DNA of 64,000 nt from Aequorivita vladivostokensis (lineage in GTDB: Bacteria; Bacteroidota; Bacteroidia; Flavobacteriales; Flavobacteriaceae), in contig NZ_JSVU01000008.1 in the NCBI RefSeq assembly GCF_000952855.1, forward strand, positions 1-64,000, given 5' to 3'. The position numbers were made by a program, and so were the translations under genes. The notes under the pieces are model-generated. The model was not told the DNA's origin. It searched no databases and saw nothing but the letters and a program-made list of their open reading frames with translations. Below, in pieces: positions 1-64,000 of this stretch (positions are counted from its first letter, which is position 1; every line of letters begins with the position of its first letter).

Positions 1-10
1 TAATAATACA

Positions 11-38
11 GTAGGCGCGCGATTAATCGCGCGCCTAC
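11..38. repeat. 28-bp perfect palindrome, dispersed family copy 1
   Basis: A perfect palindrome whose left half reads GTAGGCGCGCGATT and whose right half is its exact reverse complement. It sits 16 bases before the M3 peptidase start. A near-identical copy lies at 21552-21579 and a decayed one at 38452-38476, so this is a dispersed element rather than a private terminator. There is no T-run directly after it on the plus strand. It could fold as a very stable GC-rich hairpin in the 5' leader of the peptidase mRNA. Confidence 0.85.
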
Positions 39-54
39 ATTTTCCCGAAATACA

Positions 55-2133
55 ATGAATAATCCGCTATTACAACCCTTCAACACCGCCCCATTTTCCA
101 ATATAAAAAACGAACATTTCCTGCCCGCAATCAGCAGATTGATTGCAGAAACCAAAGCAGAAATTGATGAAATAACTTCAAATTCTGAAGCGCCCACTTT
201 CAAAAACACAGTCGAAGCCCTTGAAAATACTGGCGAACAATTAGATCGCGCAACCAGCATTTTCTTCAACCTAAACAGCGCCGAAACCAATGACGAAATC
301 CAAAAGATAGCGCAGGAAGTTTCGCCTATGCTCACGGAGTTCAGCAATGATATGTTGCTGGATGAGAAATTGTTTGAAAGAATAAAAACGGTTTATAAGC
401 ACAGGGATTCCTTAAATCTTACGGAAGAACAGCACATGCTGCTCGACAAAAAATACAAGGCTTTTTCCAGAAATGGCGCCAACCTTTCCGAAGAAAAGAA
501 AACCGAACTGCGCAAAATTGACGCAGAACTTTCAAAGTTGAAATTGACTTTCGGTGAAAATGTTTTGGCAGAAACCAACAAGTTTGAACTTCACATAACA
601 GATGAAAAAAACCTTTCTGGCCTGCCCGAAGGCGTAATTGAAGCCGCTGCCCAAACTGCTGATGAAAAAGAAAAAGAAGGTTGGGTTTTCACTTTGGACT
701 ACCCAAGCTATGTGCCGTTTATGACCTATGCCGACAATCGCGAACTCCGCAAAAAAATGGCGATTGCCTTTGGCGCAAAAGGGTTTCACAATGACGAATT
801 GGACAACCAGCAAAACGTTTTGCAGATTGCATCCCTTCGCCATAAACGGGCCAATTTGTTGGGCTATGAAAGTCACGCCCATTTTGTTTTAGAAGAACGC
901 ATGGCCGAAACGCCCGAAAAGGTAAAATCATTTTTAAATGAATTGCTTGAAAAAGCAAAACCTGCCGCCCAAAAGGAGTTTGATGAATTGACGGCTTTCG
1001 CGAAGGAACTGGACGGCATCGACCGTTTGGAAAAATGGGACGGCGCTTATTATTCCGAAAAATTGAAGCAGAAATTGTTCAATCTGGATGATGAAAAGCT
1101 GAAGCCGTATTTCGAATTAAAAAATGTAATTAACGGCGTCTTCAGGGTTGCTGAAAAGTTATACGGACTGCATTTTGAAGAGGTGCAAAACATCGATAAA
1201 TACCATCCCGATGTAAAAACATACGAAGTAAAGGGCGACGATGGCGAACTGGTCGCAATCTTTTACGCAGACTTCCATCCGCGGGCGGGAAAAAGGAATG
1301 GTGCGTGGATGACTTCCTATAAACCGCAACGAAAAATTGAAGTTCAGATAGATCCCAATCAAGTTGGAAATTCTAATGGTAAGATACCCGCCTCCGCGGG
1401 TATTAAAAACTACCGTCCGCATATTTCAATCGTTTGCAATTTTACAAAGCCTACGGCCAGCAAGCCTTCGCTTTTGACTTTTAATGAAGTCACGACTCTG
1501 TTCCACGAATTTGGTCACGCGCTGCACGGAATGCTGGCGAACACCCACTATCCCAGTCTTTCGGGCACCAGTGTGTATTGGGATTTCGTGGAACTGCCCA
1601 GCCAGATTTTGGAGAACTGGTGCTATGAAAAAGAGACTTTGGAGCTCTTTGCAACGCACTATAAAACCGGGGAAGTAATTCCGATGGAATACGTAGAAAA
1701 AATAAAGGATTCCGCCACTTTTTTGGAAGGAATGGCAACCTTGCGCCAATTGAGTTTTGGAATGCTCGATATGGCTTGGCACGGCAGCGACCCATCGGGA
1801 ATCAAGGACGTAAAAGCCTTTGAAGTCGCCGCTTTTGATGACACCCAATTGTATCCCGATGTGAAGGAAAACTGTATGAGTACTTCCTTTTCACATATAT
1901 TCCAAGGTGGTTATTCTGCTGGTTACTACAGCTACAAATGGGCAGAGGTGCTGGATGCGGATGCTTTCGCTTTATTTAAGCAGGAAGGTATTTTCAACAA
2001 AAAAGTGGCGGACCGCTTTAAAGGCTTTGTACTTTCGCAGGGCGGCACCATGGACCCGATGGAGCTCTACATAAAGTTCCGCGGGCAGAAACCAGACCCC
2101 GAAGCGCTTTTAAAACGAGCGGGATTGCTATAA
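55..2133 (+). CDS. M3 family metallopeptidase (oligopeptidase A / peptidyl-dipeptidase Dcp type)
   Basis: Zinc oligopeptidase of the thimet/M3A family, 692 residues, the usual length. It cleaves short peptides; no signal peptide is visible, so it is probably cytoplasmic. The zinc site is the HEFGH motif at residues 484-488, with the third ligand Glu513 in FVELPSQ, at the family's 25-residue spacing. The C-terminal region with the SHIFQGGYSAGYYSY motif of the family is intact. Oddity: residues about 443-452 (KIPASAGIKN) are encoded by a perfect hairpin (1384-1403) just before the conserved RPHISIVCNF stretch, which looks like an in-frame repeat insertion. It is followed by a hairpin terminator and faces the convergent M28 gene. 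Whether it is Dcp or OpdA cannot be settled by eye. Confidence 0.93.
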   Translation: MNNPLLQPFNTAPFSNIKNEHFLPAISRLIAETKAEIDEITSNSEAPTFKNTVEALENTGEQLDRATSIFFNLNSAETNDEIQKIAQEVSPMLTEFSNDMLLDEKLFERIKTVYKHRDSLNLTEEQHMLLDKKYKAFSRNGANLSEEKKTELRKIDAELSKLKLTFGENVLAETNKFELHITDEKNLSGLPEGVIEAAAQTADEKEKEGWVFTLDYPSYVPFMTYADNRELRKKMAIAFGAKGFHNDELDNQQNVLQIASLRHKRANLLGYESHAHFVLEERMAETPEKVKSFLNELLEKAKPAAQKEFDELTAFAKELDGIDRLEKWDGAYYSEKLKQKLFNLDDEKLKPYFELKNVINGVFRVAEKLYGLHFEEVQNIDKYHPDVKTYEVKGDDGELVAIFYADFHPRAGKRNGAWMTSYKPQRKIEVQIDPNQVGNSNGKIPASAGIKNYRPHISIVCNFTKPTASKPSLLTFNEVTTLFHEFGHALHGMLANTHYPSLSGTSVYWDFVELPSQILENWCYEKETLELFATHYKTGEVIPMEYVEKIKDSATFLEGMATLRQLSFGMLDMAWHGSDPSGIKDVKAFEVAAFDDTQLYPDVKENCMSTSFSHIFQGGYSAGYYSYKWAEVLDADAFALFKQEGIFNKKVADRFKGFVLSQGGTMDPMELYIKFRGQKPDPEALLKRAGLL
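1384..1403. repeat. In-frame palindromic hairpin inside the M3 peptidase gene
   Basis: ATACCCGC, a four-base loop CTCC, then GCGGGTAT: a perfect 8-bp stem within coding sequence. It encodes the low-complexity KIPASAGIK stretch, which interrupts the otherwise conserved run into RPHISIVCNFTKPT. Stem length and loop length match the hairpin inside the PDH E2 gene at 22876-22895. Read as a dispersed palindrome that inserted without breaking the frame. Confidence 0.7.
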
Positions 2134-2171
2134 AAAAAGATCCGACAGGTTTTAAAAACCTGTCGGATCTT
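2131..2171 (-). terminator. Strong hairpin terminator between convergent genes
   Basis: Inverted repeat 2137-2153 / 2155-2171 (arms AAGATCCGACAGGTTTT and its complement) at the end of the M3 peptidase gene. On the minus strand the hairpin is followed by a T-run (complement of 2132-2138), so it is a canonical intrinsic terminator for the M28 gene transcribed from the right. On the plus strand the T-run is missing, although the stem could still help stop the peptidase transcript. Confidence 0.75.
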
Positions 2172-2179
2172 CCAATGTC

Positions 2180-2216
2180 AGGTCAAGCGCATCCGATAGC
2201 TGTCGGATCGAGACCT
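2180..2216. repeat. Composite dispersed repeat with a nested palindrome
   Basis: The outer parts GGTCAAGCGC and CGAGACCT look like the two halves of a REP-like sequence of the same type as the TTCGACTTCGCTCAGT piece found in anmK. They are separated by the near-palindrome ATCCGATAGCTGTCGGAT (2191-2208). That inner piece belongs to the CGATAGCTATCG family also found at 11085-11103 and 24573-24590. The nesting is inferred from the two sequence families, not proven. Confidence 0.5.
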
Positions 2217-2237
2217 CTTCCTGCAATCAATTTGAAA

Positions 2238-3692
2238 TTAATTCAAAATAAATTTCTTAGTAAAGGCGTGGCCATTTTCCAAAGTAAACTGCACGATATA
2301 AAAACCTTGTGCAAATTGGCTTAGTTGAAGACTTCCATTTTCGGTATTTACTTTTTCAGAAATTATTCTTTGTCCCGCTACGTTGAAAACGGAAACTTCG
2401 TTTACATTTGAAACTGTGTTGTTTAAACGGTAGTTCAAAGTTTTGTTTTTCACAAAGACCCGGATTGCATTTTCAGAGAAATCATTTACTGATAAAGTTT
2501 GCGGTTTAGCGGCTTCAATTAAAAATTCCAATCCCAGTTTTGCAAATTTTACCGAGTGGTCGGGGTCGCCAAAGAAGGAATACACATCGCCGGAACTATG
2601 TATATTTGGATTATCATCGCCAAAAGCCGCTTCAAAAGGGAAAGCCGCATCATAGCCATTATCTGCCCAACTTGCGTGATCTGAACAACCATAACCGCAT
2701 TCAGTGAAACCGTAGGTAAAATTGTGGGCGGGGTTTGTGTTGTTGCTGTTATAGTGATCCATCAACTGGGTTAAATAGGTGTTCAGCGTATTGCTGTTGT
2801 ACCAGTCTGTTGTAATGTAAATATCACTGCTGGAGCCGTTGTAGCCAGTCATGTCGAATTGCACGTAAGCCGCTACATCTACACCGTTATTGGCATATTC
2901 CTGCGCAATTTCAGCAGATCCCACCAGCCCAATCTCTTCTGCGGCAAAGGCCATTACTTCTATAGATCTATTGGGTACAAAATTCTTCTCTAAAAGTACG
3001 CGTACCATTTCGTTGAGCGAGGCAATGCCCGAGGCGTTATCATCTGCGCCGGGGGCGTTGTTATTGCTCGGCCAGGCCGTAGAGTCTATATGTCCTCCAA
3101 TAATCACAAACTCATCGGGCGAGTTGGCGCCTTCAAAAGTGAGGATTACAGATGGCATGGGAGTATTTACATGATAAAAAATACGAGTACTAACGTCGGT
3201 TCTTCCCGCAGCCAGAATCATTGCGTCCCATTTAGACTGCTGATCCAATACGGCTTGTTCCGCCTCTGCTCTGGTATGGTATCGCGTACCGTAAGCCTCA
3301 AGTTCCAGTATATCGTCCTCAATGTTCTGCCCATCCACAAGGTCTAGACATTCGTTTACGAAAACATCTTCGGTAATACTGTAATCAATCTGTGGATTTC
3401 TACGCGGCTCACGGCTTAGGGCCTGCATCGCCAATGCTTCAGAAGCCCTGAAAATGTAGCCCGGTCCATGGGTTTTTACATTGTCATGAATACTGTGGGT
3501 AACCTCCTCTGAAAGCAGCACGGCTGCTTGTTTTTCATTGCTCGCCAAAATAGTTATACCCTCGGGATAGAGCGCCTTAAACGACACTGCATCCGCGGCA
3601 TCCATTGTGGCATAAATTGTATTGCCGTTTTGAGCAAAAGCAGCAATACCAAATAATAGGAACATGCATATTCCTGAAGTAAATTTTTTCAT
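2238..3692 (-). CDS. Secreted M28 family zinc aminopeptidase with type IX sorting domain
   Basis: 484 residues. A signal peptide is clear (MKKFTSGICMFLLFGIAAFA, cleavage near AQ). The M28 catalytic core shows all expected metal and catalytic motifs: GGHIDS, GADDNASG, AAEEIG, QFDMTGY and CSDHASW. This is the di-zinc site of the leucine aminopeptidase/bacterial aminopeptidase branch. Residues from about 400 to the end form a beta-rich C-terminal sorting domain of the Por type (NVAGQRI, LSQFAQGFYIVQF, KKFILN). The protein is therefore expected to be exported by Sec, moved across the outer membrane by the type IX system, and processed by PorU (also in this window). It probably releases N-terminal amino acids from extracellular peptides. 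Confidence 0.92.
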   Translation of the reverse strand: MKKFTSGICMFLLFGIAAFAQNGNTIYATMDAADAVSFKALYPEGITILASNEKQAAVLLSEEVTHSIHDNVKTHGPGYIFRASEALAMQALSREPRRNPQIDYSITEDVFVNECLDLVDGQNIEDDILELEAYGTRYHTRAEAEQAVLDQQSKWDAMILAAGRTDVSTRIFYHVNTPMPSVILTFEGANSPDEFVIIGGHIDSTAWPSNNNAPGADDNASGIASLNEMVRVLLEKNFVPNRSIEVMAFAAEEIGLVGSAEIAQEYANNGVDVAAYVQFDMTGYNGSSSDIYITTDWYNSNTLNTYLTQLMDHYNSNNTNPAHNFTYGFTECGYGCSDHASWADNGYDAAFPFEAAFGDDNPNIHSSGDVYSFFGDPDHSVKFAKLGLEFLIEAAKPQTLSVNDFSENAIRVFVKNKTLNYRLNNTVSNVNEVSVFNVAGQRIISEKVNTENGSLQLSQFAQGFYIVQFTLENGHAFTKKFILN

Positions 3693-3834
3693 TGGGAAAT
3701 TTTCTAAAGTTAATTTTTGTAAAAATAAGACATCTGCCCTATTATTTACGTCGATCTCGAAGTTTAATTATTTGCAGCCTAATTTACTTAAAACTAAATA
3801 GGTGCAATTTTCGTATATGTTATTAAAACTTCCC

Positions 3835-3842
3835 TATTTTTG
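3835..3842 (+). promoter_or_regulatory. Bacteroidota -7 box (TATTTTTG) upstream of the ECF sigma gene
   Basis: TATTTTTG matches the TAnnTTTG -7 consensus of Bacteroidota promoters and lies 21 bases before the TTG start of the sigma factor. A weak TTTTCG stretch about 22 bases upstream could act as the -33 region. Confidence 0.45.
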
Positions 3843-3863
3843 AAATAGGCAAAAACTATTCTT

Positions 3864-4412
3864 TTGGAACTACTGAATCCAGACCAATGGGTCGACAATT
3901 ATGCTGATTATCTCTACAACTACACTATTGTAAGGGTAAACGACCCTATTGTTGCCGAGGATCTGATTTCGGAAACGTTTTTGGCTGGCCTTAAGTCGAA
4001 AGATAATTTTAAGGGAGAAGCCACGGAGCGCACCTGGCTTATTTCAATTTTAAAGCGAAAAATTATAGACCATTACCGAAAAACAAATTCCAAAAAAGGA
4101 AAGGCAGAAGTGCATATTTCATATAAAAACGAAGATTCCGAAGGCGATTGGCTGGAGGAAAATGCGGCCGACCCTTTTGACCGGACCGCAGAGGACCGAA
4201 TGGAAAACCGCGAACTGGGACTGGCTATTTTGGAATGCTTGGAAAAACTTCCGAAAAAACAAGCAGCAATCTTTAAATTGAAAACCATTGAAGATTATGA
4301 CACCGAGGCCATCTGTAAAGAATACGATATTACGCCGTCTAACCTTTGGGTAATTATCCATCGGGCACGCAAGGCTATGGCCGAGTGTTTGGAGAAAAAT
4401 TGGCTTAATTAA
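3864..4412 (+). CDS. ECF-type RNA polymerase sigma-70 factor
   Basis: 182 residues, the size of an extracytoplasmic-function sigma factor. Region 2 spans roughly residues 10-75 (DPIVAEDLISETFLAGL, then TWLISILKRKIIDHYRK). Region 4 spans roughly 120-175 and holds a helix-turn-helix (EAICKEYDITPSNLWVIIHRA). The reading frame opens with TTG; no ATG is available before region 2, so TTG is the best start. An acidic linker (EDSEGDWLEENAADPFDR) separates the regions. The next gene, six bases on, encodes a small protein with a zinc anti-sigma-like motif, so the two probably form a sigma/anti-sigma-type pair. Its stimulus is unknown. Confidence 0.9.
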   Translation: MELLNPDQWVDNYADYLYNYTIVRVNDPIVAEDLISETFLAGLKSKDNFKGEATERTWLISILKRKIIDHYRKTNSKKGKAEVHISYKNEDSEGDWLEENAADPFDRTAEDRMENRELGLAILECLEKLPKKQAAIFKLKTIEDYDTEAICKEYDITPSNLWVIIHRARKAMAECLEKNWLN

Positions 4413-4417
4413 AAAAT

Positions 4418-4672
4418 ATGAGGTTTTTTTTGAAGTGTGGCGAAGCCGCAACCATTTGCGATAAAGTGCAGTATAACGAAGCAGGAACCTTCGCAAAGTT
4501 ACTGCTAAGGGCACACATTCTACTATGTAGGCCGTGTCGCGGCTACTCGCAACAAAATGTAAAATTGACCAAAACTATACATTCCGCAAAACTTAGTGCA
4601 CTCTGTCCAGAGCGAAAAAAGCTTTTAAAGCAGCGTATAAAGGAGGAGCTAGATAAAGAGAAACTGCTTTAA
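4418..4672 (+). CDS. Small zinc-motif protein, probable anti-sigma-like partner
   Basis: 84 residues, starting five bases after the sigma factor stop. It contains a Cys near the N terminus (TICDKVQYNEAG) and the motif HILLCRPC, that is H-x3-C-x2-C, the hallmark of zinc-binding anti-sigma (ZAS) proteins. It has no transmembrane segment, so it would be a soluble regulator. The C-terminal third is strongly charged (ERKKLLKQRIKEELDKEK). Position and motif together support a role in controlling the upstream sigma factor; no direct evidence of function is visible. Confidence 0.72.
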   Translation: MRFFLKCGEAATICDKVQYNEAGTFAKLLLRAHILLCRPCRGYSQQNVKLTKTIHSAKLSALCPERKKLLKQRIKEELDKEKLL

Positions 4673-5487
4673 AACATATTGAAGAAAACATAAACAAGCA
4701 ACCAAAATATTGGCAGCCCTTCCACCCAAAAAGAAGAAAAATAGCGGCTTTGCTCCGTTTTTGAAATAACTAGCAACCACCCAAGCATTACACAAAAAAA
4801 CAATAAACTTGTAATGTAGGCTACGTCAGATTCATCTTTGAAAAACTCAAAAACCAAACAAAACAGCAAAACCACTTCTCCCAATAATTTAGTATTCCTA
4901 ACACCCAATTGCTGCGGCAAGGTTTTCAGGTTCAGCCCATCATAAGGTATATCGCGAATTTCAAACGGCAATATTAGCGCCACAACAATTAGAATACGCT
5001 GGAAGAAAGTAAGCAGCACATCGGCCGTTAAGTCAATTTCGGCCTCCACAAAAGGTAAAATAACCGTCACGCCCGCCCAAACAAAGGCAACGACAAAAAT
5101 TTTCAAGCCTGAAAAATTTCGCAAGTTTTTGCTTCTTATAAAAGGAACTGCGTAAAAAAAAGTTGTCAATCCAAACGCAGCGGTTATAAGCAAAACCTTT
5201 ATGGGCAATATAAAGGCTATTATAACGAGCAGCGCAAAACAAAATGCCGAAAAGACCTGTATAGTTTTTAGGGACTGTGTCAAACTCCTATGATGAAGCC
5301 CTGCTACCTTGGCGTACTTCACAAAATTGTACCCTGAAAGTGTGCTCAAAAACACAAAGGCCCATAACTCTTTTGAAATAGGTAGATTATATTCCAAAAC
5401 CGTGACCGCCAGTAACGACACAACCGCCAAAGCAACGTGAATGCTGCTATTTATATAAAAAGCGAAAACACCCCTGAGTAGCTTCAT
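4669..5487 (-). CDS. UbiA-like polytopic membrane protein
   Basis: About 272 residues when started at the ATG at 5487 (MKLLRGVFAFYIN); an upstream ATG at 5550 would add 21 residues that do not look membrane-like. There are eight or so hydrophobic helices. The stretch EIRDIPYDGLNLKTLPQQLGVRNTKLLGE resembles the second aspartate-rich loop of UbiA prenyltransferases. The first NxxxD-type loop is poorly conserved (SGYNFVKYAKV). It may therefore be a divergent or non-catalytic UbiA relative. The gene converges on the small zinc-motif gene, overlapping it by four bases at the stop codons. Confidence 0.7.
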   Translation of the reverse strand: MKLLRGVFAFYINSSIHVALAVVSLLAVTVLEYNLPISKELWAFVFLSTLSGYNFVKYAKVAGLHHRSLTQSLKTIQVFSAFCFALLVIIAFILPIKVLLITAAFGLTTFFYAVPFIRSKNLRNFSGLKIFVVAFVWAGVTVILPFVEAEIDLTADVLLTFFQRILIVVALILPFEIRDIPYDGLNLKTLPQQLGVRNTKLLGEVVLLFCLVFEFFKDESDVAYITSLLFFCVMLGWLLVISKTEQSRYFSSFWVEGLPIFWLLVYVFFNMF

Positions 5488-5585
5488 ACTATCAAAAATA
5501 ACCAAAGTGTTTATAACCTCGCTATTTAGTTGAAAAATTAAATATTTCAACCCCGCAAAAGCTATCTATTTCGCGTTTAAAATTG

Positions 5586-5593
5586 TAATTTTG
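5586..5593 (+). promoter_or_regulatory. -7 box (TAATTTTG) of gcvP
   Basis: TAATTTTG matches TAnnTTTG and lies 25 bases before the gcvP ATG, a normal leader length for this phylum. The -33 element is not obvious. No glycine riboswitch fold is visible in the short leader. Confidence 0.5.
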
Positions 5594-5618
5594 CCAGCTA
5601 AATTTCAACCGCAAATTA

Positions 5619-8468
5619 ATGAACACAGATTCTTTTGCTTTAAGGCATATTGGCCCGCGGGAAGGCGACCTTCCCGAAATGCTTTCAACCATTGGTGTAA
5701 GCTCTCTAGATCAACTAATTTACGAAACTGTTCCAGATGATATTCTGCTAAAAAAGGCACTGGATCTGGACACTGCGATGAGCGAACAGGAATATCTGGA
5801 GCACATCACAGAACTTTCCACGAAAAATAAACTTTTCAAAACATATATCGGGCTTGGATATCACCAGTCTATTACGCCTCCTGTAATCCAAAGAAATATT
5901 CTAGAAAACCCGGGCTGGTACACTGCCTATACGCCCTATCAGGCCGAGATTGCACAGGGCAGATTGGAAGCTCTGTTGAATTTCCAGACCGTAGTGAGCG
6001 ATTTAACGGGAATGGAGCTGGCAAACGCCTCCCTTTTGGATGAATCAACTGCAGCTGCAGAAGCGATGGCATTGCTTTACAACGTGCGCGAAAAGGAAAA
6101 GAAAAAGAACGACGCCTCCAAGTTTTTTGTTTCGGAAGAGGTTTTGCCACAAACCCTTTCGGTGCTTGAGACGCGTTCCATTCCTTTGGGAATTGAATTG
6201 GTAGTAGGCAAGCACGAGGATTTTGATTTTTCGGAAGAATTTTTTGGAGCCATTCTTCAATATCCAAGTAGGACCGGCAAGGTTTATAACTACAAAAGCT
6301 TTATCGAAAAAGCGAATGACAACCAAATAAAAGTTGCGGTAGCGGCAGATATACTAAGCTTGGTGATGTTAGAATCCCCGGGCCACTTTGGTGTTGACGT
6401 TGTTGTGGGAACCACACAGCGTTTCGGCATTCCGTTGGGTTACGGCGGCCCACACGCAGCGTTTTTTGCCACAAAGGACGAGTACAAACGCAGCATTCCC
6501 GGAAGGATTATCGGCGTTACCAAAGATACCGACGGCAACCGTGCCCTACGCATGGCGCTACAAACAAGGGAGCAGCATATTAAGCGCGACAAGGCTACTT
6601 CAAACATTTGTACCGCCCAGGTACTATTGGCAGTTATGGCCGGAATGTACGCGGTCTATCACGGGCCGGAAGGCTTAAAATATATAGCCAGAAAAGTACA
6701 CAATGGCGCAGCCACCCTTGCAAATGCTTTGGAAAAATTGGGCTTTGAGCAAATTAACGAAACTTATTTTGACACCATCGCCATCAAGACCGATGCCACT
6801 AAAATCAAGTTTTTGGCAGAGGCAAAAGAGGTGAATTTTTATTATCCGAATGACGAGACGGTTTCCATTTCCATCAATGAAACCACCACTGTCAAGGATT
6901 TAAACAAGATAGTTTCAATCTTTTCCGAAGCCGTTAAAAAAGATTTTCAAAAGATTTCCGAATTGGAAACCGGCAACAGAATTCCACAGGAAGTTGCCCG
7001 TAAGACGGAATTTCTCCAACAGGAAGTTTTCAATAAATACCACAGCGAAACCGATTTGATGCGTTACATCAAAAAACTGGAGCGCAAGGATCTTTCCCTT
7101 ACCCACTCCATGATTTCTCTGGGCTCGTGCACGATGAAACTGAATGCTGCCGCGGAAATGCTACCGTTGAGCGACCCGATGTGGGGCAATATACATCCAT
7201 TTGTACCTGTGGAACAAGCAGAAGGGTACCAAACCATTTTGAAAAAACTAGAAAAGCAATTAACCGAAATCACAGGTTTTGCTGGCACATCCCTGCAACC
7301 AAACAGTGGCGCCCAAGGCGAATACGCCGGTTTGATGGTTATTCGTGCATATCATGAGTCACGCGGGGAAAGCCATAGAAATATCTGTTTGATTCCTTCA
7401 TCGGCCCACGGAACCAACCCGGCAAGTGCCGTAATGGCGGGGATGCAGGTGGTGGTTACCAAAGCTACGGAAGAAGGAAATATAGATGTGGACGACCTTC
7501 GTGAAAAGGCAATAAAACACAAGGATAACCTATCGTGTTTGATGGTTACCTATCCTTCAACCCACGGAGTTTACGAGTCGGCAATTCGCGAAATAACAAG
7601 CATTATCCACGAAAACGGAGGCCAAGTATATATGGACGGCGCCAATATGAACGCCCAGGTAGGTTTGACAAACCCCGGCGCGATTGGCGCAGATGTTTGC
7701 CATTTGAACCTTCACAAGACCTTTGCCATTCCACACGGAGGAGGCGGTCCTGGCGTGGGGCCTATTTGCGTGGCCAAGCAGTTGGTACCGTTTTTGCCTT
7801 CAAACCCCGTTATTAAGACCGGTGGCGAAAAGGCCATTACCGCAATTTCGGCAGCACCTTACGGCAGTTCGCTGGTTTGCTTGATCAGTTATGCCTATAT
7901 CTGTATGCTCGGGGTGAATGGTTTGAAAAAAGCTACCCAATACGCTATTTTGAACGCAAATTACATAAAGGAAAAATTAAACGGCCATTACGAAGTGCTT
8001 TATGCTGGCGAACGCGGCCGCGCAGCCCACGAGATGATTGTGGATTGCCGCCCGTTTAAGGCAAAAGGAATTGAAGTAACCGATATCGCCAAACGATTGA
8101 TGGATTACGGTTTCCACGCGCCGACGGTTTCTTTCCCGATTGCGGGAACGCTGATGATTGAGCCTACCGAAAGCGAGAGCAAGATGTCCTTGGACCAATT
8201 TTGCGAGGCGATGATTTCAATCAGAAAAGAAATTGAGGAAGCCGACAAGGACGAACCCAACAACGTGTTGAAAAACGCACCGCACACTTTACAAATGCTT
8301 ACCACGGATGATTGGGATTTTCCGTATAGCAGACAGAAAGCAGCGTTTCCGTTGGAATATATTTCCGACAACAAATTTTGGCCTTCCATTAGGAGGGTAG
8401 ATGAGGCCTACGGAGACAGAAACTTGATCTGCACCTGTAACCCAATTGAAGCCTATATGGAAGCTTAA
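5619..8468 (+). CDS. gcvP: Glycine dehydrogenase (decarboxylating), P protein
   Basis: 949 residues, the length of the fused single-chain P protein that combines the alpha and beta halves. It is the PLP-dependent subunit of the glycine cleavage system: it decarboxylates glycine and passes the aminomethyl group to lipoyl-H protein. The N-terminal half begins with the typical FALRHIGPREGD. The C-terminal half carries the PLP lysine in LNLHKTFAIPHGGGGPG (Lys700). The glycine-rich loop and the SLGSCTMKLN motif are intact. It stands alone; gcvT and gcvH are not in the window. LipB at 55.5 kb makes the octanoyl transfer needed for lipoylation of its H-protein partner. Confidence 0.97.
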   Translation: MNTDSFALRHIGPREGDLPEMLSTIGVSSLDQLIYETVPDDILLKKALDLDTAMSEQEYLEHITELSTKNKLFKTYIGLGYHQSITPPVIQRNILENPGWYTAYTPYQAEIAQGRLEALLNFQTVVSDLTGMELANASLLDESTAAAEAMALLYNVREKEKKKNDASKFFVSEEVLPQTLSVLETRSIPLGIELVVGKHEDFDFSEEFFGAILQYPSRTGKVYNYKSFIEKANDNQIKVAVAADILSLVMLESPGHFGVDVVVGTTQRFGIPLGYGGPHAAFFATKDEYKRSIPGRIIGVTKDTDGNRALRMALQTREQHIKRDKATSNICTAQVLLAVMAGMYAVYHGPEGLKYIARKVHNGAATLANALEKLGFEQINETYFDTIAIKTDATKIKFLAEAKEVNFYYPNDETVSISINETTTVKDLNKIVSIFSEAVKKDFQKISELETGNRIPQEVARKTEFLQQEVFNKYHSETDLMRYIKKLERKDLSLTHSMISLGSCTMKLNAAAEMLPLSDPMWGNIHPFVPVEQAEGYQTILKKLEKQLTEITGFAGTSLQPNSGAQGEYAGLMVIRAYHESRGESHRNICLIPSSAHGTNPASAVMAGMQVVVTKATEEGNIDVDDLREKAIKHKDNLSCLMVTYPSTHGVYESAIREITSIIHENGGQVYMDGANMNAQVGLTNPGAIGADVCHLNLHKTFAIPHGGGGPGVGPICVAKQLVPFLPSNPVIKTGGEKAITAISAAPYGSSLVCLISYAYICMLGVNGLKKATQYAILNANYIKEKLNGHYEVLYAGERGRAAHEMIVDCRPFKAKGIEVTDIAKRLMDYGFHAPTVSFPIAGTLMIEPTESESKMSLDQFCEAMISIRKEIEEADKDEPNNVLKNAPHTLQMLTTDDWDFPYSRQKAAFPLEYISDNKFWPSIRRVDEAYGDRNLICTCNPIEAYMEA

Positions 8469-8596
8469 AAGTTGGCAGAGGCAGTTTACAGCAAATAGTT
8501 TTATATCAAACGGATTTACTGAAAACTGCCACTGAAAACCGAGACTAAATACCGAATTACCGAATTTTCCGTATTTTTAATGAAACTTTTCAATTT

Positions 8597-9655
8597 ATGA
8601 ATGTCAAGATAACAGGCATAGGTAGTTATATTCCGAGTGAAATTGCCAAGAATGAACATTTCGGCGACCATCATTTCTACAATGAGGACGGCACCCGGTT
8701 TGGGCAGGAAAATGAGACCATCATAGAAAAGTTTAAGGCCATTACGGGCATTGCCGAACGGCGTTATATTCCAAAAAACCTCAACACCTCGGACATTGCG
8801 GCCTTTGCGGCAGAAAACGCGATCAAAAACGCGGGAATCGATAAAGAAAATCTGGATTACATAATTGTGGCCCACAACTATGGCGACGTGCGGCACGGCT
8901 CGGTGCAGAGCGATACAGTGCCCAGCATCGCTACAAGGGTAAAACATAAGTTGCAGATAAAGAATCCGCTCTGTGTGGGCTATGATATGCTCTTTGGCTG
9001 TCCGGGCTGGATAGAGAGTATGATCCAGGCTAATGCTTTTATAAAATCGGGCATCGCCAGCAAATGTCTGGTTATAGGCGCCGAAGCGCTTTCCCGGGTA
9101 GTGGATCCGCACGATCGCGACTCGATGATCTATAGCGACGGCGCAGGAGCCGCAGTGGTAGAAGCGACCGAGGAGGCTGGTGGCATACTCAACCATTTCA
9201 GCGCGACCTATGCTTTTGAGGAGGCACATTTCATCTTTTTTGGCGAAAGCAACAATTTGGAGAAAAAAGACAACCGCCGATATATAAAAATGTACGGCAG
9301 AAAAATCTATGAATTTGCGCTCAACAATGTGCCGGATGCCATGAAAACCTGCTTGGACCAAAGTGGGATTGGCATTGACGAAGTGAAAAAAATATTTATC
9401 CACCAAGCCAACGAAAAGATGGACGAGGCCATTGTAAACCGTTTTTACAAGCTATACGACAAGGCCGCTCCCGAAAAAATCATGCCGATGAGCATCAACA
9501 AATTGGGCAACAGTAGCGTAGCCACCGTACCCACGCTTTACGACCTGGTTTTGAACGGTGAGTTAGAGGGCCACTCGATTAAAAGGGGAGATGTGGTTAT
9601 TTTTGCAAGCGTTGGCGCGGGCATGAATATTAATGCTATAGTTTATAAGGTGTAA
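8597..9655 (+). CDS. 3-oxoacyl-ACP synthase III family protein (FabH-like)
   Basis: 352 residues with the thiolase fold of KAS III enzymes. The catalytic triad can be placed: Cys135 in LFGCPGW, His269 in IHQANEK and Asn305 in LGNSSVATVP. C-terminal glycine-rich ending (SVGAGMNINAIVYKV) as in the family. Divergence from housekeeping FabH (for example FGCPGW instead of the usual AACSGF-type context) and the neighbouring methyltransferase and glycosyltransferase suggest a specialised condensing enzyme, perhaps for an unusual lipid or head group. Substrate cannot be inferred. A -7-like sequence TATTTTTA lies 17 bases upstream. Confidence 0.88.
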   Translation: MNVKITGIGSYIPSEIAKNEHFGDHHFYNEDGTRFGQENETIIEKFKAITGIAERRYIPKNLNTSDIAAFAAENAIKNAGIDKENLDYIIVAHNYGDVRHGSVQSDTVPSIATRVKHKLQIKNPLCVGYDMLFGCPGWIESMIQANAFIKSGIASKCLVIGAEALSRVVDPHDRDSMIYSDGAGAAVVEATEEAGGILNHFSATYAFEEAHFIFFGESNNLEKKDNRRYIKMYGRKIYEFALNNVPDAMKTCLDQSGIGIDEVKKIFIHQANEKMDEAIVNRFYKLYDKAAPEKIMPMSINKLGNSSVATVPTLYDLVLNGELEGHSIKRGDVVIFASVGAGMNINAIVYKV

Positions 9656-9695
9656 ATAATTCTGAAATCCGAATTCAGAATTCAGAATTGAAAAA

Positions 9696-10217
9696 ATGTA
9701 CGAAGGCAAATTTCCGAAGAAAAGATACCATCACACTTTGCGTTTTCTAAAAGAGGTTATTTCCAAAGAAGAAAAAATTCTCGATCTGGGCGTGCCCAAC
9801 CCTTTCTCTGCAATTCTTACAAAAGAGGGCTTTCAAGTTACCAATACCAAAGGCGAAGATCTCGATTTAGAGACAACTGTGGTAAAAACGGAAGAATTTG
9901 ACGTGGTTACCGCTTTTGAAATTTTTGAACACTTGGTCTCGCCTTTCAATGTTTTGAAGGATATCAAAGCCAAAAAGCTGATCGCCTCGGTTCCTTTAAA
10001 ACTGTGGTTTGCCTCTGCCTATAAAAGTAAGACCGACGAATGGGACCGCCACTACCACGAGTTTGAGGATTGGCAATTTGATTGGCTCTTGGAAAAAGCC
10101 GGTTGGCGCATCGTGAAAAGTGAAAAATTTACGAATCCCGTGAAAAAAATTGGCATACGGCCCCTACTGCGCAGGATTACGCCGCGGTATTATTTGGTGT
10201 ATGCTGAAAGAGTTTAA
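9696..10217 (+). CDS. Class I SAM-dependent methyltransferase-like protein
   Basis: 173 residues, short for a methyltransferase. Motif I is unusual (ILDLGVPNPFSAIL in place of a glycine-rich loop); later segments fit the fold (EEFDVVTAFEIFEHLVSPFNVL, KKLIASVPLKLW). The HYHEFEDWQFDWLLEKAGW segment resembles that of methyltransferases acting with glycosyltransferases. Its stop TAA overlaps the ATG of the downstream glycosyltransferase by one base, so the two are translationally coupled. Substrate unknown; the weak motif I leaves open loss of SAM binding. Confidence 0.75.
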   Translation: MYEGKFPKKRYHHTLRFLKEVISKEEKILDLGVPNPFSAILTKEGFQVTNTKGEDLDLETTVVKTEEFDVVTAFEIFEHLVSPFNVLKDIKAKKLIASVPLKLWFASAYKSKTDEWDRHYHEFEDWQFDWLLEKAGWRIVKSEKFTNPVKKIGIRPLLRRITPRYYLVYAERV

Positions 10218-11071
10218 TGGATATCTACATCGTCATCCCCGCCCATAACGAAGAAGCACATCTCTCAAAAACGCTTCAATCCTTTGCGGAACAAACCTTT
10301 CTTCCGAAGAAAGTTGTCGTGGTAAACGATGCCTCTACCGACGGTACCCAAAAAATAATCGATCAGTTTTCCGAAGAACATTCCTTTATTGAAGGTGTCT
10401 TCTTTGATTCCGAAAACCTTCACGCGCCGGGAAGCAAAGTTATCCGGGCATTTTATCAGGGTTTTGAAACATTGGATGCTTCCTTTGATATAATCTGCAA
10501 GTTCGATGCCGACCTAATTTTTCCGAAGGATTACCTGCAAAAGATTGTGGAACATTTCAAAAATGATCCAAGCTACGGAATGGTCGGTGGGTTTTGCACC
10601 ATTGAAAAAAACGGCCCGTGGGTAGTGGAAAACCTCACGGACAAAAACCATATTCGGGGAGCTTTGAAAGCTTACCGCAAAAAATGCTTTGAAGACATCG
10701 GAGGTTTAAAAAAATCCATGGGCTGGGATACGGTGGACGAGCTCCTGGCCCAATACCACGGTTGGAAAGTAAAGACCGACCCTTCGCTGCACGTAAAACA
10801 TTTAAAGCCTACGGGCAAAGTCTATACAAAAGCCTCAAAACACAAACAGGGCGAGGCTTTCTATAAAATGCGCTACGGGTTTTGGCTCACGCTTATCGCT
10901 TCGGCGAAACTGGCTTCCAAAAAAGGTAGTTTTTCATTTTTCGTGGATACGATGAGAGGGTTTTCCAAAGCGAAAAGTACCTATCAGGAATTTATCGTTT
11001 CAGAAAAAGAAGGCGCCTTTATTCGAAAATTGCGTTGGAAAAACATTCGAAAGAAATTGGGGATTGGTTGA
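10217..11071 (+). CDS. Family 2 glycosyltransferase
   Basis: 284 residues, GT-A fold. The N terminus has the GT2 signature (IYIVIPAHNEEAHLSKTLQSFAEQ, then VVVNDASTDGT). The metal-binding segment is KFDADLIFPKDY, a DxD motif. Probably cytoplasmic or membrane-associated, moving a sugar from a nucleotide sugar to a lipid- or polymer-linked acceptor. Coupled to the methyltransferase upstream by a one-base overlap; the KAS III-like gene may be in the same unit. Acceptor and sugar cannot be predicted. Confidence 0.88.
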   Translation: MDIYIVIPAHNEEAHLSKTLQSFAEQTFLPKKVVVVNDASTDGTQKIIDQFSEEHSFIEGVFFDSENLHAPGSKVIRAFYQGFETLDASFDIICKFDADLIFPKDYLQKIVEHFKNDPSYGMVGGFCTIEKNGPWVVENLTDKNHIRGALKAYRKKCFEDIGGLKKSMGWDTVDELLAQYHGWKVKTDPSLHVKHLKPTGKVYTKASKHKQGEAFYKMRYGFWLTLIASAKLASKKGSFSFFVDTMRGFSKAKSTYQEFIVSEKEGAFIRKLRWKNIRKKLGIG

Positions 11072-11084
11072 TTCGGTATTCGGA

Positions 11085-11103
11085 TCTCGATAGCTATCGG
11101 GAT
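11085..11103. repeat. CGATAGCTATCG dispersed palindrome, imperfect copy
   Basis: CTCGATAGCTATCGGGAT just after the glycosyltransferase stop. It is the same family as the perfect 18-bp palindrome at 24573-24590, with one arm carrying a T in place of a C. No T-run follows. Confidence 0.7.
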
Positions 11104-11157
11104 TGGAATTTAAAATATAACAACATCCCATTAACACTTCATCCCTTTTATATTCTT

Positions 11158-11165
11158 TATTTTTG
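11158..11165 (+). promoter_or_regulatory. -7 box (TATTTTTG) upstream of alkaline phosphatase
   Basis: TATTTTTG matches TAnnTTTG and lies 23 bases before the ATG. A convincing -33 box is not seen. No Pho-box-like repeat was recognised. Confidence 0.5.
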
Positions 11166-11188
11166 CAGCATAAAATTATACCCTAAAA

Positions 11189-12289
11189 ATGCGATTTAAA
11201 TTCCCCATCCTCCTACTTTTATTGGCCCTATCGTTAAATTCCTGTGTTTCTGTGCAGGTAAAGGACAACACCGTTACCAAGGTTTCGCAAGAAAATAAAA
11301 AACCTAAAAATATCATTCTAATGATCGGCGATGGTATGGGTCTGAGCCAGGTTTCCGCAGCTATCTATTACAAAAACGGCAAACCGAATTTTGAACGTTT
11401 CAGTACAATCGGACTGAGCAAAACCTCTTCTGCCAGCGATTTGATTACTGATTCAGCTGCCGGGGCCACCGTTTTTTCCACCGGTGTGAAAACCTATAAC
11501 GGCGCAATTGGTGTAAACCAAGATACCCTTGCGGTACCCACCATAGTGGAGCAATTGTCAACACGCCGTCTTGCCACGGGCATTGTTGCAACCTCTTCCA
11601 TACAGCACGCCACTCCGGCAAGTTTTTATGCGCACGTAAAAAGCCGAAGAATGTATGATGAAATTACTGAGTTTGCCCCAAATTCTGGTGTAAACTTTTT
11701 TGCTGGTGGTGGACTTAAGTTTTTCAACCAAAGAAAAGATGGAAAAGACTTATTAGCTGAAATGAAAGCGAAAGACTATGAACTGATTACTAACCAACTT
11801 CCAAAAACCCCAAGTGAAAAAAATGAACTCATCTTACTCGCCGAAGACGGAATGCCGAAGATGAGCCAGGGCCGCGGCGACTTTCTTCCGAACGCCACCA
11901 AACTTGCCTTGGAAAAACTGTCAAAGAACGAAAAAGGCTTTTTTCTAATGGTTGAAGGAAGCCAGATAGACTGGGGCGGCCACGACAACGATGCAGATTA
12001 CTTAATTGAGGAACTCTTGGATTTTGACAAAACTTTGGGCGTGGCCCTGGATTTTGCCAAACAGAATGGCGAAACCCTTGTGATTGTTACTGCCGACCAC
12101 GAAACGGGCGGGTTCACTCTTGCATCAGACGGGAGTGATTACAACAAAATTAAGCCCACCTTCTCTACGACGGGGCATTCGGGCACTATGGTCCCTGTGT
12201 TTGCCGAAGGTCCAGGCGCTTTCCTTTTCAATGGCATTTATGAAAGCACCGAGATTTACCATAAAATGATGGCGCTTTTTGATAAATAA
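11189..12289 (+). CDS. Lipoprotein alkaline phosphatase (PhoA family)
   Basis: 366 residues. The N terminus is a lipoprotein signal (MRFKFPILLLLLALSLNSC), so the enzyme is membrane-anchored on the periplasmic or outer face. The alkaline phosphatase core is complete: metal site NIILMIGDGMG, nucleophile Ser89 in ITDSAAGAT, HATPAS, the GSQIDWGGHDND metal motif, TADHETGG and TGHSG. It hydrolyses phosphate monoesters. A single-copy gene flanked by its own promoter and a weak terminator-like hairpin. Confidence 0.93.
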   Translation: MRFKFPILLLLLALSLNSCVSVQVKDNTVTKVSQENKKPKNIILMIGDGMGLSQVSAAIYYKNGKPNFERFSTIGLSKTSSASDLITDSAAGATVFSTGVKTYNGAIGVNQDTLAVPTIVEQLSTRRLATGIVATSSIQHATPASFYAHVKSRRMYDEITEFAPNSGVNFFAGGGLKFFNQRKDGKDLLAEMKAKDYELITNQLPKTPSEKNELILLAEDGMPKMSQGRGDFLPNATKLALEKLSKNEKGFFLMVEGSQIDWGGHDNDADYLIEELLDFDKTLGVALDFAKQNGETLVIVTADHETGGFTLASDGSDYNKIKPTFSTTGHSGTMVPVFAEGPGAFLFNGIYESTEIYHKMMALFDK

Positions 12290-12309
12290 AAGCTAAAAAA
12301 AGCTTTTTC
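12287..12309 (+). terminator. Weak terminator-like hairpin after alkaline phosphatase
   Basis: AAAAGCT, an A-rich loop, then AGCTTTTT overlapping the end of the phosphatase gene. The stem is short and AU-rich, so termination here would be inefficient at best. Confidence 0.35.
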
Positions 12310-12357
12310 AATCTACAGTGCTCTAATTTTAGTATTTTAGCCATAGCGATCTTTTTT

Positions 12358-13098
12358 ATGAAGTATTTACAGGATATTGGCTCTTATTTTTTAATGCTCA
12401 AAACGGTGTTTGGTAGTTTTACCAAAACATCGGTTTTACGGCATCTCATTTTGAAGGAAATAAACGATCTTATAATAAGTTCGTTGGGCATAGTGGCTTT
12501 TATCTCCTTCTTTGTGGGCGGGGTTGTAGCGATACAAACGGCCCTCAATATGGACAATCCCATTATACCTGATAGTTTAATAGGCTTTGCCACACGGCAA
12601 TCGGTTATTTTGGAATTTGCCCCTACCTTCATTTCCATCATTATGGCCGGAAAAGTTGGTTCGTTTATTACTTCCAGCATTGGCTCAATGCGGGTAACTG
12701 AACAGATTGATGCCCTAGAAGTAATGGGAATCAACTCTCTGAATTATTTGGTTTTTCCAAAAATTGTAGCCTTGATGTTTTATCCGTTTGTTATCGTCCT
12801 TTCAATGTTTCTAGGCATTTTGGGAGGTTGGGTTGCCGGAGTTTATGGCGGGTTTACCAGTTCCTCAGATTTTATCGCTGGGGTACAGGAAGACTTTATA
12901 CCCTATCAACTTTTTTATGCCTTTTTCAAAACTTTTGTTTTTGCCTTTATCCTGGCCACCGTGCCCTCTTGGCAAGGTTTCTATATGAAAGGTGGCTCGC
13001 TGGAAGTAGGTAAGGCGAGCACCAATTCCTTCGTTTGGACCAGTGTGTTGATTATTGCCGCCAACTATATTATAACCCAACTTCTCCTGAGCTCATGA
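12358..13098 (+). CDS. MlaE family ABC transporter permease
   Basis: 246 residues with five or so membrane helices and the MlaE/YrbE signature region (IQTALNMDNPIIPDSLIGFATRQS, then ITSSIGSMRVTEQIDALEVMGIN). It forms the inner-membrane channel of a phospholipid transport system that maintains outer-membrane lipid asymmetry. The stop codon overlaps the ATG of the ATPase gene (ATGA), a sign of coupled translation and a 1:1 complex. An MCE/MlaD substrate-binding gene is not next to it. Confidence 0.93.
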   Translation: MKYLQDIGSYFLMLKTVFGSFTKTSVLRHLILKEINDLIISSLGIVAFISFFVGGVVAIQTALNMDNPIIPDSLIGFATRQSVILEFAPTFISIIMAGKVGSFITSSIGSMRVTEQIDALEVMGINSLNYLVFPKIVALMFYPFVIVLSMFLGILGGWVAGVYGGFTSSSDFIAGVQEDFIPYQLFYAFFKTFVFAFILATVPSWQGFYMKGGSLEVGKASTNSFVWTSVLIIAANYIITQLLLSS

Positions 13099-13859
13099 TA
13101 AAAATTGAAGATGTACATAAAAGTTTTGGCACCGAGGAAATCCTAAAAGGTATTACCACTGAATTTGACAAGGGAAAAACAAACCTCATAATCGGGCAGA
13201 GCGGTAGTGGGAAAACCGTTTTGCTGAAATGTCTTATAGGCCTTTTCAAACCCGAACAGGGCAAAATCTATTATGAAGACAAGGCCATACAGGAAATGGA
13301 CGATGAACAGCAACGAAAGTTACGCGAAGAAATAGGAATGCTTTTCCAGGGAGGGGCTCTTTTTGACTCCATGAATATAGAGGAAAACGTAATGTTTCCC
13401 CTGCGAATGTTTACCAAGCAGAAAAAAGCCGATATGGTAGCAAGGGTAAATGAAGTGTTGAAACGTGTGAACCTTGAAAATGTGAACAAAAAATTTCCTG
13501 CCGAAATATCCGGAGGAATGCAGAAAAGGGTCTCCATTGCCAGGGCCATCGTAAACAAACCCAAGTTCCTTTTTTGCGACGAACCCAATTCGGGCCTAGA
13601 TCCAAAGACGGCAACTTTGATAGATACTTTGATACAGGAAATAACCCACGAATACGATATTACCACAATTGTAGTAACCCACGATATGAACTCGGTGATG
13701 GAAATAGGTGAAAAGGTGGTCTTGCTTAAAAACGGAAAACTCGTTTGGCAGGGCACCAATCAGGAAATCTTCAAAACAGACAACGAAGATGTAACCAACT
13801 TTGTGTATTCTTCTGATCTTTTCAAAAAAATTCGAGAAGTTCAGCTAAAGGAAGGGTAA
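13095..13859 (+). CDS. MlaF-type ABC transporter ATP-binding protein
   Basis: 254 residues from the ATG at 13095, which overlaps the permease stop; a longer frame opening at 13035 lies inside the permease gene and is rejected. Walker A is GQSGSGKT (residues 34-41), the signature is EISGGMQKR, Walker B FLFCDEPNSG, and the H-loop is VVTHDM. SGGMQ-KR with M instead of QxQ is typical of MlaF. It powers the lipid transport unit with the upstream permease. Confidence 0.93.
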   Translation: MIKIEDVHKSFGTEEILKGITTEFDKGKTNLIIGQSGSGKTVLLKCLIGLFKPEQGKIYYEDKAIQEMDDEQQRKLREEIGMLFQGGALFDSMNIEENVMFPLRMFTKQKKADMVARVNEVLKRVNLENVNKKFPAEISGGMQKRVSIARAIVNKPKFLFCDEPNSGLDPKTATLIDTLIQEITHEYDITTIVVTHDMNSVMEIGEKVVLLKNGKLVWQGTNQEIFKTDNEDVTNFVYSSDLFKKIREVQLKEG

Positions 13860-13862
13860 TAA

Positions 13863-15299
13863 TTATGGATATTCCGAGACCTGAAGGGTGTCCAATTTCA
13901 TTTTATACTTAAGCCAAGCCTCTATTTTTTTCAAATCAGCTCTTCGCTCCCTCGACGGCACATTCTTTTTCCACCGGATGTTTATTACCGGCAGTGTATC
14001 GGTTTTTTTGAAATCGGTAGTTATCTTGTTTGAATAACTGAATGTCTCAACGTTGTCATAATTGATCTTTATTTCTTCGCTGAGCTGCTGGAAAGGAACA
14101 TTTTGAATTTTCAACAGGGCTACCTCATTTTCCAAGAACCGAATCTTCTCATCCTTATCTTGAATAATCTGTTCGTTTTTCACATACAGATCTTCCAGTA
14201 TTCCCGCCTTAATCTCACCCGAAAGCTTGGCGGCCATTTCACCACTTTGGTCGGCACCTTGATAGATGCGCAAACGCGTTTGCTCCAAACTTTCAGTCTC
14301 CGACAGTTCCTTGAGCCAATCGTTGATTTTGTTTTGTGGAACGGGACGGCCAATCAAATAAACATCAATATTTTTTTTCTTGTAATCCTGCGTAAACTTT
14401 ACTACCTCAGCACCTTCATATTTGATTATATTTTTTACGAAGTCCTTTGTTTTATTTTCAAAAACCTGTTCTTCCAACAGCTTGATGAACAGCCATACGC
14501 TAGGCACCATAACGGCGATGGCGATAGCGGTGGCAATCTGTGCGGTCCTTTTACGGCGCTTGCTGTTGGCGTATCGCACTAACGGAAACTGCAATATTTT
14601 GGAAACGATAAAGGTGGCCAGCGCGATAAACACCGCATTTATTGAGAAAAGATAAAGTGCACCTCCGGCATACGAAGCATTGCCAATGGCCAATCCATAA
14701 CCCACGGTGCACAATGGCGGCATAAGCGCGGTGGCAATGGCCACACCAAAAATCACACTCGCTATTGTTCCACTTTTGGTTTTTGCGACTATCAAGCCCA
14801 AACCGCCAAATATGGCTATCAATACGTCCAAAATGGTTGGGTATGTCCTGGCAATAAGTTCCGGTGTTTCCTCCGTAAGCGGAGAAAGCTTAAAATAAAG
14901 AAAAGCAGTAAGCACACTCAAAAAAACCATTACCCCAAGATTAATGAGGGAGCGCTTTAACGTATCCACATCATTAATGGCCACGGAAAGACCGATGCCC
15001 ACAATAGGACCCATTAATGGCGAAATAAGCATCGCACCAATAACCACAGCGGTGCTACTCACGTTCAACCCAATGGAGGCAACGAATATGGAAAATATAA
15101 GAATCCAGGCAGTGTGCCCCTTAAAGGAAATATCTTTTTTAACGGCCTCAATCGTTGCGTCGCGGTCTGAGTCTGAACGGATATCAAAAAGCTCAGTCAG
15201 GAATTTTTTTATACTCTGCCATGTATTGAGTTTTACATTCTCAAACTCGTCATCGTTGGGTGTAATTTTTATATCGTTATTATTTTCAGTTGTACTCAT
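13863..15299 (-). CDS. DUF389 (TIGR00341-type) membrane protein
   Basis: 478 residues. An N-terminal soluble part is followed by six or so helices with the DUF389 core (VIGAMLISPLMGPIVGIGLS, ATALMPPLCTVGYGLA). The C-terminal third (from about 290) is a soluble, partly coiled segment. Function of the family is unknown. The ATG directly follows the stop of the guanylyltransferase gene without a gap, and a SprT-like gene precedes that, so a three-gene operon is likely. Confidence 0.85.
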   Translation of the reverse strand: MSTTENNNDIKITPNDDEFENVKLNTWQSIKKFLTELFDIRSDSDRDATIEAVKKDISFKGHTAWILIFSIFVASIGLNVSSTAVVIGAMLISPLMGPIVGIGLSVAINDVDTLKRSLINLGVMVFLSVLTAFLYFKLSPLTEETPELIARTYPTILDVLIAIFGGLGLIVAKTKSGTIASVIFGVAIATALMPPLCTVGYGLAIGNASYAGGALYLFSINAVFIALATFIVSKILQFPLVRYANSKRRKRTAQIATAIAIAVMVPSVWLFIKLLEEQVFENKTKDFVKNIIKYEGAEVVKFTQDYKKKNIDVYLIGRPVPQNKINDWLKELSETESLEQTRLRIYQGADQSGEMAAKLSGEIKAGILEDLYVKNEQIIQDKDEKIRFLENEVALLKIQNVPFQQLSEEIKINYDNVETFSYSNKITTDFKKTDTLPVINIRWKKNVPSRERRADLKKIEAWLKYKMKLDTLQVSEYP

Positions 15300-16379
15300 T
15301 TACACATATTTATTACCAAATTTATGCGACACCTCGTTCAAAAGTTCTTTAATCTGCTGTTCCTTCTTCTTCGGAAACAGCAAAAGCACATCTTCTTTGT
15401 CCACCACAATATAATCCTCAATTCCGTCCAAAACAACAAGTTTCTTTTTTTCGGTAAAAATCATATTGTTCCCTGAGTTTTTCAGTAATATTTCAGCATT
15501 CACAACTGCGTTGTGTCCTTCTACTTTCTCTAATTTATCGTAAAGTGCGCCCCAGGTCCCCAAATCGTTCCAATCGAAGGTGGCTTTTTTCACATACACG
15601 TTATCTGCTTTTTCCAGAATTCCGTAGTCTATGGAAATATTTTCTGCTTCGGCATAATTTTTTTCAATGAATTTTTTTTCTTCGGAAGTGTTTAAAACAG
15701 CCATTCCTTTTGAAAACAATGAATTCATTTCAGTCAAATATTTTTCGAAGGACGCGACAATACTTTTAGCGCTCCAAATAAAGATGCCCGCGTTCCAAAG
15801 AAAATTTCCAGCCGAAAGAAATTGTTTAGCAGTTTCATAATCAGGTTTTTCACGAAATTGCTTTATTTTTTTAATTTCCGAAACATCGCTTTTGTCGCTT
15901 TCAATATAACCGTAACCTGTATTTGGAAAGCTTGGCTCAATTCCTAAAGTGAGTAAAATATTATCTTTTTCTGCTGCATCAAAACATGTTTTAATATCAC
16001 TTGCAAAAGCATTTTCATCCTCAATCCAATGGTCGCTGGGCGCAACAAGCATTAGGGCGTTCGGATTTTTCTTTTTTATTTTTAAAGCAGATAGTAATAT
16101 GCACGGTGCGGTGTTGCGCATGGCTGGCTCCAACATCACTTGTTCTTCTGAAATTTTCGGCAATTGTTTCAGCGTAATTTCCAGATACATTTCATTTGTA
16201 AGAATGTAGATATTTTCCGAAGGGATAATTTTATTTAGCCTTGAAAACGTTTTTTGCAGCAAAGTTTCTCCCGTTCCCAACATATCGTGAAACTGTTTGG
16301 GGAATTCTTGGGTGCTCACGGGCCAAAATCGGGAACCGATTCCGCCTGCCATAATCACTGCGTAATAATCTTTGTTCAT
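15300..16379 (-). CDS. Mannose-1-phosphate guanylyltransferase
   Basis: 359 residues. Nucleotidyltransferase domain with the signature MAGGIGSRFWPVSTQEFPKQF, plus LVAPSDHWI, FREKPDYETA and WNAGIFIW motifs of GDP-mannose pyrophosphorylases. It makes GDP-mannose from mannose-1-phosphate and GTP for polysaccharide or glycan synthesis. It lacks the C-terminal phosphomannose isomerase domain of the bifunctional forms. Five bases separate it from the SprT-like gene upstream. Confidence 0.93.
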   Translation of the reverse strand: MNKDYYAVIMAGGIGSRFWPVSTQEFPKQFHDMLGTGETLLQKTFSRLNKIIPSENIYILTNEMYLEITLKQLPKISEEQVMLEPAMRNTAPCILLSALKIKKKNPNALMLVAPSDHWIEDENAFASDIKTCFDAAEKDNILLTLGIEPSFPNTGYGYIESDKSDVSEIKKIKQFREKPDYETAKQFLSAGNFLWNAGIFIWSAKSIVASFEKYLTEMNSLFSKGMAVLNTSEEKKFIEKNYAEAENISIDYGILEKADNVYVKKATFDWNDLGTWGALYDKLEKVEGHNAVVNAEILLKNSGNNMIFTEKKKLVVLDGIEDYIVVDKEDVLLLFPKKKEQQIKELLNEVSHKFGNKYV

Positions 16380-16384
16380 TTAAA

Positions 16385-16981
16385 CTATTTTAAAAATTCC
16401 ACCTCAGCATTTGGATTGAAAAGATACATTCTTCCCGTGGCCACTTCCAAACATTCAAAACGTTTTACGCGCTGTTTGCCGCGCTTAAAAATTTTACCAT
16501 TGTACAATCTGAAATGTCCTCCAAAGGGAATTTCAAAGATATAGTTTTTATCGTTCTCTGGGTCGAACTGCTTTAATGCCAAAGCCAATGCTGCATCGGT
16601 ATCGCTGGAGGCTTTGGGGTTTTTGAAATGGCGGGCCAATAAAGGCAACAATTGATTTGGAAAAACCTCAGGCCGCAAAAAAGGCAACATCAAAAGCTGA
16701 AAGGTACGTTTCCACTCCAGCCCATGGGGTTTTATAAGCCTCCCGTATTTTGTGAACGCCTCCAAATGCGCTATTTCGTGCACGAGCGTGATTAAAAACC
16801 GATACTTATTCAACGACGCATTTACGGTTATTTTGTGCTGGCCATTGGGCATTTTTCGGTAATCGCCGTGCCGGGTAACGCGCTCGTTTACGATTTTGAG
16901 ATGGACATTGTGGGTTTTTATCAGTTCAAAAACAGAAGCTACGGAAGCTTGGGGAATGTATTTTTCGAGTATTTCTGTCAT
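16385..16981 (-). CDS. SprT-like zinc metallopeptidase-domain protein
   Basis: 198 residues. The SprT-like domain shows the zinc motif HEIAH (in TLVHEIAHLEAFTKYG) followed by KPHGLEWKRTF, the third-ligand region. The C-terminal part has a beta-rich segment but lacks the four-Cys zinc ribbon of many SprT proteins. In eukaryotes related domains act in DNA-protein crosslink repair; the bacterial role is not settled. First gene of the probable operon with the guanylyltransferase and DUF389 gene. Confidence 0.85.
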   Translation of the reverse strand: MTEILEKYIPQASVASVFELIKTHNVHLKIVNERVTRHGDYRKMPNGQHKITVNASLNKYRFLITLVHEIAHLEAFTKYGRLIKPHGLEWKRTFQLLMLPFLRPEVFPNQLLPLLARHFKNPKASSDTDAALALALKQFDPENDKNYIFEIPFGGHFRLYNGKIFKRGKQRVKRFECLEVATGRMYLFNPNAEVEFLK

Positions 16982-17016
16982 AGGCGTGGAAGAGTTGCCA
17001 ACTTTTCTATCAACGT

Positions 17017-17024
17017 CAAAAATA
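17017..17024 (-). promoter_or_regulatory. -7 box (TATTTTTG) for the SprT operon
   Basis: On the minus strand TATTTTTG lies 35 bases before the SprT-like start. No clear -33 box at 19-21 bases, so support is limited to the -7 match. Confidence 0.35.
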
Positions 17025-17140
17025 ACCAGTCTCGTACAATATCGCGAGCGTTTCAGTGATAAAATTGTGGCTATTAATTGATTTTTTCAAAATATTTATG
17101 CTTCCATATATTTTGGTTTCAGGATATTAGAAAACATTAT

Positions 17141-17220
17141 TTAAAACTGTTCTAAATAAACTTTGAAATTCAAAACTTCCGATTTAGATTTGCATCCAAT
17201 TTAAAACCAATCTAAATAAA
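17141..17220 (+). promoter_or_regulatory. Promoter and putative operator array of the TonB receptor gene
   Basis: A full flavobacterial promoter is visible: TTTG at 17162-17165, 19-base spacer, TAGATTTG at 17185-17192. It is flanked by two 20-base direct repeats spaced exactly 60 bases apart (17141-17160 and 17201-17220), both ending TCTAAATAAA, 17 of 20 positions identical. The -7 region also forms a perfect 9-bp inverted repeat with the downstream copy (ATTTAGATT 17182-17190, AATCTAAAT 17209-17217). The layout suggests repressor sites covering the promoter; given the gene, an iron regulator (Fur or DtxR type) is the natural guess. Confidence 0.65.
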
Positions 17221-17231
17221 AATAATACAAA

Positions 17232-19613
17232 ATGAAATTCATCACCACCCTATTTTTACTCTTGGGCGCACAGTTTATATTTTCACAAGAAATAACAGAA
17301 ATCAACGGCACAGTAACAGATGTTGACAATAATCCAATTCCCTTTGCAAGCGTTTATCTTCCCGAACTGAAAAAAGGAAATGCAGCCGATGCCGACGGAA
17401 AGTTTACCATCAAAAACATACCTTACGGACTTTGGCAACTTTCGGCGAGCGCCGTGGGCTACAAAGCTTCTACCATTACCATAAATCCTAACGAGCCTGT
17501 TTTAAATGGAGTAAGTTTTCAACTCGCCCACGACAACGAACTCGACCAAGTGGAGGTTTTCGGTAACCGAAACGACCATCCCGACAAAATAGAATCAATC
17601 ACCCGATTGCCGCTAAAACCTTATGAACAGATCCAGAGTATCTCAGTGCTTTCAGAAAAATTGATTGAGGATCAAGGTGCTTTGAGCATTGCCGAAGCCA
17701 CTAAAAACGTACCGGGCGTTTACACTTTCGCAACCTATGGCAATAAACGGGAAAGTATGTCGTCCCGTGGATTTAGGGGGATTCCAATACTGAAAAACGG
17801 AGTACGGATCCATTCCGACTTTCGCGGTGTTGGTATATTGACCGATATGCAGGGTGTGGATAACATCCAAGTCCTAAAAGGAACCGCCTCCATTACCCAA
17901 GGCGTAGCAACCGATTTAGGAAGTCCCGGCGGAATCATAAATATCGTTACCAAAACTCCAAAATATACTACCGGAGGAAGCGTGAGTCTGCGCGGAGGAA
18001 GTTTTGGGCAAATACGTCCTACATTCGATGTTTATGGGCCACTTAACAAAGAAAAAACCATCGCCTTCCGTTTAAATGGTGCTTTGGAAAGAGCCGATAG
18101 TTTTAGGGATTTGGTGGAAAAGGAAAGTTTTTACTTCAATCCTTCCTTTGAATGGAAAATAAATGAAAAGACCACCGTAACTTTAGAATTGGATCATTAT
18201 TACGACAGCCGTACCCCAGATTTGGGCACCGTAAACTTGGCTGAAAATGATATGAATGCAATTTATGATCTTCCACATTCACAGTTTTTAGGTTTTGAAA
18301 ACGATCGTTCTATCACCGAAAATACTACCTATGCCATCAGGATGGATCGTGAATTAAGCGAGAAACTTACTTTAAAAGGAGCTTTCTATAGTTCGTCACT
18401 AAGCTTGAATGATAAAGGTGCCGGTTTGGGAAAAACTATTGAGGAAAATGAAATGCCTATTTACAATATTCGCCAACGCAGCTACTCCACCTCTACCCGC
18501 GATGACAACAACAGTGTACTCCAATTTGACTTGATTGGGGATGATGTTTACACAGGTTCTATAAAACACACTTTCCAAGTTGGGTTTGACTACCGTGCCT
18601 CACGGTTTAGCACTACCAGCCAATCTGCCGGAGTTGTAGATACTATTAATGTTTTTCAAAACATAGAACACAGAATGCCGAATGTTACCTTGGGAGAAGC
18701 AAATGTGAGCGGCGGAAAAACAAATTCATTAGGTTTTGTTGCCCAGGATGTGATTTCTTGGAATACTTGGCTGAAAACATTTTTAGGCGCTCGTTACAGT
18801 TCAACCGAAACGCTTTCAGAAGTTGAAAACACACGTAGCGATGCTTTTAATCCGCTGGGAGGAATTATCGTTTCGCCAATAAAAAATGTAAACGTTTTTG
18901 TTTCATACACCAATAGTTCCTATCCACGAACAGCTTCACGTTTGGGTCAAAATGGAGAAGAGTTGGGCAACGAGCGCTACGACCAATTGGAAACGGGTTT
19001 CAAAACAACTTGGCTCAACGACCGACTGCGATTTAACTTGACGCTATATAAAATCAACAACAAAAACATAAACCTTCCTGTTTATGACGAAACTTGGACA
19101 AACATTCTATACTACGCAAAAGGCGGAAACGATCAACGCCAAGGTATTGAAGTAGAACTTACCGGACGGCCACTTGAAAATCTGGAGCTGATTGGCGGGT
19201 ACGCATATATTGATGCGCAATACAAGGAACACACTTCCTACGTGTATGGTTCTGCACCGCTAAATACTCCAAAACATACCTTTAATGCCTATGCCAATTA
19301 TTCTTTCAGAAATAGAATTTTGGAAGGGCTTTCGGTTGGCGCTGGTGCGTATTTTACCGGAGAACGCCCTATTAACGATTGGTCGTCGGGACCTGTTACC
19401 CATCAAGGAATTGTGCCAAACCAAAAACCCTTTGATGTAGAAGCCTACACCTTGGTAAATTTTCAGGCGGAATACAAATTCAATAAAAACTGGAGTCTTC
19501 AATTTTTGCTGAACAATGTTTTCGATAAAATAGGTTACAACGCTTATAGAACCAGTTATATCAATCAAACCGATCCACGAAACTTTGCAGGAGTCCTGCG
19601 CTATAATTTTTAG
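17232..19613 (+). CDS. TonB-dependent receptor, ferric-siderophore type
   Basis: 793 residues. Signal peptide 1-19, then a carboxypeptidase-regulatory-like beta domain (about 22-105, NGTVTDVDNNPIPFASVYLPE) typical of Bacteroidota receptors. The plug domain covers about 130-240 (TKNVPGVYTFATYGNKRESMSSRGFRG and GTASITQG, GSPGGIINIVTKTP). The rest is a 22-strand barrel ending in the outer-membrane signature FAGVLRYNF. Sequence style is that of FecA/FhuE-like siderophore receptors. The operator-rich promoter and the PepSY protein downstream support an iron-uptake unit. Confidence 0.9.
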   Translation: MKFITTLFLLLGAQFIFSQEITEINGTVTDVDNNPIPFASVYLPELKKGNAADADGKFTIKNIPYGLWQLSASAVGYKASTITINPNEPVLNGVSFQLAHDNELDQVEVFGNRNDHPDKIESITRLPLKPYEQIQSISVLSEKLIEDQGALSIAEATKNVPGVYTFATYGNKRESMSSRGFRGIPILKNGVRIHSDFRGVGILTDMQGVDNIQVLKGTASITQGVATDLGSPGGIINIVTKTPKYTTGGSVSLRGGSFGQIRPTFDVYGPLNKEKTIAFRLNGALERADSFRDLVEKESFYFNPSFEWKINEKTTVTLELDHYYDSRTPDLGTVNLAENDMNAIYDLPHSQFLGFENDRSITENTTYAIRMDRELSEKLTLKGAFYSSSLSLNDKGAGLGKTIEENEMPIYNIRQRSYSTSTRDDNNSVLQFDLIGDDVYTGSIKHTFQVGFDYRASRFSTTSQSAGVVDTINVFQNIEHRMPNVTLGEANVSGGKTNSLGFVAQDVISWNTWLKTFLGARYSSTETLSEVENTRSDAFNPLGGIIVSPIKNVNVFVSYTNSSYPRTASRLGQNGEELGNERYDQLETGFKTTWLNDRLRFNLTLYKINNKNINLPVYDETWTNILYYAKGGNDQRQGIEVELTGRPLENLELIGGYAYIDAQYKEHTSYVYGSAPLNTPKHTFNAYANYSFRNRILEGLSVGAGAYFTGERPINDWSSGPVTHQGIVPNQKPFDVEAYTLVNFQAEYKFNKNWSLQFLLNNVFDKIGYNAYRTSYINQTDPRNFAGVLRYNF

Positions 19614-19630
19614 TTGTTTGAGTGTTAGTT

Positions 19631-19664
19631 TATAAAGGCATGACTTAGGTTGTGCCTTTTATAT
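19631..19664 (+). terminator. Hairpin between receptor and PepSY gene
   Basis: TATAAAGGCA and TGCCTTTTATA form a stem with a 12-base loop just after the receptor stop and end in a short T-rich stretch. It could terminate or attenuate read-through into the PepSY gene, lowering its expression relative to the receptor. Confidence 0.55.
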
Positions 19665-19685
19665 TGTTTTAAAAATTTCCTTTTT

Positions 19686-20867
19686 ATGAAATCAAAAAAA
19701 TATACTGTCCGAAAGTTTATAAACGACGTCCATCTTTGGCTGGGAATTGGCAGCGGCATCATTCTGCTGATTATTTGTTTAACAGGAACGGTGCTAACTT
19801 TTGAAGAAGAGATAAAAAGTCTTTTTTCTGAAGAGATAACCGTTTCCCCAAAAGACGAAATTTTTCCAATAGAAACATTGGCAAGAAACCTCGCAGCCGA
19901 AGGCGAAGTAATGCGCGTTAGCATAAGTCCCGAAACCACAAAACCCTACGAGTTTTCGGTAAAAACAAACAAAGAGGACAGGCGCGGAACGACTTTTTTT
20001 GTTGATCAATATAATGGAACTTATACGAAATCGGAGCCCAATGTGCTTGATGGATTTTTTATGACCATGTTTAAATTGCACCGTTGGCTGCTTTTGGATA
20101 TGTCTATCGGAAGACCGATTGTTGGTATTGCCACTATCATTTTTTTGATACTTTCCATCACAGGCATTGTGCTTTGGTTTCCGAAGAAGAAACTGAAAAA
20201 ATTGAAATGGAAACATCTAAAACCCGGCTTCAAAATAGCTTGGCGCGCAAAATGGAAACGCGTAAACCACGATTTGCACGTAACCCTGGGATTTTACACA
20301 GCTATATTTTTAATGATTATGTCGCTCACAGGCTTATTTTGGTCTTTTGAATGGTACAAAGATGCGGGAAGCGCAGTTTTGGGAACGGAAGTTTTTGGAG
20401 GTCGCGGAGGCGGGCCAAAAATTGATTCCAAAGCAAATCCCTCTTCAGAAACTGTAGATTTTGCCGAAGTCATAAAAATCACGGAAAGTGAATTGCCTTT
20501 TGAAGGAACTACAATTTTTCAAATTCCAGCTGATGAAAAAGATATTTTTAGCATCCGCAAATACCACGATGAAGATTTTCTGGAAACCGCCGTTGATGAA
20601 CTGAAAATTGATCGCGATGGCACTATTATTTCAAAAGAAATTTTTTCAGAAAAACCATTGAACGTGCAGATTGCAAGTTCCATTAAAGCAATCCATATGG
20701 GGACGATCTTTGGTTGGTTTTCGAAGACTATTTACTTTATTTCCTGCTTAATTGCAACAAGTCTCCCAGTTACAGGAATCATTATTTGGTTAAATAAATT
20801 GAAGAAAAAACCTAAAAAATCCAACAACGCAAAAGCGCGGAAGAACACATTAAAAATTAAGGCGTAG
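19686..20867 (+). CDS. PepSY-domain (PepSY_TM) membrane protein
   Basis: 393 residues from the ATG at 19686; an in-frame ATG at 19650 falls in the hairpin region and is less likely. Four transmembrane helices are visible: VHLWLGIGSGIILLIICLTG, then segments near IVGIATIIFLILSITG, YTAIFLMIMSLTGLFW and IYFISCLIATSLPVTG. The repeated helix-end motif LTG and conserved HxW/HR histidines (VHLWLG, LHRWLL, DLHVTLG, IHMGTI) match PepSY_TM proteins, thought to take part in ferric-siderophore reduction at the inner membrane. Its last 11 bases overlap the convergent SDR gene. Confidence 0.85.
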   Translation: MKSKKYTVRKFINDVHLWLGIGSGIILLIICLTGTVLTFEEEIKSLFSEEITVSPKDEIFPIETLARNLAAEGEVMRVSISPETTKPYEFSVKTNKEDRRGTTFFVDQYNGTYTKSEPNVLDGFFMTMFKLHRWLLLDMSIGRPIVGIATIIFLILSITGIVLWFPKKKLKKLKWKHLKPGFKIAWRAKWKRVNHDLHVTLGFYTAIFLMIMSLTGLFWSFEWYKDAGSAVLGTEVFGGRGGGPKIDSKANPSSETVDFAEVIKITESELPFEGTTIFQIPADEKDIFSIRKYHDEDFLETAVDELKIDRDGTIISKEIFSEKPLNVQIASSIKAIHMGTIFGWFSKTIYFISCLIATSLPVTGIIIWLNKLKKKPKKSNNAKARKNTLKIKA

Positions 20868-21537
20868 TGCTGGAAACCTGCAATATTTTTCCATTGTAAA
20901 ACTTGTTTCCAGTAAGGGAAAAATCCATTATATATTGCGCCATTTCAGTTGCCGAAAGTGGCGCTTTAAAACCTGGGAAAGCCTCTTCCAGCATTTCGGT
21001 TTGCACAGAGCCCAAAGCTAGAACGTTGAAAGACGGACCCGTTTCTTTGTATTCTTCGGCAAGCAGCTCGGTTAGTGTAATGATTGCACCTTTACTACTG
21101 CTATAAGCACTCAAGCCGGGAAATTTCACACTGCCCTGCACCCCGCCCATACTGCTGATACTTACCACATGGCCTTCTTTCTTCATAAAAGGAAGTACCG
21201 TTTTTATCAAGGAAGCCACGCCAAAAACGTTCACGTCGTAACATCTTTTAAATTCTTCGGAAGTGATTTCGGCAAACGGTTTGTTCACCAAAAACCCGGC
21301 GTTGTTTATCAAAACATCTACAGATTTCATTCCGGTTTGAAGGTATGCCGAAAGTTTTACGATTTCAGATTCATCAGCAATGTCGAATTCCAAAGCGGTA
21401 ACATTCTTCAACTTTAAATCTGAAATGGGCTTTGAATTTCGCGAAAGCGCCAAAACATTGTAGCCAGCTTCGGAAAAAAGCCTTACCATCTCAAACCCAA
21501 TTCCGCGGGAAGTACCTGTGATTATTATGTTTTTCAT
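20857..21537 (-). CDS. Short-chain dehydrogenase/reductase
   Basis: 226 residues, a classical SDR. Rossmann glycine motif TGTSRGIG at the N terminus, NNAG in DVLINNAGFLV, and the catalytic S...YxxxK as SSMGG...YSSSKGA. An NAD(P)H oxidoreductase with unknown substrate. It overlaps the convergent PepSY gene by 11 bases at the 3' end, so the two could interfere at the transcript level. Confidence 0.9.
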   Translation of the reverse strand: MKNIIITGTSRGIGFEMVRLFSEAGYNVLALSRNSKPISDLKLKNVTALEFDIADESEIVKLSAYLQTGMKSVDVLINNAGFLVNKPFAEITSEEFKRCYDVNVFGVASLIKTVLPFMKKEGHVVSISSMGGVQGSVKFPGLSAYSSSKGAIITLTELLAEEYKETGPSFNVLALGSVQTEMLEEAFPGFKAPLSATEMAQYIMDFSLTGNKFYNGKILQVSSTTP

Positions 21538-21551
21538 GGTTTTGTATATAA

Positions 21552-21579
21552 GTAGGCGCGTGATTACTCGCGCGCCTAC
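21552..21579. repeat. 28-bp palindrome, dispersed family copy 2
   Basis: Left half GTAGGCGCGTGATT, right half ACTCGCGCGCCTAC: the same element as at 11-38 with a few changes that leave most of the stem paired. It lies between the PDH E2 stop and the SDR start. In this position it could act as a hairpin that ends the PDH transcript, though there is no T-run. Confidence 0.8.
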
Positions 21580-21591
21580 CGAAGGAATAAT

Positions 21592-23319
21592 TTATACGAA
21601 CATCGTCACCGGATTTTCGATATACTGTCGCAACGTTTGTAGGAATTTCGCACCCGTAGCTCCGTCAACTGTGCGGTGGTCGCACGCCAAAGTCACCGTC
21701 ATAGTATTGCCTACCGCAATGTGTCCGTTTTTCACAACCGGTTTTTGAACAATTGTGCCAACTGATAAAATAGCCGAGTTTGGTTGGTTTATAATGGAAG
21801 TAAATTCAGTTATTCCGAACATGCCAAGATTAGAAACAGTAAAGGTGCTACCTTCCATTTCCTGTGGCGTAATTTTCTTGTTTCGCGCCTTTCCGGCAAG
21901 TTCCCTTACCTGTGCGCCAATTTGTGAAAACGTCATTTGGTCCGCAAATTTCAGAACAGGAACCAGCAACCCTTCGTCAACCGCCACGGCTACACCTATG
22001 TGGATGTGTTTTGCAATTTTGGTAACCTCTGGCGTCCACTGACTATTTACCTGCGGATGCCTTCTGAGAGCCATCGCACAGGCTTTTATAATCATGTCAT
22101 TAAAGGAAATTTTTACATCCGGATCTGCGTTTATCGCCTCGCGCGCTGCGATGGCGTGGTCCATATCCAGCTCCACGGTGAGATAGTATTCGGGAGCGGT
22201 AAATTTTGATTCTGCCAAACGCTTTGCAATAGTCTTACGCATTTGGCTGTTTTTCACTTCCTCAAAACTTTCAGTGCCTACGGGAACATACGCTTGTCCG
22301 CCGCCAGCTGCTGGTTGATAGTTTTCAATATCGCTTTTTACGATACGGCCATTTTCGCCGCTTCCGCGCACTTGGCGCAAATTGATGCCCTTTTCCTCGG
22401 CCAGTCTTTTGGCCAAAGGCGACACGAAAATACGGCCTTCGTTTGAGGTTTGTGAAGATTCCGATTTCTTTTCGGTAGAGGATTCTTTTTTAGTTTCTTC
22501 TTTTTCTGAAGTTTTCTTTTCTTCCTTTTTATCTTCTTTGGAAGATTTATCTTCAGATGCCTTTTCTTCTGACTCGGAAGATTTTTGCCCCTTTTTAAAG
22601 TTTTCAGCAATGCCTGAAACATCTGTACCCTTTGGGCCGATGATAGCGAGCAAGGCATCAACCGAGGCCGATTCGCCTTCGGCAATACCAATCTTTAAAA
22701 GTGTGCCTGAATAGAAAGATTCAAATTCCATTGTGGCCTTATCGGTTTCTATTTCAGCTAAAATATCGCCTTCTTCCACCTTATCGCCTTCCTTTTTAAG
22801 CCAAGTGGCAACGGTGCCTTCCGTCATAGTATCACTCAACCTCGGCATGGTTATAACCTCAACGCCTTCAGGAACATTCCCGTGAAGACGGGAATCTCCT
22901 TCTTCGCTGTCATTTTTTTCCTCAGAATTCTTTTCTTTTGAATCCTTTTCGGAAGAATCATCTTTCCCATCTTTCTCTTTATCCTCCTTTTTCTCAGAAG
23001 ACTTTTCTTCCTTTTTGGAGTCTTCATCTTTCGATTTCGTATCGGAAGTTTTTCCATCAATCAAATCTGAAATGTCTTCATCCTTTTCACCAATAATCGC
23101 CAATAGTGCATCTACCGGGGCGGTTTCGCCTTCCTTGATACCTATGTGGAGCAGTGTGCCTTCATAAAAAGACTCGAACTCCATCGTGGCTTTATCGGTT
23201 TCAATTTCAGCTAGTATATCGCCTTCCTTTACGGTGTCGCCTACTTTTTTAAGCCAGGTTGCTACCGTTCCTTCTTCCATGGTGTCGCTCAAACGCGGCA
23301 TGTTTATTACTTCTGCCAT
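21592..23319 (-). CDS. Pyruvate dehydrogenase E2, dihydrolipoamide acetyltransferase
   Basis: 575 residues. Two lipoyl domains with lipoyl lysines at Lys43 and Lys194 (both in IETDKATMEFES), separated by long Lys/Glu/Ser-rich flexible linkers (about 85-150 and 240-295). A peripheral-subunit-binding domain spans 297-333 (VSPLAKRLAEEKGI). The acetyltransferase domain runs from about 352 to the end, with catalytic His548 in DHRTVDG. It transfers acetyl groups from lipoyl to CoA. The linker just before lipoyl domain 2 contains an in-frame hairpin (22876-22895). The gene follows E1-alpha in one operon; E1-beta is elsewhere. Confidence 0.95.
   Translation of the reverse strand: MAEVINMPRLSDTMEEGTVATWLKKVGDTVKEGDILAEIETDKATMEFESFYEGTLLHIGIKEGETAPVDALLAIIGEKDEDISDLIDGKTSDTKSKDEDSKKEEKSSEKKEDKEKDGKDDSSEKDSKEKNSEEKNDSEEGDSRLHGNVPEGVEVITMPRLSDTMTEGTVATWLKKEGDKVEEGDILAEIETDKATMEFESFYSGTLLKIGIAEGESASVDALLAIIGPKGTDVSGIAENFKKGQKSSESEEKASEDKSSKEDKKEEKKTSEKEETKKESSTEKKSESSQTSNEGRIFVSPLAKRLAEEKGINLRQVRGSGENGRIVKSDIENYQPAAGGGQAYVPVGTESFEEVKNSQMRKTIAKRLAESKFTAPEYYLTVELDMDHAIAAREAINADPDVKISFNDMIIKACAMALRRHPQVNSQWTPEVTKIAKHIHIGVAVAVDEGLLVPVLKFADQMTFSQIGAQVRELAGKARNKKITPQEMEGSTFTVSNLGMFGITEFTSIINQPNSAILSVGTIVQKPVVKNGHIAVGNTMTVTLACDHRTVDGATGAKFLQTLRQYIENPVTMFV
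22876..22895. repeat. In-frame palindromic hairpin in the PDH E2 linker
   Basis: ATTCCCGT, loop GAAG, ACGGGAAT: perfect 8-bp stem, 4-base loop. On the coding strand it encodes DSRLHGN (residues 142-148), which breaks the charged Ser/Glu/Lys linker pattern before the second lipoyl domain. The geometry equals that of the hairpin in the M3 peptidase gene. The linker is a tolerant site, as expected for an element that can enter coding sequence. Confidence 0.72.
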
Positions 23320-23365
23320 TTTTTTAGTAGATTTTAGATTTGAGATATTAGATTTTTAGACTGTT

Positions 23366-23386
23366 GGTTTAAAAGGAGTTTAAACC
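23366..23386. repeat. Small perfect hairpin between E1-alpha and E2
   Basis: GGTTTAAA, loop AGGAG, TTTAAACC, in the 110-base spacer between the two PDH genes. On the minus strand it is not followed by a T-run, so it is more likely an mRNA processing or stability structure than a terminator. The spacer also has imperfect TTTAGAT-type 7-base runs. Confidence 0.5.
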
Positions 23387-23429
23387 ATCGATTCTCAAAT
23401 AATATCTGCTGATCAATGCTTAACTTTTC

Positions 23430-24428
23430 TTATAATTTATCTGATAAAAAAGGATAATCCTCCTGCTCGTAAACAGCATCAAACATTACGTTCTTCTCCG
23501 GATATGGTGAATCTTCCGCAAATTTTTCGCACTCTTCCACCAAATCTTTTACTCTTTGGTCAATCTTTTTTATCTCTGCCTCCGTTGCCCATTTATTGTC
23601 ATAAATCTGATGAAGCACATAGGTAATCGGATCTTCTTCCTGCTTTTTGGCAACTTCTTCTTTGGTGCGATAATGCTGCGCATCACTCATGGAATGTCCT
23701 CTATAGCGATAGGTGCGCAATTCCAAAAACGTTGGGCCATCACCGCGACGCGCGCGTTTGATTGCCTCGTCCATTTCCTTGGCTACCACTTCCGGCTTCA
23801 TTCCATCTACAGGTTTGCAGGGCATTTCGTAACCAAGGCCGAGTTTCCAGATATCGGTATGGTTTGCGGTCCGTGCTACGGAAGTACCCATGGCGTACCC
23901 GTTGTTTTCCACACAAAAAACCACCGGAAGCTTCCAGAGCATGGCAAGGTTGAAAGTCTCGTGAAGTGAGCCTTGGCGGGTCGCGCCATCTCCCATATAA
24001 GTGAGCGTTACCGAATCCCTGTCAAAATATTTATCTGCAAAGGCAAGACCGGCTCCCAAAGGAATTTGTCCGCCCACAATGCCGTGGCCACCATAAAAGC
24101 GATTTTCCTTATCAAAAATGTGCATAGATCCTCCTAGCCCCTGCGATGTTCCAGTACCTTTTCCGTACAACTCGGCCATTACTTTTTTGGGGTCGGTGCC
24201 CATCCCGATAGGCTGTACGTGGTTTCGGTAAGCGGTTATCATTCGGTCCTTGGAAAGGTCCATAGCGTGCAGTGCGCCTGCCAAAACAGCTTCCTGACCG
24301 TTGTAAAGGTGGAGAAAACCCCTCACTTTTTGATTGATATATACTTGCGCGAGTTTATCTTCAAACTTGCGCCAAAAGAGCATGTTCTCGTACCAATCCA
24401 GATACGTTTTTTTGGTGATTTTCTTCAT
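23430..24428 (-). CDS. Pyruvate dehydrogenase E1 component, alpha subunit
   Basis: 332 residues, the usual size for a heterotetrameric E1-alpha. The thiamine diphosphate motif is GDGATRQGSLHETFNLAMLW...NNGYAM. RYRGHSMSDAQHYR matches the phosphorylation-loop region. With E1-beta (not in window) it decarboxylates pyruvate and loads acetyl groups on E2, encoded next. It has a recognisable promoter whose -33 box lies in the neighbouring repeat element. Confidence 0.95.
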   Translation of the reverse strand: MKKITKKTYLDWYENMLFWRKFEDKLAQVYINQKVRGFLHLYNGQEAVLAGALHAMDLSKDRMITAYRNHVQPIGMGTDPKKVMAELYGKGTGTSQGLGGSMHIFDKENRFYGGHGIVGGQIPLGAGLAFADKYFDRDSVTLTYMGDGATRQGSLHETFNLAMLWKLPVVFCVENNGYAMGTSVARTANHTDIWKLGLGYEMPCKPVDGMKPEVVAKEMDEAIKRARRGDGPTFLELRTYRYRGHSMSDAQHYRTKEEVAKKQEEDPITYVLHQIYDNKWATEAEIKKIDQRVKDLVEECEKFAEDSPYPEKNVMFDAVYEQEDYPFLSDKL

Positions 24429-24477
24429 CTATCAACTATATGGTTTTCCCGAATGGGAAAATTTATTAAACGGATAA

Positions 24478-24510
24478 CAAAAGTAGCACTTAAATAGGTT
24501 AAATCACAAA
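24478..24510 (-). promoter_or_regulatory. PDH operon promoter, -33 box inside a repeat element
   Basis: On the minus strand: TTTG at 24510-24507, 21-base spacer, TACTTTTG at 24485-24478, 49 bases before the E1-alpha ATG. This fits the TTTG-N19-21-TAnnTTTG rule. The TTTG box is contributed by the first TTTGGAA-type unit of the neighbouring heptamer element. Confidence 0.65.
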
Positions 24511-24774
24511 TTCCAAATTCCAAATACCAAATAAATTCCAAATTCTCATTAAATTCCAAATTCAAAGCACCATCCCGATAGCTATCGGGAACAAATAAAT
24601 CTCAAAATTCAAAAAAAACAAATGACAAACTCGGTTGTTAATAGATTATTTAATGACAACTAATATTTCAGAAAATAATAAATTCAAAGTTTGAATTTTT
24701 ATTGTTGAGCTTTTTTTGGTTTTGGAATTTGTTTTGTTTGGAATTTGGTGCTTGAGATTTGGTGCTTTTTTTTC
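24500..24774. repeat. Heptamer hairpin element A (TTCCAAA ... TTTGGAA)
   Basis: Fills most of the 347-base gap between E1-alpha and cytidine deaminase; no gene is seen in it. The left part has CAAATTCCAAATTCCAAA-type runs with 7-base steps; the right part has the complementary GGAATTTG runs ending TTTGGTGCTTTTTTTT. The middle is AT-rich, with AATTCAAAGTTTGAATT as a smaller palindrome near 24670-24687. AAAGCACC on the left (24565-24572) mirrors GGTGCTT on the right. A CCCGATAGCTATCGGG palindrome has inserted within the left part. Same type as elements at 43.5, 47.0 and 63.5 kb. Confidence 0.7.
24573..24590. repeat. Perfect 18-bp palindrome TCCCGATAGCTATCGGGA
   Basis: A perfect palindrome embedded in heptamer element A directly after AAAGCACCA. 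Related copies lie at 11085-11103 and 2191-2208. It is a dispersed short element; its position inside another repeat shows that these families nest. Confidence 0.8.
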
Positions 24775-24775
24775 T

Positions 24776-25258
24776 TTAGAGGTATTTAGCATCAAAACCC
24801 AACGGCAATAAATCCATCACGGAAGCTACCTTGATGATATCTCCGGTTTCGCCCATGAAGTAGATATTGATAGGCGATTTCTGTTTTTGTTCGTACTCTG
24901 CCAAAGACTGTCTGCAAGCTCCACAGGGAGCGATGGCTTCAGTTACCTCGTGGCTTTCGGCGCGCACGGTAATGGCTAGATCGGTTATGGTTTCGTTTGG
25001 AAAGGTGGCGCCGGCACTGAATACCGCGACCCTTTCGGCACAGAGTCCAGAAGGAAACGCAGCGTTCTCTTGATTACTGCCTGTTACCATTTGGCCCGAA
25101 GCAAGCCGAAGGGCTGCTCCTACCCTAAAACGCGAATAAGGCGCATAAGCATTTTCACGTGCTTGCTGCGCCTTAGCCATCAATTCTTGAATGTTCTTCG
25201 GAAGTTCTGAAATGGTTTCAAAAACTTCTAAATTGATTTCAATTTTCTGTTTTTTCAT
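24776..25258 (-). CDS. cdd: Cytidine deaminase
   Basis: 160 residues. Zinc-dependent deaminase fold with the substrate/zinc motifs CAERVAVF (catalytic Glu) and PCGACRQSLAE (two zinc Cys). RVGAALRLASG is the family N-terminal strand. It deaminates cytidine and deoxycytidine for pyrimidine salvage; tetrameric small type. It sits downstream of porV on the same strand, separated by about 100 bases that carry a short duplicated sequence. Confidence 0.95.
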   Translation of the reverse strand: MKKQKIEINLEVFETISELPKNIQELMAKAQQARENAYAPYSRFRVGAALRLASGQMVTGSNQENAAFPSGLCAERVAVFSAGATFPNETITDLAITVRAESHEVTEAIAPCGACRQSLAEYEQKQKSPINIYFMGETGDIIKVASVMDLLPLGFDAKYL

Positions 25259-25324
25259 TTATTTAGTCGATGAGTTTAGAAGTCGATAAGTTTAGATGTT
25301 TAATATATTATAATTTACTTCTTT

Positions 25325-25351
25325 GACTCCTCAACCCATAGACTCCTCAAC
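25325..25351. repeat. Duplicated GACTCCTCAAC in the porV-cdd spacer
   Basis: GACTCCTCAAC occurs at 25325-25335 and again at 25341-25351. The 104-base spacer between porV and cdd contains this and imperfect GTTTAGAAGTCGATAA/GTTTAGATG repeats, and no gene. Confidence 0.6.
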
Positions 25352-25362
25352 TTTTAACTATA

Positions 25363-26532
25363 TTAATATTCGTCGTAAGTATCGCCAAAGTTAAACGTTA
25401 AACCAAAACGAAGGGTTCCGTCCAATGGACTGTTTGCCAGTTTTGAGGTAGAGAACAAATATGAAATGTCAATGTTGATTGCGGTATAGCGGAAACCGGC
25501 TCCTAACGAGGCGAATTTTCTAGAACCTTTGTCATCACTTTCGTTGAAATAACCACCTCTAAAGGCGAACACATCCTGATACCAGTACTCGGCCCCCAAG
25601 GCCCACGTAAATTCCTTTAACTCTTCGCTAAATCCATCAGGAGCATCGCCAAATGATGAAAACATTCCTCCGAAAAAGCTTTCGTTATAATAATCATCTT
25701 CATTATTAATGAAACCATCGTTGTTTGAATCGCTAGGTGTTGGAACCAAAAGCTTATTAACTTGTGCAGACACACCAACTTTATTGTATTCGTCAAGAAT
25801 AAAATCAAAACCACCACCCAAAGCAAGGTTTGTTGGCAGGTTACTTTCTGAACCTACTTCATCATATTTTAGCTTCGGACCTATGTTTGAAATATTGAAA
25901 CCCATTCTCCAGCGACCGTCAAAATCGTTATAAGGTATTTCTTCACTTTGGTAATATCCAGCAATATCAACAGCAAATGAATTTGCGGCAGAAGCATCTG
26001 CCAAGGCAGTTTGAAGTTTCAGATCTGAACGAATATATCTACCGGCAACGGCCATTGCAAAACGCTCGCTAAGTCTAAGGGAGTATGAAACGTCAAACAG
26101 CAATTCGTTTGGTTTAACCAGCAAAGGCTCTTCATCTGCTGTTTGGCGTAACTCAATCTCTCCATTACTGAAATAACGGAAACTAGCTGCTACAGCACTA
26201 CGTTCGTTCAATCTATTATAATAAGTTAAATTTCCTAAGAATATATCGTTCACCAATTTGCTTAAGTAAGGAGTGTATGTTACCCCAACTCCTTGTTTTG
26301 ATAAAGAGAAGGCGTATTTTGCTGGATTCCATTGTTGTGAAAAAGCATCGGCAGAGGTAGTAACCCCTATATCACCCATACCTGCTGCACGTGGATCTGC
26401 AGCTATCAAAATAAAAGGAACACCTGTTGTGATTACGCGATTCTCGATTCCTGTATTTTCGTTACCCGGATCTTGCGCCATACCCTTAAAGGCAACTAAA
26501 CTTAATAAAATTGGAATAAATAATTTCTTCAT
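25363..26532 (-). CDS. porV: Type IX secretion outer-membrane protein PorV (LptO)
   Basis: 389 residues, signal peptide at the N terminus (MKKLFIPILLSLVAFKGMAQ). FadL-like barrel of the PorV family; typical features are VPFILIAADPRAAGMGDIGVTTSADAFSQQWNPAKYAF near the start, repeated amphipathic strands and a C-terminal FGLTFNFGD strand. PorV carries cargo from the translocon to the attachment complex with PorU, encoded immediately upstream on the same strand. The porU-porV-gldJ neighbourhood is conserved in flavobacteria. Confidence 0.95.
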   Translation of the reverse strand: MKKLFIPILLSLVAFKGMAQDPGNENTGIENRVITTGVPFILIAADPRAAGMGDIGVTTSADAFSQQWNPAKYAFSLSKQGVGVTYTPYLSKLVNDIFLGNLTYYNRLNERSAVAASFRYFSNGEIELRQTADEEPLLVKPNELLFDVSYSLRLSERFAMAVAGRYIRSDLKLQTALADASAANSFAVDIAGYYQSEEIPYNDFDGRWRMGFNISNIGPKLKYDEVGSESNLPTNLALGGGFDFILDEYNKVGVSAQVNKLLVPTPSDSNNDGFINNEDDYYNESFFGGMFSSFGDAPDGFSEELKEFTWALGAEYWYQDVFAFRGGYFNESDDKGSRKFASLGAGFRYTAINIDISYLFSTSKLANSPLDGTLRFGLTFNFGDTYDEY

Positions 26533-26548
26533 ATTAAATAATTTTGGA

Positions 26549-26556
26549 CAAATATA
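26549..26556 (-). promoter_or_regulatory. -7 box (TATATTTG) of porV
   Basis: TATATTTG on the minus strand, 16 bases before the porV ATG and within the 34-base porU-porV spacer. porV may thus have its own promoter in addition to read-through from porU. Confidence 0.5.
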
Positions 26557-26566
26557 ATTTTAATTT

Positions 26567-29500
26567 TTAAAGGATTACTAGTTTCTCGAATTTTTCAACC
26601 CGCTGATTGGTTAACGCAGATCTTACGGTTATCTTATAAACGTAAACACCTTTTCCTATACGGTCTCCAAAATCATCGCGGCCGTCCCAAGTTATGTCAC
26701 GGCATAAAAAGCTACCGGAAGGTGGCAAGGTTGCATTTTTGGTCCAGACTACTTTTCCGGTTACCGTAAACACTTGCACCTGCACATCCAAAGTCTCGTC
26801 CGGACGGTTATGGTTGAACCAAAACTGGGTATAGTTTACAAACGGATTGGGATAATTTAGCACCCGCGTAATTTCAAGTTTGTCATTGCCCGCAACTATA
26901 AACTGTATTTCGGCGGTTGATGAATTGTTATAAACATCCCAGGCCTTTAGCGTTAGGGTGTGGAGTCCGTCCTCCAAATCGCGGAATTTATAGGTGGTCT
27001 TTCCTTTGGAATAGTCATCAACATCAGCCTGATAAAATTCATTCAACACAAATGGGTTGGCCTCATCACCATCCAAAATCGCAACTATGTCGTGGCCAAT
27101 ACCACTTGCTGTATTTATTCCATTTGGATCCTCCAGTTTTGCAAGCAACATAGGTGAATCGTCCGTGATACCTCCTGACACGAAGCTTTCGTCATTCATA
27201 TATAATTTTATCAAGGGGCCTTCGTTATCTTCAGGCGCGTTTTCGTTGAGTCCGCCCACGTCCAAATCTAGGTTGACCCCTGCTTGATCTTCTAAAACAT
27301 TGTTTCTTTTGGCATATAGGCTTACTCTACCTTTTCCCACTGGAATCTGAATATCACGCGGAACCACAAACTCAAAGTCAAAAAGACCATTTGCCACCGT
27401 GGCCTGGCCATTGAAAATTCCTTCTCCCAATGTGATGAAATCCATGATTACCACTGGGCCAGTTCGATTCCGTTGGGTACCATCGTTCCCCAAGGTTTGC
27501 CGTTCTACATTTTTATCAAAAATCTTTGCCTCAAGAATGCCGTTGTAATTAGTCATCAAAGCCCCAGATTCATTAACCACCTCTCCCTCAAATTTTACTT
27601 TGCTCAAAGCTTTAAGGGTATCGGTGGCTTGGCCTATGGGCACCCCGTTCAATTTGGTTAACCGGATACTTTTCTTAGGAAATGCAAGTTGCATTGCTGG
27701 ATCGCCAATATAAAAAACTACACGTCTTAAATCGCTGCCAATCTCTGCTTTGGCACGTCTGAGGCCCTCAGCAGGGGTATTGGGCACATCAACTCCATAG
27801 CCAAAAAGCTCATCTGCCAAAAGCACATTGAAATCAACTCCTGTGTCAACATAAATTGCCCGGGTGGTAGTGACCAACGAGATAGCACCTCCATTTTTGT
27901 TTTGATAGGTAAGCTCTCCAGCCGTGATTCGCAAAGGATTGTCAAATTTTGTGAATTCACAAGTAACCGTTATCATACAAGGCAAATTGTTGCTGTTGTT
28001 GAAATTTTCGGCCATCTGTTTTGTGTAAATGTATTCCGCCGACAGACCGTCTTCCCCACCGTGCCCAAAATAATCTATAATAATGGCTCCAGCATCAAAG
28101 GCATTCTTTATTGCCTCGTTTACTTCGGGATATCTATTTCCTCCCGCAGAGGCCTGTTGCTGGTATGAATCGCTGTGAATTTTCTTTACGTTTATAAAAG
28201 GCTTTTCTACCGAAATCTGATCGCCCAATGCATCCAGATTAAACTGCAGATCAATATCACTCCGTTTATCGGCATCGTCTGAAATTAGCACAAAATTGTT
28301 TCTCCAATTGCCGTAAGAAGTCTCAGACGTGTATCTTATTATCTTATCCACCATGGCATTGGCCAGAGAAACATTGTCCACAACTATTCTTCCCATTGCT
28401 ATATCCAGGAAATCAATATCGCCCCCCTCTGAACCTATAGTGCCTTCGCATTCTCCCATACTTCCATAGAAATCATCAGACATAAAGGATTGCGCTATAC
28501 TGATTCCTTTTACGGTTTGGAAAGTGGGAACAATATTATTGTTATTGGCTAGTCTATTTTTATAGTCTATGGAGGCATCACCCATTATGCCCACATATTT
28601 CACCCTCTTTGATTCTTCCGAGGCGTTATTGTACACATAGCGCACAAAGTTTCGTATGGCGCTGATCTCCTGCCGGCCAGAGCTGAATTCTTCATAAATT
28701 TTATCTGTTGTAACTACCTTCACATTCAACCCCTGAAGATTTTTGTGATAAGTGGCCAATCTTAAGGCAGGCTGGATAAGGAATGGGGCGGTGATAATAA
28801 GATAATCTACATCTTGGAAATTTCCTGAGGCATCCTTAAAAATGGTACCTTTTAAATTTTGATTCTGCACTGCAGACTGCGCTATCTTTACCGGTGCGAA
28901 ATAATTATTCGGATTAATGGCGACATATTCGCGAACCTCCCCCAAGGTCTGTTTAAAACTAAAAGTGGAAGCGTTCCCCTCGTTTTGTTTGGAGGTAATG
29001 AATTGCATATCCGTAACATCCCATACTTGTGAAATCTGCGAAGCGTTACTAATTTGATATTCGCCAATACCAGCTAGGGTTGTGGCAGCCTTATATCTAA
29101 AGTTGAACTGGCTATCTACTCCGCTCAGCTTTCTAACCGCCCATATAGCTATATAGTCCAGATAAGCAATGCTTGAAGGATTGCCGGCGTTGTTATATTT
29201 TAAATCAATCTGAACGGTCTCACTATTTGCGGGAATTTCCTTATAATAGGTATCTATATCCAGCAGACCTCCCTCCCCCAACAAACGAAAATTTATAGGA
29301 TCCAGACTCGTACTGTTTACGGTAACCGCCATAGAAGTGTTGCTTTCAGAAGCCGCCGCGGAGGTTATGGTAAGTTTCATGGGCTTTCCCGCTACGATAT
29401 TCGGAAATTCAAAGGTGAAACTTTGTTCACTTTCAATATCAAACCGATTGCCGAACCACATTCTTCCCAGTTTAGTGGGATTCTCTTCATCTTTTTCATG

Positions 29501-30424
29501 AAATTGATAATCATCAAACTCATTTATTGTAAATTCCGTAGCCCCTGTGGGTTCTACCATAGCCCGAACGCGTTTGCCCGGGGCTCCATCGGCGGTGATA
29601 TAATAATATGAGTCGTTGCTATACGGGTTTAAATTGGAATCGTTTTCCTCCACATAGCCTTCCGTGTTGGTGCCGTAAAAGAGAACATAATCTCCTCCGT
29701 CAAAAGAACCGTCTTCCTCTCCCACTACCTGGATGGCATTTTCCGGAAGGTCGAAAAATTTAGTTTCCGAATTTAACAATGGTAACGATTTTCCACCAAA
29801 TCCATACACTTTAAGGTTTCTGGGGTTTATTGCATCGGTATTCATCCCCAAACTGTTCAGAAATGCCTTATCTATTTTATGGACGCCTGTTTTTTCAACC
29901 TTAAATTTAAACCACTGTCCTGTGGCCAGAACAGAATTTGTAATTGGCGGAGTATAATCTGCGCATAGCGGACCATAGCGATAGGCCACATTAAAAGACA
30001 ACACCTTGCGGTAGCCTCCGGAAGTTTTCACTATAGGTGAAATTTTAAGGACGGTATAAAGTTTTTCCCGCGAGCGGTTACTGCCAATGGAGTATTCCAG
30101 TTCGCCCGGAACAAGATCGGTATTTATCTTGCTTAATTCTTCCGAAGAAACGGTGCCGTACTGCACATCAGTAATCCTTACGGAACCTTTATCGGCAAAA
30201 CCAGCATCCTCCCAATGGGTTTGGTAACTAACCCTTTCCTTGTTCGCCTGCAGCTTCAAAGCTTCCAGCGCTTTCTGCTTGGCAGATATCGCGGTTTTAT
30301 TTGCGCCATCAGTGCTGCTAATTGCAGGATTCTGGCCTCCCCAATCTATGGTTATACTTTTGGACTGCGCCTTTCCAATCAAAGGCATCGCAATTAAAAT
30401 AAAAAGAAGTATCGCTTTTCTCAT
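26567..30424 (-). CDS. porU: Type IX secretion sortase/peptidase PorU
   Basis: About 1285 residues from the ATG at 30424 (MRKAILLFILIAMPLIGKAQ, a clear signal peptide). A longer frame to 30466 would start upstream of the -7 box and is rejected. The gingipain-type C25 peptidase domain lies in the middle: IIDYFGHGGEDGLS carries the catalytic His and MITVTCEFTKFDNP the Cys. PorU cleaves C-terminal sorting domains and attaches cargo to the cell surface. Its own C terminus (YPNPFVNYTQFWF ... KGVYVYKITV ... FEKLVIL) resembles a sorting/FlgD-like domain, as in known PorU. Length is normal for flavobacteria. Confidence 0.95.
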   Translation of the reverse strand: MRKAILLFILIAMPLIGKAQSKSITIDWGGQNPAISSTDGANKTAISAKQKALEALKLQANKERVSYQTHWEDAGFADKGSVRITDVQYGTVSSEELSKINTDLVPGELEYSIGSNRSREKLYTVLKISPIVKTSGGYRKVLSFNVAYRYGPLCADYTPPITNSVLATGQWFKFKVEKTGVHKIDKAFLNSLGMNTDAINPRNLKVYGFGGKSLPLLNSETKFFDLPENAIQVVGEEDGSFDGGDYVLFYGTNTEGYVEENDSNLNPYSNDSYYYITADGAPGKRVRAMVEPTGATEFTINEFDDYQFHEKDEENPTKLGRMWFGNRFDIESEQSFTFEFPNIVAGKPMKLTITSAAASESNTSMAVTVNSTSLDPINFRLLGEGGLLDIDTYYKEIPANSETVQIDLKYNNAGNPSSIAYLDYIAIWAVRKLSGVDSQFNFRYKAATTLAGIGEYQISNASQISQVWDVTDMQFITSKQNEGNASTFSFKQTLGEVREYVAINPNNYFAPVKIAQSAVQNQNLKGTIFKDASGNFQDVDYLIITAPFLIQPALRLATYHKNLQGLNVKVVTTDKIYEEFSSGRQEISAIRNFVRYVYNNASEESKRVKYVGIMGDASIDYKNRLANNNNIVPTFQTVKGISIAQSFMSDDFYGSMGECEGTIGSEGGDIDFLDIAMGRIVVDNVSLANAMVDKIIRYTSETSYGNWRNNFVLISDDADKRSDIDLQFNLDALGDQISVEKPFINVKKIHSDSYQQQASAGGNRYPEVNEAIKNAFDAGAIIIDYFGHGGEDGLSAEYIYTKQMAENFNNSNNLPCMITVTCEFTKFDNPLRITAGELTYQNKNGGAISLVTTTRAIYVDTGVDFNVLLADELFGYGVDVPNTPAEGLRRAKAEIGSDLRRVVFYIGDPAMQLAFPKKSIRLTKLNGVPIGQATDTLKALSKVKFEGEVVNESGALMTNYNGILEAKIFDKNVERQTLGNDGTQRNRTGPVVIMDFITLGEGIFNGQATVANGLFDFEFVVPRDIQIPVGKGRVSLYAKRNNVLEDQAGVNLDLDVGGLNENAPEDNEGPLIKLYMNDESFVSGGITDDSPMLLAKLEDPNGINTASGIGHDIVAILDGDEANPFVLNEFYQADVDDYSKGKTTYKFRDLEDGLHTLTLKAWDVYNNSSTAEIQFIVAGNDKLEITRVLNYPNPFVNYTQFWFNHNRPDETLDVQVQVFTVTGKVVWTKNATLPPSGSFLCRDITWDGRDDFGDRIGKGVYVYKITVRSALTNQRVEKFEKLVIL

Positions 30425-30441
30425 TAGTACCAATAACGCTT

Positions 30442-30449
30442 CAAATATA
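30442..30449 (-). promoter_or_regulatory. -7 box (TATATTTG) of porU
   Basis: TATATTTG on the minus strand 17 bases before the porU ATG. It lies in the 221-base divergent region shared with gldJ. For gldJ only a TATATTGC sequence at 30611-30618, one base off the consensus, is seen. Confidence 0.5.
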
Positions 30450-30645
30450 CACTTAGTATAAGCCAACTTTTATAAACTTTTTCACTAACATAGTATTAGG
30501 ATAATAATTTTAAAACTAATACGTTTGCATACGGGATTGGTAGTAAAAACCTTTTAAAACCCCACAGCGCAATAATAACAAAATATTATTGTGTTTTTGT
30601 CGTTAATTACTATATTGCGAACCCAATTTTATCATATTTGAATCT

Positions 30646-32319
30646 ATGATGTTAAGAAAAAACCTAGCATTAAAGCTATTTGTTACTGTAATAGCGGCCA
30701 CCCTTTTTGTGGGCTGCAACAAATCTCGAGACTACAAAAACAGCTCGCGCGCCACTGGCTGGAAAATGAACGCCAAAGAGGGCGGATTTCAGTATAACCC
30801 AGAGTCTAAAGAACAGGAAACAGGCCCCGGCCTAGTGTTTGTTGAAGGAGGAACCTTTACCATGGGAAGAGTTCAGGACGACCCCATGCACGACTGGAAC
30901 AATTCCCCAAACCAACAGCACGTTCAGTCATTCTATATGGACGAAACCGAAGTCACCAACCTAATGTATCTTGAATACTTAGATTGGTTAAAGAAAGTTT
31001 TCCCTCCATCTGATGAAAATTATCGCAAAATTTATGAAGGTGCAGTTCCAGATACGCTCGTTTGGAGAAACCGCCTAGGTTTTAATGAGGTTATGACAAA
31101 CAACTACCTTCGTCATCCCGCATACGCAGAATACCCTGTGGTAGGCGTGAGTTGGGTGCAAGCCGTTGAGTTCAGTAACTGGAGAACGGACCGCGTTAAC
31201 GAAATGGTTTTGGAAACAAACGGTATTACCGCACGGAATGCCCGTTATGACGTGGAGCCAGGAGAAACCTTCAGTACCGAAACCTATTTGAATGCCCCTA
31301 CCCTCACTTACGGCGGCAATGATTCCATTACCCGTGGCGGAAAAAAATCTGAATCCATCGCGAAAAGAAGCAAAGACAGCACCAATCTGTACATAGGTCG
31401 CGAGGATGGTCTTTTACTGCCTGCCTACCGCCTTCCTACTGAAACGGAATGGGAATATGCAGCACTTGGCCTGGTTGGCATTCGTAACTACAATGTTTAT
31501 AGAGGAAAGAAAAAATACCCATGGGATGGACAATATACTCGTTCCGGGAAGAGAAGATCGCGTGGCGACCAATTGGCAAACTTCAAGCAAGGTGATGGCG
31601 ATTATGGTGGGATAGCTGGATGGAGTGATGATGGAGCCGATATTACCGCCCAGGTGAAATCATATGAACCAAACGATTTCGGACTATACGATATGGCAGG
31701 TAATGTTGCGGAATGGGTAGCAGACGTTTACCGCCCTATAGTTGATGATGAATTTAATGATTTTAACTATTACCGTGGAAACGTTTACACTAAGAACTCA
31801 ATTGGTGAAGACGGAAAGGTAAGAGTGGTTACCATGGATTCCATCATTTACGACACGCTGAGCAATGGAAAAATCGTAGCGCGCAACTTGCCGGGAGAAA
31901 TCCTTCAGGTACCAGTTGATGAAAACGAAACCTATTTGAGAACAAATTTCTCTCAAAGCGATAACCGCGACTACCGCGATGGCGACAAGCGATCATCACG
32001 TTACTATCAATCTTTTGCCGATGAGGACAGCGAGACCGAAGGCACTAACCGTATGTACAATTCACCTATACAAAAAGTGTATGCAGATAGTACAGGCGCC
32101 TTAGATCGTCAGTATGACAAATCTTCAAACAGAACTACTTTGGTTGACAATGAAGTTCGTGTATATAAAGGAGGATCGTGGAGAGATCGCGATTACTGGC
32201 TGGATCCGGCGCAAAGACGTTATTTCCCTCAGGATATGGCAACAGACTATATTGGGTTTAGATGTGCTATGAGCCGTGTAGGTTCAAAATCCAAAAAAGG
32301 AAAACGTCCACGTAATTAG
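30646..32319 (+). CDS. gldJ: Gliding motility lipoprotein GldJ
   Basis: 557 residues. Lipoprotein signal MMLRKNLALKLFVTVIAATLFVGC. The rest is a formylglycine-generating-enzyme/SUMF1-like fold (FVEGGTFTMGRVQDDPMHDWNNSPNQQHV, YRLPTETEWEYAAL, YDMAGNVAEWVADVYRP, VYKGGSWRDRDYW, YIGFRCAM), as in GldJ and GldK. GldJ is needed for gliding and type IX secretion and stabilises GldK. Divergent from porU, with murF downstream: the usual flavobacterial order, which favours GldJ over GldK. Confidence 0.95.
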   Translation: MMLRKNLALKLFVTVIAATLFVGCNKSRDYKNSSRATGWKMNAKEGGFQYNPESKEQETGPGLVFVEGGTFTMGRVQDDPMHDWNNSPNQQHVQSFYMDETEVTNLMYLEYLDWLKKVFPPSDENYRKIYEGAVPDTLVWRNRLGFNEVMTNNYLRHPAYAEYPVVGVSWVQAVEFSNWRTDRVNEMVLETNGITARNARYDVEPGETFSTETYLNAPTLTYGGNDSITRGGKKSESIAKRSKDSTNLYIGREDGLLLPAYRLPTETEWEYAALGLVGIRNYNVYRGKKKYPWDGQYTRSGKRRSRGDQLANFKQGDGDYGGIAGWSDDGADITAQVKSYEPNDFGLYDMAGNVAEWVADVYRPIVDDEFNDFNYYRGNVYTKNSIGEDGKVRVVTMDSIIYDTLSNGKIVARNLPGEILQVPVDENETYLRTNFSQSDNRDYRDGDKRSSRYYQSFADEDSETEGTNRMYNSPIQKVYADSTGALDRQYDKSSNRTTLVDNEVRVYKGGSWRDRDYWLDPAQRRYFPQDMATDYIGFRCAMSRVGSKSKKGKRPRN

Positions 32320-32341
32320 AAATTTAGAAAAAAATAAAAAC

Positions 32342-32376
32342 AACCCTCCTTGGCATACAGCTTCGGAGGGTTTTTT
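32342..32376 (+). terminator. Intrinsic terminator after gldJ
   Basis: AACCCTCC at 32342-32349 pairs with GGAGGGTT at 32365-32372, followed by TTTTTT. A textbook Rho-independent terminator, 15 bases before murF begins. Confidence 0.85.
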
Positions 32377-32390
32377 AGTATATTTATTTT

Positions 32391-33671
32391 ATGAATATAC
32401 CATCCCTCCACCATTATTTTTTACAGAGTAGCGGCATAAGTACCGACACCCGGAAAATTTATAAGAACTCCCTTTATTTTGCTCTAAAGGGTGAAAATTT
32501 CAATGGAAATCTTTTTGCGCAGGAAGCTTTAGACAAGGGCGCCTTCAAAGTGGTAATCGATGAGGCCGCTTTTCACAAAACGAACGGGGAAACAATTTTA
32601 GTTGAAAACGTACTTTTGGCACTTCAGCAGTTGGCCAGTTTTCACAGAAAATATTTAAATCTTCCAATCATATCGCTTACGGGCAGTAATGGGAAAACCA
32701 CTTCCAAGGAATTAATAAATGCAGTGCTTTCCCAAAAATTCAATACTGTGGCCACCCAAGGAAATTTGAACAATCATATAGGTGTACCCTTAACGCTGCT
32801 AAAAATGGATAAGCAAACTGAACTTGGCATTGTTGAGATGGGCGCAAACCATTTGGGCGAAATAAAATTATTGAGCGAAATTGCCAAACCAGATTACGGA
32901 TATATTACAAATTTCGGAAAGGCCCACTTGGAAGGTTTTGGAAGTTTGGAGGGCGTGATTCAGGGCAAGACAGAGCTCTATCAATTTCTAAAACAAAACA
33001 ATAAGAAAGTTTTTGTCAATGCCAGTGACCCTAAGCAAATGGAAAACTCCACAGGGATTGATAGAATAACCTTTGGAACTGCCCAGAGTGACTTCAACAT
33101 TCAATTATTGGACAGTTCCCATCACCTTTTGGTAGCCTTCGGTGATACAAAAATTCAAAGTAATCTCGTGGGAGCGTATAATTTTGTAAATCTTTCCGCA
33201 GCTATTGCGATAGGCGCCTATTTTCAGGTATCTTCTGAAAAAATTAAAGCGGGCATTGAAAGCTATATTCCATCAAACAATCGTTCTCAAGTAATTGCCA
33301 AAGGCTCCAACAACATTTTAATGGATGCCTATAACGCCAATCCAACCAGCATGCTGGCCGCTCTGGAAAATTTCAAACAAACGGCGGGGGCGAACAAGAT
33401 TCTCTTTTTGGGAGACATGTTTGAACTGGGAAAAGATGCCGAAAAAGAACACCAAAATATCGTTGATTTCTTGGCAGAAAACCCCTTTGGAAGCGTTTAT
33501 TTAATAGGAATCAATTTCTTTAAAACATCGAATCCTGCGTCGCACATTAAACAATTTGAAACCTTTGACGAGTTAAAGAAGACACTCGCAAAGGAAAATC
33601 CGAAGAATGCAACTATCCTTATAAAAGGTTCCCGCGGAATGGCTTTGGAAAGAATTTTGGACGTTATTTAA
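32391..33671 (+). CDS. murF: UDP-N-acetylmuramoyl-tripeptide--D-alanyl-D-alanine ligase
   Basis: 426 residues. Mur ligase with the ATP loop SLTGSNGKTTSKEL, central-domain GIVEMGANHLGEI and ITNFGKAHLEGFG, and the C-terminal domain with LMDAYNANPTSM and LFLGDMFELG. These match MurF, which adds D-Ala-D-Ala to the UDP-MurNAc-tripeptide. It starts right after the gldJ terminator; no good -7 box is seen, so some read-through may be needed. Confidence 0.95.
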   Translation: MNIPSLHHYFLQSSGISTDTRKIYKNSLYFALKGENFNGNLFAQEALDKGAFKVVIDEAAFHKTNGETILVENVLLALQQLASFHRKYLNLPIISLTGSNGKTTSKELINAVLSQKFNTVATQGNLNNHIGVPLTLLKMDKQTELGIVEMGANHLGEIKLLSEIAKPDYGYITNFGKAHLEGFGSLEGVIQGKTELYQFLKQNNKKVFVNASDPKQMENSTGIDRITFGTAQSDFNIQLLDSSHHLLVAFGDTKIQSNLVGAYNFVNLSAAIAIGAYFQVSSEKIKAGIESYIPSNNRSQVIAKGSNNILMDAYNANPTSMLAALENFKQTAGANKILFLGDMFELGKDAEKEHQNIVDFLAENPFGSVYLIGINFFKTSNPASHIKQFETFDELKKTLAKENPKNATILIKGSRGMALERILDVI

Positions 33672-33673
33672 GC

Positions 33674-34090
33674 CTATTCAAGAAAGCTATAGGCAAACTC
33701 CAGATTATCTATAACAAGATTATTTTCTAAATCTGAAATTGTCCATTTTACCGGCCAAGCCTTTATAAAACTCCAGGACTTATGGGCGTTCCCGGCTTCA
33801 TCCAATAAGTTAACAACTATATCTTTGGTTTCCACGGAATCTGCTGAATTACCATTTAAGGTTCCTAAACACCAAGTTACAATCTCAGAATCCTTAGGCG
33901 CCAACCCGCACTTTAAAATCAAATTTGAGAATTTAGCAGAAGTAGGCACGTGCTGTTGTATGCTGTTATCTGAAATATCCTCCAATTCCATTAAAACCCC
34001 AGATAATTCCTTAAAAACAATCCTGTCCTTTTCGGTATTATCACGAAAACTGAGTTCAAAGGAAAAAAATACGGGAGGATACTTATTCAT
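33674..34090 (-). CDS. Contractile-tail tube protein, T4 gp19 / eCIS type
   Basis: 138 residues. The C-terminal part is diagnostic for the phage T4 gp19-like tube family: VETKDIVVNLLDEAGNAHKSW, FIKAWPVKWTISDLEN, LVIDNLEFAYSF. The N-terminal half has ELSGVLMELED and the FSNLILKCGL segment expected in this fold. Such proteins build the inner tube of extracellular contractile injection systems (Afp/PVC type) and contractile phage tails. No sheath, baseplate, ATPase or toxin gene is nearby. Two bases separate it from the broken homologous gene upstream. The frame is intact, but it may be a relic without partners. The stop lies three bases from the murF stop (convergent). Confidence 0.8.
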   Translation of the reverse strand: MNKYPPVFFSFELSFRDNTEKDRIVFKELSGVLMELEDISDNSIQQHVPTSAKFSNLILKCGLAPKDSEIVTWCLGTLNGNSADSVETKDIVVNLLDEAGNAHKSWSFIKAWPVKWTISDLENNLVIDNLEFAYSFLE

Positions 34091-34092
34091 AG

Positions 34093-34544
34093 CTATCCGT
34101 TACTAATCGAAAACCCTTCATGGCTGAGCTCTATAGATTTCACGGCAACTTCTGCTGTATTAACTAAATCTATTCCGACGATTTGGGAAGGCCAAGCTTT
34201 ATGTAAAGTATAAGTCATAAAAGGATTTTCAGTTTCGTCCAAAAGTTGGATGGTTACAGTTTCCTTTTTTACGGTATTCTTTTTTATGGTGTCATACCAT
34301 TTTTTGAAACTGTCATCGTTTATAAAGATTACCTTCTGTAGAGTTACATTTCCAATTTTAGTTCTATTTGACATTTTTGGGACAGAGAATTGATTGCTAT
34401 CATCGCTCCTATTTCTATTCCGGCTTCTCCAATTTCCAAACCTGAAACTTCTTGAAATGCAGCTCTATTATCCAGTGATTCAAAATGTACCGTAAAGTAA
34501 AACTTAGGTATGGGCTAAATACGGTCCTGTGCTTCTCCTGCCAT
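34093..34544 (-). pseudogene. Broken second gp19-like tail tube gene (premature stop plus frameshift)
   Basis: Translating the minus strand from the ATG at 34544 gives MAGEAQDRI, then TAG (34517-34515), then PIPKFYFTVHF and AAFQEVSGLEIG, the standard N terminus of gp19/eCIS tube proteins. Near 34400-34410 the homology jumps frame: GIEI in frame one, then SDDSNQFSVPKM and NRTKIGNVTLQKV in another, continuing to the stop at 34093 with VTIQLLDETENPFMTYTLHKAWPS and VKSIELSHEGF. So at least one nonsense change and one small indel have disabled a gene of about 150 codons. The ATG at 34374 yields only a C-terminal 93-residue piece. Confidence 0.8.
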
Positions 34545-34784
34545 CTTATATAATATAAAAGTGATTCTATAATATTAATCAGAAAAATACTGGAATCCTA
34601 TAAGTACGACTACGTAAATTTAGGTCGCCGAAAACCCAAGAGAAAGATGATTTCAGAATAAAAATTTGGAAACTTGTCCAGGGAGCGCGCAACTATCCGC
34701 GAAACCGGTATGGTGCCACGCAAAGACACGATTTCATTCAAACCCAAAGCGCTGGGAGAATACTTAACTACAAATATTGTTTTG
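34545..34784. other. Non-coding stretch between tail-tube relic and tRNA-Val
   Basis: About 240 bases without a convincing gene. One minus-strand frame (34610-34792) is open for 60 codons but runs into the tRNA and resembles nothing I recognise. This could hold decayed remains of the same lost element as the tail-tube genes; nothing in it proves that. Confidence 0.4.
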
Positions 34785-34859
34785 TGGGTCATACTGGATT
34801 CGAACCAGTGACTTCTACCCTGTCAAGGTAACACTCTGAACCAACTGAGTTAATGACCC
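34785..34859 (-). tRNA. tRNA-Val (GAC)
   Basis: On the minus strand the acceptor stem GGGTCAT pairs with ATGACCC. The anticodon stem TTACC/GGTAG encloses loop TTGACAG, giving anticodon GAC (reads GUC/GUU, valine). The T-arm has the canonical GGTTCGAATCC. The CCA end is not encoded (after the discriminator A comes CAAA). The 3' end of the tRNA faces the tail-tube relic, the usual side for integration of mobile elements. Confidence 0.9.
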
Positions 34860-34905
34860 AAATTTCAAGGCACCAAAATACAAATTAGAAACCCCAAAGT
34901 GAAAC

Positions 34906-35886
34906 TTATTTATCGAATTTTTTAATAGGTTTCTTTTTGATCATGCCTCCTCGCGCATCCTTCACCGAGGTCATAATCATAAACGCTTGGGCGTCAATTT
35001 TTTCCACTTCGGTCTTTAGTTTGCTCATTTCCAAGCGCGTAATAACGGTATAAACCACATCAACCGGCTTTCGGCTTTCTCCTTCTTTTGCAAAACCATT
35101 TTCGGCCTTAAAAATAGTACAGCCTCGGCCCATTTTCTCAATAATGGCCAACCGTATTTCTTCATTCTTTTCAGAAATAATAGTAATTCCCATAAACTCT
35201 TCAATACCGTCAATTACAAAATCCACCGTTTTTGAGGCCGCGAAATAGGTAAGGATCGCGTACAACGCAATTTCAGTGGAAAGGAAATAGGCCGCAGTCA
35301 TGAAAATTACGACGTTGAATATCATAATTACATTCCCCACAGTTAGACTTGTCTTTCGGCTTATGTATATCGCCAAAATCTCAGTGCCATCTATAATGGC
35401 GCCGCCCCGTATAGCCAACCCTATACCCAATCCTAGAAAAAGTCCACCGAAGGAAGCCACCAAAATTTTATCGTCAGTCATTACCGGATAGGGAATCAAC
35501 GCAACGGCAATGGCCAAAAGCAGAATGCCCAACACACTTTTTATTGCAAATCTTCTCCCTACGGAAAAATATGCCAGGGCCAAAAACGGAAGATTGAAAC
35601 ATATCAATAACAGCGGAAATGAAATACCTGCAAGCTCGTTTACCATTAACGAAATACCCGTTACCCCGCCATCAATAAAGCTGTTTGGCATTAAAAAACC
35701 CCTAAGTCCAAAGGCTGCCGAAACAACCCCTAAAAGAAGATAGAAGAAATCCCAAATCTCGTGGATCACCTCCACTTCCAGATTTTTTACGCGTTTGTCG
35801 AAAGGCTCCGTAACCTGGGACGGTTTCCGGTGCTTTTGACGGTTTTTTACTACGTTTACTATTATATTCTTAAAGAATGGATTCAA
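34906..35886 (-). CDS. YitT family membrane protein (DUF161/DUF2179)
   Basis: 326 residues. N-terminal part is basic and soluble, followed by five to six helices with the YitT core (GFLMPNSFIDGGVTGISLMVNEL, GGLFLGLGIGLAIRGGAIIDGTEILAIYISRKT). The C-terminal DUF2179 domain (GMTVF-like region GCTIFKAENGF, then VVYTVITRLEMSKLKTEVEKIDAQAFM) is intact. Function not established. It lies between the two tRNA-Val genes on the same strand. Confidence 0.88.
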   Translation of the reverse strand: MNPFFKNIIVNVVKNRQKHRKPSQVTEPFDKRVKNLEVEVIHEIWDFFYLLLGVVSAAFGLRGFLMPNSFIDGGVTGISLMVNELAGISFPLLLICFNLPFLALAYFSVGRRFAIKSVLGILLLAIAVALIPYPVMTDDKILVASFGGLFLGLGIGLAIRGGAIIDGTEILAIYISRKTSLTVGNVIMIFNVVIFMTAAYFLSTEIALYAILTYFAASKTVDFVIDGIEEFMGITIISEKNEEIRLAIIEKMGRGCTIFKAENGFAKEGESRKPVDVVYTVITRLEMSKLKTEVEKIDAQAFMIMTSVKDARGGMIKKKPIKKFDK

Positions 35887-35961
35887 AAGTTCTTCTTTTT
35901 GTTAATGATGCAGCCAAAGTTAAACTTATTCCCCCTAATAGGAAACCTTAGATAATACAAT

Positions 35962-35997
35962 AAAAAAAGCCGAAGCAAAAAACTTCGGCCTTTTAAA
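35962..35997 (-). terminator. Terminator downstream of tRNA-Val (TAC)
   Basis: GCCGAAG and CTTCGGC form a stem with a CAAAAAA loop. On the minus strand it is followed by a T-run (complement of AAAAAAA 35962-35968) and ends the tRNA-Val transcript before the YitT gene. Run-on in the plus direction also meets a short T stretch. Confidence 0.75.
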
Positions 35998-36000
35998 AAC

Positions 36001-36078
36001 TGGTGGGCGATGAGGGGTTCGAACCCCCGACCCCCTCGGTGTAAACGAGGTGCTCTGAACCAGCTGAGCTAATCGCCC
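36001..36078 (-). tRNA. tRNA-Val (TAC)
   Basis: Minus strand: acceptor GGGCGAT pairs with ATCGCCC; anticodon stem CCTCG/CGAGG with loop TTTACAC, anticodon TAC (reads GUA/GUG, valine). T-arm GGGGGTTCGAACCCC. The CCA end is encoded (36003-36001), unlike the tRNA-Val (GAC) 1.1 kb away. Confidence 0.93.
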
Positions 36079-36143
36079 TCATTGTTTAGAGGATGCAAAT
36101 ATAAGTTAGTTTTTAATTCCCGCAAACATTTATTTAAAAAATA

Positions 36144-37316
36144 TCACAAAACTTCGGCCACCACAAAAGTACTTCCGCCTACAAACACTAAGTCCTGAGG
36201 CAGTGCGGCTTTTAAAGCAGCTTCGTAAGCTTTTGATACAGAAATATATTCCTGGCCAATCAACCCAAAACCCCTTGCCCGAGATAGTAAAAGGGAAGCA
36301 TCCAAACCGCGGGGGATATTCGGTCTGCAGAAATAATAGATAGCATCTTTCGGAAAAAGGGGCAATATGGAAGCCAAATCCTTATCATTTACAACCCCCA
36401 GTATAATGTGAAGGTTCTGAAAATCTTCGCTCGCAAGCTGATCCAAGACTATTTGCAGACCTTCCCTATTGTGGGCCGTATCGCAAATCACCTTTGGCGC
36501 CTGTCCTAAAATCTGCCATCGTCCCATCAATCCCGTATTTTTAACGGTATTCATTAAGCCTTTTTGAATATTTTCTTCTGAAATATTCCAGCCTTTTTTT
36601 TGAAGCATTCGCAGGATGGAAATTACGGTCCTTATGTTTTTCTGCTGATAGGAACCTTTCAAATCTGAAGAATAGGTAGAAGCATCATTCATTTCGGCAA
36701 AAACAATTGGAGCGTTTCTTTCTAAAGCAATTTCCTCAAAGACCCGCTTCGTTTCCGGCGAGGTTTCTCCAATAATAACGGGCACCCGATCCTTAATTAT
36801 TCCAGCTTTTTCTACTGCAACTTTTTCCAAGGTATCTCCCAAAAACTGGGTGTGATCCAAACCTATATTGGTAATTACCGAAACTTCGGGAGCTATGATA
36901 TTGGTGCTGTCCAGTCTACCGCCCATGCCTACTTCAACAATGGCGATATCCACATTTTCACTTCTGAAATATTCAAACGCCAAACCTACGGTCATTTCAA
37001 AAAAAGAGAGTTGATTGCTCTCAAAAAAAGGCCTGTGGTTTTGAACAAAGTTTGAAACGTATTGTTCTGAAATCATTTGCCCATTAATCTTTATCCGCTC
37101 CCTAAAATCCTTTAAGTGCGGAGATGTATATAACCCGGTTTTATAGCCCGCTTCTTGAAAAACAGAAGCCAGCATATGGCTAGTACTACCTTTGCCATTG
37201 GTGCCGGCTACGTGAATACTTTTAAAACTCTTTTCGGGATTCTTTAAATACTTGGCAAGATTGAGGGTTGCGGCCAAATCTGCTTTATAGGCAGACTGCC
37301 CCACCCTTTGGTACAT
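36144..37316 (-). CDS. folC: Bifunctional folylpolyglutamate synthase/dihydrofolate synthase
   Basis: At least 390 residues. ATP loop HVAGTNGKGSTSHMLASV, folate-binding TSPHLKDFRERIKING, VEVGMGGRLDSTN and the C-terminal domain (ICDTAHNREGLQ, HIILGVVNDKD) are those of FolC. It makes dihydrofolate and adds glutamates. Start problem: the first ATG (37316) begins at MYQRVGQSAYK, yet the same frame upstream reads NYSETIAWLFAQLP, the conserved N-terminal segment of FolC, with no stop and no ATG, GTG or TTG near. The natural start may be ATT at 37361-37359, giving about 405 residues. Downstream of tonB on the same strand. Confidence 0.92.
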   Translation of the reverse strand: MYQRVGQSAYKADLAATLNLAKYLKNPEKSFKSIHVAGTNGKGSTSHMLASVFQEAGYKTGLYTSPHLKDFRERIKINGQMISEQYVSNFVQNHRPFFESNQLSFFEMTVGLAFEYFRSENVDIAIVEVGMGGRLDSTNIIAPEVSVITNIGLDHTQFLGDTLEKVAVEKAGIIKDRVPVIIGETSPETKRVFEEIALERNAPIVFAEMNDASTYSSDLKGSYQQKNIRTVISILRMLQKKGWNISEENIQKGLMNTVKNTGLMGRWQILGQAPKVICDTAHNREGLQIVLDQLASEDFQNLHIILGVVNDKDLASILPLFPKDAIYYFCRPNIPRGLDASLLLSRARGFGLIGQEYISVSKAYEAALKAALPQDLVFVGGSTFVVAEVL

Positions 37317-37498
37317 GGGCAGCTGTGCAAAAAGCCACGCGATGGTTTCTGAATAGTTAATGGCGGAAATTGTTAATATTATTTTTGACTTTTCTTTTTT
37401 GTAATCCTTGGCTATAATAATAGGCAGGGCACTAGAAAAGCATTCTTGCTTAAGGGTTAAAGATAAATAAAAAACGAGATTTTTTTAAGAGCAATCTA

Positions 37499-38317
37499 CT
37501 ACTGCGAGAGGCTGAACCTATAAATAATTTTACCTATTTGTTTGGCGGGGGCTTTATCATCAGAATTAAACTTTGTGGCTAAAGCGGCTCTTTTTGCAGG
37601 CTCCAATAAACAACGGGAGTTGTTGGTTGTTCCGCGCACACCGGGGGTTGCGCTAATCACTCTTCCACTGCGGTCCACTTCTATGCTAACCACAACCGTT
37701 CCAGCCTCGTTGCAATCCTGTACAAACTTTTCCTTATTCAGCGCTTTTCTTCCACCGAGTAAATAATTACCATCGCCATCCAAACCTTTGCCGGTGCCGT
37801 AATACGCACTTGCGTTGGGATCGCCCTCGGGGCTTCCCTTGTCACCCGGGTTTTTATCGTCGCCCTCGCCTCCTTTTGCGGTTCCGTCACTTTTTGGGCC
37901 GTTCAAAATGCTTGAAAGGGCATCAGTTGTTGATTTATCTGGTTTTGGATCGGGTTTTTTTACTTCTTTTTTAGGCTGTTCCTTTACCGGGGTTTCAGTT
38001 TGCTCTTTTTTGGGTTTTTCCTTTTTAATTACTGGCGCATCTTCATTGTCTTGTGTAACAACTTCTTCCTTAATCTCAGACTTGGGCTGTGAAACCGGTT
38101 GAGCTGTGGTTTTTTGTGGTGCGGACTGAATTTTTTCAGTGGGTTGTATATTTCCACTACCAGTATCGGTAGTGCCAAAATTTACCGCTATGCCCTGCTC
38201 CAAAGGCGGATCCATATATTTCATCCCCACATAAAACAAAAGAATAAGAATGATTACATGCACGATTACCGTGATGGTCATACTTTTTCGTTTATGTTCT
38301 GTATCTAATAAATTCAA
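37499..38317 (-). CDS. TonB-like energy transducer
   Basis: 272 residues. Short cytoplasmic N terminus, one membrane helix (MTITVIVHVIILILLFYVGMKYM region), then a long Pro/Lys/Glu/Gln-rich periplasmic spacer and a glycine-rich segment. The C-terminal domain (EAGTVVVSIEVDRSGRVI, NSRCLLEPAKRAALATKF, GKIIYRFSL) matches TonB/TolA-like C termini of Bacteroidota. It is the third gene after exbB and exbD and should pass the proton-motive force to outer-membrane receptors such as the one at 17.2 kb, or act in a Tol-like role. Confidence 0.85.
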   Translation of the reverse strand: MNLLDTEHKRKSMTITVIVHVIILILLFYVGMKYMDPPLEQGIAVNFGTTDTGSGNIQPTEKIQSAPQKTTAQPVSQPKSEIKEEVVTQDNEDAPVIKKEKPKKEQTETPVKEQPKKEVKKPDPKPDKSTTDALSSILNGPKSDGTAKGGEGDDKNPGDKGSPEGDPNASAYYGTGKGLDGDGNYLLGGRKALNKEKFVQDCNEAGTVVVSIEVDRSGRVISATPGVRGTTNNSRCLLEPAKRAALATKFNSDDKAPAKQIGKIIYRFSLSQ

Positions 38318-38339
38318 GATTTAAAATTTAAGATTCAAA

Positions 38340-38394
38340 ATTTTGGGTTTTGGGGTTTTGAGTTTCAAGTTTCAGGTTTCGGGTTTCAGGTTAA
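38340..38394. repeat. 7-bp periodic repeat TTTCAGG in the exbD-tonB spacer
   Basis: TTTCAAG, TTTCAGG, TTTCGGG, TTTCAGG in direct succession, preceded by GGGTTTTGGGGTTTTGAG. The unit length of seven bases equals that of the TTTGGAA and GGGATTT arrays elsewhere. It lies in the 174-base spacer between exbD and tonB, which has no gene. Confidence 0.6.
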
Positions 38395-38451
38395 AATTTG
38401 TGAAGTTTATAAAATCAAAATACTTTTTCAAAAAAACCATTTTCAAAATCT

Positions 38452-38476
38452 GGGCACGCGCTAAATCGCGAGCCTA
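38452..38476. repeat. 28-bp palindrome family, decayed copy 3
   Basis: On the minus strand GTAGGCTCGCGATTTAGCGC, then GTGCC, recognisable as the same element as at 11-38 and 21552-21579, with several mismatches that weaken the stem. Lies 15 bases past the exbD stop on the minus strand. Confidence 0.65.
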
Positions 38477-38491
38477 CTGATATTGCAAACC

Positions 38492-38884
38492 TTAATTAGG
38501 CCTAACGGCGAGCACCACTTTAAAATTGTTGCGGTTTGCAATATCCATCACAAAAACGGCATCTTCAATGGGCACTCCCTCTTCGGCGCGTAGAATGATG
38601 GTAGGCTCTTCCTGCCCCGCGAGCGTTTTTTTCAATTCGCTCTCTATGCTGTATTCGCTTACTCGCTCCTTATCTACGTAATAAGCCCCGTCTTTTGTAA
38701 TACTCACGGAAGCTTTTTGCACATTTGACGTTTTCCCCTTTGCTTTCGGAAGTATCAAATCCAAAGCATCGGGCGTTATCGCTGGCGAAGTGAGCAGGAA
38801 AAACACCAATAACAGAAACACAATGTCTGTCATGGAACTCATGCTGAACTCGGCGCTTACTTTATTTCTTCCTCTTAAGTTCAT
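38492..38884 (-). CDS. ExbD/TolR biopolymer transport protein
   Basis: 130 residues. A short N-terminal cytoplasmic stretch, one helix with the functional aspartate region (FSMSSMTDIVFLLLVFFLLTSP: Asp in the helix), then a periplasmic domain ending AVRPN. With ExbB it forms the proton channel of the Ton/Tol motor. The ATG overlaps the exbB stop by one base (TAATG). Confidence 0.93.
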   Translation of the reverse strand: MNLRGRNKVSAEFSMSSMTDIVFLLLVFFLLTSPAITPDALDLILPKAKGKTSNVQKASVSITKDGAYYVDKERVSEYSIESELKKTLAGQEEPTIILRAEEGVPIEDAVFVMDIANRNNFKVVLAVRPN

Positions 38885-39582
38885 TAAGCAGGTTCATTTA
38901 AAATGTCAAGGAAATCAACAGCCGTGGCTTCCATTTGGTGTACCACTTTATCTGTCTTTACAACCAAATGGTTGTAGCCCATATAGGCAATAATACCCAC
39001 AATCAAACCTGCAACCGTCGTAGTCATTGCCGTGTAAATACCTTCGGCAAGACTTCCCATTTCGGCCTGGCCGCTACTGGTGGCTAGTTGATGGAAAGCC
39101 AAGACCATCCCGATTACGGTTCCTAAGAAACCAATCATAGGGGCTGCTCCCGCTATAGTTGCTAAAACACTTACGTTTTTTTCGAGTCTGTACACTTCCA
39201 AACGCCCTGCATTTTCAATGGCAGTGTTTATGTCTTCCAAAGGACTTCCTATTCGGGAAATTCCTTTTTCGGTCAAATGTGAAACCGGTGTATTATTCTG
39301 CGCGCATAACACTTTTGCAGCTTGGATATTTCCTTTAGCAACATGGTCTCGTATTTGGTTCATAAAGTTGCTGTCCATTTTGGAAGCAGCTTTAATGGCA
39401 AATAAACGTTCAAAATAAATATACACAGCAACAAACAACAGTACAAAAAGTACCATTATTATTATTTGTCCTGCCACTCCTCCATTTAAAAGGAGGTCCA
39501 TTATGGATAGCGTTTTTTCTTCAGAAATTGGTTCAAGATCCTGTGCTACCTCTGCACCCTCTTGAATAAAGAAGTTTAACAT
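38884..39582 (-). CDS. MotA/TolQ/ExbB proton channel protein
   Basis: 232 residues. Three membrane helices: the first near GGVAGQIIIMVLFVLLFVAVYIYF, the second and third around IAGAAPMIGFLGTVIGMVLAF and TVAGLIVGIIAYMGYNHLV, containing the conserved GTVxGM motif of ExbB/TolQ. First gene of the exbB-exbD-tonB-like set. Its start is 48 bases after the NhaD stop, so the set may be co-transcribed with nhaD. Confidence 0.93.
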   Translation of the reverse strand: MLNFFIQEGAEVAQDLEPISEEKTLSIMDLLLNGGVAGQIIIMVLFVLLFVAVYIYFERLFAIKAASKMDSNFMNQIRDHVAKGNIQAAKVLCAQNNTPVSHLTEKGISRIGSPLEDINTAIENAGRLEVYRLEKNVSVLATIAGAAPMIGFLGTVIGMVLAFHQLATSSGQAEMGSLAEGIYTAMTTTVAGLIVGIIAYMGYNHLVVKTDKVVHQMEATAVDFLDILNEPA

Positions 39583-39630
39583 AAAAAAGGTTTTGTTTTA
39601 GTGAATAACGGTATAAGATTTCAGAAATTG

Positions 39631-41010
39631 TTAGGCATTGTGAAATAGCACTCTTTCTATTAAAAGGAATACCCCCGCACCAGCTATAAACCCTATGAAT
39701 GCGAGCCAGGTAATCTTTTTAAGATACCAGATAAAGTCTATACGCTCCATACCCATTGCGGCCACACCGGCTGCGGAACCTATGATAAGCATACTTCCAC
39801 CCGTTCCGGCCGAGTAGGCTATAAAATGCCATAAAACGGAGTCCATCGGCAGGTCGTACATTCCCATAGATGCGGCTACCAGCGGCACATTGTCTATTAT
39901 TGCGGATAAAATACCCAGCAAAATAACCACCACGTCCTGATTTGGTATGGCATTCTGCAATACTTCGGCCAGATAGCGCAAGGTTCCTACCTCTTCCCCA
40001 TTTACAACGCCATATACAAGACTTTCCAATCCTGCAACTGCCATCAAAATACCGAGGAAGAAAAGGATACTCGAAATTTCAATACGTGATAGCGCTTTGT
40101 GTGCGGAATACAGGTGTCTTCTTTCCTTGCTGAAATCTTCTTCGGGATGGATATATTCCGAAACAAGCCATACCACACCCAATGCGAGCATCATCCCCAT
40201 ATAGGGCGGAAGATGCGTCAAGGTCTTGAATACCGGTACGGAAACAATCATTCCCAACCCCAAAAAGAGCATCGTTCTACTACTTAAAAGAGCCTCCTCT
40301 GCTTTGTCCTCACGGGCATCTACATCTATCATTCCGCGGAAGGCGGGCATATAGCTGGCAATAACGAAAGGCAACGCAAAACAAACGATGGACGGTATCA
40401 CCACATATTCAATAAGGCCTGCCGCAGATACTTTTTTCGCAATCCATAACATGGTTGTTGTAACATCGCCAATTGGAGACCAAGCGCCACCGGCATTTGC
40501 CGCAATAACTACCATAGCCGCATACCATAAACGGTCCTCTCTTCGGTGAATCAATTTTCTTAATAGTGTAATCAATACGATGGTTGCGGTAAGGTTATCA
40601 ATAATTGCCGAAAGGAAGAACGCCAATATCCCGATAATCCATAGAAGCTTTCGCTTGCTTTTGGTTTTCACGGCACTCTTTAATACTTCAAAACCGCGAT
40701 GAAGGTCAATAATCTCCACAATGGTCATCGCTCCAATTAGGAAAATAAGGATTTCGGCGGTTTTCCCCAAATGGTGAAGCAAGGTACCTTCAAAACCTTC
40801 CATGGCGTGTTCGCCGCCAGAAAGAAAATTGAACGCCTGCTCTTCTGTATTTATTACATCAAACCATCCGCTGGTAAAACCAATTGCCAAAACTGCCCAA
40901 ATAAGCGATGCCATTATAAGTGCCGGGACCGTTTTGTCCAGTTTTAAAGGGTGTTCCAAAGTGATGGAAAGATATCCTATTACAAAGATTAAAATGATTA
41001 TTGATTCCAT
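39631..41010 (-). CDS. nhaD: NhaD family sodium/proton antiporter
   Basis: 459 residues with about 12 membrane helices. Family markers include the repeated LSAIIDNLTATIVLITLLRKL and ILSAIIDNVPLVAASMGMY segments (paired IDN motifs of the ArsB/NhaD ion transporter superfamily), ANAGGAWSPIGDVTTTMLW and GTGGSMLIIGSAAGVAAMG. It expels Na+ (or Li+) in exchange for protons. Common in marine and halophilic bacteria. Follows the glutamate dehydrogenase gene at 22 bases. Confidence 0.93.
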   Translation of the reverse strand: MESIIILIFVIGYLSITLEHPLKLDKTVPALIMASLIWAVLAIGFTSGWFDVINTEEQAFNFLSGGEHAMEGFEGTLLHHLGKTAEILIFLIGAMTIVEIIDLHRGFEVLKSAVKTKSKRKLLWIIGILAFFLSAIIDNLTATIVLITLLRKLIHRREDRLWYAAMVVIAANAGGAWSPIGDVTTTMLWIAKKVSAAGLIEYVVIPSIVCFALPFVIASYMPAFRGMIDVDAREDKAEEALLSSRTMLFLGLGMIVSVPVFKTLTHLPPYMGMMLALGVVWLVSEYIHPEEDFSKERRHLYSAHKALSRIEISSILFFLGILMAVAGLESLVYGVVNGEEVGTLRYLAEVLQNAIPNQDVVVILLGILSAIIDNVPLVAASMGMYDLPMDSVLWHFIAYSAGTGGSMLIIGSAAGVAAMGMERIDFIWYLKKITWLAFIGFIAGAGVFLLIERVLFHNA

Positions 41011-41032
41011 AATAAATGCTGATTGTTGAAAA

Positions 41033-42259
41033 TTATAATAGTTGCTTTAAAGCTATTTCAAAAGCGGTTTTGCTAATGTTAGTTTTTGTACTGTTGTTAT
41101 CAAATATATTTTGAATTGCGTTTTTAATCGTGATTGAGGTATCGTTAAAAATAGCCTCATCCGTCATCTGAACTTTACGCTCCATAAAATATGCAAAAAC
41201 ACGGGCCATCCCGCAATTACTTATAAAATCTGGTATCAAACTTACGCGCTCATCGGTAAATTCCATAATGGGTCCAAAGAAAATTTCCTTATCGGCAAAG
41301 GGAACATTGGCTCCACAACTTATTACCTCAAGGCCGGTTTCTATCATTTGCGAAATCTGTTCTTTAGTAATCAAGCGCGATGCGGCGCAGGGCGCAAAAA
41401 TTTCCGTTTCCAGTTTCCAGATTTTTTCATTTATTTCATCAAAAGGAATCATCTTATCGGCAACCAAGGTATTGCCATCCTTTTTAAGAAAAAGTTGTTT
41501 GATCTCTTCAAAAGAAAAACCGTCCTTATCGATTATTCCGCCGTCGCGATCAATTATGCCCACAACCTTGGCGCCCATTTGCGAAAGATAGTATGCCGCG
41601 GCTGCCCCCACATTTCCGAAACCTTGCACGATGGCGCGTTTACCTTTTACATTGCCGCCGTAAATATCGTAATAATGGCGCACGGCTTCTGCCACGCCAT
41701 AGCCTGTAATCATATCGGCCACGGTATATTTTCTGGAAACATCTGGTGAAAAATTCACGTTCTCCAAAACTTTTATAACACCTTGGCGCAACTGCCCAAT
41801 TCTGTTGATTTTATCTGCTTCCGTTGGGGAAAAATGTCCGTTAAAAACGCCTTCCTGCGGGTGCCAAACAGCACTCTGCTCCGTCATCGGGATTACTTCG
41901 TGTATTTCATCAACATTCAGATCGCCGCCGGTGCCGTAATAGGCTTTCAGCAAAGGCGAAACTGCCTTAAACCAGCGTTCCAAAACACCTTTTTTTCGAG
42001 GATCGGAAGGATCAAAGTTGATACCGCTTTTGGCTCCACCAATTGCGGGCCCGGCCACGGTAAACTTCACTTCCATTGTTTTGGCAAGCGAGAGCACTTC
42101 ATTGGCATCAAGCCCTTTTCGCATACGCGTTCCGCCCCCCGCAGCACCGCCGCGCAAGGAGTTTATGACCGTCCAGCCTTCGGCCTCGGTTTCGGGATCA
42201 TTCCAATGAAAAACTATTTCGGGATCTTTTTCTTCGTACTTTTTGAGTAATTCCTTCAT
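41033..42259 (-). CDS. Glu/Leu/Phe/Val dehydrogenase family protein
   Basis: 408 residues. ELFV dimerisation domain (GGGTRMRKGLDANEVLSLAKTMEVKFTVAGPAIGGAKSGINFDP, with the catalytic lysine in the GGAKSG loop), then a NAD(P)-binding domain (VQGFGNVGAAAAYYLSQMGAKVVGIID). It oxidatively deaminates glutamate or a branched amino acid. CGANVPFAD is typical of the family's C terminus. Exact substrate not determined. Expected to start its own transcript at the -7 box at 42317-42310 and may continue into nhaD. Confidence 0.9.
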   Translation of the reverse strand: MKELLKKYEEKDPEIVFHWNDPETEAEGWTVINSLRGGAAGGGTRMRKGLDANEVLSLAKTMEVKFTVAGPAIGGAKSGINFDPSDPRKKGVLERWFKAVSPLLKAYYGTGGDLNVDEIHEVIPMTEQSAVWHPQEGVFNGHFSPTEADKINRIGQLRQGVIKVLENVNFSPDVSRKYTVADMITGYGVAEAVRHYYDIYGGNVKGKRAIVQGFGNVGAAAAYYLSQMGAKVVGIIDRDGGIIDKDGFSFEEIKQLFLKKDGNTLVADKMIPFDEINEKIWKLETEIFAPCAASRLITKEQISQMIETGLEVISCGANVPFADKEIFFGPIMEFTDERVSLIPDFISNCGMARVFAYFMERKVQMTDEAIFNDTSITIKNAIQNIFDNNSTKTNISKTAFEIALKQLL

Positions 42260-42309
42260 TAAATGTGGAGAGTTAAGGCACTGCTTCGCTAAGCTCCGTA
42301 GTGTGAGGA

Positions 42310-42317
42310 CAAATATA
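42310..42317 (-). promoter_or_regulatory. -7 box (TATATTTG) of the glutamate dehydrogenase gene
   Basis: TATATTTG on the minus strand, 50 bases before the ATG. The leader contains TTAGCGAAGCAGTGCC, part of a REP-like sequence (GCTTCGCTAAGC palindrome near 42283-42294). Confidence 0.5.
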
Positions 42318-42355
42318 AAAAACTTGTGAGGGTTTAGATTTATTTTAAGTGAAAT

Positions 42356-43438
42356 TTATGGATAGAATATTTTCCCCGAGGAATGATTTTTTGAAGCTCC
42401 CGTAACGCTGGCCAAACAATTCACCTCACCTCGAAGTTTCAGTACGCCCAAAAGTCCAAAAATCAGGGCCTCTTTGTATTCTACGATGTCAGAGGAAGGA
42501 ATAACAACCTCAACCGAAGCGAGCTTTTTCAATCTTTCAATCAAAAAAGAATTGTACGCCCCGCCTCCAGTGATTAAAACGGAAGCACTTGTACTGAGCG
42601 AAGTCGAAGTATCTGAAAATTGATGGGCAAGTTGCACGGCAATATGTTCCGTAAACGTCCGCAACACGTCTTCTGAAGAATTATTGTAAGTATCCAGAAG
42701 TGGAAAAATGTGTTCTTTTACCCATTCCAAACCCAAGGATTTCGGCGGTTTTTCAGCATAAAAAGAAAGCGTGTTCAATTTTTGAAGCAATTCTTCATTC
42801 ACTTTTCCCGAAGCGGCCAGTTTTCCAGCTTCGTCAAAATCCTGCCCGAGTTTTTCGGCATAATGATTTAAAACAATATTCACTGGGCAGATATCATACG
42901 CAATCTGTTCGCCGTTTTTTTCAAAAGAACAATTTGCAAAACCGCCCAGATTCAAACAATAATCGTATTCCGAAAAAAGCAACTTATCTCCTATGGGCAC
43001 CAGCGGCGCGCCCTGTCCGCCTAACTCCACATCCTGCACCCTAAAATCGCAGACCACGGTTTGGCCGAGCATTTTTGAAATGCGTGGCAGATTGCCTATC
43101 TGATACGTAAATCCCCTTTCGGGCTGGTGCAAAATGGTATGACCGTGGCTGCAGACCGCGTCAATTTCCTGCACATTGTTTTTTCTAATGAATTTTGAAA
43201 TTTCCTCGGAAAGCCTTTCGGTATATTTAAAATCGAGGCGCTCCAGCTTTTCTTCGGAATAATTAATGGCATCGCGCAGCTCGTCCTTCCAAAATGAAGA
43301 ATACGGTACGGTTTCAGCAGTGATGATTTCAAACTTCCATTGTGCTTCGGAATACGTAAAAACAATTTCCGCCAAATCAATCCCATCCAGCGAAGTGCCG
43401 CTCATTACGCCAACAATATGATATTTCTGTTTTTTCAA
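42356..43438 (-). CDS. anmK: Anhydro-N-acetylmuramic acid kinase
   Basis: 360 residues. AnmK motifs: GVMSGTSLDGIDLAEI at the N terminus, CSHGHTILHQPERGFTYQIGN, DFRVQDVELGGQGAPLVPIGD and TGGGAYNSF. It phosphorylates anhydro-MurNAc from cell-wall turnover to MurNAc-6-phosphate. The frame starts with TTG (43438-43436); no ATG precedes GVMSGTS except this, so TTG is the best start. Residues 276-285 (DTSTSLSTSA) are encoded by a REP-like sequence containing TTCGACTTCGCTCAGT, an apparent in-frame insertion before the SVLITGGG strand. Confidence 0.92.
   Translation of the reverse strand: MKKQKYHIVGVMSGTSLDGIDLAEIVFTYSEAQWKFEIITAETVPYSSFWKDELRDAINYSEEKLERLDFKYTERLSEEISKFIRKNNVQEIDAVCSHGHTILHQPERGFTYQIGNLPRISKMLGQTVVCDFRVQDVELGGQGAPLVPIGDKLLFSEYDYCLNLGGFANCSFEKNGEQIAYDICPVNIVLNHYAEKLGQDFDEAGKLAASGKVNEELLQKLNTLSFYAEKPPKSLGLEWVKEHIFPLLDTYNNSSEDVLRTFTEHIAVQLAHQFSDTSTSLSTSASVLITGGGAYNSFLIERLKKLASVEVVIPSSDIVEYKEALIFGLLGVLKLRGEVNCLASVTGASKNHSSGKIFYP
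42585..42613. repeat. In-frame REP-like insertion inside anmK
   Basis: On the coding strand ATACTTCGACTTCGCTCAGT followed by ACAAGTGC. ACTT and AAGT ends give a partial inverted repeat. It encodes Ser/Thr-rich DTSTSLSTSA at a surface loop position ahead of the conserved LITGGGAYN. The sequence type (TTCGACTxCGCTCA) is also part of the composite repeat at 2180-2216 and resembles 62468-62482. Confidence 0.6.
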
Positions 43439-43481
43439 ATAATTTTAATTTACAGATATGAAAGATACATTTGAAAAGCTT

Positions 43482-43662
43482 GAAATCCCAAATTACAAGC
43501 ACCAAATTCCAAAACATTTTTTTTTGGAATTTGGAATTTGGAATTTGGGGTTTGGTGCCTTTTGTTTTTTGGAATTTGGAATTTGGAATTTGGTGCTTTT
43601 TGTTTTTTGGAATTTGGAATTTGGAATTTGGTGCTTCTTTATTATTTGGGTTTTGGGATTTG
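43482..43662. repeat. Heptamer hairpin element B with 38-bp higher-order repeat
   Basis: Left: CCCAAATTACAAGCACCAAATTCCAAAA. Right: three successive blocks, each (GGAATTT)x3 followed by GGTGC and a T-rich tail, starting at 43526, 43571 and 43609. Blocks two and three have a 38-base period; block one is longer by one heptamer (GGGGTTT). The left part can pair with any of the three right blocks. Located in the divergent gap between anmK and the acyl-CoA dehydrogenase; frames open through it on both strands encode only GIWNLEFGIWN-type repeats and are not genes. Confidence 0.8.
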
Positions 43663-43684
43663 CTTTATTTTTAAAGTACATTTG
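43652..43684 (+). promoter_or_regulatory. Acyl-CoA dehydrogenase promoter, -33 box at the repeat edge
   Basis: TTTG at 43652-43655, 21-base spacer, TACATTTG at 43677-43684, 38 bases before the ATG. A good match to the flavobacterial promoter rule. The -33 TTTG belongs to a TTTTGGGATTTG stretch at the end of heptamer element B. Confidence 0.65.
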
Positions 43685-43722
43685 CAATTCTTTAAAATGA
43701 ACCTTTTTCAAAAATAAAGCCT

Positions 43723-44865
43723 ATGGATTTCAGTCTATCCGAAGAACAGTTAATGATTCGCGATGCCGCTCGCGATTTTGCCCGAACAGAGTTGCTTCCG
43801 GGCGTTATAGAACGTGATAACCACCAAAAATTCCCCACTGAACAAGTCAAGAAAATGGGCGAGCTCGGATTCCTGGGAATGATGGTTGACCCCAAATATG
43901 GGGGCGGTGGGATGGATACCGTTAGTTATGTGCTGGTAATGGAAGAGCTTAGTAAAATTGACGCTTCCTGCTCCGTTATCGTTTCGGTGAACAATTCATT
44001 GGTATGTTATGGCCTGCAAGCCTATGGCAGCGAGGACCAAAAGCAAAAATACCTTACCAAGCTGGCAACTGGTGAAAAACTTGGCGCCTTCTGTTTAAGT
44101 GAGCCTGAAGCGGGCAGCGATGCCACTTCGCAAAAAACAACTGCCATTGACAAAGGCGACCACTACATTCTGAACGGTACCAAAAACTGGATTACCAATG
44201 GTGGAACCGCAGATTATTATTTGGTAATCGCGCAGACCGATAAGGAGAAAAAACACAAGGGCATCAATGCATTTATAGTTGAAAAAGGCTGGGAAGGTTT
44301 TGAAATTGGCCCAAAGGAAGACAAGCTTGGTATCCGCGGGAGCGATACACATTCCTTGATTTTTAATGACGTAAAAGTTCCGAAGGAAAACAGAATTGGT
44401 GAAGACGGCTTCGGTTTCAAGTTTGCGATGAAGACACTTTCCGGCGGAAGAATAGGCATCGCCGCCCAAGCTTTGGGGATTGCCGCGGGAGCTTACGATC
44501 TTGCCCGTGAATATTCCAAGGTGCGCAAAGCTTTTGGCACCGAAATATGCAACCACCAGGCCATCGCCTTCAAGCTTGCAGATATGCATACCAGCATTGA
44601 AGCAGCCCGCCACTTGGTAATGAAAGCGGCTTGGGACAAGGATAACGGCAACAACTACGATATGAGCGGCGCGATGGCGAAACTGTACGCCAGCCAAGTA
44701 GCCATGGACGTAACCGTGGAAGCGGTACAGGTTCACGGCGGAAATGGCTATGTTAAGGAATATCACGTGGAACGCTTGATGCGTGATGCAAAAATTACCC
44801 AAATTTATGAAGGAACCTCAGAAATACAGAAGATTGTTATTTCTCGAGGGCTTTTGAGGGATTGA
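43723..44865 (+). CDS. Acyl-CoA dehydrogenase
   Basis: 380 residues, typical length. N-terminal helical domain (FSLSEEQLMIRDAARDFARTEL), middle beta domain (FCLSEPEAGSDATSQKT, KNWITNGGTADYYLV), C-terminal helical domain with catalytic Glu in YEGTSEIQKIVISR. FAD-dependent oxidation of an acyl-CoA to the enoyl-CoA. The pattern is that of short/branched-chain or butyryl-CoA dehydrogenases; chain-length preference cannot be decided. Confidence 0.93.
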   Translation: MDFSLSEEQLMIRDAARDFARTELLPGVIERDNHQKFPTEQVKKMGELGFLGMMVDPKYGGGGMDTVSYVLVMEELSKIDASCSVIVSVNNSLVCYGLQAYGSEDQKQKYLTKLATGEKLGAFCLSEPEAGSDATSQKTTAIDKGDHYILNGTKNWITNGGTADYYLVIAQTDKEKKHKGINAFIVEKGWEGFEIGPKEDKLGIRGSDTHSLIFNDVKVPKENRIGEDGFGFKFAMKTLSGGRIGIAAQALGIAAGAYDLAREYSKVRKAFGTEICNHQAIAFKLADMHTSIEAARHLVMKAAWDKDNGNNYDMSGAMAKLYASQVAMDVTVEAVQVHGGNGYVKEYHVERLMRDAKITQIYEGTSEIQKIVISRGLLRD

Positions 44866-44888
44866 TAGGTGTTAGACATTATAAAAAA

Positions 44889-44930
44889 TAACCCTTCCAG
44901 TGTTTTGAACGTTGGAAGGGTTAATTATTT
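44889..44930 (+). terminator. Hairpin terminator after acyl-CoA dehydrogenase
   Basis: TAACCCTTCCA (44889-44899) pairs with TGGAAGGGTTA (44913-44923), followed by a T-rich tail; A-rich sequence on the other side makes it usable in both directions, serving the convergent porin gene too. Confidence 0.8.
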
Positions 44931-44966
44931 GTAGAATATTGTATCTAAGAGATAATTTCGCTCTGC

Positions 44967-46850
44967 TTATAAGAAGAAATTCCAAACCAATCCAAACCGC
45001 AAAACCGCATCGCGATACGGATAACCCGGTGCGGCAAAATATTCGTTCTTTCCGCCGAAGAGTGCGGTAAAGTTTTCATAAATAAAGTAAATACGCGTCT
45101 GCCGTATCTTAGCGTTGAAGAAAATATCTACTAACGGAAAACCGCCCAATTCCTGCTCGTTCTGCACATAAAATTCCGCGAGTACAGGGTCGTAAGCGTT
45201 CATATTGTATTTGGTGAAATATTTAAAGCCCACCCCCGTCTGTAAAAACAGGGCGCGTTTAAACCAGTGGTCCTCAAAATAAAGTGTGTTTCTAGTAATA
45301 ATTTGCGGCACGTTAAAAACCGTTTCGCCACTCAACACCTGCTGGTACATCACGGTATTTTCCAATCCGAAATGCCCAAATTTAAATTCTTTTTCAACCT
45401 TTACTTTTAAATAATCTACTCGTTCCGAAGCCTGCAATGGCGAAGGTGTGCTGTCGTTTTCCTTTATTCCAAAGTAGGCATAATCGTCAATTCCAGTATA
45501 GCTTACATACGCATTTCCAAATTTTTTGGTGTTTATTTGAAATTTCAGTTCCTGGGTTTTTACATTATTCAGCTCGGTCTTCCAATTGTAATTTTGGTAA
45601 TCACTTTGGTACAGCAAAAAGTTGAAATTGGGCGCCACCGAATGTACGGTTATGGAAGCTTCCGCATAATAATCTTCATTCAAATCAAAAGAGGCGGCTC
45701 CTTGCAGATAATTTCCATCATAATCGCCGGCCACGTTTATTGCCCCTTTTCCGCGGAGTTTAAAGCCTCGGTATTCCTTTTCATACGCAGCACCCGCTTC
45801 AATAATATTCCCCTTTATTCTATTCGGGATGCGCTGTTCGTCTAAAATCAATACCGAATTGTAGCCGTAGTTAAAATCATTATAGCCCGCCCAAGCCGTA
45901 ATTTTTCCGAGAAGCGAGTTGTTAAAATCGGCATACGCCTTTACGTTGAAATCTTCAAGTTTCGTTTTGGTAAATAAATCAGTTGCTTCATACGAAGGCC
46001 CAAATTCTGCAAATGACGTGGTTTGGTTGTATCGGAAAAACTTATCCTCATAGCTCAACACATTCCCAAGCGTTAAAACTGAATAGCCCGTACTGTCGCG
46101 CTGGGCAAACAATTCGTAATAATGATCGCCGTAAAAACGGAGCCCCTCCAGTTTGTTTTCGGCATTTTCAAATTTTACGTCCAACCTGCCACGGTCACTA
46201 AATTCGGGGTCATCATTTATAAAAAGTTGCAGGGAATTATCGGTCAACCCACCATTTTCCTGGTTCAAAATATCCTGGGCGGCAACGTGGGCGCGGGCAA
46301 CGTAGCGCTTGTTCTTGGTGTGGTAATTTGCGGTAAAGAGAAAATTGCCCGTACTCGTTAAAATATGCTGATACTTTCCGAGCGAGCGAACGCCTTTATA
46401 GCCAATGGAAAAATTAAACTGCGGCGAGGTATTCACCGTAAAAAAAGCATCCAGCTGCTGCCCCTGCTCGTAGGCAGTTTTAAAGTAGAGTTCCGTTAAT
46501 GGCGTGGGCACATTAAAATAATTTACATCTTCAATTTCCTTATAATTGAAATGATGCGACTGCGCCACAAAGAGCGGCTTTAAGTGCAACCTATCAAAAG
46601 AATAGGCAAGCGAATTGTACGTCTGCCCTACGTTTGAAAATTGGAGCAATTCAAAATTGTCGCGTCGCAGGTAATTGAATCTATATTTTTTCTTGATGGA
46701 AAGAGTGGTATCCACAAAGGTAGTGTCGCGCGCGGTTGAAATGATTTTGTAATAATCAATGGGCGGCTTTTCCTTTGTTGCGAAAGGGGTTTGCGAAAAC
46801 ACGGTTGCCGAGGTACAAACCAAAAAGAAGAGCAAAAACAATTTTTTCAT
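44967..46850 (-). CDS. Putative outer-membrane porin (Porin_10-like)
   Basis: 627 residues. Signal peptide MKKLFLLFFLVCTSATVFSQ. The rest is rich in alternating amphipathic strands with aromatic ends, finishing AVLRFGLVWNFFL, an outer-membrane barrel C terminus. Segments such as INYLRRDNFELLQFSNVGQTYNSLAY-like start and YGDHYYELFAQRDSTGY resemble the flavobacterial 'putative porin' family. Substrate unknown. It is divergent from rnhB, separated by the large GGGATTT array. Confidence 0.8.
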   Translation of the reverse strand: MKKLFLLFFLVCTSATVFSQTPFATKEKPPIDYYKIISTARDTTFVDTTLSIKKKYRFNYLRRDNFELLQFSNVGQTYNSLAYSFDRLHLKPLFVAQSHHFNYKEIEDVNYFNVPTPLTELYFKTAYEQGQQLDAFFTVNTSPQFNFSIGYKGVRSLGKYQHILTSTGNFLFTANYHTKNKRYVARAHVAAQDILNQENGGLTDNSLQLFINDDPEFSDRGRLDVKFENAENKLEGLRFYGDHYYELFAQRDSTGYSVLTLGNVLSYEDKFFRYNQTTSFAEFGPSYEATDLFTKTKLEDFNVKAYADFNNSLLGKITAWAGYNDFNYGYNSVLILDEQRIPNRIKGNIIEAGAAYEKEYRGFKLRGKGAINVAGDYDGNYLQGAASFDLNEDYYAEASITVHSVAPNFNFLLYQSDYQNYNWKTELNNVKTQELKFQINTKKFGNAYVSYTGIDDYAYFGIKENDSTPSPLQASERVDYLKVKVEKEFKFGHFGLENTVMYQQVLSGETVFNVPQIITRNTLYFEDHWFKRALFLQTGVGFKYFTKYNMNAYDPVLAEFYVQNEQELGGFPLVDIFFNAKIRQTRIYFIYENFTALFGGKNEYFAAPGYPYRDAVLRFGLVWNFFL

Positions 46851-46904
46851 CTACTGTGTTTCTATTGGGCAAAATAACGAAAAATATGTTCCAACTATTG
46901 GGTA

Positions 46905-47178
46905 AATTCCAAATTTCAAATTCCAAATTTCAAATAAATTCCAAACTACAAGCCGCAAATTCCAAATTTTCAAAGTTTAGTTTTGGGATTTGGGATTTGG
47001 GATTTGGGATTTGGGATTTGGGATTTGGGATTTGGGATTTGGGATTTGGGATTTGGGATTTGGGATTTGGGATTTGGGATTTGGGATTTGGGATTTGGGA
47101 TTCAGGATTTGGGATTTAGGATTTGGGATTTGGGATTTGCTTTTCCTTTGGATTTTAAACATTTGGTGCTTTTTTTCT
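46905..47178. repeat. Heptamer hairpin element C
   Basis: Fills the 402-base divergent gap between the porin and rnhB genes together with the rnhB promoter; no gene is seen. Left part: TTCCAAATTTCAAATTCC runs (46907-46966). Right part: the GGGATTT array (46985-47138), then TTTTCCTTTGGATT and ATTTGGTGCTTTTTTTCT, the same right end as element A. Left AAATTCC units can pair imperfectly with the right-hand array. Confidence 0.75.
46985..47138. repeat. Tandem GGGATTT heptamer array (22 units), G-quadruplex-capable
   Basis: Sixteen exact GGGATTT units in a row (46985-47096), then GGGATTC, AGGATTT, GGGATTT, AGGATTT, GGGATTT, GGGATTT. G3N4 spacing means the plus strand can form many alternative G-quadruplexes, like a telomeric repeat. 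The multiple of seven is not a multiple of three, so all three frames on each strand stay open and produce spurious GIWDLGF or NPKSQIP frames. Likely to vary in copy number by slippage. Confidence 0.93.
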
Positions 47179-47240
47179 GAATGTGTTATTGAATTATTGA
47201 ACACTTTTTAAACATCCTTTTCAGTAACTCAATAACTTAG

Positions 47241-47248
47241 TAACTTTG
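47241..47248 (+). promoter_or_regulatory. -7 box (TAACTTTG) of rnhB
   Basis: TAACTTTG matches TAnnTTTG and lies only four bases before the GTG/ATG start region of rnhB, so the transcript would have an extremely short leader or none. No -33 box at the expected distance. Confidence 0.45.
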
Positions 47249-47252
47249 CACC

Positions 47253-47858
47253 GTGTTAAAGCTCAAAATCAATCAAAACCTAATAGAATGCGGCACCGAT
47301 GAAGCCGGTCGCGGTTGTCTGGCCGGACCCGTTACGGCCGCCGCGGTAATTCTTCCCGATGGGTTTCGGCATCCATTCCTAAATGACAGCAAGCAGCTTC
47401 CCGAAAAAAAACGGTTGGAACTGAGAGCTATTATTGAGCGCGAGGCCATCTGCTTTAAAGTGGTCCATGTAATGATGGACGAGATTGATAAAATCAACAT
47501 TTTGAACGCTTCCATTTTGGGAATGCACCGCGCCATTAAAGGGCTCTCCTGTCCGCCCCAGTTTATTGCCGTTGACGGCAACCGCTTTAAGCCGTTTCAA
47601 AAAACTCCCTTTGAATGTGTGGTAAAAGGCGATGGAAAATTTCTGCATATTGCCGCTGCCTCCATTTTGGCAAAAACCTATCGGGACGAATATATGGCGG
47701 AGCTTCACCAGAAGTTTCCGCAGTACAATTGGAAGCAGAACAAAGGCTATCCCACCCTGGAACACCGTGAAGCCATACGCAATCACGGGACCACAACCTT
47801 TCACAGAAAAAGTTTCAGATTGCTTCCCGAACAAATAGCGATTGATTTCTATAAATAA
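47253..47858 (+). CDS. rnhB: Ribonuclease HII
   Basis: 201 residues, standard for RNase HII. The active-site motif [15 protein letters not shown] supplies the Asp-Glu pair; a further Asp is in AVDGNRF and another in AKTYRDEYM. It removes ribonucleotides and RNA primers from DNA. The start codon is GTG at 47253 (sequence GTGTTAAAGCTC), giving [21 protein letters not shown]. Confidence 0.95.
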
Positions 47859-47892
47859 TTGATGTAATCAGAATTTGATTTTAGATTAAGTA

Positions 47893-48186
47893 TTAAAATT
47901 CCAAAGGCTCCATCCGAACGTGCCGAACTCTTAAAATTCGGATTTCGTTGGAAGCAATCTGATAAGCAACGCGATAATTGTGTAGTTCAAAAGCGCGAAA
48001 AGAACCATCATTATTGAGTTTATATTTGTCAGCGGGAAATTTTTTGGGATTGTTAGGTAAATTTTCAGCGGTATCGAGAATGTCATTTATTATTTTTTTG
48101 GCAGATTCCAAAGAATGCTCTCGGATATATTCAAAAATCTGCTTTAACTGGCCCAATGTCTTTTTGCGCCAAACAACATTTACCAT
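47893..48186 (-). CDS. RelE/ParE family toxin
   Basis: 97 residues, the size of ParE/RelE toxins. VVWRKKTLGQLKQIFEYIREHSLESAKKIINDILDTAENL and the C-terminal FRAFELHNYRVAYQIASNEIRILRVRHVRMEP are typical: a compact alpha/beta fold ending in the R-V-R-H strand. Overlaps the antitoxin gene by seven bases. May be an mRNA interferase or a gyrase poison; the family alone does not decide. Confidence 0.88.
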   Translation of the reverse strand: MVNVVWRKKTLGQLKQIFEYIREHSLESAKKIINDILDTAENLPNNPKKFPADKYKLNNDGSFRAFELHNYRVAYQIASNEIRILRVRHVRMEPLEF

Positions 48187-48410
48187 TCTTGCGCGATTTT
48201 TTTGGCCTGTTCCTGGGTATAAAAATCACCTTTTTCAATATCTGCAACCGCTTCCTCAATTTCCTTATTATATTGGGCCACGCTCACTCGCTCCAAGCTC
48301 GTAAGCTGTTTTCTATATTCCAACATGTTTTTGATAATCTCCAAAAAGGCAGGATCAGTTACTGACTCCAGTTCCTTTTGTATCCATTTTCTCTCCTCCG
48401 TCAAATTCAT
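48180..48410 (-). CDS. Antitoxin partner of the RelE/ParE-type toxin
   Basis: 76 residues, acidic, helical, upstream of the toxin and overlapping it by seven bases, the usual antitoxin-first order. Sequence: two helical segments (ERKWIQKELESVTDPAFLEIIKNMLEYRK and SVAQYNKEIEEAVADIEKGDF), ending YTQEQAKKIAQEW. The C-terminal part is the toxin-binding type seen in flavobacterial antitoxins. A DNA-binding domain is not obvious. Confidence 0.82.
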   Translation of the reverse strand: MNLTEERKWIQKELESVTDPAFLEIIKNMLEYRKQLTSLERVSVAQYNKEIEEAVADIEKGDFYTQEQAKKIAQEW

Positions 48411-48593
48411 AATTAGCTGCTTTGTTTTTATAAATATACTGAAAAAATCATTCCCTGTAATTTTTCAGTTCTATGGAATCCAAGAATTTTCAGTCTCCAT
48501 TTTTTACACTGAAGAACCAAATGCAAAAGACAACTGTTGAAAACCCGTCAATAAACTATTTCAACTAAGCATAGAACCATCGCTTTTCCTTGC

Positions 48594-48601
48594 TACTTTT
48601 G
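48594..48601 (+). promoter_or_regulatory. -7 box (TACTTTTG) directly before a lipoprotein gene
   Basis: TACTTTTG ends four bases before the ATG at 48606. Bacteroidota transcripts start about seven bases after this box, which would place the start at or inside the ATG: a leaderless or near-leaderless mRNA. Confidence 0.45.
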
Positions 48602-48605
48602 TGTC

Positions 48606-51080
48606 ATGGGAAAAATTCTGGGGAAACTTTTAGCACTTTTACTTTTTGTGCCAATGCTTTTGGGGGTTTTTGGAAGTTGCGATAAAACACCTCCAAAAAC
48701 GGGCACTTTGATGGATTTTGTTCCCGAAGGAGCTTCGGTGGTTTTTAAGATTTCAAACTTTGAAAATCTGCAGGCCGATATCGAGGCCAATTCCCTGCTT
48801 TCAAAATTTGAAAAGACCGCCCCCTATTCCTTTTTTGCCGAAAAGAAAGCCCTACTGAAAAACCTGCATCCCGCCTCGCAGAGCTTGCTGTGCATTAATA
48901 AAGTGAACGATTCCACTTCGGCTTATACCTTTATCTCCAAGCAGACAAAAAACCTTTTCCAGCCGGATTCGTTAAAAAATAAGACCATTGAAACCTTGCA
49001 ATTTGACAAGCAATCATTCCAAAGAATAACGGTTGATCGGGGCCTGCCTGCCGCAGGTACGGAAATTGCCTATTCCGCAATCATTGATAGCGTTTTCGTG
49101 CTTTCCTCTTCGCAACAGATTTTGCAGGATATCCTAAAAGGAAGAACCGAACGGGACGAAACTTTCAAAAAAGTGTTCAACCTACCTTCGTCAAACGGTT
49201 TTACTGCTTTACTGCGCGGCAATACAATTGCGCTTAACGATTCCACAAAAATAAATTTCACGTCATGGAGCGCGCTTGACGTGGCGATAGCGCCCGAATC
49301 CTTTACCGCCATTGGCATAACGCTCGCCACGGACACCATCCCGCAATTGCTGAATGTTTTTGAGGGCCAAGTGCCGCAGCAGAACGATGTGGCCGCCCTC
49401 GTGCCAACGGACGCGCTGGGCGCTGTGAGCTTTACTTTTAACGACGCCGAAACATTTCAAAAGAAATTACGAAATTTTAGAGGTGAAAAAGAAACCGTAA
49501 AAACCACCGGGATTTTCGGTTCGGTAAGCGAAGTGGGAAATATCCAGCTTAAAAATGGGAACGCAATTTTTATAAAAAGCATCGATGCTTCGCTGACCAA
49601 TGATGCTTTGGCGCGCTATCTCACTTCCCAAAATATCTTCCGGGAAATTGAGATCAGCAGCTTTGGCGAGCCGCAATTATTTAAGCAAACCTTTTCGCCC
49701 CTCATAAATTCCGAAACGGCAAACTACGTCTTCCAGCTTGAAAACTTCTTCGTTTTTACCGAAAACGAAAGCACTGCCGAAGAACTGATCAGTTCCTTCC
49801 AAAATAATAATACGCTGAAAAACACTTCCTATTTTGAAAACACCGCCAAAGATTTGAGCACGGCATCCTCGCTTTTAATCTATAAAATGCAGGGAGCGTT
49901 TTCAGAAGCCATTTCAGGGTTTTTCAATTCGAATAGCGGTGCGGACATCAAAAATATTTCTTTTGGGGAATTTCCGCTGGCGGCGCTGCAATTCAGCTTC
50001 GACAGAAATTTTGCGCACCTAACCCTCAGCTGCAAAGAGGCGGGCACCACCGCAAAAAGCGTGTCGGGCAAGGTTTCGGAAAAATTCAATATAAGCCTGG
50101 ACAGCCCTCTTTTAAACGCCCCACAATTGATAGAAAGCAACAATGGCAGCAGCAATGTGGCCGTTCAGGATATTGCCAATACCCTCTATTTTATTTCGGG
50201 AAGCGGAAAAATTCTTTGGACAAAAAAATTGGGCGCCCCCATTTTGGGGAAAATTGAAACGTTGGAAATTGCGGGCGGCGGCAACAAACAGATTGCCTTC
50301 TCCACTTCGGATGCATTCTATATTTTGGACAGAAATGGGAAGGACGCCAAAGGATTTCCCATAAAATTTAGGGATAAGGTAACCCAGCCCCTTTCGGTTT
50401 TTGATTACGACAACAATAGGAATTATCGTTTCGTGATCGTCCAGGGGAAAGAGGTGTTAATGTATGACAAAAACGGAAAGGCCGTAAAAGGTTTCGGTTT
50501 CAACAGAGCGAAGAGCAACATTGTGCAGTCGCCCGTGCACATCAGGATGGGCAATAAAGATTATATAGTAGTTGCCGAGGAAAACGGCAAACTGAATATT
50601 TTGAGCCGCGTGGGCAAACCGAGGGTTTCGGTTTCAAAAAGTTTTAATTTTTCTGAAATTCCCGTTGCCGAGGAAGACAATACTTTTGTGGTAATCACAA
50701 AGGAAAATACAAAAGAGCGCATTTCGCAGGATGGAAAGGTTTCTTCCCAAAAACTGAATGTGGGCAGCAATTATTGGTTCGCCATTTTGGGCAATACGAA
50801 GGTTACCTTGGACGACAACCTTTTGCGAATTAATGGAAAACTGGCTGAATTGCCATTGGGGCTTTACACCAAACCGGAAATTTTCAACATAAATAGAAAT
50901 AGCTACATTGCCATAACCGAAACCCAAGAAAAAAAGGTCTATATTTTTGATAAAAATGGCGAGCTTCTGAATGGGTTTCCCGTTTATGGCACCTCTGCGG
51001 CTTCAATGGGAGCGGCAAGTCCAAAAAATCTTGTGGTGAAAGGCGACGCCAAAAATGTGGTGTATTACGGCATCAATTAA
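48606..51080 (+). CDS. Large lipoprotein of unknown function
   Basis: 824 residues. Lipoprotein signal MGKILGKLLALLLFVPMLLGVFGSC. Residues to about 480 show two repeats of a mixed fold (SVVFKISNFENLQADIEANSLLSKF, ...GAVSFTFNDAETFQKKLRNF), while about 500-824 look like a beta-propeller-like series with blades LYFISGSGKILWTKKLGAPI, AFYILDRNGKDAKGFPIKFRD, VLMYDKNGKAVKGFGF, KVYIFDKNGELLNGFPVYG. This resembles hypothetical proteins near rnhB in other flavobacteria. Residues 146-152 (GLPAAGT) come from a CCTGCCTGCCGCAGG sequence that looks like a repeat remnant. Confidence 0.7.
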   Translation: MGKILGKLLALLLFVPMLLGVFGSCDKTPPKTGTLMDFVPEGASVVFKISNFENLQADIEANSLLSKFEKTAPYSFFAEKKALLKNLHPASQSLLCINKVNDSTSAYTFISKQTKNLFQPDSLKNKTIETLQFDKQSFQRITVDRGLPAAGTEIAYSAIIDSVFVLSSSQQILQDILKGRTERDETFKKVFNLPSSNGFTALLRGNTIALNDSTKINFTSWSALDVAIAPESFTAIGITLATDTIPQLLNVFEGQVPQQNDVAALVPTDALGAVSFTFNDAETFQKKLRNFRGEKETVKTTGIFGSVSEVGNIQLKNGNAIFIKSIDASLTNDALARYLTSQNIFREIEISSFGEPQLFKQTFSPLINSETANYVFQLENFFVFTENESTAEELISSFQNNNTLKNTSYFENTAKDLSTASSLLIYKMQGAFSEAISGFFNSNSGADIKNISFGEFPLAALQFSFDRNFAHLTLSCKEAGTTAKSVSGKVSEKFNISLDSPLLNAPQLIESNNGSSNVAVQDIANTLYFISGSGKILWTKKLGAPILGKIETLEIAGGGNKQIAFSTSDAFYILDRNGKDAKGFPIKFRDKVTQPLSVFDYDNNRNYRFVIVQGKEVLMYDKNGKAVKGFGFNRAKSNIVQSPVHIRMGNKDYIVVAEENGKLNILSRVGKPRVSVSKSFNFSEIPVAEEDNTFVVITKENTKERISQDGKVSSQKLNVGSNYWFAILGNTKVTLDDNLLRINGKLAELPLGLYTKPEIFNINRNSYIAITETQEKKVYIFDKNGELLNGFPVYGTSAASMGAASPKNLVVKGDAKNVVYYGIN
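49043..49060. repeat. CCTGCCTGCCGCAGG repeat remnant within the lipoprotein gene
   Basis: CCTGCCTGCCGCAGGTAC with a short stem (CCTGC/GCAGG, 49047-49057), inside the coding frame. It resembles the CCTGCC...GGCAGG hairpins in the intergenic element at 63510-63582. Weaker case than those in the M3, PDH E2 and anmK genes. Confidence 0.45.
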
Positions 51081-51169
51081 TCGATAACAAATTTATTAGT
51101 CACCAAATTCTTGATTTGGTTCACGGAATTTGCGTAAATTTAAATCGCAAACCAACCTTTTTGAACTTT

Positions 51170-54109
51170 ATGAGAGCGCTCCTCTGCCTCTTTTTTTTGC
51201 TATTGGCTAACATTGCTTTTGGCCAAAACGAATTGCGCGAAAAAAAACCTTCGCAGCGCGATTCCTTGATTCTTGCCGATTATAAAAAAAAGGTTTCACA
51301 ATCCATCAACGCAAACCCGGATAGTGCATTAATTTATATTAAACAATTTCGAAAATTTAGCTCCCAAAACAACTATCTGGTTAGTCTCACGGAAGCCGAC
51401 TACCTCTATGCGCACTATTTCCGAAGAATACAAAAACCCGATTCTGCCCTGTTTTATTTCAAAAAGCAGATTGACGCCGCAAAGAAAATTGATTATTTCC
51501 GCGGTATGGCCCAAGGATACAATGGACTTTGCAGAACCTATTATTTAATCGGGGAAATTGAAAACTCCATCAATGCCGGAAACCAGGCGCTTAGATATGT
51601 GCAAAAAATTGACGATCCCGGGAATTTTATTTTGGCCGACACCCGAAACGCTTTGGCAATCGCCTATTCCCGTCAGAATAAAATGGAAACTGCCATCGCG
51701 CATTTGCTGGCTGTAGATTCCCTTCACAAAAAACAACCCATCCGCGAAGACATAATTGCCGCCGCCTACCAAAGTTTGGGCAATATCTACCTCCAGCTTA
51801 AAGACTATAACGCCGCCGAAACATATTACTTAAAAGCCAATAGAGAATTCGAAAAAATTCCCGGAGCGGGTGATTTTTATTTTCACACTACCAATGTTTT
51901 TTTGGGACAGGTTTATTATCATAAAGGGCAGTTGGAAAAAGCGGACAATATTCTTTCAAAAACACTTCTTTTTTATGAAAAAATAAAGGACGAAAGAACT
52001 GTTGCAGAAATAAACAATTATCTGGGACTAATAAATCTGGACAAAGGAAACCTCAACCAAGCAGAAGCCCACTTGCTGACCGCCTTTAATTTTCAACAAA
52101 AAAATGAATACTCGCTAGAGGCAGCCCAATCTGCACTGCAACTTGGAAAGCTTAACATTCAAAGAGAAAACCCCGCTGCGGCCATTGAATTTTTGGAAAA
52201 TGCACTTGCCTTCAACACTAGCATAAAGAATGGAATGATAACCCAAAAAGCCCACTCTCTTTTGGCAGAAGCTTATGCGCTGCAAGGAAATTATAAAGCT
52301 GCGTTTACAAATTCCCAAGTCGCAAAAAAGATAAATGATTCTATCCAATTGGTCGAGATTGCTGAAAAAATCAAGGAGATAGAGGGAATTTACCAAACCG
52401 AAAGCAGGGATCGGGAAATTGCCCTACTGACCACCAAAAATGAACTTGCCGAACAACAAAAAAGAAACCAGCGCAATATGCTTTGGGGCGTTCTGGCCCT
52501 TATAGGCATTGCGGCCATTTTCCTGTTTTTTCAGTTTAAAAACCGACGGAAAACCACCAAAAAACTGCAGGAACTTGATACCGCAAAGAATACCTTCTTC
52601 GCAAATATTTCACACGAATTCCGAACGCCGCTTACCTTGATAAATGGTCCAATTGAAGATCAACTGGCTTCAGACCGACTGTCGCCGTCGGAAAGAAAAA
52701 ATTTAAGGGCAGCACTTAGAAATTCACAACGGCTAAAGGACTTGGTAGATCAGCTCTTGGCATTGGCAAAATTGGAAAGCGGAAATTTAAAATTAAATAT
52801 TCAGTGTACCAACTTGCCCGATTTCTTGATAGCGCACGCCGAAGCTTTTACCTTTAGCTGCAGTGAAAAGCATATAGATCTTTCCATAGCGGTGCCGAAT
52901 GATGAAAAAGAAGATTGGTTTGATCAGGACATTTTGGAAAAAATACTTTATAATTTAATGGGCAATGCAATAAAGTACACCCCTGAAAATGGTTCAATAA
53001 CTTTAAAGGGAAGTAGACTGGACGGCAAATATGAGATTTCGGTTGTAAATTCGGGAAGATATATTCCAAAGGACCTGCAGCAAAAGATTTTTAAGCGCTT
53101 TTATCAAACCAGTCCTAAAAATCCCGGAACCGGAATAGGGCTTTCCCTCACCAAGGAATTAACCGAAGTGCACCAAGGAACCATAGCGGTAAAAAGTGAA
53201 GAGACGGGCTTTACCGCATTTACGGTAACGATCCCCATAAATAAAGATGACTTTGAGGACTATCAGATTCTTTTGGAGTGTGATGAAGACGAAAATTTCA
53301 CAAACTTTCCAAATGTTGAGACAGTTGAAAAGGAAATCGCGCTACCCGAGGATGCCCCAACTATTTTGATAATTGACGACAGTAAGGACATTCGCGATTA
53401 TGTAAGCAGTATTTTTGAGACAACCTTTGCCGTACGCACCGCCAGTAATGGCAAAGAAGCCTTTGAAATTGCCATTGAAGTTATTCCAGATATAATAATC
53501 AGCGATGTGATGATGCCCGGCGAGGATGGTTTTACCTTTACAAAACACATTAAGGAGCATCAACTTACTTCCCACATTCCCGTTATTCTGCTCACTGCAA
53601 AAACCCACGTTACCTCAAAACTCGAGGCGATGGGCATTGGCGCCGACGCCTATATTACCAAGCCTTTTAATAGTCAGTTGCTCAAGGCAACGGTGGAAAA
53701 CCTTATCGACAACCGGAGAAGGCTCCAGCAACGCTTTGCACAGGAAGTGGTTTTGATGCCAAAGGATATTGCAGTTTCTTCAGCAGATGAGAAATTTTTG
53801 GATATGTTGCAAAAGGTTTTGGACAAAAATATAACCGACGCAGGTTTTACTGTTGAAAATTTTGGCAAGGAAATGGGAGTGAGCCGCATGCAACTTCACA
53901 GAAAACTAAAAGCATTGACGGGACAATCGGCTTCGGAATTTTTGAAATCGCAGCGTCTTAAACTGGCACTAAAACTTTTAAAGGAAAAAAAGATCACCAT
54001 TGCCGAAGTGGGCTATACCGTGGGCTTTAACGATCCTTCCTATTTTACCAAATGCTTTAAACAGGAATTTGGCAGTTCGCCCTCGGAATATTTCTCAAGC
54101 CGAGACTGA
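51170..54109 (+). CDS. TPR hybrid two-component sensor with AraC output
   Basis: 979 residues from the ATG at 51170 (MRALLCLFFLLLANIAFGQ, a signal peptide); a TTG-opened extension to 51116 is rejected because it would bury that signal. Periplasmic part: about six to eight TPR repeats (for example AAYQSLGNIYLQLKDYNAAETYYLKA). One membrane helix near 440 (MLWGVLALIGIAAIFLFFQF). HisKA with His482 (NISHEFRTPLTLI), ATPase domain (NLMGNAIKYTPENG, GTGIGLSL), receiver with Asp779 (IIISDVMMPGEDGF) and a C-terminal AraC HTH. Thus sensing, phosphotransfer and DNA binding are in one chain. The signal is unknown. Confidence 0.95.
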   Translation: MRALLCLFFLLLANIAFGQNELREKKPSQRDSLILADYKKKVSQSINANPDSALIYIKQFRKFSSQNNYLVSLTEADYLYAHYFRRIQKPDSALFYFKKQIDAAKKIDYFRGMAQGYNGLCRTYYLIGEIENSINAGNQALRYVQKIDDPGNFILADTRNALAIAYSRQNKMETAIAHLLAVDSLHKKQPIREDIIAAAYQSLGNIYLQLKDYNAAETYYLKANREFEKIPGAGDFYFHTTNVFLGQVYYHKGQLEKADNILSKTLLFYEKIKDERTVAEINNYLGLINLDKGNLNQAEAHLLTAFNFQQKNEYSLEAAQSALQLGKLNIQRENPAAAIEFLENALAFNTSIKNGMITQKAHSLLAEAYALQGNYKAAFTNSQVAKKINDSIQLVEIAEKIKEIEGIYQTESRDREIALLTTKNELAEQQKRNQRNMLWGVLALIGIAAIFLFFQFKNRRKTTKKLQELDTAKNTFFANISHEFRTPLTLINGPIEDQLASDRLSPSERKNLRAALRNSQRLKDLVDQLLALAKLESGNLKLNIQCTNLPDFLIAHAEAFTFSCSEKHIDLSIAVPNDEKEDWFDQDILEKILYNLMGNAIKYTPENGSITLKGSRLDGKYEISVVNSGRYIPKDLQQKIFKRFYQTSPKNPGTGIGLSLTKELTEVHQGTIAVKSEETGFTAFTVTIPINKDDFEDYQILLECDEDENFTNFPNVETVEKEIALPEDAPTILIIDDSKDIRDYVSSIFETTFAVRTASNGKEAFEIAIEVIPDIIISDVMMPGEDGFTFTKHIKEHQLTSHIPVILLTAKTHVTSKLEAMGIGADAYITKPFNSQLLKATVENLIDNRRRLQQRFAQEVVLMPKDIAVSSADEKFLDMLQKVLDKNITDAGFTVENFGKEMGVSRMQLHRKLKALTGQSASEFLKSQRLKLALKLLKEKKITIAEVGYTVGFNDPSYFTKCFKQEFGSSPSEYFSSRD

Positions 54110-54221
54110 CCAAAAAGAGTCATTAAATACAATGTCTGTTACATTTGTTATAAGATTGGTTACAAAATTCACAGTGCTTTATTAGGCGCTGTTCTACTTT
54201 TATCACTCCTTTTCCCCGATT

Positions 54222-54371
54222 ATGAAAAAATACAGACAATATTCAGGCGATCTGGAAATTGTTCCGGGAAAACAGATTTTTTTAAACATAAAAAATCTGG
54301 CAAAAGGCATATATACCTTAAAAATTATGCTCAATAATAAAGTAATAAAAGAAGTAACCTTTAAAAAGTAA
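54222..54371 (+). CDS. Short orphan sorting-domain-like peptide
   Basis: 49 residues. The C-terminal part (FLNIKNLAKGIYTLKIMLNNKVIKE, ending TFKK) looks like the last strands of a type IX sorting domain (LSNLAKGIYFLKI-like), but the rest of a cargo protein and a signal peptide are missing. It is either a relic of a truncated cargo gene or a short real peptide. It ends three bases before the next gene starts. Confidence 0.45.
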   Translation: MKKYRQYSGDLEIVPGKQIFLNIKNLAKGIYTLKIMLNNKVIKEVTFKK

Positions 54372-54374
54372 ATC

Positions 54375-54683
54375 ATGAAAATAGCTTTAACCATCCTGTT
54401 AATTTGCGCAACCGGAATCTGCAACGCCCAATTTTTGGACAAGTTGGGAGACAGAGCCGTCAATGCGGCAGAGCGAACCGTAGAAAGACGCGTGGAACGG
54501 GAAACCACCAAGAGCACAGATCGCGTGCTGGATACGATTGTGGATTCTCCCAAAAAGAAAAAAAAGAAAAACAAAAAAAGAAAAAAGAAAACTGCTGGCC
54601 GCAATGTGATTGGCGGGGACCCCGTCGATAAAAACACCCCTTCTGAAAATCAGCAAAATGGGGAAGCCATTGTGGAGGAATAA
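54375..54683 (+). CDS. Small secreted lysine-rich protein
   Basis: 102 residues. Signal peptide MKIALTILLICATGICNA; mature part begins QFLDKLGDRAVNAAERTVERRVERETTKSTDRVLDTIVD, which resembles the N-terminal part of some flavobacterial OmpA-like proteins. It then turns into a poly-lysine block (KKKKKKNKKRKKK, residues about 60-72) and stops after a polar tail without an OmpA domain. Function unknown. It follows the hybrid sensor gene and may be its target, but nothing proves that. Confidence 0.6.
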   Translation: MKIALTILLICATGICNAQFLDKLGDRAVNAAERTVERRVERETTKSTDRVLDTIVDSPKKKKKKNKKRKKKTAGRNVIGGDPVDKNTPSENQQNGEAIVEE

Positions 54684-54788
54684 AATTTCAAAAGAAACTT
54701 TTTAAAAAAGTGAATGTCTTTTCGGAAAATTATTTACGCTGAAATAACACGCATTGAGATACAAAATTAATATTCAAAACAATAAACC

Positions 54789-55475
54789 ATGATTAAAAAA
54801 CTCATCGTACCAATTTTATTGCTAATAGCCACTCTTCATATAAACGCACAAAGTGGATGCAGTAAATTTTATCCGTTCCAGGAAGGAACCAAGGCCGAAA
54901 TAACATCTTACGACAAAAAAGGAAAAACAGCGGCAGTTGTTGACTATATAGTGCTGAACAAGACCCAAACCGCCAATGGGGAAGTGGCTACCATGAAATC
55001 ATCGGTTAAGGACGAAAAGGGAAAATTGATTGCTGAAACCGAGTATGACGTTACCTGCGATGGCACCAAGATTTCAATTGACTATAACTCTATGGTCAGC
55101 CCGATGATAATGGAACAGTTCCAGAATATGGAATATGACATAAGCGGAATCGATCTGGAAATTCCAAACAACCTTTCCGTTGGCCAAGAGCTGCCCGATG
55201 CTGAAATGAATATGAAAATTAGCATGGGCGGCATTAATATGAACATGGACCTAACCATTACAAACCGAAAGGTCATTGCCAAGGAAGACGTAACCACTCC
55301 AGCAGGAACTTTTAATTGTTTCGTAATTACTTATGATATGACTACCAAGATGGGAATGACCCAAACCAGCAATTCAAAACAATGGATTGCCGAAGGCGTG
55401 GGCATGGTGAAACAGGAAGATTATCAGCGAGGGAAGGTGGCATCTAGCAGTGTGCTAACCAAATTTTCAAAATAA
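54789..55475 (+). CDS. Secreted TapB/DUF3108-like protein
   Basis: 228 residues. Signal peptide MIKKLIVPILLLIATLHINA. The mature chain is a beta-rich domain with repeated edges such as GTKAEITSYDKKGKTAAVVDYIVL, NLSVGQELPDAEMNMKISMGG and TTPAGTFNCFVITYDMTTKMG, ending with AEGVGMVKQEDYQRGKV. This pattern is seen in TapB-family/DUF3108-like proteins. The role is not known. Confidence 0.65.
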   Translation: MIKKLIVPILLLIATLHINAQSGCSKFYPFQEGTKAEITSYDKKGKTAAVVDYIVLNKTQTANGEVATMKSSVKDEKGKLIAETEYDVTCDGTKISIDYNSMVSPMIMEQFQNMEYDISGIDLEIPNNLSVGQELPDAEMNMKISMGGINMNMDLTITNRKVIAKEDVTTPAGTFNCFVITYDMTTKMGMTQTSNSKQWIAEGVGMVKQEDYQRGKVASSSVLTKFSK

Positions 55476-55495
55476 ACCCCACCCAAATTAAATTT

Positions 55496-55526
55496 TAAAA
55501 ACCGAAGTTCAGGCTTCGGTTTTTTC
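55496..55526. terminator. Bidirectional terminator overlapping the lipB 3' end
   Basis: AAAAACCGAAG and CTTCGGTTTTTT form a stem with a short TTCAGG loop; T-runs follow on the plus strand and AAAA on the minus strand. It ends both the plus-strand secreted-protein gene and the convergent lipB gene; the stop codon of lipB lies in the hairpin's loop. Confidence 0.85.
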
Positions 55527-56222
55527 CTTTATTTCGGCCTCAAAGAGGAATAGGAAATTTTTTAACAATTTCATCTTTACTTCCTCCATATCAACCATTG
55601 CCTTACCCAATTCCACATTTAAGGAAGTAACCGCCTTGCCCTTTATACCACACGGAATCATATGGTCAAAATAGCCCAGATCGGTATTTACGTTTAAAGC
55701 AAATCCGTGCATGGTTACCCACCGGCTTGCCCGCACGCCCATGGCACAGATTTTTCTGGCAAAGGGGGTGCCCACGTCCAGCCAAACCCCGGTTTCTCCC
55801 TTGCTGCGCTCCGCTCTTACGTTGTATTCTGCCAAAGTGAGGATGATCATTTCCTCCAGCAACCGCATGTATTTGTGGATATCGGTAAAGAAATTTTCCA
55901 GATCGAGTATGGGATATCCCACAATCTGGCCGGGCCCGTGATAGGTGATATCACCACCGCGGTTGATTTTGTAAAAGGTGGCATTTAATGCCTTTAATTT
56001 TTCTTCAGAAATAAGCAAATTTTCAATATGTCCGCTTTTTCCTAAGGTATAAACGTGAAGATGTTCGACAAATAAAAGATAATTTGGAGTGACAAGCTCC
56101 AAATTATCTTTTTTGTTTTTGCTTTTTATTTGTAGAATATTTCGAAATAGTGATTCTTGAAGATCCCAAATTTCTTGATAATCTTTTAATCCTAAATAAT
56201 TAACTTCAATATACTTGTTCAA
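55509..56222 (-). CDS. lipB: Octanoyltransferase
   Basis: 237 residues. Signature motifs: GGDITYHGPGQIVGYPILDL, GVWLDVGTPFARKICAMGVRASRWVTMHGFALNV, and the catalytic-Cys segment MIPCGIKGKAVTSL. It moves octanoyl groups from acyl carrier protein to lipoyl domains such as those in the E2 protein and the glycine-cleavage H protein. Start at ATG 56222; -7 box 21 bases upstream. Confidence 0.95.
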   Translation of the reverse strand: MNKYIEVNYLGLKDYQEIWDLQESLFRNILQIKSKNKKDNLELVTPNYLLFVEHLHVYTLGKSGHIENLLISEEKLKALNATFYKINRGGDITYHGPGQIVGYPILDLENFFTDIHKYMRLLEEMIILTLAEYNVRAERSKGETGVWLDVGTPFARKICAMGVRASRWVTMHGFALNVNTDLGYFDHMIPCGIKGKAVTSLNVELGKAMVDMEEVKMKLLKNFLFLFEAEIKEKTEA

Positions 56223-56242
56223 AGATTTTTTTAAATTAACTG

Positions 56243-56250
56243 CAAATATA
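56243..56250 (-). promoter_or_regulatory. -7 box (TATATTTG) of lipB
   Basis: TATATTTG on the minus strand, 20 bases before the lipB ATG and next to the stop of the upstream cargo gene. Confidence 0.5.
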
Positions 56251-56251
56251 C

Positions 56252-58039
56252 CTATTCTTTGATTAGCGTTTTTGTAATTATCTCTCCATCATTAAAAACA
56301 ACTTTTACATAATACACACCGGTTATAAGTTTACTCAAATCAATTTCTACATTTTTTGCACCTATCATTTTAAAAGATCCAGAACGTTGAATAATACCGT
56401 ATGGATTAGAAATTTCCCAGCTATACATATTTTCTTCGCTTTTCATATTTAATAAATCAGAAGTTGGGTTTGGATGTAAAATTAGAACCTTTTCTATTTG
56501 CGAGTCAAAATTCTCATTGCTTTTGGTTAAGCCATCTTCACTTATAATTGGAGGGACGGTACAGCCTTGAATAAATGCTTTAAAATCGGAGCCTGATTTT
56601 GCATTAAAGCCTGGTTTTAAAAAGACCGTAACTCCAGCATCGTATTCTGCTATTGCCCCACTATATATAATATTCGTAGCAGTAATGGTGTTTAATGCCG
56701 AATGTTCATCATTTTCTCCTGATAAGACATCTTCAGTTATAGTAAGATCGCTAACGCAAAAAGGTAAATTGGGGATTAGTTGAGGAAACATATATCCATT
56801 ATTTGTAGAAGATGGAGCGTTTATTATTGAAATTGGATCTGAATTAGCGTTCCAAACATTTGGAGAATTTATAACCCCCCAATAATCATTTTCGATGCTT
56901 ATAGAATATTCAAGAGTACCAATATCATTATATATAACATAAATTTTCCCATTTTTTGCACGCTGCAAGTTAATTCTATGGTGATCATCAATTAAAGGAA
57001 ATGAAAAATTGTTTTGAAATGTAAGACCAGCTAATTCTTGTGTAGAAATATTATACATAGCAATACCGCCTTTTCTTATTATATGACCCCCAATAGTAAA
57101 ATCGGATATGGAAAAATAGATTATATTACTATCTTCAGAAAACTCAGCACTACTTTTACTTCCCAAAGGGTTACTGTAATAAATATTATTGGAAGTAAAA
57201 TCCAATGGATTGGAAACTTGACCTGTTGAATTATTAAAATCATAAAGGATCCTATCTGCTCCTATTCCATGACGATCTGATCCTAAAATGTATGTGCCAT
57301 CCGGTGATATTTTGAGATTTGCGTAACTTGCATCGGAAAAACTGCTTATTGTTGGATTATTCATATTAATACCGTTAGAGTCAACTTTATAAGCATAAAA
57401 ACTATTTTGATAGTTAGTTACCAACCAATAATAAGTTTCATCGTGACCTAGTGTTGAAGTCATTGCTCCAGTGGTATTTGATAAAACAACGTTATTTTTT
57501 GAAATAACATTTCCTAAGGCGCTTGACATATTTACTTCCGCATATTGAATTCCAAAACTGAAATATTCACTATAACCAGCTCCAGCTTCACACTCATTAA
57601 AACTAGTTGCAATATTTGTGAAAACTAAGTAATTAGTTGCAGAACCCACCTTTGGCAATATTAATGTACCCTGATTCGTTCCTGTACCACCTCCACAATA
57701 GCCCTCAACTTCATAGAACATATCAAGCATTGTGTTTGTTCCAGGCGGAATACCAGCAAGATAGTTTCCATTGCTCATCATATTACCATTTTTATCAAAA
57801 ATTTTAATTCCATTTGTAAAGAAAAGTAACTGACCAGAGCTTCTATCACTTATTGAAGCAGTGCTATATTTACTTATAAAATTATTAAGAGTAGAAAAAG
57901 AAAAGCTATTGTTCTGATCAAAAATCCATTTATTTTGACCAAACACCCATGTATCATTTTCACGTTGACCATATATTGGTGAGAATTGAAGCGCAATAGC
58001 GATCAATGCCAATAAAATTCTATAATTAAGAGTTCTCAT
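56252..58039 (-). CDS. Secreted protein with 3-coathanger-stack and type IX sorting domain
   Basis: 595 residues. Signal peptide MRTLNYRILLALIAIALQFSPIYG. The N-terminal 400 residues (TWVFGQNKWIFDQNNSFSF..., repeated YWLVTNYQNSFYAYKV, ANLKISPDGTYILGSDRHG, SAEFSEDSNIIYFS) look like a WD40/beta-propeller-like array. Around 440-490 is a 3-coathanger-stack-like segment (AEYDAGVTVFLKPGFNAKSGSDFKAFIQGC). The end (LHPNPTSDLLNM..., ELSKLITGVYYVKV..., TKTLIKE) is a type A sorting domain. Expected PorU/PorV cargo on the cell surface. Visibly AT-richer than most of the window. Confidence 0.85.
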   Translation of the reverse strand: MRTLNYRILLALIAIALQFSPIYGQRENDTWVFGQNKWIFDQNNSFSFSTLNNFISKYSTASISDRSSGQLLFFTNGIKIFDKNGNMMSNGNYLAGIPPGTNTMLDMFYEVEGYCGGGTGTNQGTLILPKVGSATNYLVFTNIATSFNECEAGAGYSEYFSFGIQYAEVNMSSALGNVISKNNVVLSNTTGAMTSTLGHDETYYWLVTNYQNSFYAYKVDSNGINMNNPTISSFSDASYANLKISPDGTYILGSDRHGIGADRILYDFNNSTGQVSNPLDFTSNNIYYSNPLGSKSSAEFSEDSNIIYFSISDFTIGGHIIRKGGIAMYNISTQELAGLTFQNNFSFPLIDDHHRINLQRAKNGKIYVIYNDIGTLEYSISIENDYWGVINSPNVWNANSDPISIINAPSSTNNGYMFPQLIPNLPFCVSDLTITEDVLSGENDEHSALNTITATNIIYSGAIAEYDAGVTVFLKPGFNAKSGSDFKAFIQGCTVPPIISEDGLTKSNENFDSQIEKVLILHPNPTSDLLNMKSEENMYSWEISNPYGIIQRSGSFKMIGAKNVEIDLSKLITGVYYVKVVFNDGEIITKTLIKE

Positions 58040-58071
58040 AACATTATATTTTTAGATTAAAGAAAAAAGAG

Positions 58072-59133
58072 TTATTTATTGGATTCTAGCTTCGTCTCCA
58101 AAATCTTAATCCGTTTCTCTTGCTCAATAGTATACAATGTCAATTCCTCTATCTTTTGTAAAAGTATAGCCGTCATCTTACTTAACTTCAAGCCATCCTT
58201 TTGAATTTCTTCTGCAGAAGGCACATTAGGCAGGTGAAAATTCAATTTAGTAAAATCTTCAATCTCTTGAAGGGTGGGCATCTGGTAGTCACTCTTTAAA
58301 GTTGATTCTCCAGTATAAAATTTTTCAAATACATAATCGGGTGGTACATTTAAATCCACCTTAACTTCTTCTGCATGAATTTTCCCCTTTACGGTTAATT
58401 TTTCATCTGGATTGGAAGTTCCTATTCCAACTTTTCCGTTAACATAGGAATTTCCCTGAACAAATAAATCGACTTCAGTTGTTATATTTCCATCAGCAAT
58501 AATGTTCCCTTCGATAATCGCATTCCCTTGTTTAACGATCAATTTCCCTTCACTAAATCTATAATCGCCAAATCCTCCAATAACAATTCGGGAGTTGGTC
58601 TTAGGCATGTGAATAAATGAACCTAAAGTAGGATCATTACTCACCTTAAATATCTCACCATTGTTGTTATCACGCAAACCTAAATAGGTTGTAGATGAAC
58701 TTGCATAGAATTGGGAACGGTTATTCCCTATTGTTGAGGTTATTCCGCCGTTAGTTGAATTCAAATTATAAATGCTGCCATTCAATCCTATCTGGAAGAG
58801 ATTTCCAGAAGCAAATTCTGGATTGATTTTAACCGTTCCAGCAAAATTGCTGTTAACATTGACATAAAACTTCTCATTTGTTATAACTGGATTTCCGATT
58901 ACCAAAGAATTACCTACAAAATTCATGAGTGTGCTCCCACCTCCAAACGGATTATAATGTTCAAATCTTAGGATTGTTCCATTATATCCCTGAGTACTAG
59001 CTTTACTTATGAAGTAGCCCTTCGCCGTCCCCTGGGTATAAAATTTAATTGATCCGTCACCAACTACAGGATCCATTTGTGCGTTAAGACTCCCTGCACA
59101 AACCAAGATAATAATAAGATAGATTATTCTCAT
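58072..59133 (-). CDS. Secreted tail-fibre-like protein with C-terminal coiled coil
   Basis: 353 residues. Signal peptide MRIIYLIIILVCAGSLNA. Many glycine/asparagine-rich repeats with the VGIGTSNPDEKLTVKGKIHAEEVKV motif common to Bacteroidota tail-fibre-domain proteins, and a C-terminal helix (MTAILLQKIEELTLYTIEQEKRIKILETKL) forming a coiled coil where an S74-type domain is often followed by one. No sorting domain is seen. It is upstream of the sorting-domain gene on the same strand with a 32-base spacer, so the two are probably co-transcribed. AT-rich like its partner. Confidence 0.75.
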   Translation of the reverse strand: MRIIYLIIILVCAGSLNAQMDPVVGDGSIKFYTQGTAKGYFISKASTQGYNGTILRFEHYNPFGGGSTLMNFVGNSLVIGNPVITNEKFYVNVNSNFAGTVKINPEFASGNLFQIGLNGSIYNLNSTNGGITSTIGNNRSQFYASSSTTYLGLRDNNNGEIFKVSNDPTLGSFIHMPKTNSRIVIGGFGDYRFSEGKLIVKQGNAIIEGNIIADGNITTEVDLFVQGNSYVNGKVGIGTSNPDEKLTVKGKIHAEEVKVDLNVPPDYVFEKFYTGESTLKSDYQMPTLQEIEDFTKLNFHLPNVPSAEEIQKDGLKLSKMTAILLQKIEELTLYTIEQEKRIKILETKLESNK

Positions 59134-59349
59134 AATTGTAAAAATTTAAGTTAATATATTCTAAAATTAATTTTAAATTTTGATTATAATGTTAATTTTA
59201 GGTTAATAAAAAATATATTATCGTTGTTTTACCAATTATATCGTTACATGTACCTCGATGTTAACATAATATTTCATATAGAAATCATTTAAAATTCCAC
59301 AAAGACCTTTATATTTACCATTCTAAACATTCATAAAAATTTCCTAAAA

Positions 59350-61599
59350 ATGAAAAAAAGTACTTTTAAATCCATTGTGGTTTTATCCATTTCACTTTTG
59401 TGGTTTGGAATGAACGCACAAAATTCTTCTAATTTCTGGACGCCGGTCTCAGAAAATTCCGTTGCCACCAAAGCAAAGGAAGCGAGAAGCTCGACTCCAG
59501 CTGAATATAAACTTTTCAGCTTAAACACCTCGGCTTTGCAAGCTGCTCTGGCAACTGCACCAGCACGGGCAAACCTAAAAAACTCAACTACTGTTATTGA
59601 CTTACCAGTAGGCAATGGGGAACTGCAGTCCTTTAGAATTGTGGACGCATCCAATTTTGCACCTGAATTGCAACAAAGACATCCAGATATCCGTTCCTTT
59701 GCGGGACAGGGAATCGACGATCCTACGGCCGTAGCAAGATTCAGCACTTCTCCGTATGGAGTCCATGTAATGATTTCATCTGCCACACGCCCAACTGTTT
59801 ATATAGATCCTTATACTAAGGACAAGCAGCAATACATCAGCTACTCCAGAACAGACCTGCCTCCAGCACTCGAACCTTTCGTGTGTATGGTGGAAGATCA
59901 AGTAGGGCCCCGACCTAATACTGAAGAAGACTTGGATTTCAACAGAAATGCTGATGATGGAATGTTAAGAACCTATAGACTGGCTTTGGCCGCTACTGGC
60001 GAATATTCCATCTTTCATCTAAACGATCAAGGTGTAGATCCTTCTGCTAGCGATGCCGTTAAGAAAGCAGCTGTATTGGCAGCCCAGAATGTTGCTATGA
60101 CAAGGGTAAATGGAATTTATGAAAGAGACGTGGCCATAACTATGGTCATTATCCCAGACAATGAGGATATTATATTTTTAAATCCTGCTACGGATGGTTT
60201 GAATAACGATTCTAGTGCAATCAATCAAATTCAAGCCAAAATTGATGGAATAATTGGTTTCGCAAATTACGATATTGGCCACTTATTTTCAACTGGTCCT
60301 GGGGGTATTGCTCAATTGCGTTCCCCTTGTGGCAGTGGTAAAGCAAGAGGTGTAACTGGCTTGCCCCAACCTATGAACGACCCTTTTTATGTAGATTATG
60401 TGTCCCACGAGATGGGGCATCAATTTGGTGGTAACCACACCCAAAACAACAACTGCCAAAGATCGAATGCTTCTTATGAGCCAGGTAGTGCTTCAACAAT
60501 TATGGGGTATGCTGGTATTTGTCCTCCCAACGTTCAAAATGCAAGTGACGATTATTTCCACGGATACAGCATTCAGGAAATGTGGAATTTTGTAAGATTC
60601 GGCACGGGACAATGCTCCGTACAAACGCCTACGAACAATTTACCTCCTGTTGCAGATGCGGGACCCAATTATACTATACCAAAATCAACTCCTTTTATAT
60701 TGGAAGGAACTGCTACCGATCCTGATGGAGATGCACTGAGTTATTGCTGGGAACAATTGGATAGCAATCCAGCCCCAATGCCTCCAAACAATACTTCCAC
60801 TGTAGGGCCTGCCTTTAGATCTCTTGATCCCACAGATTCACCAGATAGATTTATGCCAAAGATAGCTACAGTCCTCACCGGCTCAACCCAAAACATTTGG
60901 GAGGTTGTACCGGCTGTTGGCAGAACCATGAACTTTAGATTGACCGTTCGCGATAACGTAGCGGGTGGAGGATCTTCAGACAGTGACAACATGGTTGTTA
61001 CTACTGATGCCGGTTCGGGTCCATTTGTGGTTACTTCACAGAGTACGAACACTACCTGGACTATCGGCAATACCGAAACGGTGACTTGGGATGTTGCAGG
61101 TACGGATGTCGCTCCGGTTAACAGCCCCAATGTGGACATTTGGTTCTCAACGGATGGCGGACAAACTTATCCATTGAGTGTGGCATTAAATCTGCCAAAC
61201 ACAGGAAGTGCTACGATTAGCGTACCTAATGTGAATACTACTGCAGGTAGGTTGATGGTAAAATCTTCAAACAATATTTTTTATGACATTAACAATGCCG
61301 CTATAACAGTAGATGGTACTGTGGGTGTAGAAGATTTCACTTTTGATAATTTCTCGGTATATCCAAATCCATCCAATGGTACTTTCAACCTTACATTTAA
61401 GCCTGCTTCAAATGATAAGATTGAGATTTCTCTTTACGACTTAAGAGGTAGAGCGATCAACCAGTATACTTTTGACGATGTTTCCGCTACAAGTACTTTC
61501 AGCAAGCAGTTGGAGTATAGCTATATTGAAAGTGGAATGTATTTCCTTGTTGTGAAAAATGGCAATAAGATAACAACCAAAAAAATTGTGAAAAACTAA
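59350..61599 (+). CDS. Secreted reprolysin-like zinc metalloprotease with sorting domain
   Basis: 749 residues. Signal peptide MKKSTFKSIVVLSISLLWFGMNA. A propeptide-like region is followed by the catalytic domain with HEMGHQFGGNHTQ at 353-365: HExxHxxGxxH zinc motif, His353, Glu354, His357, His363, and a downstream Met-turn (IMGYAG). Next come PKD/fibronectin-like stretches (VADAGPNYTIPKSTPFILEGTATDPDGD...), then a type A sorting domain (YPNPSNGTFNLTF, SGMYFLVVKNGNKITTKKIVKN). An extracellular protease and type IX cargo. Flanked by its own terminator. Confidence 0.92.
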   Translation: MKKSTFKSIVVLSISLLWFGMNAQNSSNFWTPVSENSVATKAKEARSSTPAEYKLFSLNTSALQAALATAPARANLKNSTTVIDLPVGNGELQSFRIVDASNFAPELQQRHPDIRSFAGQGIDDPTAVARFSTSPYGVHVMISSATRPTVYIDPYTKDKQQYISYSRTDLPPALEPFVCMVEDQVGPRPNTEEDLDFNRNADDGMLRTYRLALAATGEYSIFHLNDQGVDPSASDAVKKAAVLAAQNVAMTRVNGIYERDVAITMVIIPDNEDIIFLNPATDGLNNDSSAINQIQAKIDGIIGFANYDIGHLFSTGPGGIAQLRSPCGSGKARGVTGLPQPMNDPFYVDYVSHEMGHQFGGNHTQNNNCQRSNASYEPGSASTIMGYAGICPPNVQNASDDYFHGYSIQEMWNFVRFGTGQCSVQTPTNNLPPVADAGPNYTIPKSTPFILEGTATDPDGDALSYCWEQLDSNPAPMPPNNTSTVGPAFRSLDPTDSPDRFMPKIATVLTGSTQNIWEVVPAVGRTMNFRLTVRDNVAGGGSSDSDNMVVTTDAGSGPFVVTSQSTNTTWTIGNTETVTWDVAGTDVAPVNSPNVDIWFSTDGGQTYPLSVALNLPNTGSATISVPNVNTTAGRLMVKSSNNIFYDINNAAITVDGTVGVEDFTFDNFSVYPNPSNGTFNLTFKPASNDKIEISLYDLRGRAINQYTFDDVSATSTFSKQLEYSYIESGMYFLVVKNGNKITTKKIVKN

Positions 61600-61622
61600 G
61601 CTTCACAAGGTAGTTTTAAACC

Positions 61623-61672
61623 AAAAAGAGAAAAGACAGAATTTACATTCTGTTCTTTTCTCTTTTTTTTTG
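61623..61672 (+). terminator. Terminator after the metalloprotease gene
   Basis: AAAAAGAGAAAAGACAGAAT pairs with ATTCTGTTCTTTTCTCTTTTT around a short loop, followed by a long T-run. A strong intrinsic terminator. Confidence 0.85.
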
Positions 61673-61762
61673 GGTTTACCTGATTCTTTGCACTAAGTGC
61701 AAGTCGATCAAATGTTTCCCGAATGAAACAAACAATCCAAAAAATGATAAACTAACCGGTAC

Positions 61763-61790
61763 CAACTACCGACTACCAACTACCGACTAC
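61763..61790. repeat. 14-bp tandem duplication CAACTACCGACTAC
   Basis: Two exact copies (61763-61776 and 61777-61790) just past the stop codon of the minus-strand lipoprotein gene. The unit is twice seven bases, again in phase with the 7-bp periodicity of other repeats in the window. Confidence 0.8.
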
Positions 61791-61791
61791 T

Positions 61792-62325
61792 TCAAAACTT
61801 AACCGTCTCCGATATGTTGGAAATTACCTGCGAAGTTTTTCCCACTTCAAAATTTAGATTAAATGCAAGGGTCTGATTATTGATGGAAACCGACAGTTCC
61901 CCATTCGTAATTGGATAGTAACCGGCTTCTCCTTTGCAATAGCAATGTTTGCCATAAAGCAATTTCACATCGCTTAAGGAAGCATTCACCTTGTTAATAT
62001 TTTTCATGGCTTTTGGTATCTCAAAGTGGATGGTTTCAGAATAATCCCCATCTACCGTATTTTCCGGTCCTTTTTTTAAATAGGTGTAAACAACTACGGT
62101 ATTCGAGCCGGCAACCATCTCTGGATAGGTCGCTCCCGTGCCATCTTCCTTGACAACAAGATTCATGTTTTCGTGAACTTGCACGTTACAGTTCCCCGCC
62201 TCGGGACAGCCCGTGGCCTTTTCGCTTATTTGTTCCATGGTGTTTTCTGTTGTGGTTGCTGTACCCGTCTGCGTTTTGCATGCGTTTATCATTAAAAGTG
62301 GAAGTAAAAAATAAAATGCTTTCAT
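61792..62325 (-). CDS. Hypothetical lipoprotein
   Basis: 177 residues. Lipoprotein signal MKAFYFLLPLLMINAC. The mature part is beta-rich with Cys pairs (TGCPEAGNCNV and GKHCYCKGEAGYY) that may form disulfides. Segments such as LVVKEDGTGATYPEMVAGSNTVVVYTYLKKGPEN suggest a small beta-sandwich. Function not recognised. Confidence 0.6.
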   Translation of the reverse strand: MKAFYFLLPLLMINACKTQTGTATTTENTMEQISEKATGCPEAGNCNVQVHENMNLVVKEDGTGATYPEMVAGSNTVVVYTYLKKGPENTVDGDYSETIHFEIPKAMKNINKVNASLSDVKLLYGKHCYCKGEAGYYPITNGELSVSINNQTLAFNLNFEVGKTSQVISNISETVKF

Positions 62326-62439
62326 AATGGTTTGATTTTAAGGTTCAATATATAATAAAGGAATGGATTTATTTTTTGGCGCTTTGCTTTAAAATATCTA
62401 TTCCCAACTTTCATACAAAATTTATTCGCGGTCTAAACC

Positions 62440-62528
62440 CAAGCACCCATCACCTGTCATACTCCGTGCAGTCGAAGTGCAGCATCCAGCCCCCAGCATC
62501 TAGCACGCCACAGCCGTAACCCCGCATC
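62440..62528. other. Repeat-rich spacer between two lipoprotein genes
   Basis: Contains GTGCAGTCGAAGTGCAGCATCCAG, CCAGCATCTAGC and similar CAGCAT-type fragments that resemble REP-like pieces seen elsewhere (GTCGAAGT also in anmK). No coding frame of interest. The rest of the 203-base gap shows nothing recognisable. Confidence 0.4.
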
Positions 62529-63269
62529 CTACTGCTCCAGCTCCACCTCTAGATCCAACAGATCGGGATCCTTAAAATAATCGACAAATGACTTCTGCAC
62601 TATTACGGTTTTTCCATCGCCGGAAAAGGTGGCATCGGGATTGGAAGTCCGTTTTATTTTCTTCGGAAAAGTATATTTTAACGTATAATAGGAGCCACCC
62701 ATAAAAGCTTCGGTCTGCTTTAAGCTGTCCACCTGCTTCTTATGGAGGGTTTTATCCTTAATATATGCGTCCCTATTAAATACGCCATCGGCGAAAGAAT
62801 AGTTTACCCCTATCACTTCGGGCGAATTCCCATCTTCTTTTGTTTGGCTACTGGAATCTGGACTGGGCATTAAATTGCCGGCCTGCTCCAGCCCGTTCAA
62901 AATATCGTTTGCCTCGCGTATATGTGTAAATTTTGTGGAAACCTCATAAACCATTTCCGCAGTTTCAGAATTCATCTTGATATGAAAATTGAAATTCTCC
63001 ATTTTTCTCAGTTTTTCCCGTTCATCTTTTGATAGTTGGGAAATGCTGTCCTTTTTCTCTTCCAAAAATTGCTTCATATAGATAATGGTATCCAACTTTA
63101 CATTCAGGGAATCGCCCATGGCCGATCCTCCAAAGGCCATCATCTCGTTTAGGTTTACCTCTACGGCCATGGTACCGCTGCCATCTGCATTCATCACCAT
63201 TGTTTCTGTAAACTGGCAACTCCAAAATAATAAGCCGAGGGTAAAAAGTGCGAGTAATTTTAGTTTCAT
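62529..63269 (-). CDS. Hypothetical lipoprotein
   Basis: 246 residues. Lipoprotein signal MKLKLLALFTLGLLFWSC. The N-terminal part of the mature protein (ETMVMNADGSGTMAVEVNLNEMM) and the C-terminal GGSYYTLKYTFPKKIKRTSNPDATFSGDGKTVIVQKSFVDYF are the recognisable edges of a beta-rich domain seen in flavobacterial lipoproteins. It lies four bases after the Pmp3-like peptide gene. Function not recognised. Confidence 0.6.
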   Translation of the reverse strand: MKLKLLALFTLGLLFWSCQFTETMVMNADGSGTMAVEVNLNEMMAFGGSAMGDSLNVKLDTIIYMKQFLEEKKDSISQLSKDEREKLRKMENFNFHIKMNSETAEMVYEVSTKFTHIREANDILNGLEQAGNLMPSPDSSSQTKEDGNSPEVIGVNYSFADGVFNRDAYIKDKTLHKKQVDSLKQTEAFMGGSYYTLKYTFPKKIKRTSNPDATFSGDGKTVIVQKSFVDYFKDPDLLDLEVELEQ

Positions 63270-63273
63270 ATGG

Positions 63274-63432
63274 CTATCTGTTAGGATTGTTCAAAATAAT
63301 TAAAGCGGCAATAACGCCCGGAATCCAACCACAAACGGTAAGTATAAAAACTATAAGTACAGAACCACAACCTTTACCAATAACAGCAAGGGGCGGAAAA
63401 AGGATTGCAAGCAGCACGCGCCATAAACTCAT
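63274..63432 (-). CDS. YqaE/Pmp3 family membrane peptide
   Basis: 52 residues read on the minus strand from ATG 63432. MSLWRVLLAILFPPLAVIGK, then GCGSVLIVFILTVCGWIPGVIAALII: two membrane helices with the FPPLAV and GWIPGVIHA-like motifs of Pmp3/UPF0057. Such peptides are induced by salt or cold stress and affect membrane potential in other organisms. Upstream of the lipoprotein gene by four bases, so the two are likely an operon. Confidence 0.9.
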   Translation of the reverse strand: MSLWRVLLAILFPPLAVIGKGCGSVLIVFILTVCGWIPGVIAALIILNNPNR

Positions 63433-63437
63433 AAAAA

Positions 63438-63445
63438 CAAAGCTA
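63438..63445 (-). promoter_or_regulatory. -7 box (TAGCTTTG) of the Pmp3-like gene
   Basis: TAGCTTTG on the minus strand ends five bases before the ATG, another case of a very short leader. Confidence 0.45.
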
Positions 63446-63477
63446 CAATTTATATTCCTTATTTTCAGACTTAGTTA

Positions 63478-63612
63478 TTTTGGAATTTGGAATCTGGAAT
63501 TTGGAACATGCCTGCCAAAGGCACGACAGGCAGGTTTGGAATTTGGAACCTCCCTACCAGAGGCACGACAGGCAGGTTTGGATTTTGGATTTTGGAATTT
63601 GGAATTTATTTT
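63478..63612. repeat. Heptamer element D with duplicated CCTGCC hairpin
   Basis: TTTTGGAATTTGGAATCTGGAATTTGGAA at the left and TTTGGATTTTGGATTTTGGAATTTGGAAT at the right, in seven-base steps. Two units of a hairpin sequence lie between: AGGCACGACAGGCAGGTTTGGA occurs at 63519-63540 and again at 63561-63582, 42 bases (six heptamers) apart. CCTGCC ... GGCAGG forms the stem of the first copy; the second has a mutated left arm. It lies between the Pmp3-like gene and lysS; an open frame across it is spurious. Confidence 0.75.
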
Positions 63613-63647
63613 GAAAACCCTCTTTAGTATTTCGTACTTCAATTCCC

Positions 63648-63655
63648 TATCTTTG
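63648..63655 (+). promoter_or_regulatory. -7 box (TATCTTTG) of lysS
   Basis: TATCTTTG matches TAnnTTTG and lies 25 bases before the lysS ATG. TTG at the end of the repeat element is too far upstream to be the -33 box. Confidence 0.5.
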
Positions 63656-63680
63656 CAGCCTTATTTTTAGAAACCATTCT

Positions 63681-64000
63681 ATGCAACTGTCTGAACTGGA
63701 AATAATCCGAAGAGAAAAACTACAACAACTGCGCGATCGGGGCATAAACCCTTATCCCGCTGAGTTATACCCTGTAAGCGACACTTCAATAAAGATAAAG
63801 GCCAATTTTGAGGAAGGAAAAAAGGTAGTTGTAGCAGGCAGATTGATGTCCCGCAGAATTCAGGGCTCCGCCTCCTTTGCGGAACTGCAGGATGCCGATG
63901 GCCGTATTCAGGTATATTTCAATCGCGATGAAATTTGCCCAGGCGAGGATAAAAGTTACTATAACGATGTCTATAAAAAACTGCTCGATATAGGCGATTT
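63681..64000 (+). CDS. lysS: Lysyl-tRNA synthetase, class II, N-terminal part (cut by window end)
   Basis: The first 106 codons are present. MQLSELEIIRREKLQQLRDRGINPYP is the typical class II LysRS start; then the OB-fold anticodon-binding domain with VVVAGRLMSRRIQGSASFAELQDADGRIQVYF. The catalytic domain lies beyond the window. Preceded by a -7 box and the repeat element D. Confidence 0.93.
   Translation, partial: MQLSELEIIRREKLQQLRDRGINPYPAELYPVSDTSIKIKANFEEGKKVVVAGRLMSRRIQGSASFAELQDADGRIQVYFNRDEICPGEDKSYYNDVYKKLLDIGD

Follow-up and report, generated by a model that had tools for sequence, protein, structure and literature searches.

Two tube genes between tRNA-Val and murF in Aequorivita vladivostokensis: probably the decaying remnant of a contractile injection system

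In the genome of Aequorivita vladivostokensis, two adjacent tube genes of the kind found in contractile injection systems stand alone between murF and a tRNA gene, and they raise the question of whether such a pair is the residue of a lost machine, a spare part for another one, or a product of the assembly. The window, i.e. the whole stretch of DNA that was analysed, comprises 64,000 nucleotides of contig C8 of this genome (G000, 3.27 Mb, completeness estimated at 99.99%). The gene next to murF is intact (P0001, 33674-34090, minus strand, 138 aa); it matches the gp19 family (PF06841, Phage_T4_gp19, E 7.5e-21 in Pfam), narrowly exceeds the cut-off of TIGR02241 (65.3 bits, E 4.9e-18; cut-off 62.4), and only 2 bp separate its stop codon from that of murF (32391-33671, plus strand; TIGR01143, 2.1e-110), a neighbour conserved in synteny. 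The gene upstream of it (34093-34544, minus strand) is broken. It starts at 34544, and in the assembly nine codons are followed by a TAG at codon 10 (34517-34515). The homologous protein of Aequorivita antarctica aligns by tblastn with residues 1-44 to 34544-34413 and with residues 46-151 to 34410-34096 in a different frame, which places a frame change at about 34410. The open C-terminal piece of this gene (P0002, 34093-34374, minus strand, 93 aa) still matches PF06841 at 9.3e-21, while the piece after the TAG (34371-34514) by itself gives a weak match below the cut-off (E 0.017). As profile matches, those of both genes are far beyond chance. A spacer of 239 bases (34545-34783), in which tblastn found no similarity to CIS proteins, leads to a tRNA-Val(GAC) gene (34784-34859, minus strand) whose 3' end points towards the pair, and past the tRNA follows a YitT-family gene (34906-35886, minus strand; PF02588, 8.3e-59), again conserved in synteny. 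The first-pass annotation, which had described adjacent gp19/eCIS-type tube genes alone between murF and this tRNA, the upstream copy carrying exactly these two lesions, is therewith borne out, and the profile check that it proposed gave significant matches to the gp19 family. As a separate observation, the window has a G+C content of 30-34% at 56001-59000, a segment with two open frames (595 and 353 aa), most of it otherwise having 38-46%.

The two genes are of different types, as their rankings of PDB matches differ. The intact A. antarctica homolog of the broken gene finds 9r9h_B at 8.2e-60, the AlgoCIS chain 7adz_1a at 9.7e-46 and 7aeb_Y at 2.8e-16, and also for P0002 the Cis1-type tube chains rank above 7aeb_Y. 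P0001 alone finds 9rce_I (4.8e-18), 7aeb_Y (6.9e-14) and then 7b5h_AM, with 7adz_1a (1.5e-9) behind these, and a profile from the alignment of ten proteins of its type, P0001 among them (profile A1), has 7aeb_Y from an AlgoCIS baseplate entry as its best match (1.8e-34, versus 1.8e-18 for AlgoCIS 7adz_1a). According to passages of PMC8894135, 7ADZ is the cap module of AlgoCIS, 7AEB and 7AEF represent the baseplate, and Alg5 and Alg7 form the tube initiator; we infer that chain Y of 7AEB is Alg5, although the deposit gives the chain another name. Judged by these rankings, the broken gene codes for a bulk tube protein of Cis1 type (t1 in the following) and the surviving P0001 is an initiator-ring protein of Cis5 type (t2); in the tube tree P0001 sits among the t2/Cis5 sequences. 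The idea that the survivor is an ordinary bulk tube protein had to be given up on the strength of the family profile. The NCBIfam equivalog CIS5_fam cannot part the two types here, since the A. antarctica t1 scores nearly the same (78.5 bits) as the clustered t2 of that species (85.2), which itself fails the cut-off of 260 as does P0001 with 44.6 bits.

A search of the entire window by tblastn with eCIS proteins finds the two tube genes and everything else only at E of at least 0.006; no sheath, spike, gp25, wedge, tape-measure or ATPase gene was detected beside the tubes in these 64 kb, and a full eCIS cluster inside the window is ruled out. The likeness to AlgoCIS of Algoriphagus machipongonensis is hence one of the two tube types, as seen in the matches of the A. 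antarctica t1 to 7adz_1a and of the t2 profile to 7aeb_Y, whereas the AlgoCIS locus has, according to passages of PMC8894135, 18 ORFs with a gp25-like Alg9, the wedges Alg11/12 and a LysM-bearing Alg7, and the window has two tube genes, one of them broken. The strain nevertheless is not devoid of injection systems, because contig C3 carries a complete eCIS at about 132.9-158.8 kb, consisting of a cap (Pvc16_N), a 291-aa gene without Pfam match, a sheath, a pair of tube genes that are both intact, CIS_tube, spike, gp25, Baseplate_J, CIS_TMP, an AAA ATPase, and a protein that combines eCIS_core with a putative metallopeptidase domain. The absence of a contractile system, claimed at first, therefore holds for the window but fails for the strain, in which sheath and baseplate genes are both present on C3, and likewise the pair can be regarded as the last trace of a lost system at its locus, where this is the best reading, but not in the strain. 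A gp25 match of the C3 strength (E <1e-20) is found in 11 of the 28 genomes of the genus.

With a complete eCIS available on C3, P0001 might be kept as a useful spare, namely as an alternative Cis5 initiator ring for that system, in the manner of orphan hcp/vgrG islands. Orphan islands of T6SS (hcp, vgrG, PAAR) are established (PMC13098142) and resemble the window pair in having tube or spike genes away from the complete system, and a comparable case is Ulvibacter antarcticus, in which an intact pair stands alone and a C3-type eCIS is present as well. This role is nonetheless quite unlikely for P0001. The protein shares just 33% identity with the C3-type Cis5 of Ulvibacter, and, unlike the islands, the window tubes are of the eCIS gp19 type, come with neither a spike nor an effector gene, and are visibly decaying.

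More can be learned from the same spot in the other species. The 3' end of murF was located in 26 of the 28 Aequorivita genomes, and as the match in G025 is short, with no murF in the stretch, 25 loci could be compared, the window included. CIS genes occupy 12 of these, their number varying from a single tube gene or two to eight genes in a partial cluster, and relatives of both window tube genes hold the same spot in other species. The largest set is that of A. antarctica SW49 (G001), in which the pair, a spike, the C-terminus of a tape measure and DUF4280, i.e. the set that is also present in G019 and G022, are joined by AAA, cap and an extra t2 copy adjoining murF (t2b). G023 has a cap, a 622-aa sheath and t1, G003 has t2 only, and seven genomes have only the pair: the window genome, Aequorivita aquimaris D-24 (G002), G007, G012, G015, G017 and G020. 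Broken genes at this spot are the t1 of the window and the t2 of G007, the latter by one TGA. At the other 13 loci (G004-G006, G008-G011, G013, G016, G021, G024, G026, G027), BLAST of the open frames found no CIS gene; in G010, G013 and G027, the interval from the yitT-like gene to murF has no called tRNA-Val. The comparison of the murF/tRNA-Val/yitT interval proposed by the first-pass annotation thus revealed larger CIS sets, but the largest is partial and a full cluster was not among them. The most probable explanation, held with some confidence, is that the pair is a decaying remnant of an eCIS that once was located between tRNA-Val(GAC) and murF in Aequorivita, and the verdict on the spot as such is mostly ordinary eCIS decay, the spot being found emptied in many species; these marine bacteria appear to have lost the remainder of such a system here repeatedly. 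On this reading, P0001 most likely does no job in the window strain, or soon will do none, because the upstream gene, 2 bp away, ends at codon 10 and the lone sheath kept by relatives (see below) is absent.

The relatives also bear on a phage origin, which is suggested by gp19 being the name of a phage family. That the pair is left from an ordinary contractile-tailed prophage is scarcely conceivable, as the neighbours at the murF spot in relatives are eCIS genes (Pvc16_N, CIS_TMP, AAA, Phage_base_V, DUF4280) and the A. antarctica t2, which served as the only query here, gave no match by tblastn among 50,697 phage records; a prophage tail was rejected on these grounds. The same t2 matches 94 plasmid records, all with less than 60% identity among the matches listed. 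Some further CIS genes of the genus lie elsewhere: G008 (L037:9751-11246, with a tape-measure C-terminus) and G021 (L039:9752-10666) each have a tube pair of a different subtype at another locus, and there is an additional partial cluster in A. antarctica with a spike, a 99-aa gene and a 270-aa tape-measure-like gene (L144:8535-11707). The tRNA-Val beside the CIS genes of G023 (L042:6540-6620) has its T arm interrupted by a short G+C-rich palindrome, and similar palindromes are seen by eye in three spacers (G002, G012, G016).

Genome-wide searches covered the families of tube, sheath, gp25, spike, tape measure and Baseplate_J. In three genomes with full clusters that served as controls (L156, L162, L173), gp25 was matched in all three, and Baseplate_J was over the cut-off in one, below it in another and without match in the third. 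The absence of Baseplate_J therefore counts little, in Aequorivita too, because the true Cis11 of this subtype is missed, and gp25 is the better test and the sole firm negative. Four of the seven pair-only genomes (G007, G015, G017, G020; completeness 87% for G017 and 94% for G020) have no match to gp25, spike, tape measure or Baseplate_J. A role as spare subunit of a complete system, which the first-pass annotation gave as an example of another job, hence cannot be general, and the lack of a complete system in these four is a further difference to the T6SS islands.

Selection on the tube genes was estimated with branch tests (our own GY94/F3x4 script on FastTree trees; 34 foreground sets, p values uncorrected). 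Against a background omega of about 0.2, t1 is raised at two of eleven tips, A. aquimaris (2.76, p 8e-4) and the C-terminal piece of the window (0.46, p 0.028), and taken together, in a post hoc grouping, these two have an omega of 0.62 versus 0.195 (p 2.4e-4). The other nine tips are not raised, and that of G020 is lower (0.12, p 0.045). An omega of 1.00 is obtained for G002 with G012, and the whole pair-only clade of the window has 0.31 versus 0.18 (p 0.014), but the difference disappears once all four pair genomes that lack a sheath are taken as foreground (0.26 versus 0.21, p 0.27), and the t1 genes of G017 (0.20) and G020 (0.12) are constrained although neither genome has a sheath match or more than the pair. 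Under this simple model, selection on t1 is shown to be relaxed both in A. aquimaris and in the lineage of the window, and in the latter t1 decays. For t2, the P0001 branch has an omega of 0.28 that differs from 1 (p 1.3e-4) and not from the background (p 0.75); together with the intact frame, this speaks for the use as a spare ring and leaves retention for another job conceivable, but the branch is long, so that its omega reflects constraint in the past rather than the present and may include a period in which the complete system was still there. The tip of G015 has 1.04 (p 0.019), the t2 genes of G012 and G015, both of which keep a lone sheath (see below), look relaxed (0.68, p 0.006), and across the window clade relaxation is not significant (0.32 versus 0.23, p 0.15).

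Synonymous divergence between close species is sharply unequal between the tube genes (33674-34544 in the window) and the neighbouring housekeeping genes: between G007 and G015 it is 0.449 for t1 and 0.041 for murF, and between G002 and G012 it is 0.70 for t2 and 0.044 for t1. Such unevenness suggests an exchange of alleles between lineages, which makes the branch tests rough and weakens them. In the protein tree, the 93-aa piece of the window stands beside a tube of Crocinitomicaceae (support 80, long branch), and in the DNA tree it groups with G002 and G012 (0.83). Since both lesions are small and known from the assembly alone, it may be asked whether the tube gene is in truth intact and the assembly in error; there is very little likelihood of this, given two separate lesions, the omega of 0.46 in the remainder, a TGA in the t2 of G007 that fits real decay, and the near-complete estimate for the genome.

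The shrinking of the locus can be pictured as follows. An ancestral eCIS would have occupied the interval between tRNA-Val(GAC) and murF, and in some lineages recombination between duplicated tube-2 genes would have removed the middle of the cluster, leaving a t1-t2 pair flush against murF that then decays; the window would represent a stage at which Cis1 has two lesions (in the assembly) and Cis5 is still open. In A. antarctica, the spike, tape-measure, AAA and DUF4280 genes are indeed flanked by two t2 genes, and in the t2 gene tree G017 and G020 group with t2b (support 1.0), the genes of G000, G002, G012 and G015 forming a separate group (0.99). A chimera test on eight sequences used 98 sites that tell t2 from t2b (for G020 its own 70 sites) and 2000 shuffles. 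It found a switch from t2-like to t2b-like near codon 125 in G012, with none of the 2000 shuffles being as good, and a switch of type near codon 19 in G020 (p 0.003); the other six sequences gave p of at least 0.3. Recombination between the copies with deletion of the middle is thus a fair mechanism for two lineages. It remains without demonstration for the window genome, as its t2 fails the chimera test (p 1.0) and was rejected as a chimera; the t2 genes of G002 (0.31) and G015 (0.38) fail it likewise. The A. antarctica cluster also stands between two tRNA copies, because a second tRNA-Val (L045:10419-10494) with 94.7% identity over 76 nt and a damaged acceptor stem lies at its far side, between DUF4280 and t2b. 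As some of the upstream flank is alike too, a duplication is as good a reading of this as site-specific integration. A tRNA repeat was not found in the window, and an integrase was not noticed among the neighbours of the locus.

Another piece of such machines lies away from the murF spot. In 8 of the 28 genomes (G001, G007, G012, G015, G018, G019, G022, G024), a lone sheath gene of about 520 aa lies near adk/obgE (L100:9497-11056, L101:9564-11126, L102:8808-10376, L103:9808-11376, L104:9962-11530, L105:9915-11480, L106:9002-10567, L108:1408-2976), and in none of the eight is another CIS gene recognised next to it. A sheath gene was not found in 15 further adk regions, that of the window genome included; the survey left out G005, G006, G010 and G027, which have an adk match, and G017 has none. 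The lone sheath is under strong purifying selection (omega 0.08-0.17 in pairwise comparisons and 0.13 in the model; 0.11-0.16 at the tips of G001, G007, G012, G015 and G024, all rejecting 1). Phylogenetically, these eight sheaths fall together with that of a Cytophagales cluster (support 99 in the sheath tree). Tube genes at the murF locus are present in 6 of the 8 genomes with the lone sheath and in 6 of the 20 without it (Fisher p 0.044, kinship ignored), or in 6 of 7 and 5 of 17 if the four genomes with unseen locus are dropped (p 0.023, kinship likewise ignored). In the literature, searched with preprints excluded, nothing was found that joins Aequorivita with a contractile injection system, and the terms 'orphan' and 'sheath gene' occur together only in other senses.

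It is conceivable, if rather unlikely, that the relatives possess a working dispersed machine, in which the lone sheath near adk acts together with the tubes (and spike) at murF and no recognisable wedge baseplate is needed; the window strain, which does not have that sheath, would then be losing its tubes now, and this is compatible with the remnant reading. Apart from the constrained sheath and its co-occurrence with the tubes, the omega of 0.12-0.14 for the spike between G001, G019 and G022 agrees with such a machine, as does the lack of a Baseplate_J match and of a gp25 match over the cut-off in these three genomes (G001 has one gp25 match below it, at 9.2e-4). In the very same clusters, however, constraint is weaker on the tape-measure piece (0.27-0.49) and varies for DUF4280 (0.06-0.34), G024 has the sheath but no match to tube, gp25, spike, tape measure or, as a weak test, Baseplate_J, and G020 has a constrained tube but no sheath. 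The lack of Baseplate_J is weak evidence for the reason given above, and in the PVC eCIS, single deletion of a baseplate, tube or sheath-initiator gene abolishes the particles, according to passages of PMC12210884.

Beyond the genus, a scan of genomes, one per species, with the A1 profile finds 25 loci, 8 in Aequorivita and 17 outside; P0001 alone finds no relative in the same genome contigs. Eleven of the 17 outside loci have relatives of gp25 and/or Cis11 in the stretch (L156, L161, L162, L163, L167, L170, L173-L177), and that the window pair belongs to an eCIS family follows from the same tubes being present in the full clusters of relatives. Three full clusters have the order cap, cap-adaptor-like gene, sheath, t1, t2, LysM/CIS_tube, spike, gp25, Cis11, and on from there a gene of about 254 aa, Cis12, a tape measure of 1150-1547 aa and AAA, with DUF4280 after AAA in UBA3611 and Tenacibaculum. 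The full eCIS of Flavobacteriia (UBA3611, uncultured Dokdonia, uncultured Tenacibaculum) hence combine the same tube, spike and sheath families in one cluster, and unlike the window they keep LysM, gp25, Cis11, Cis12 and the long tape measure. The remaining loci are three compact clusters (L157, L158, L160), a sheath with one tube gene (L166), a lone pair (L159) and a lone t2 (L172). The lone intact t1-t2 pair is that of U. antarcticus (L159:7531-8432), with its C3-type eCIS elsewhere in the genome, and the single tube gene of Altibacter MAG_02 (L166:7953-8423), adjoining the sheath gene, has a t1-like start on a t2 body.

The compact cluster of Aureitalea sp. L0-47 (L157:4620-12587) consists of cap, a 269-aa gene, sheath, t1, t2, spike, a 167-aa tape-measure C-terminus, AAA and DUF4280; that of the MAG BCD2 (L160:2789-10241) is the same without a recognised cap, and the third (L158:5202-9007) has sheath, t1, t2 and the tape-measure C-terminus. 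No LysM, gp25, Cis11 or Cis12 relative was found between the genes of L157 and L160. A gp25 match is absent from the genomes of L158, L160 and L166, which are of unstated completeness, and the Aureitalea genome has one over the cut-off outside the cluster (1.3e-9). All compared genes of the three clusters are open, with 53-94% identity, and t1 and t2 have omega values of 0.04-0.08 where defined; selection was gauged for these two only, because synonymous sites are saturated for most genes. Next to all three lies a gene that shares its start with the ssb gene at the side of the UBA3611 cluster. The sheaths of L157, L158, L160 and L166 form one clade (support 93) of 500-505 aa, the seven sister sheaths having 552-713 aa, and the sheath of G023 groups with that of Dokdonia (98). 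The spike tree gives a less clear picture: BCD2 groups with UBA3611 and Aequorivita (95), and the Aureitalea spike does not. By their sequences, the compact clusters (Aureitalea, BCD2, Co_bin.275, Altibacter MAG_02) and those of Aequorivita are probably not one lineage, and with such separate descent, loss of these parts may have happened repeatedly.

The compact clusters represent either a path that decay often takes or a form that works, and the latter is a possibility to be entertained only tentatively. With the same reservation, it could be that a contractile apparatus of reduced form exists in Flavobacteriia and functions with no known wedge baseplate, its parts being dispersed over the chromosome, and that the window pair is its dying end. 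The apparatus might comprise the sheath, tube, tube initiator, spike, a tape measure reduced to its C-terminus, AAA ATPase, the DUF4280 protein and the cap, and the sheath would be located alone near adk in Aequorivita and inside the compact cluster in Aureitalea. The published clusters of the BIS of gut Bacteroidales also have two tube genes, with LysM, gp25, gp27, gp6 and ATPase, but the most compact BIS form described in passages of PMC7394362 keeps a shorter gp27 and gp6, whereas in the compact clusters of Flavobacteriia neither a gp6-like gene nor gp25 is seen. As findings, the lone sheath and the compact clusters outrank the window pair and are what a specialist would pursue. A conserved lone sheath and clusters without recognisable wedge genes pose the question of whether sheath and tube are able to function when the usual baseplate is lacking. 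The murF locus, of which the window pair is one stage, offers a natural series of the stages in which an injection system is lost within one genus, and it shows which parts outlast the others.
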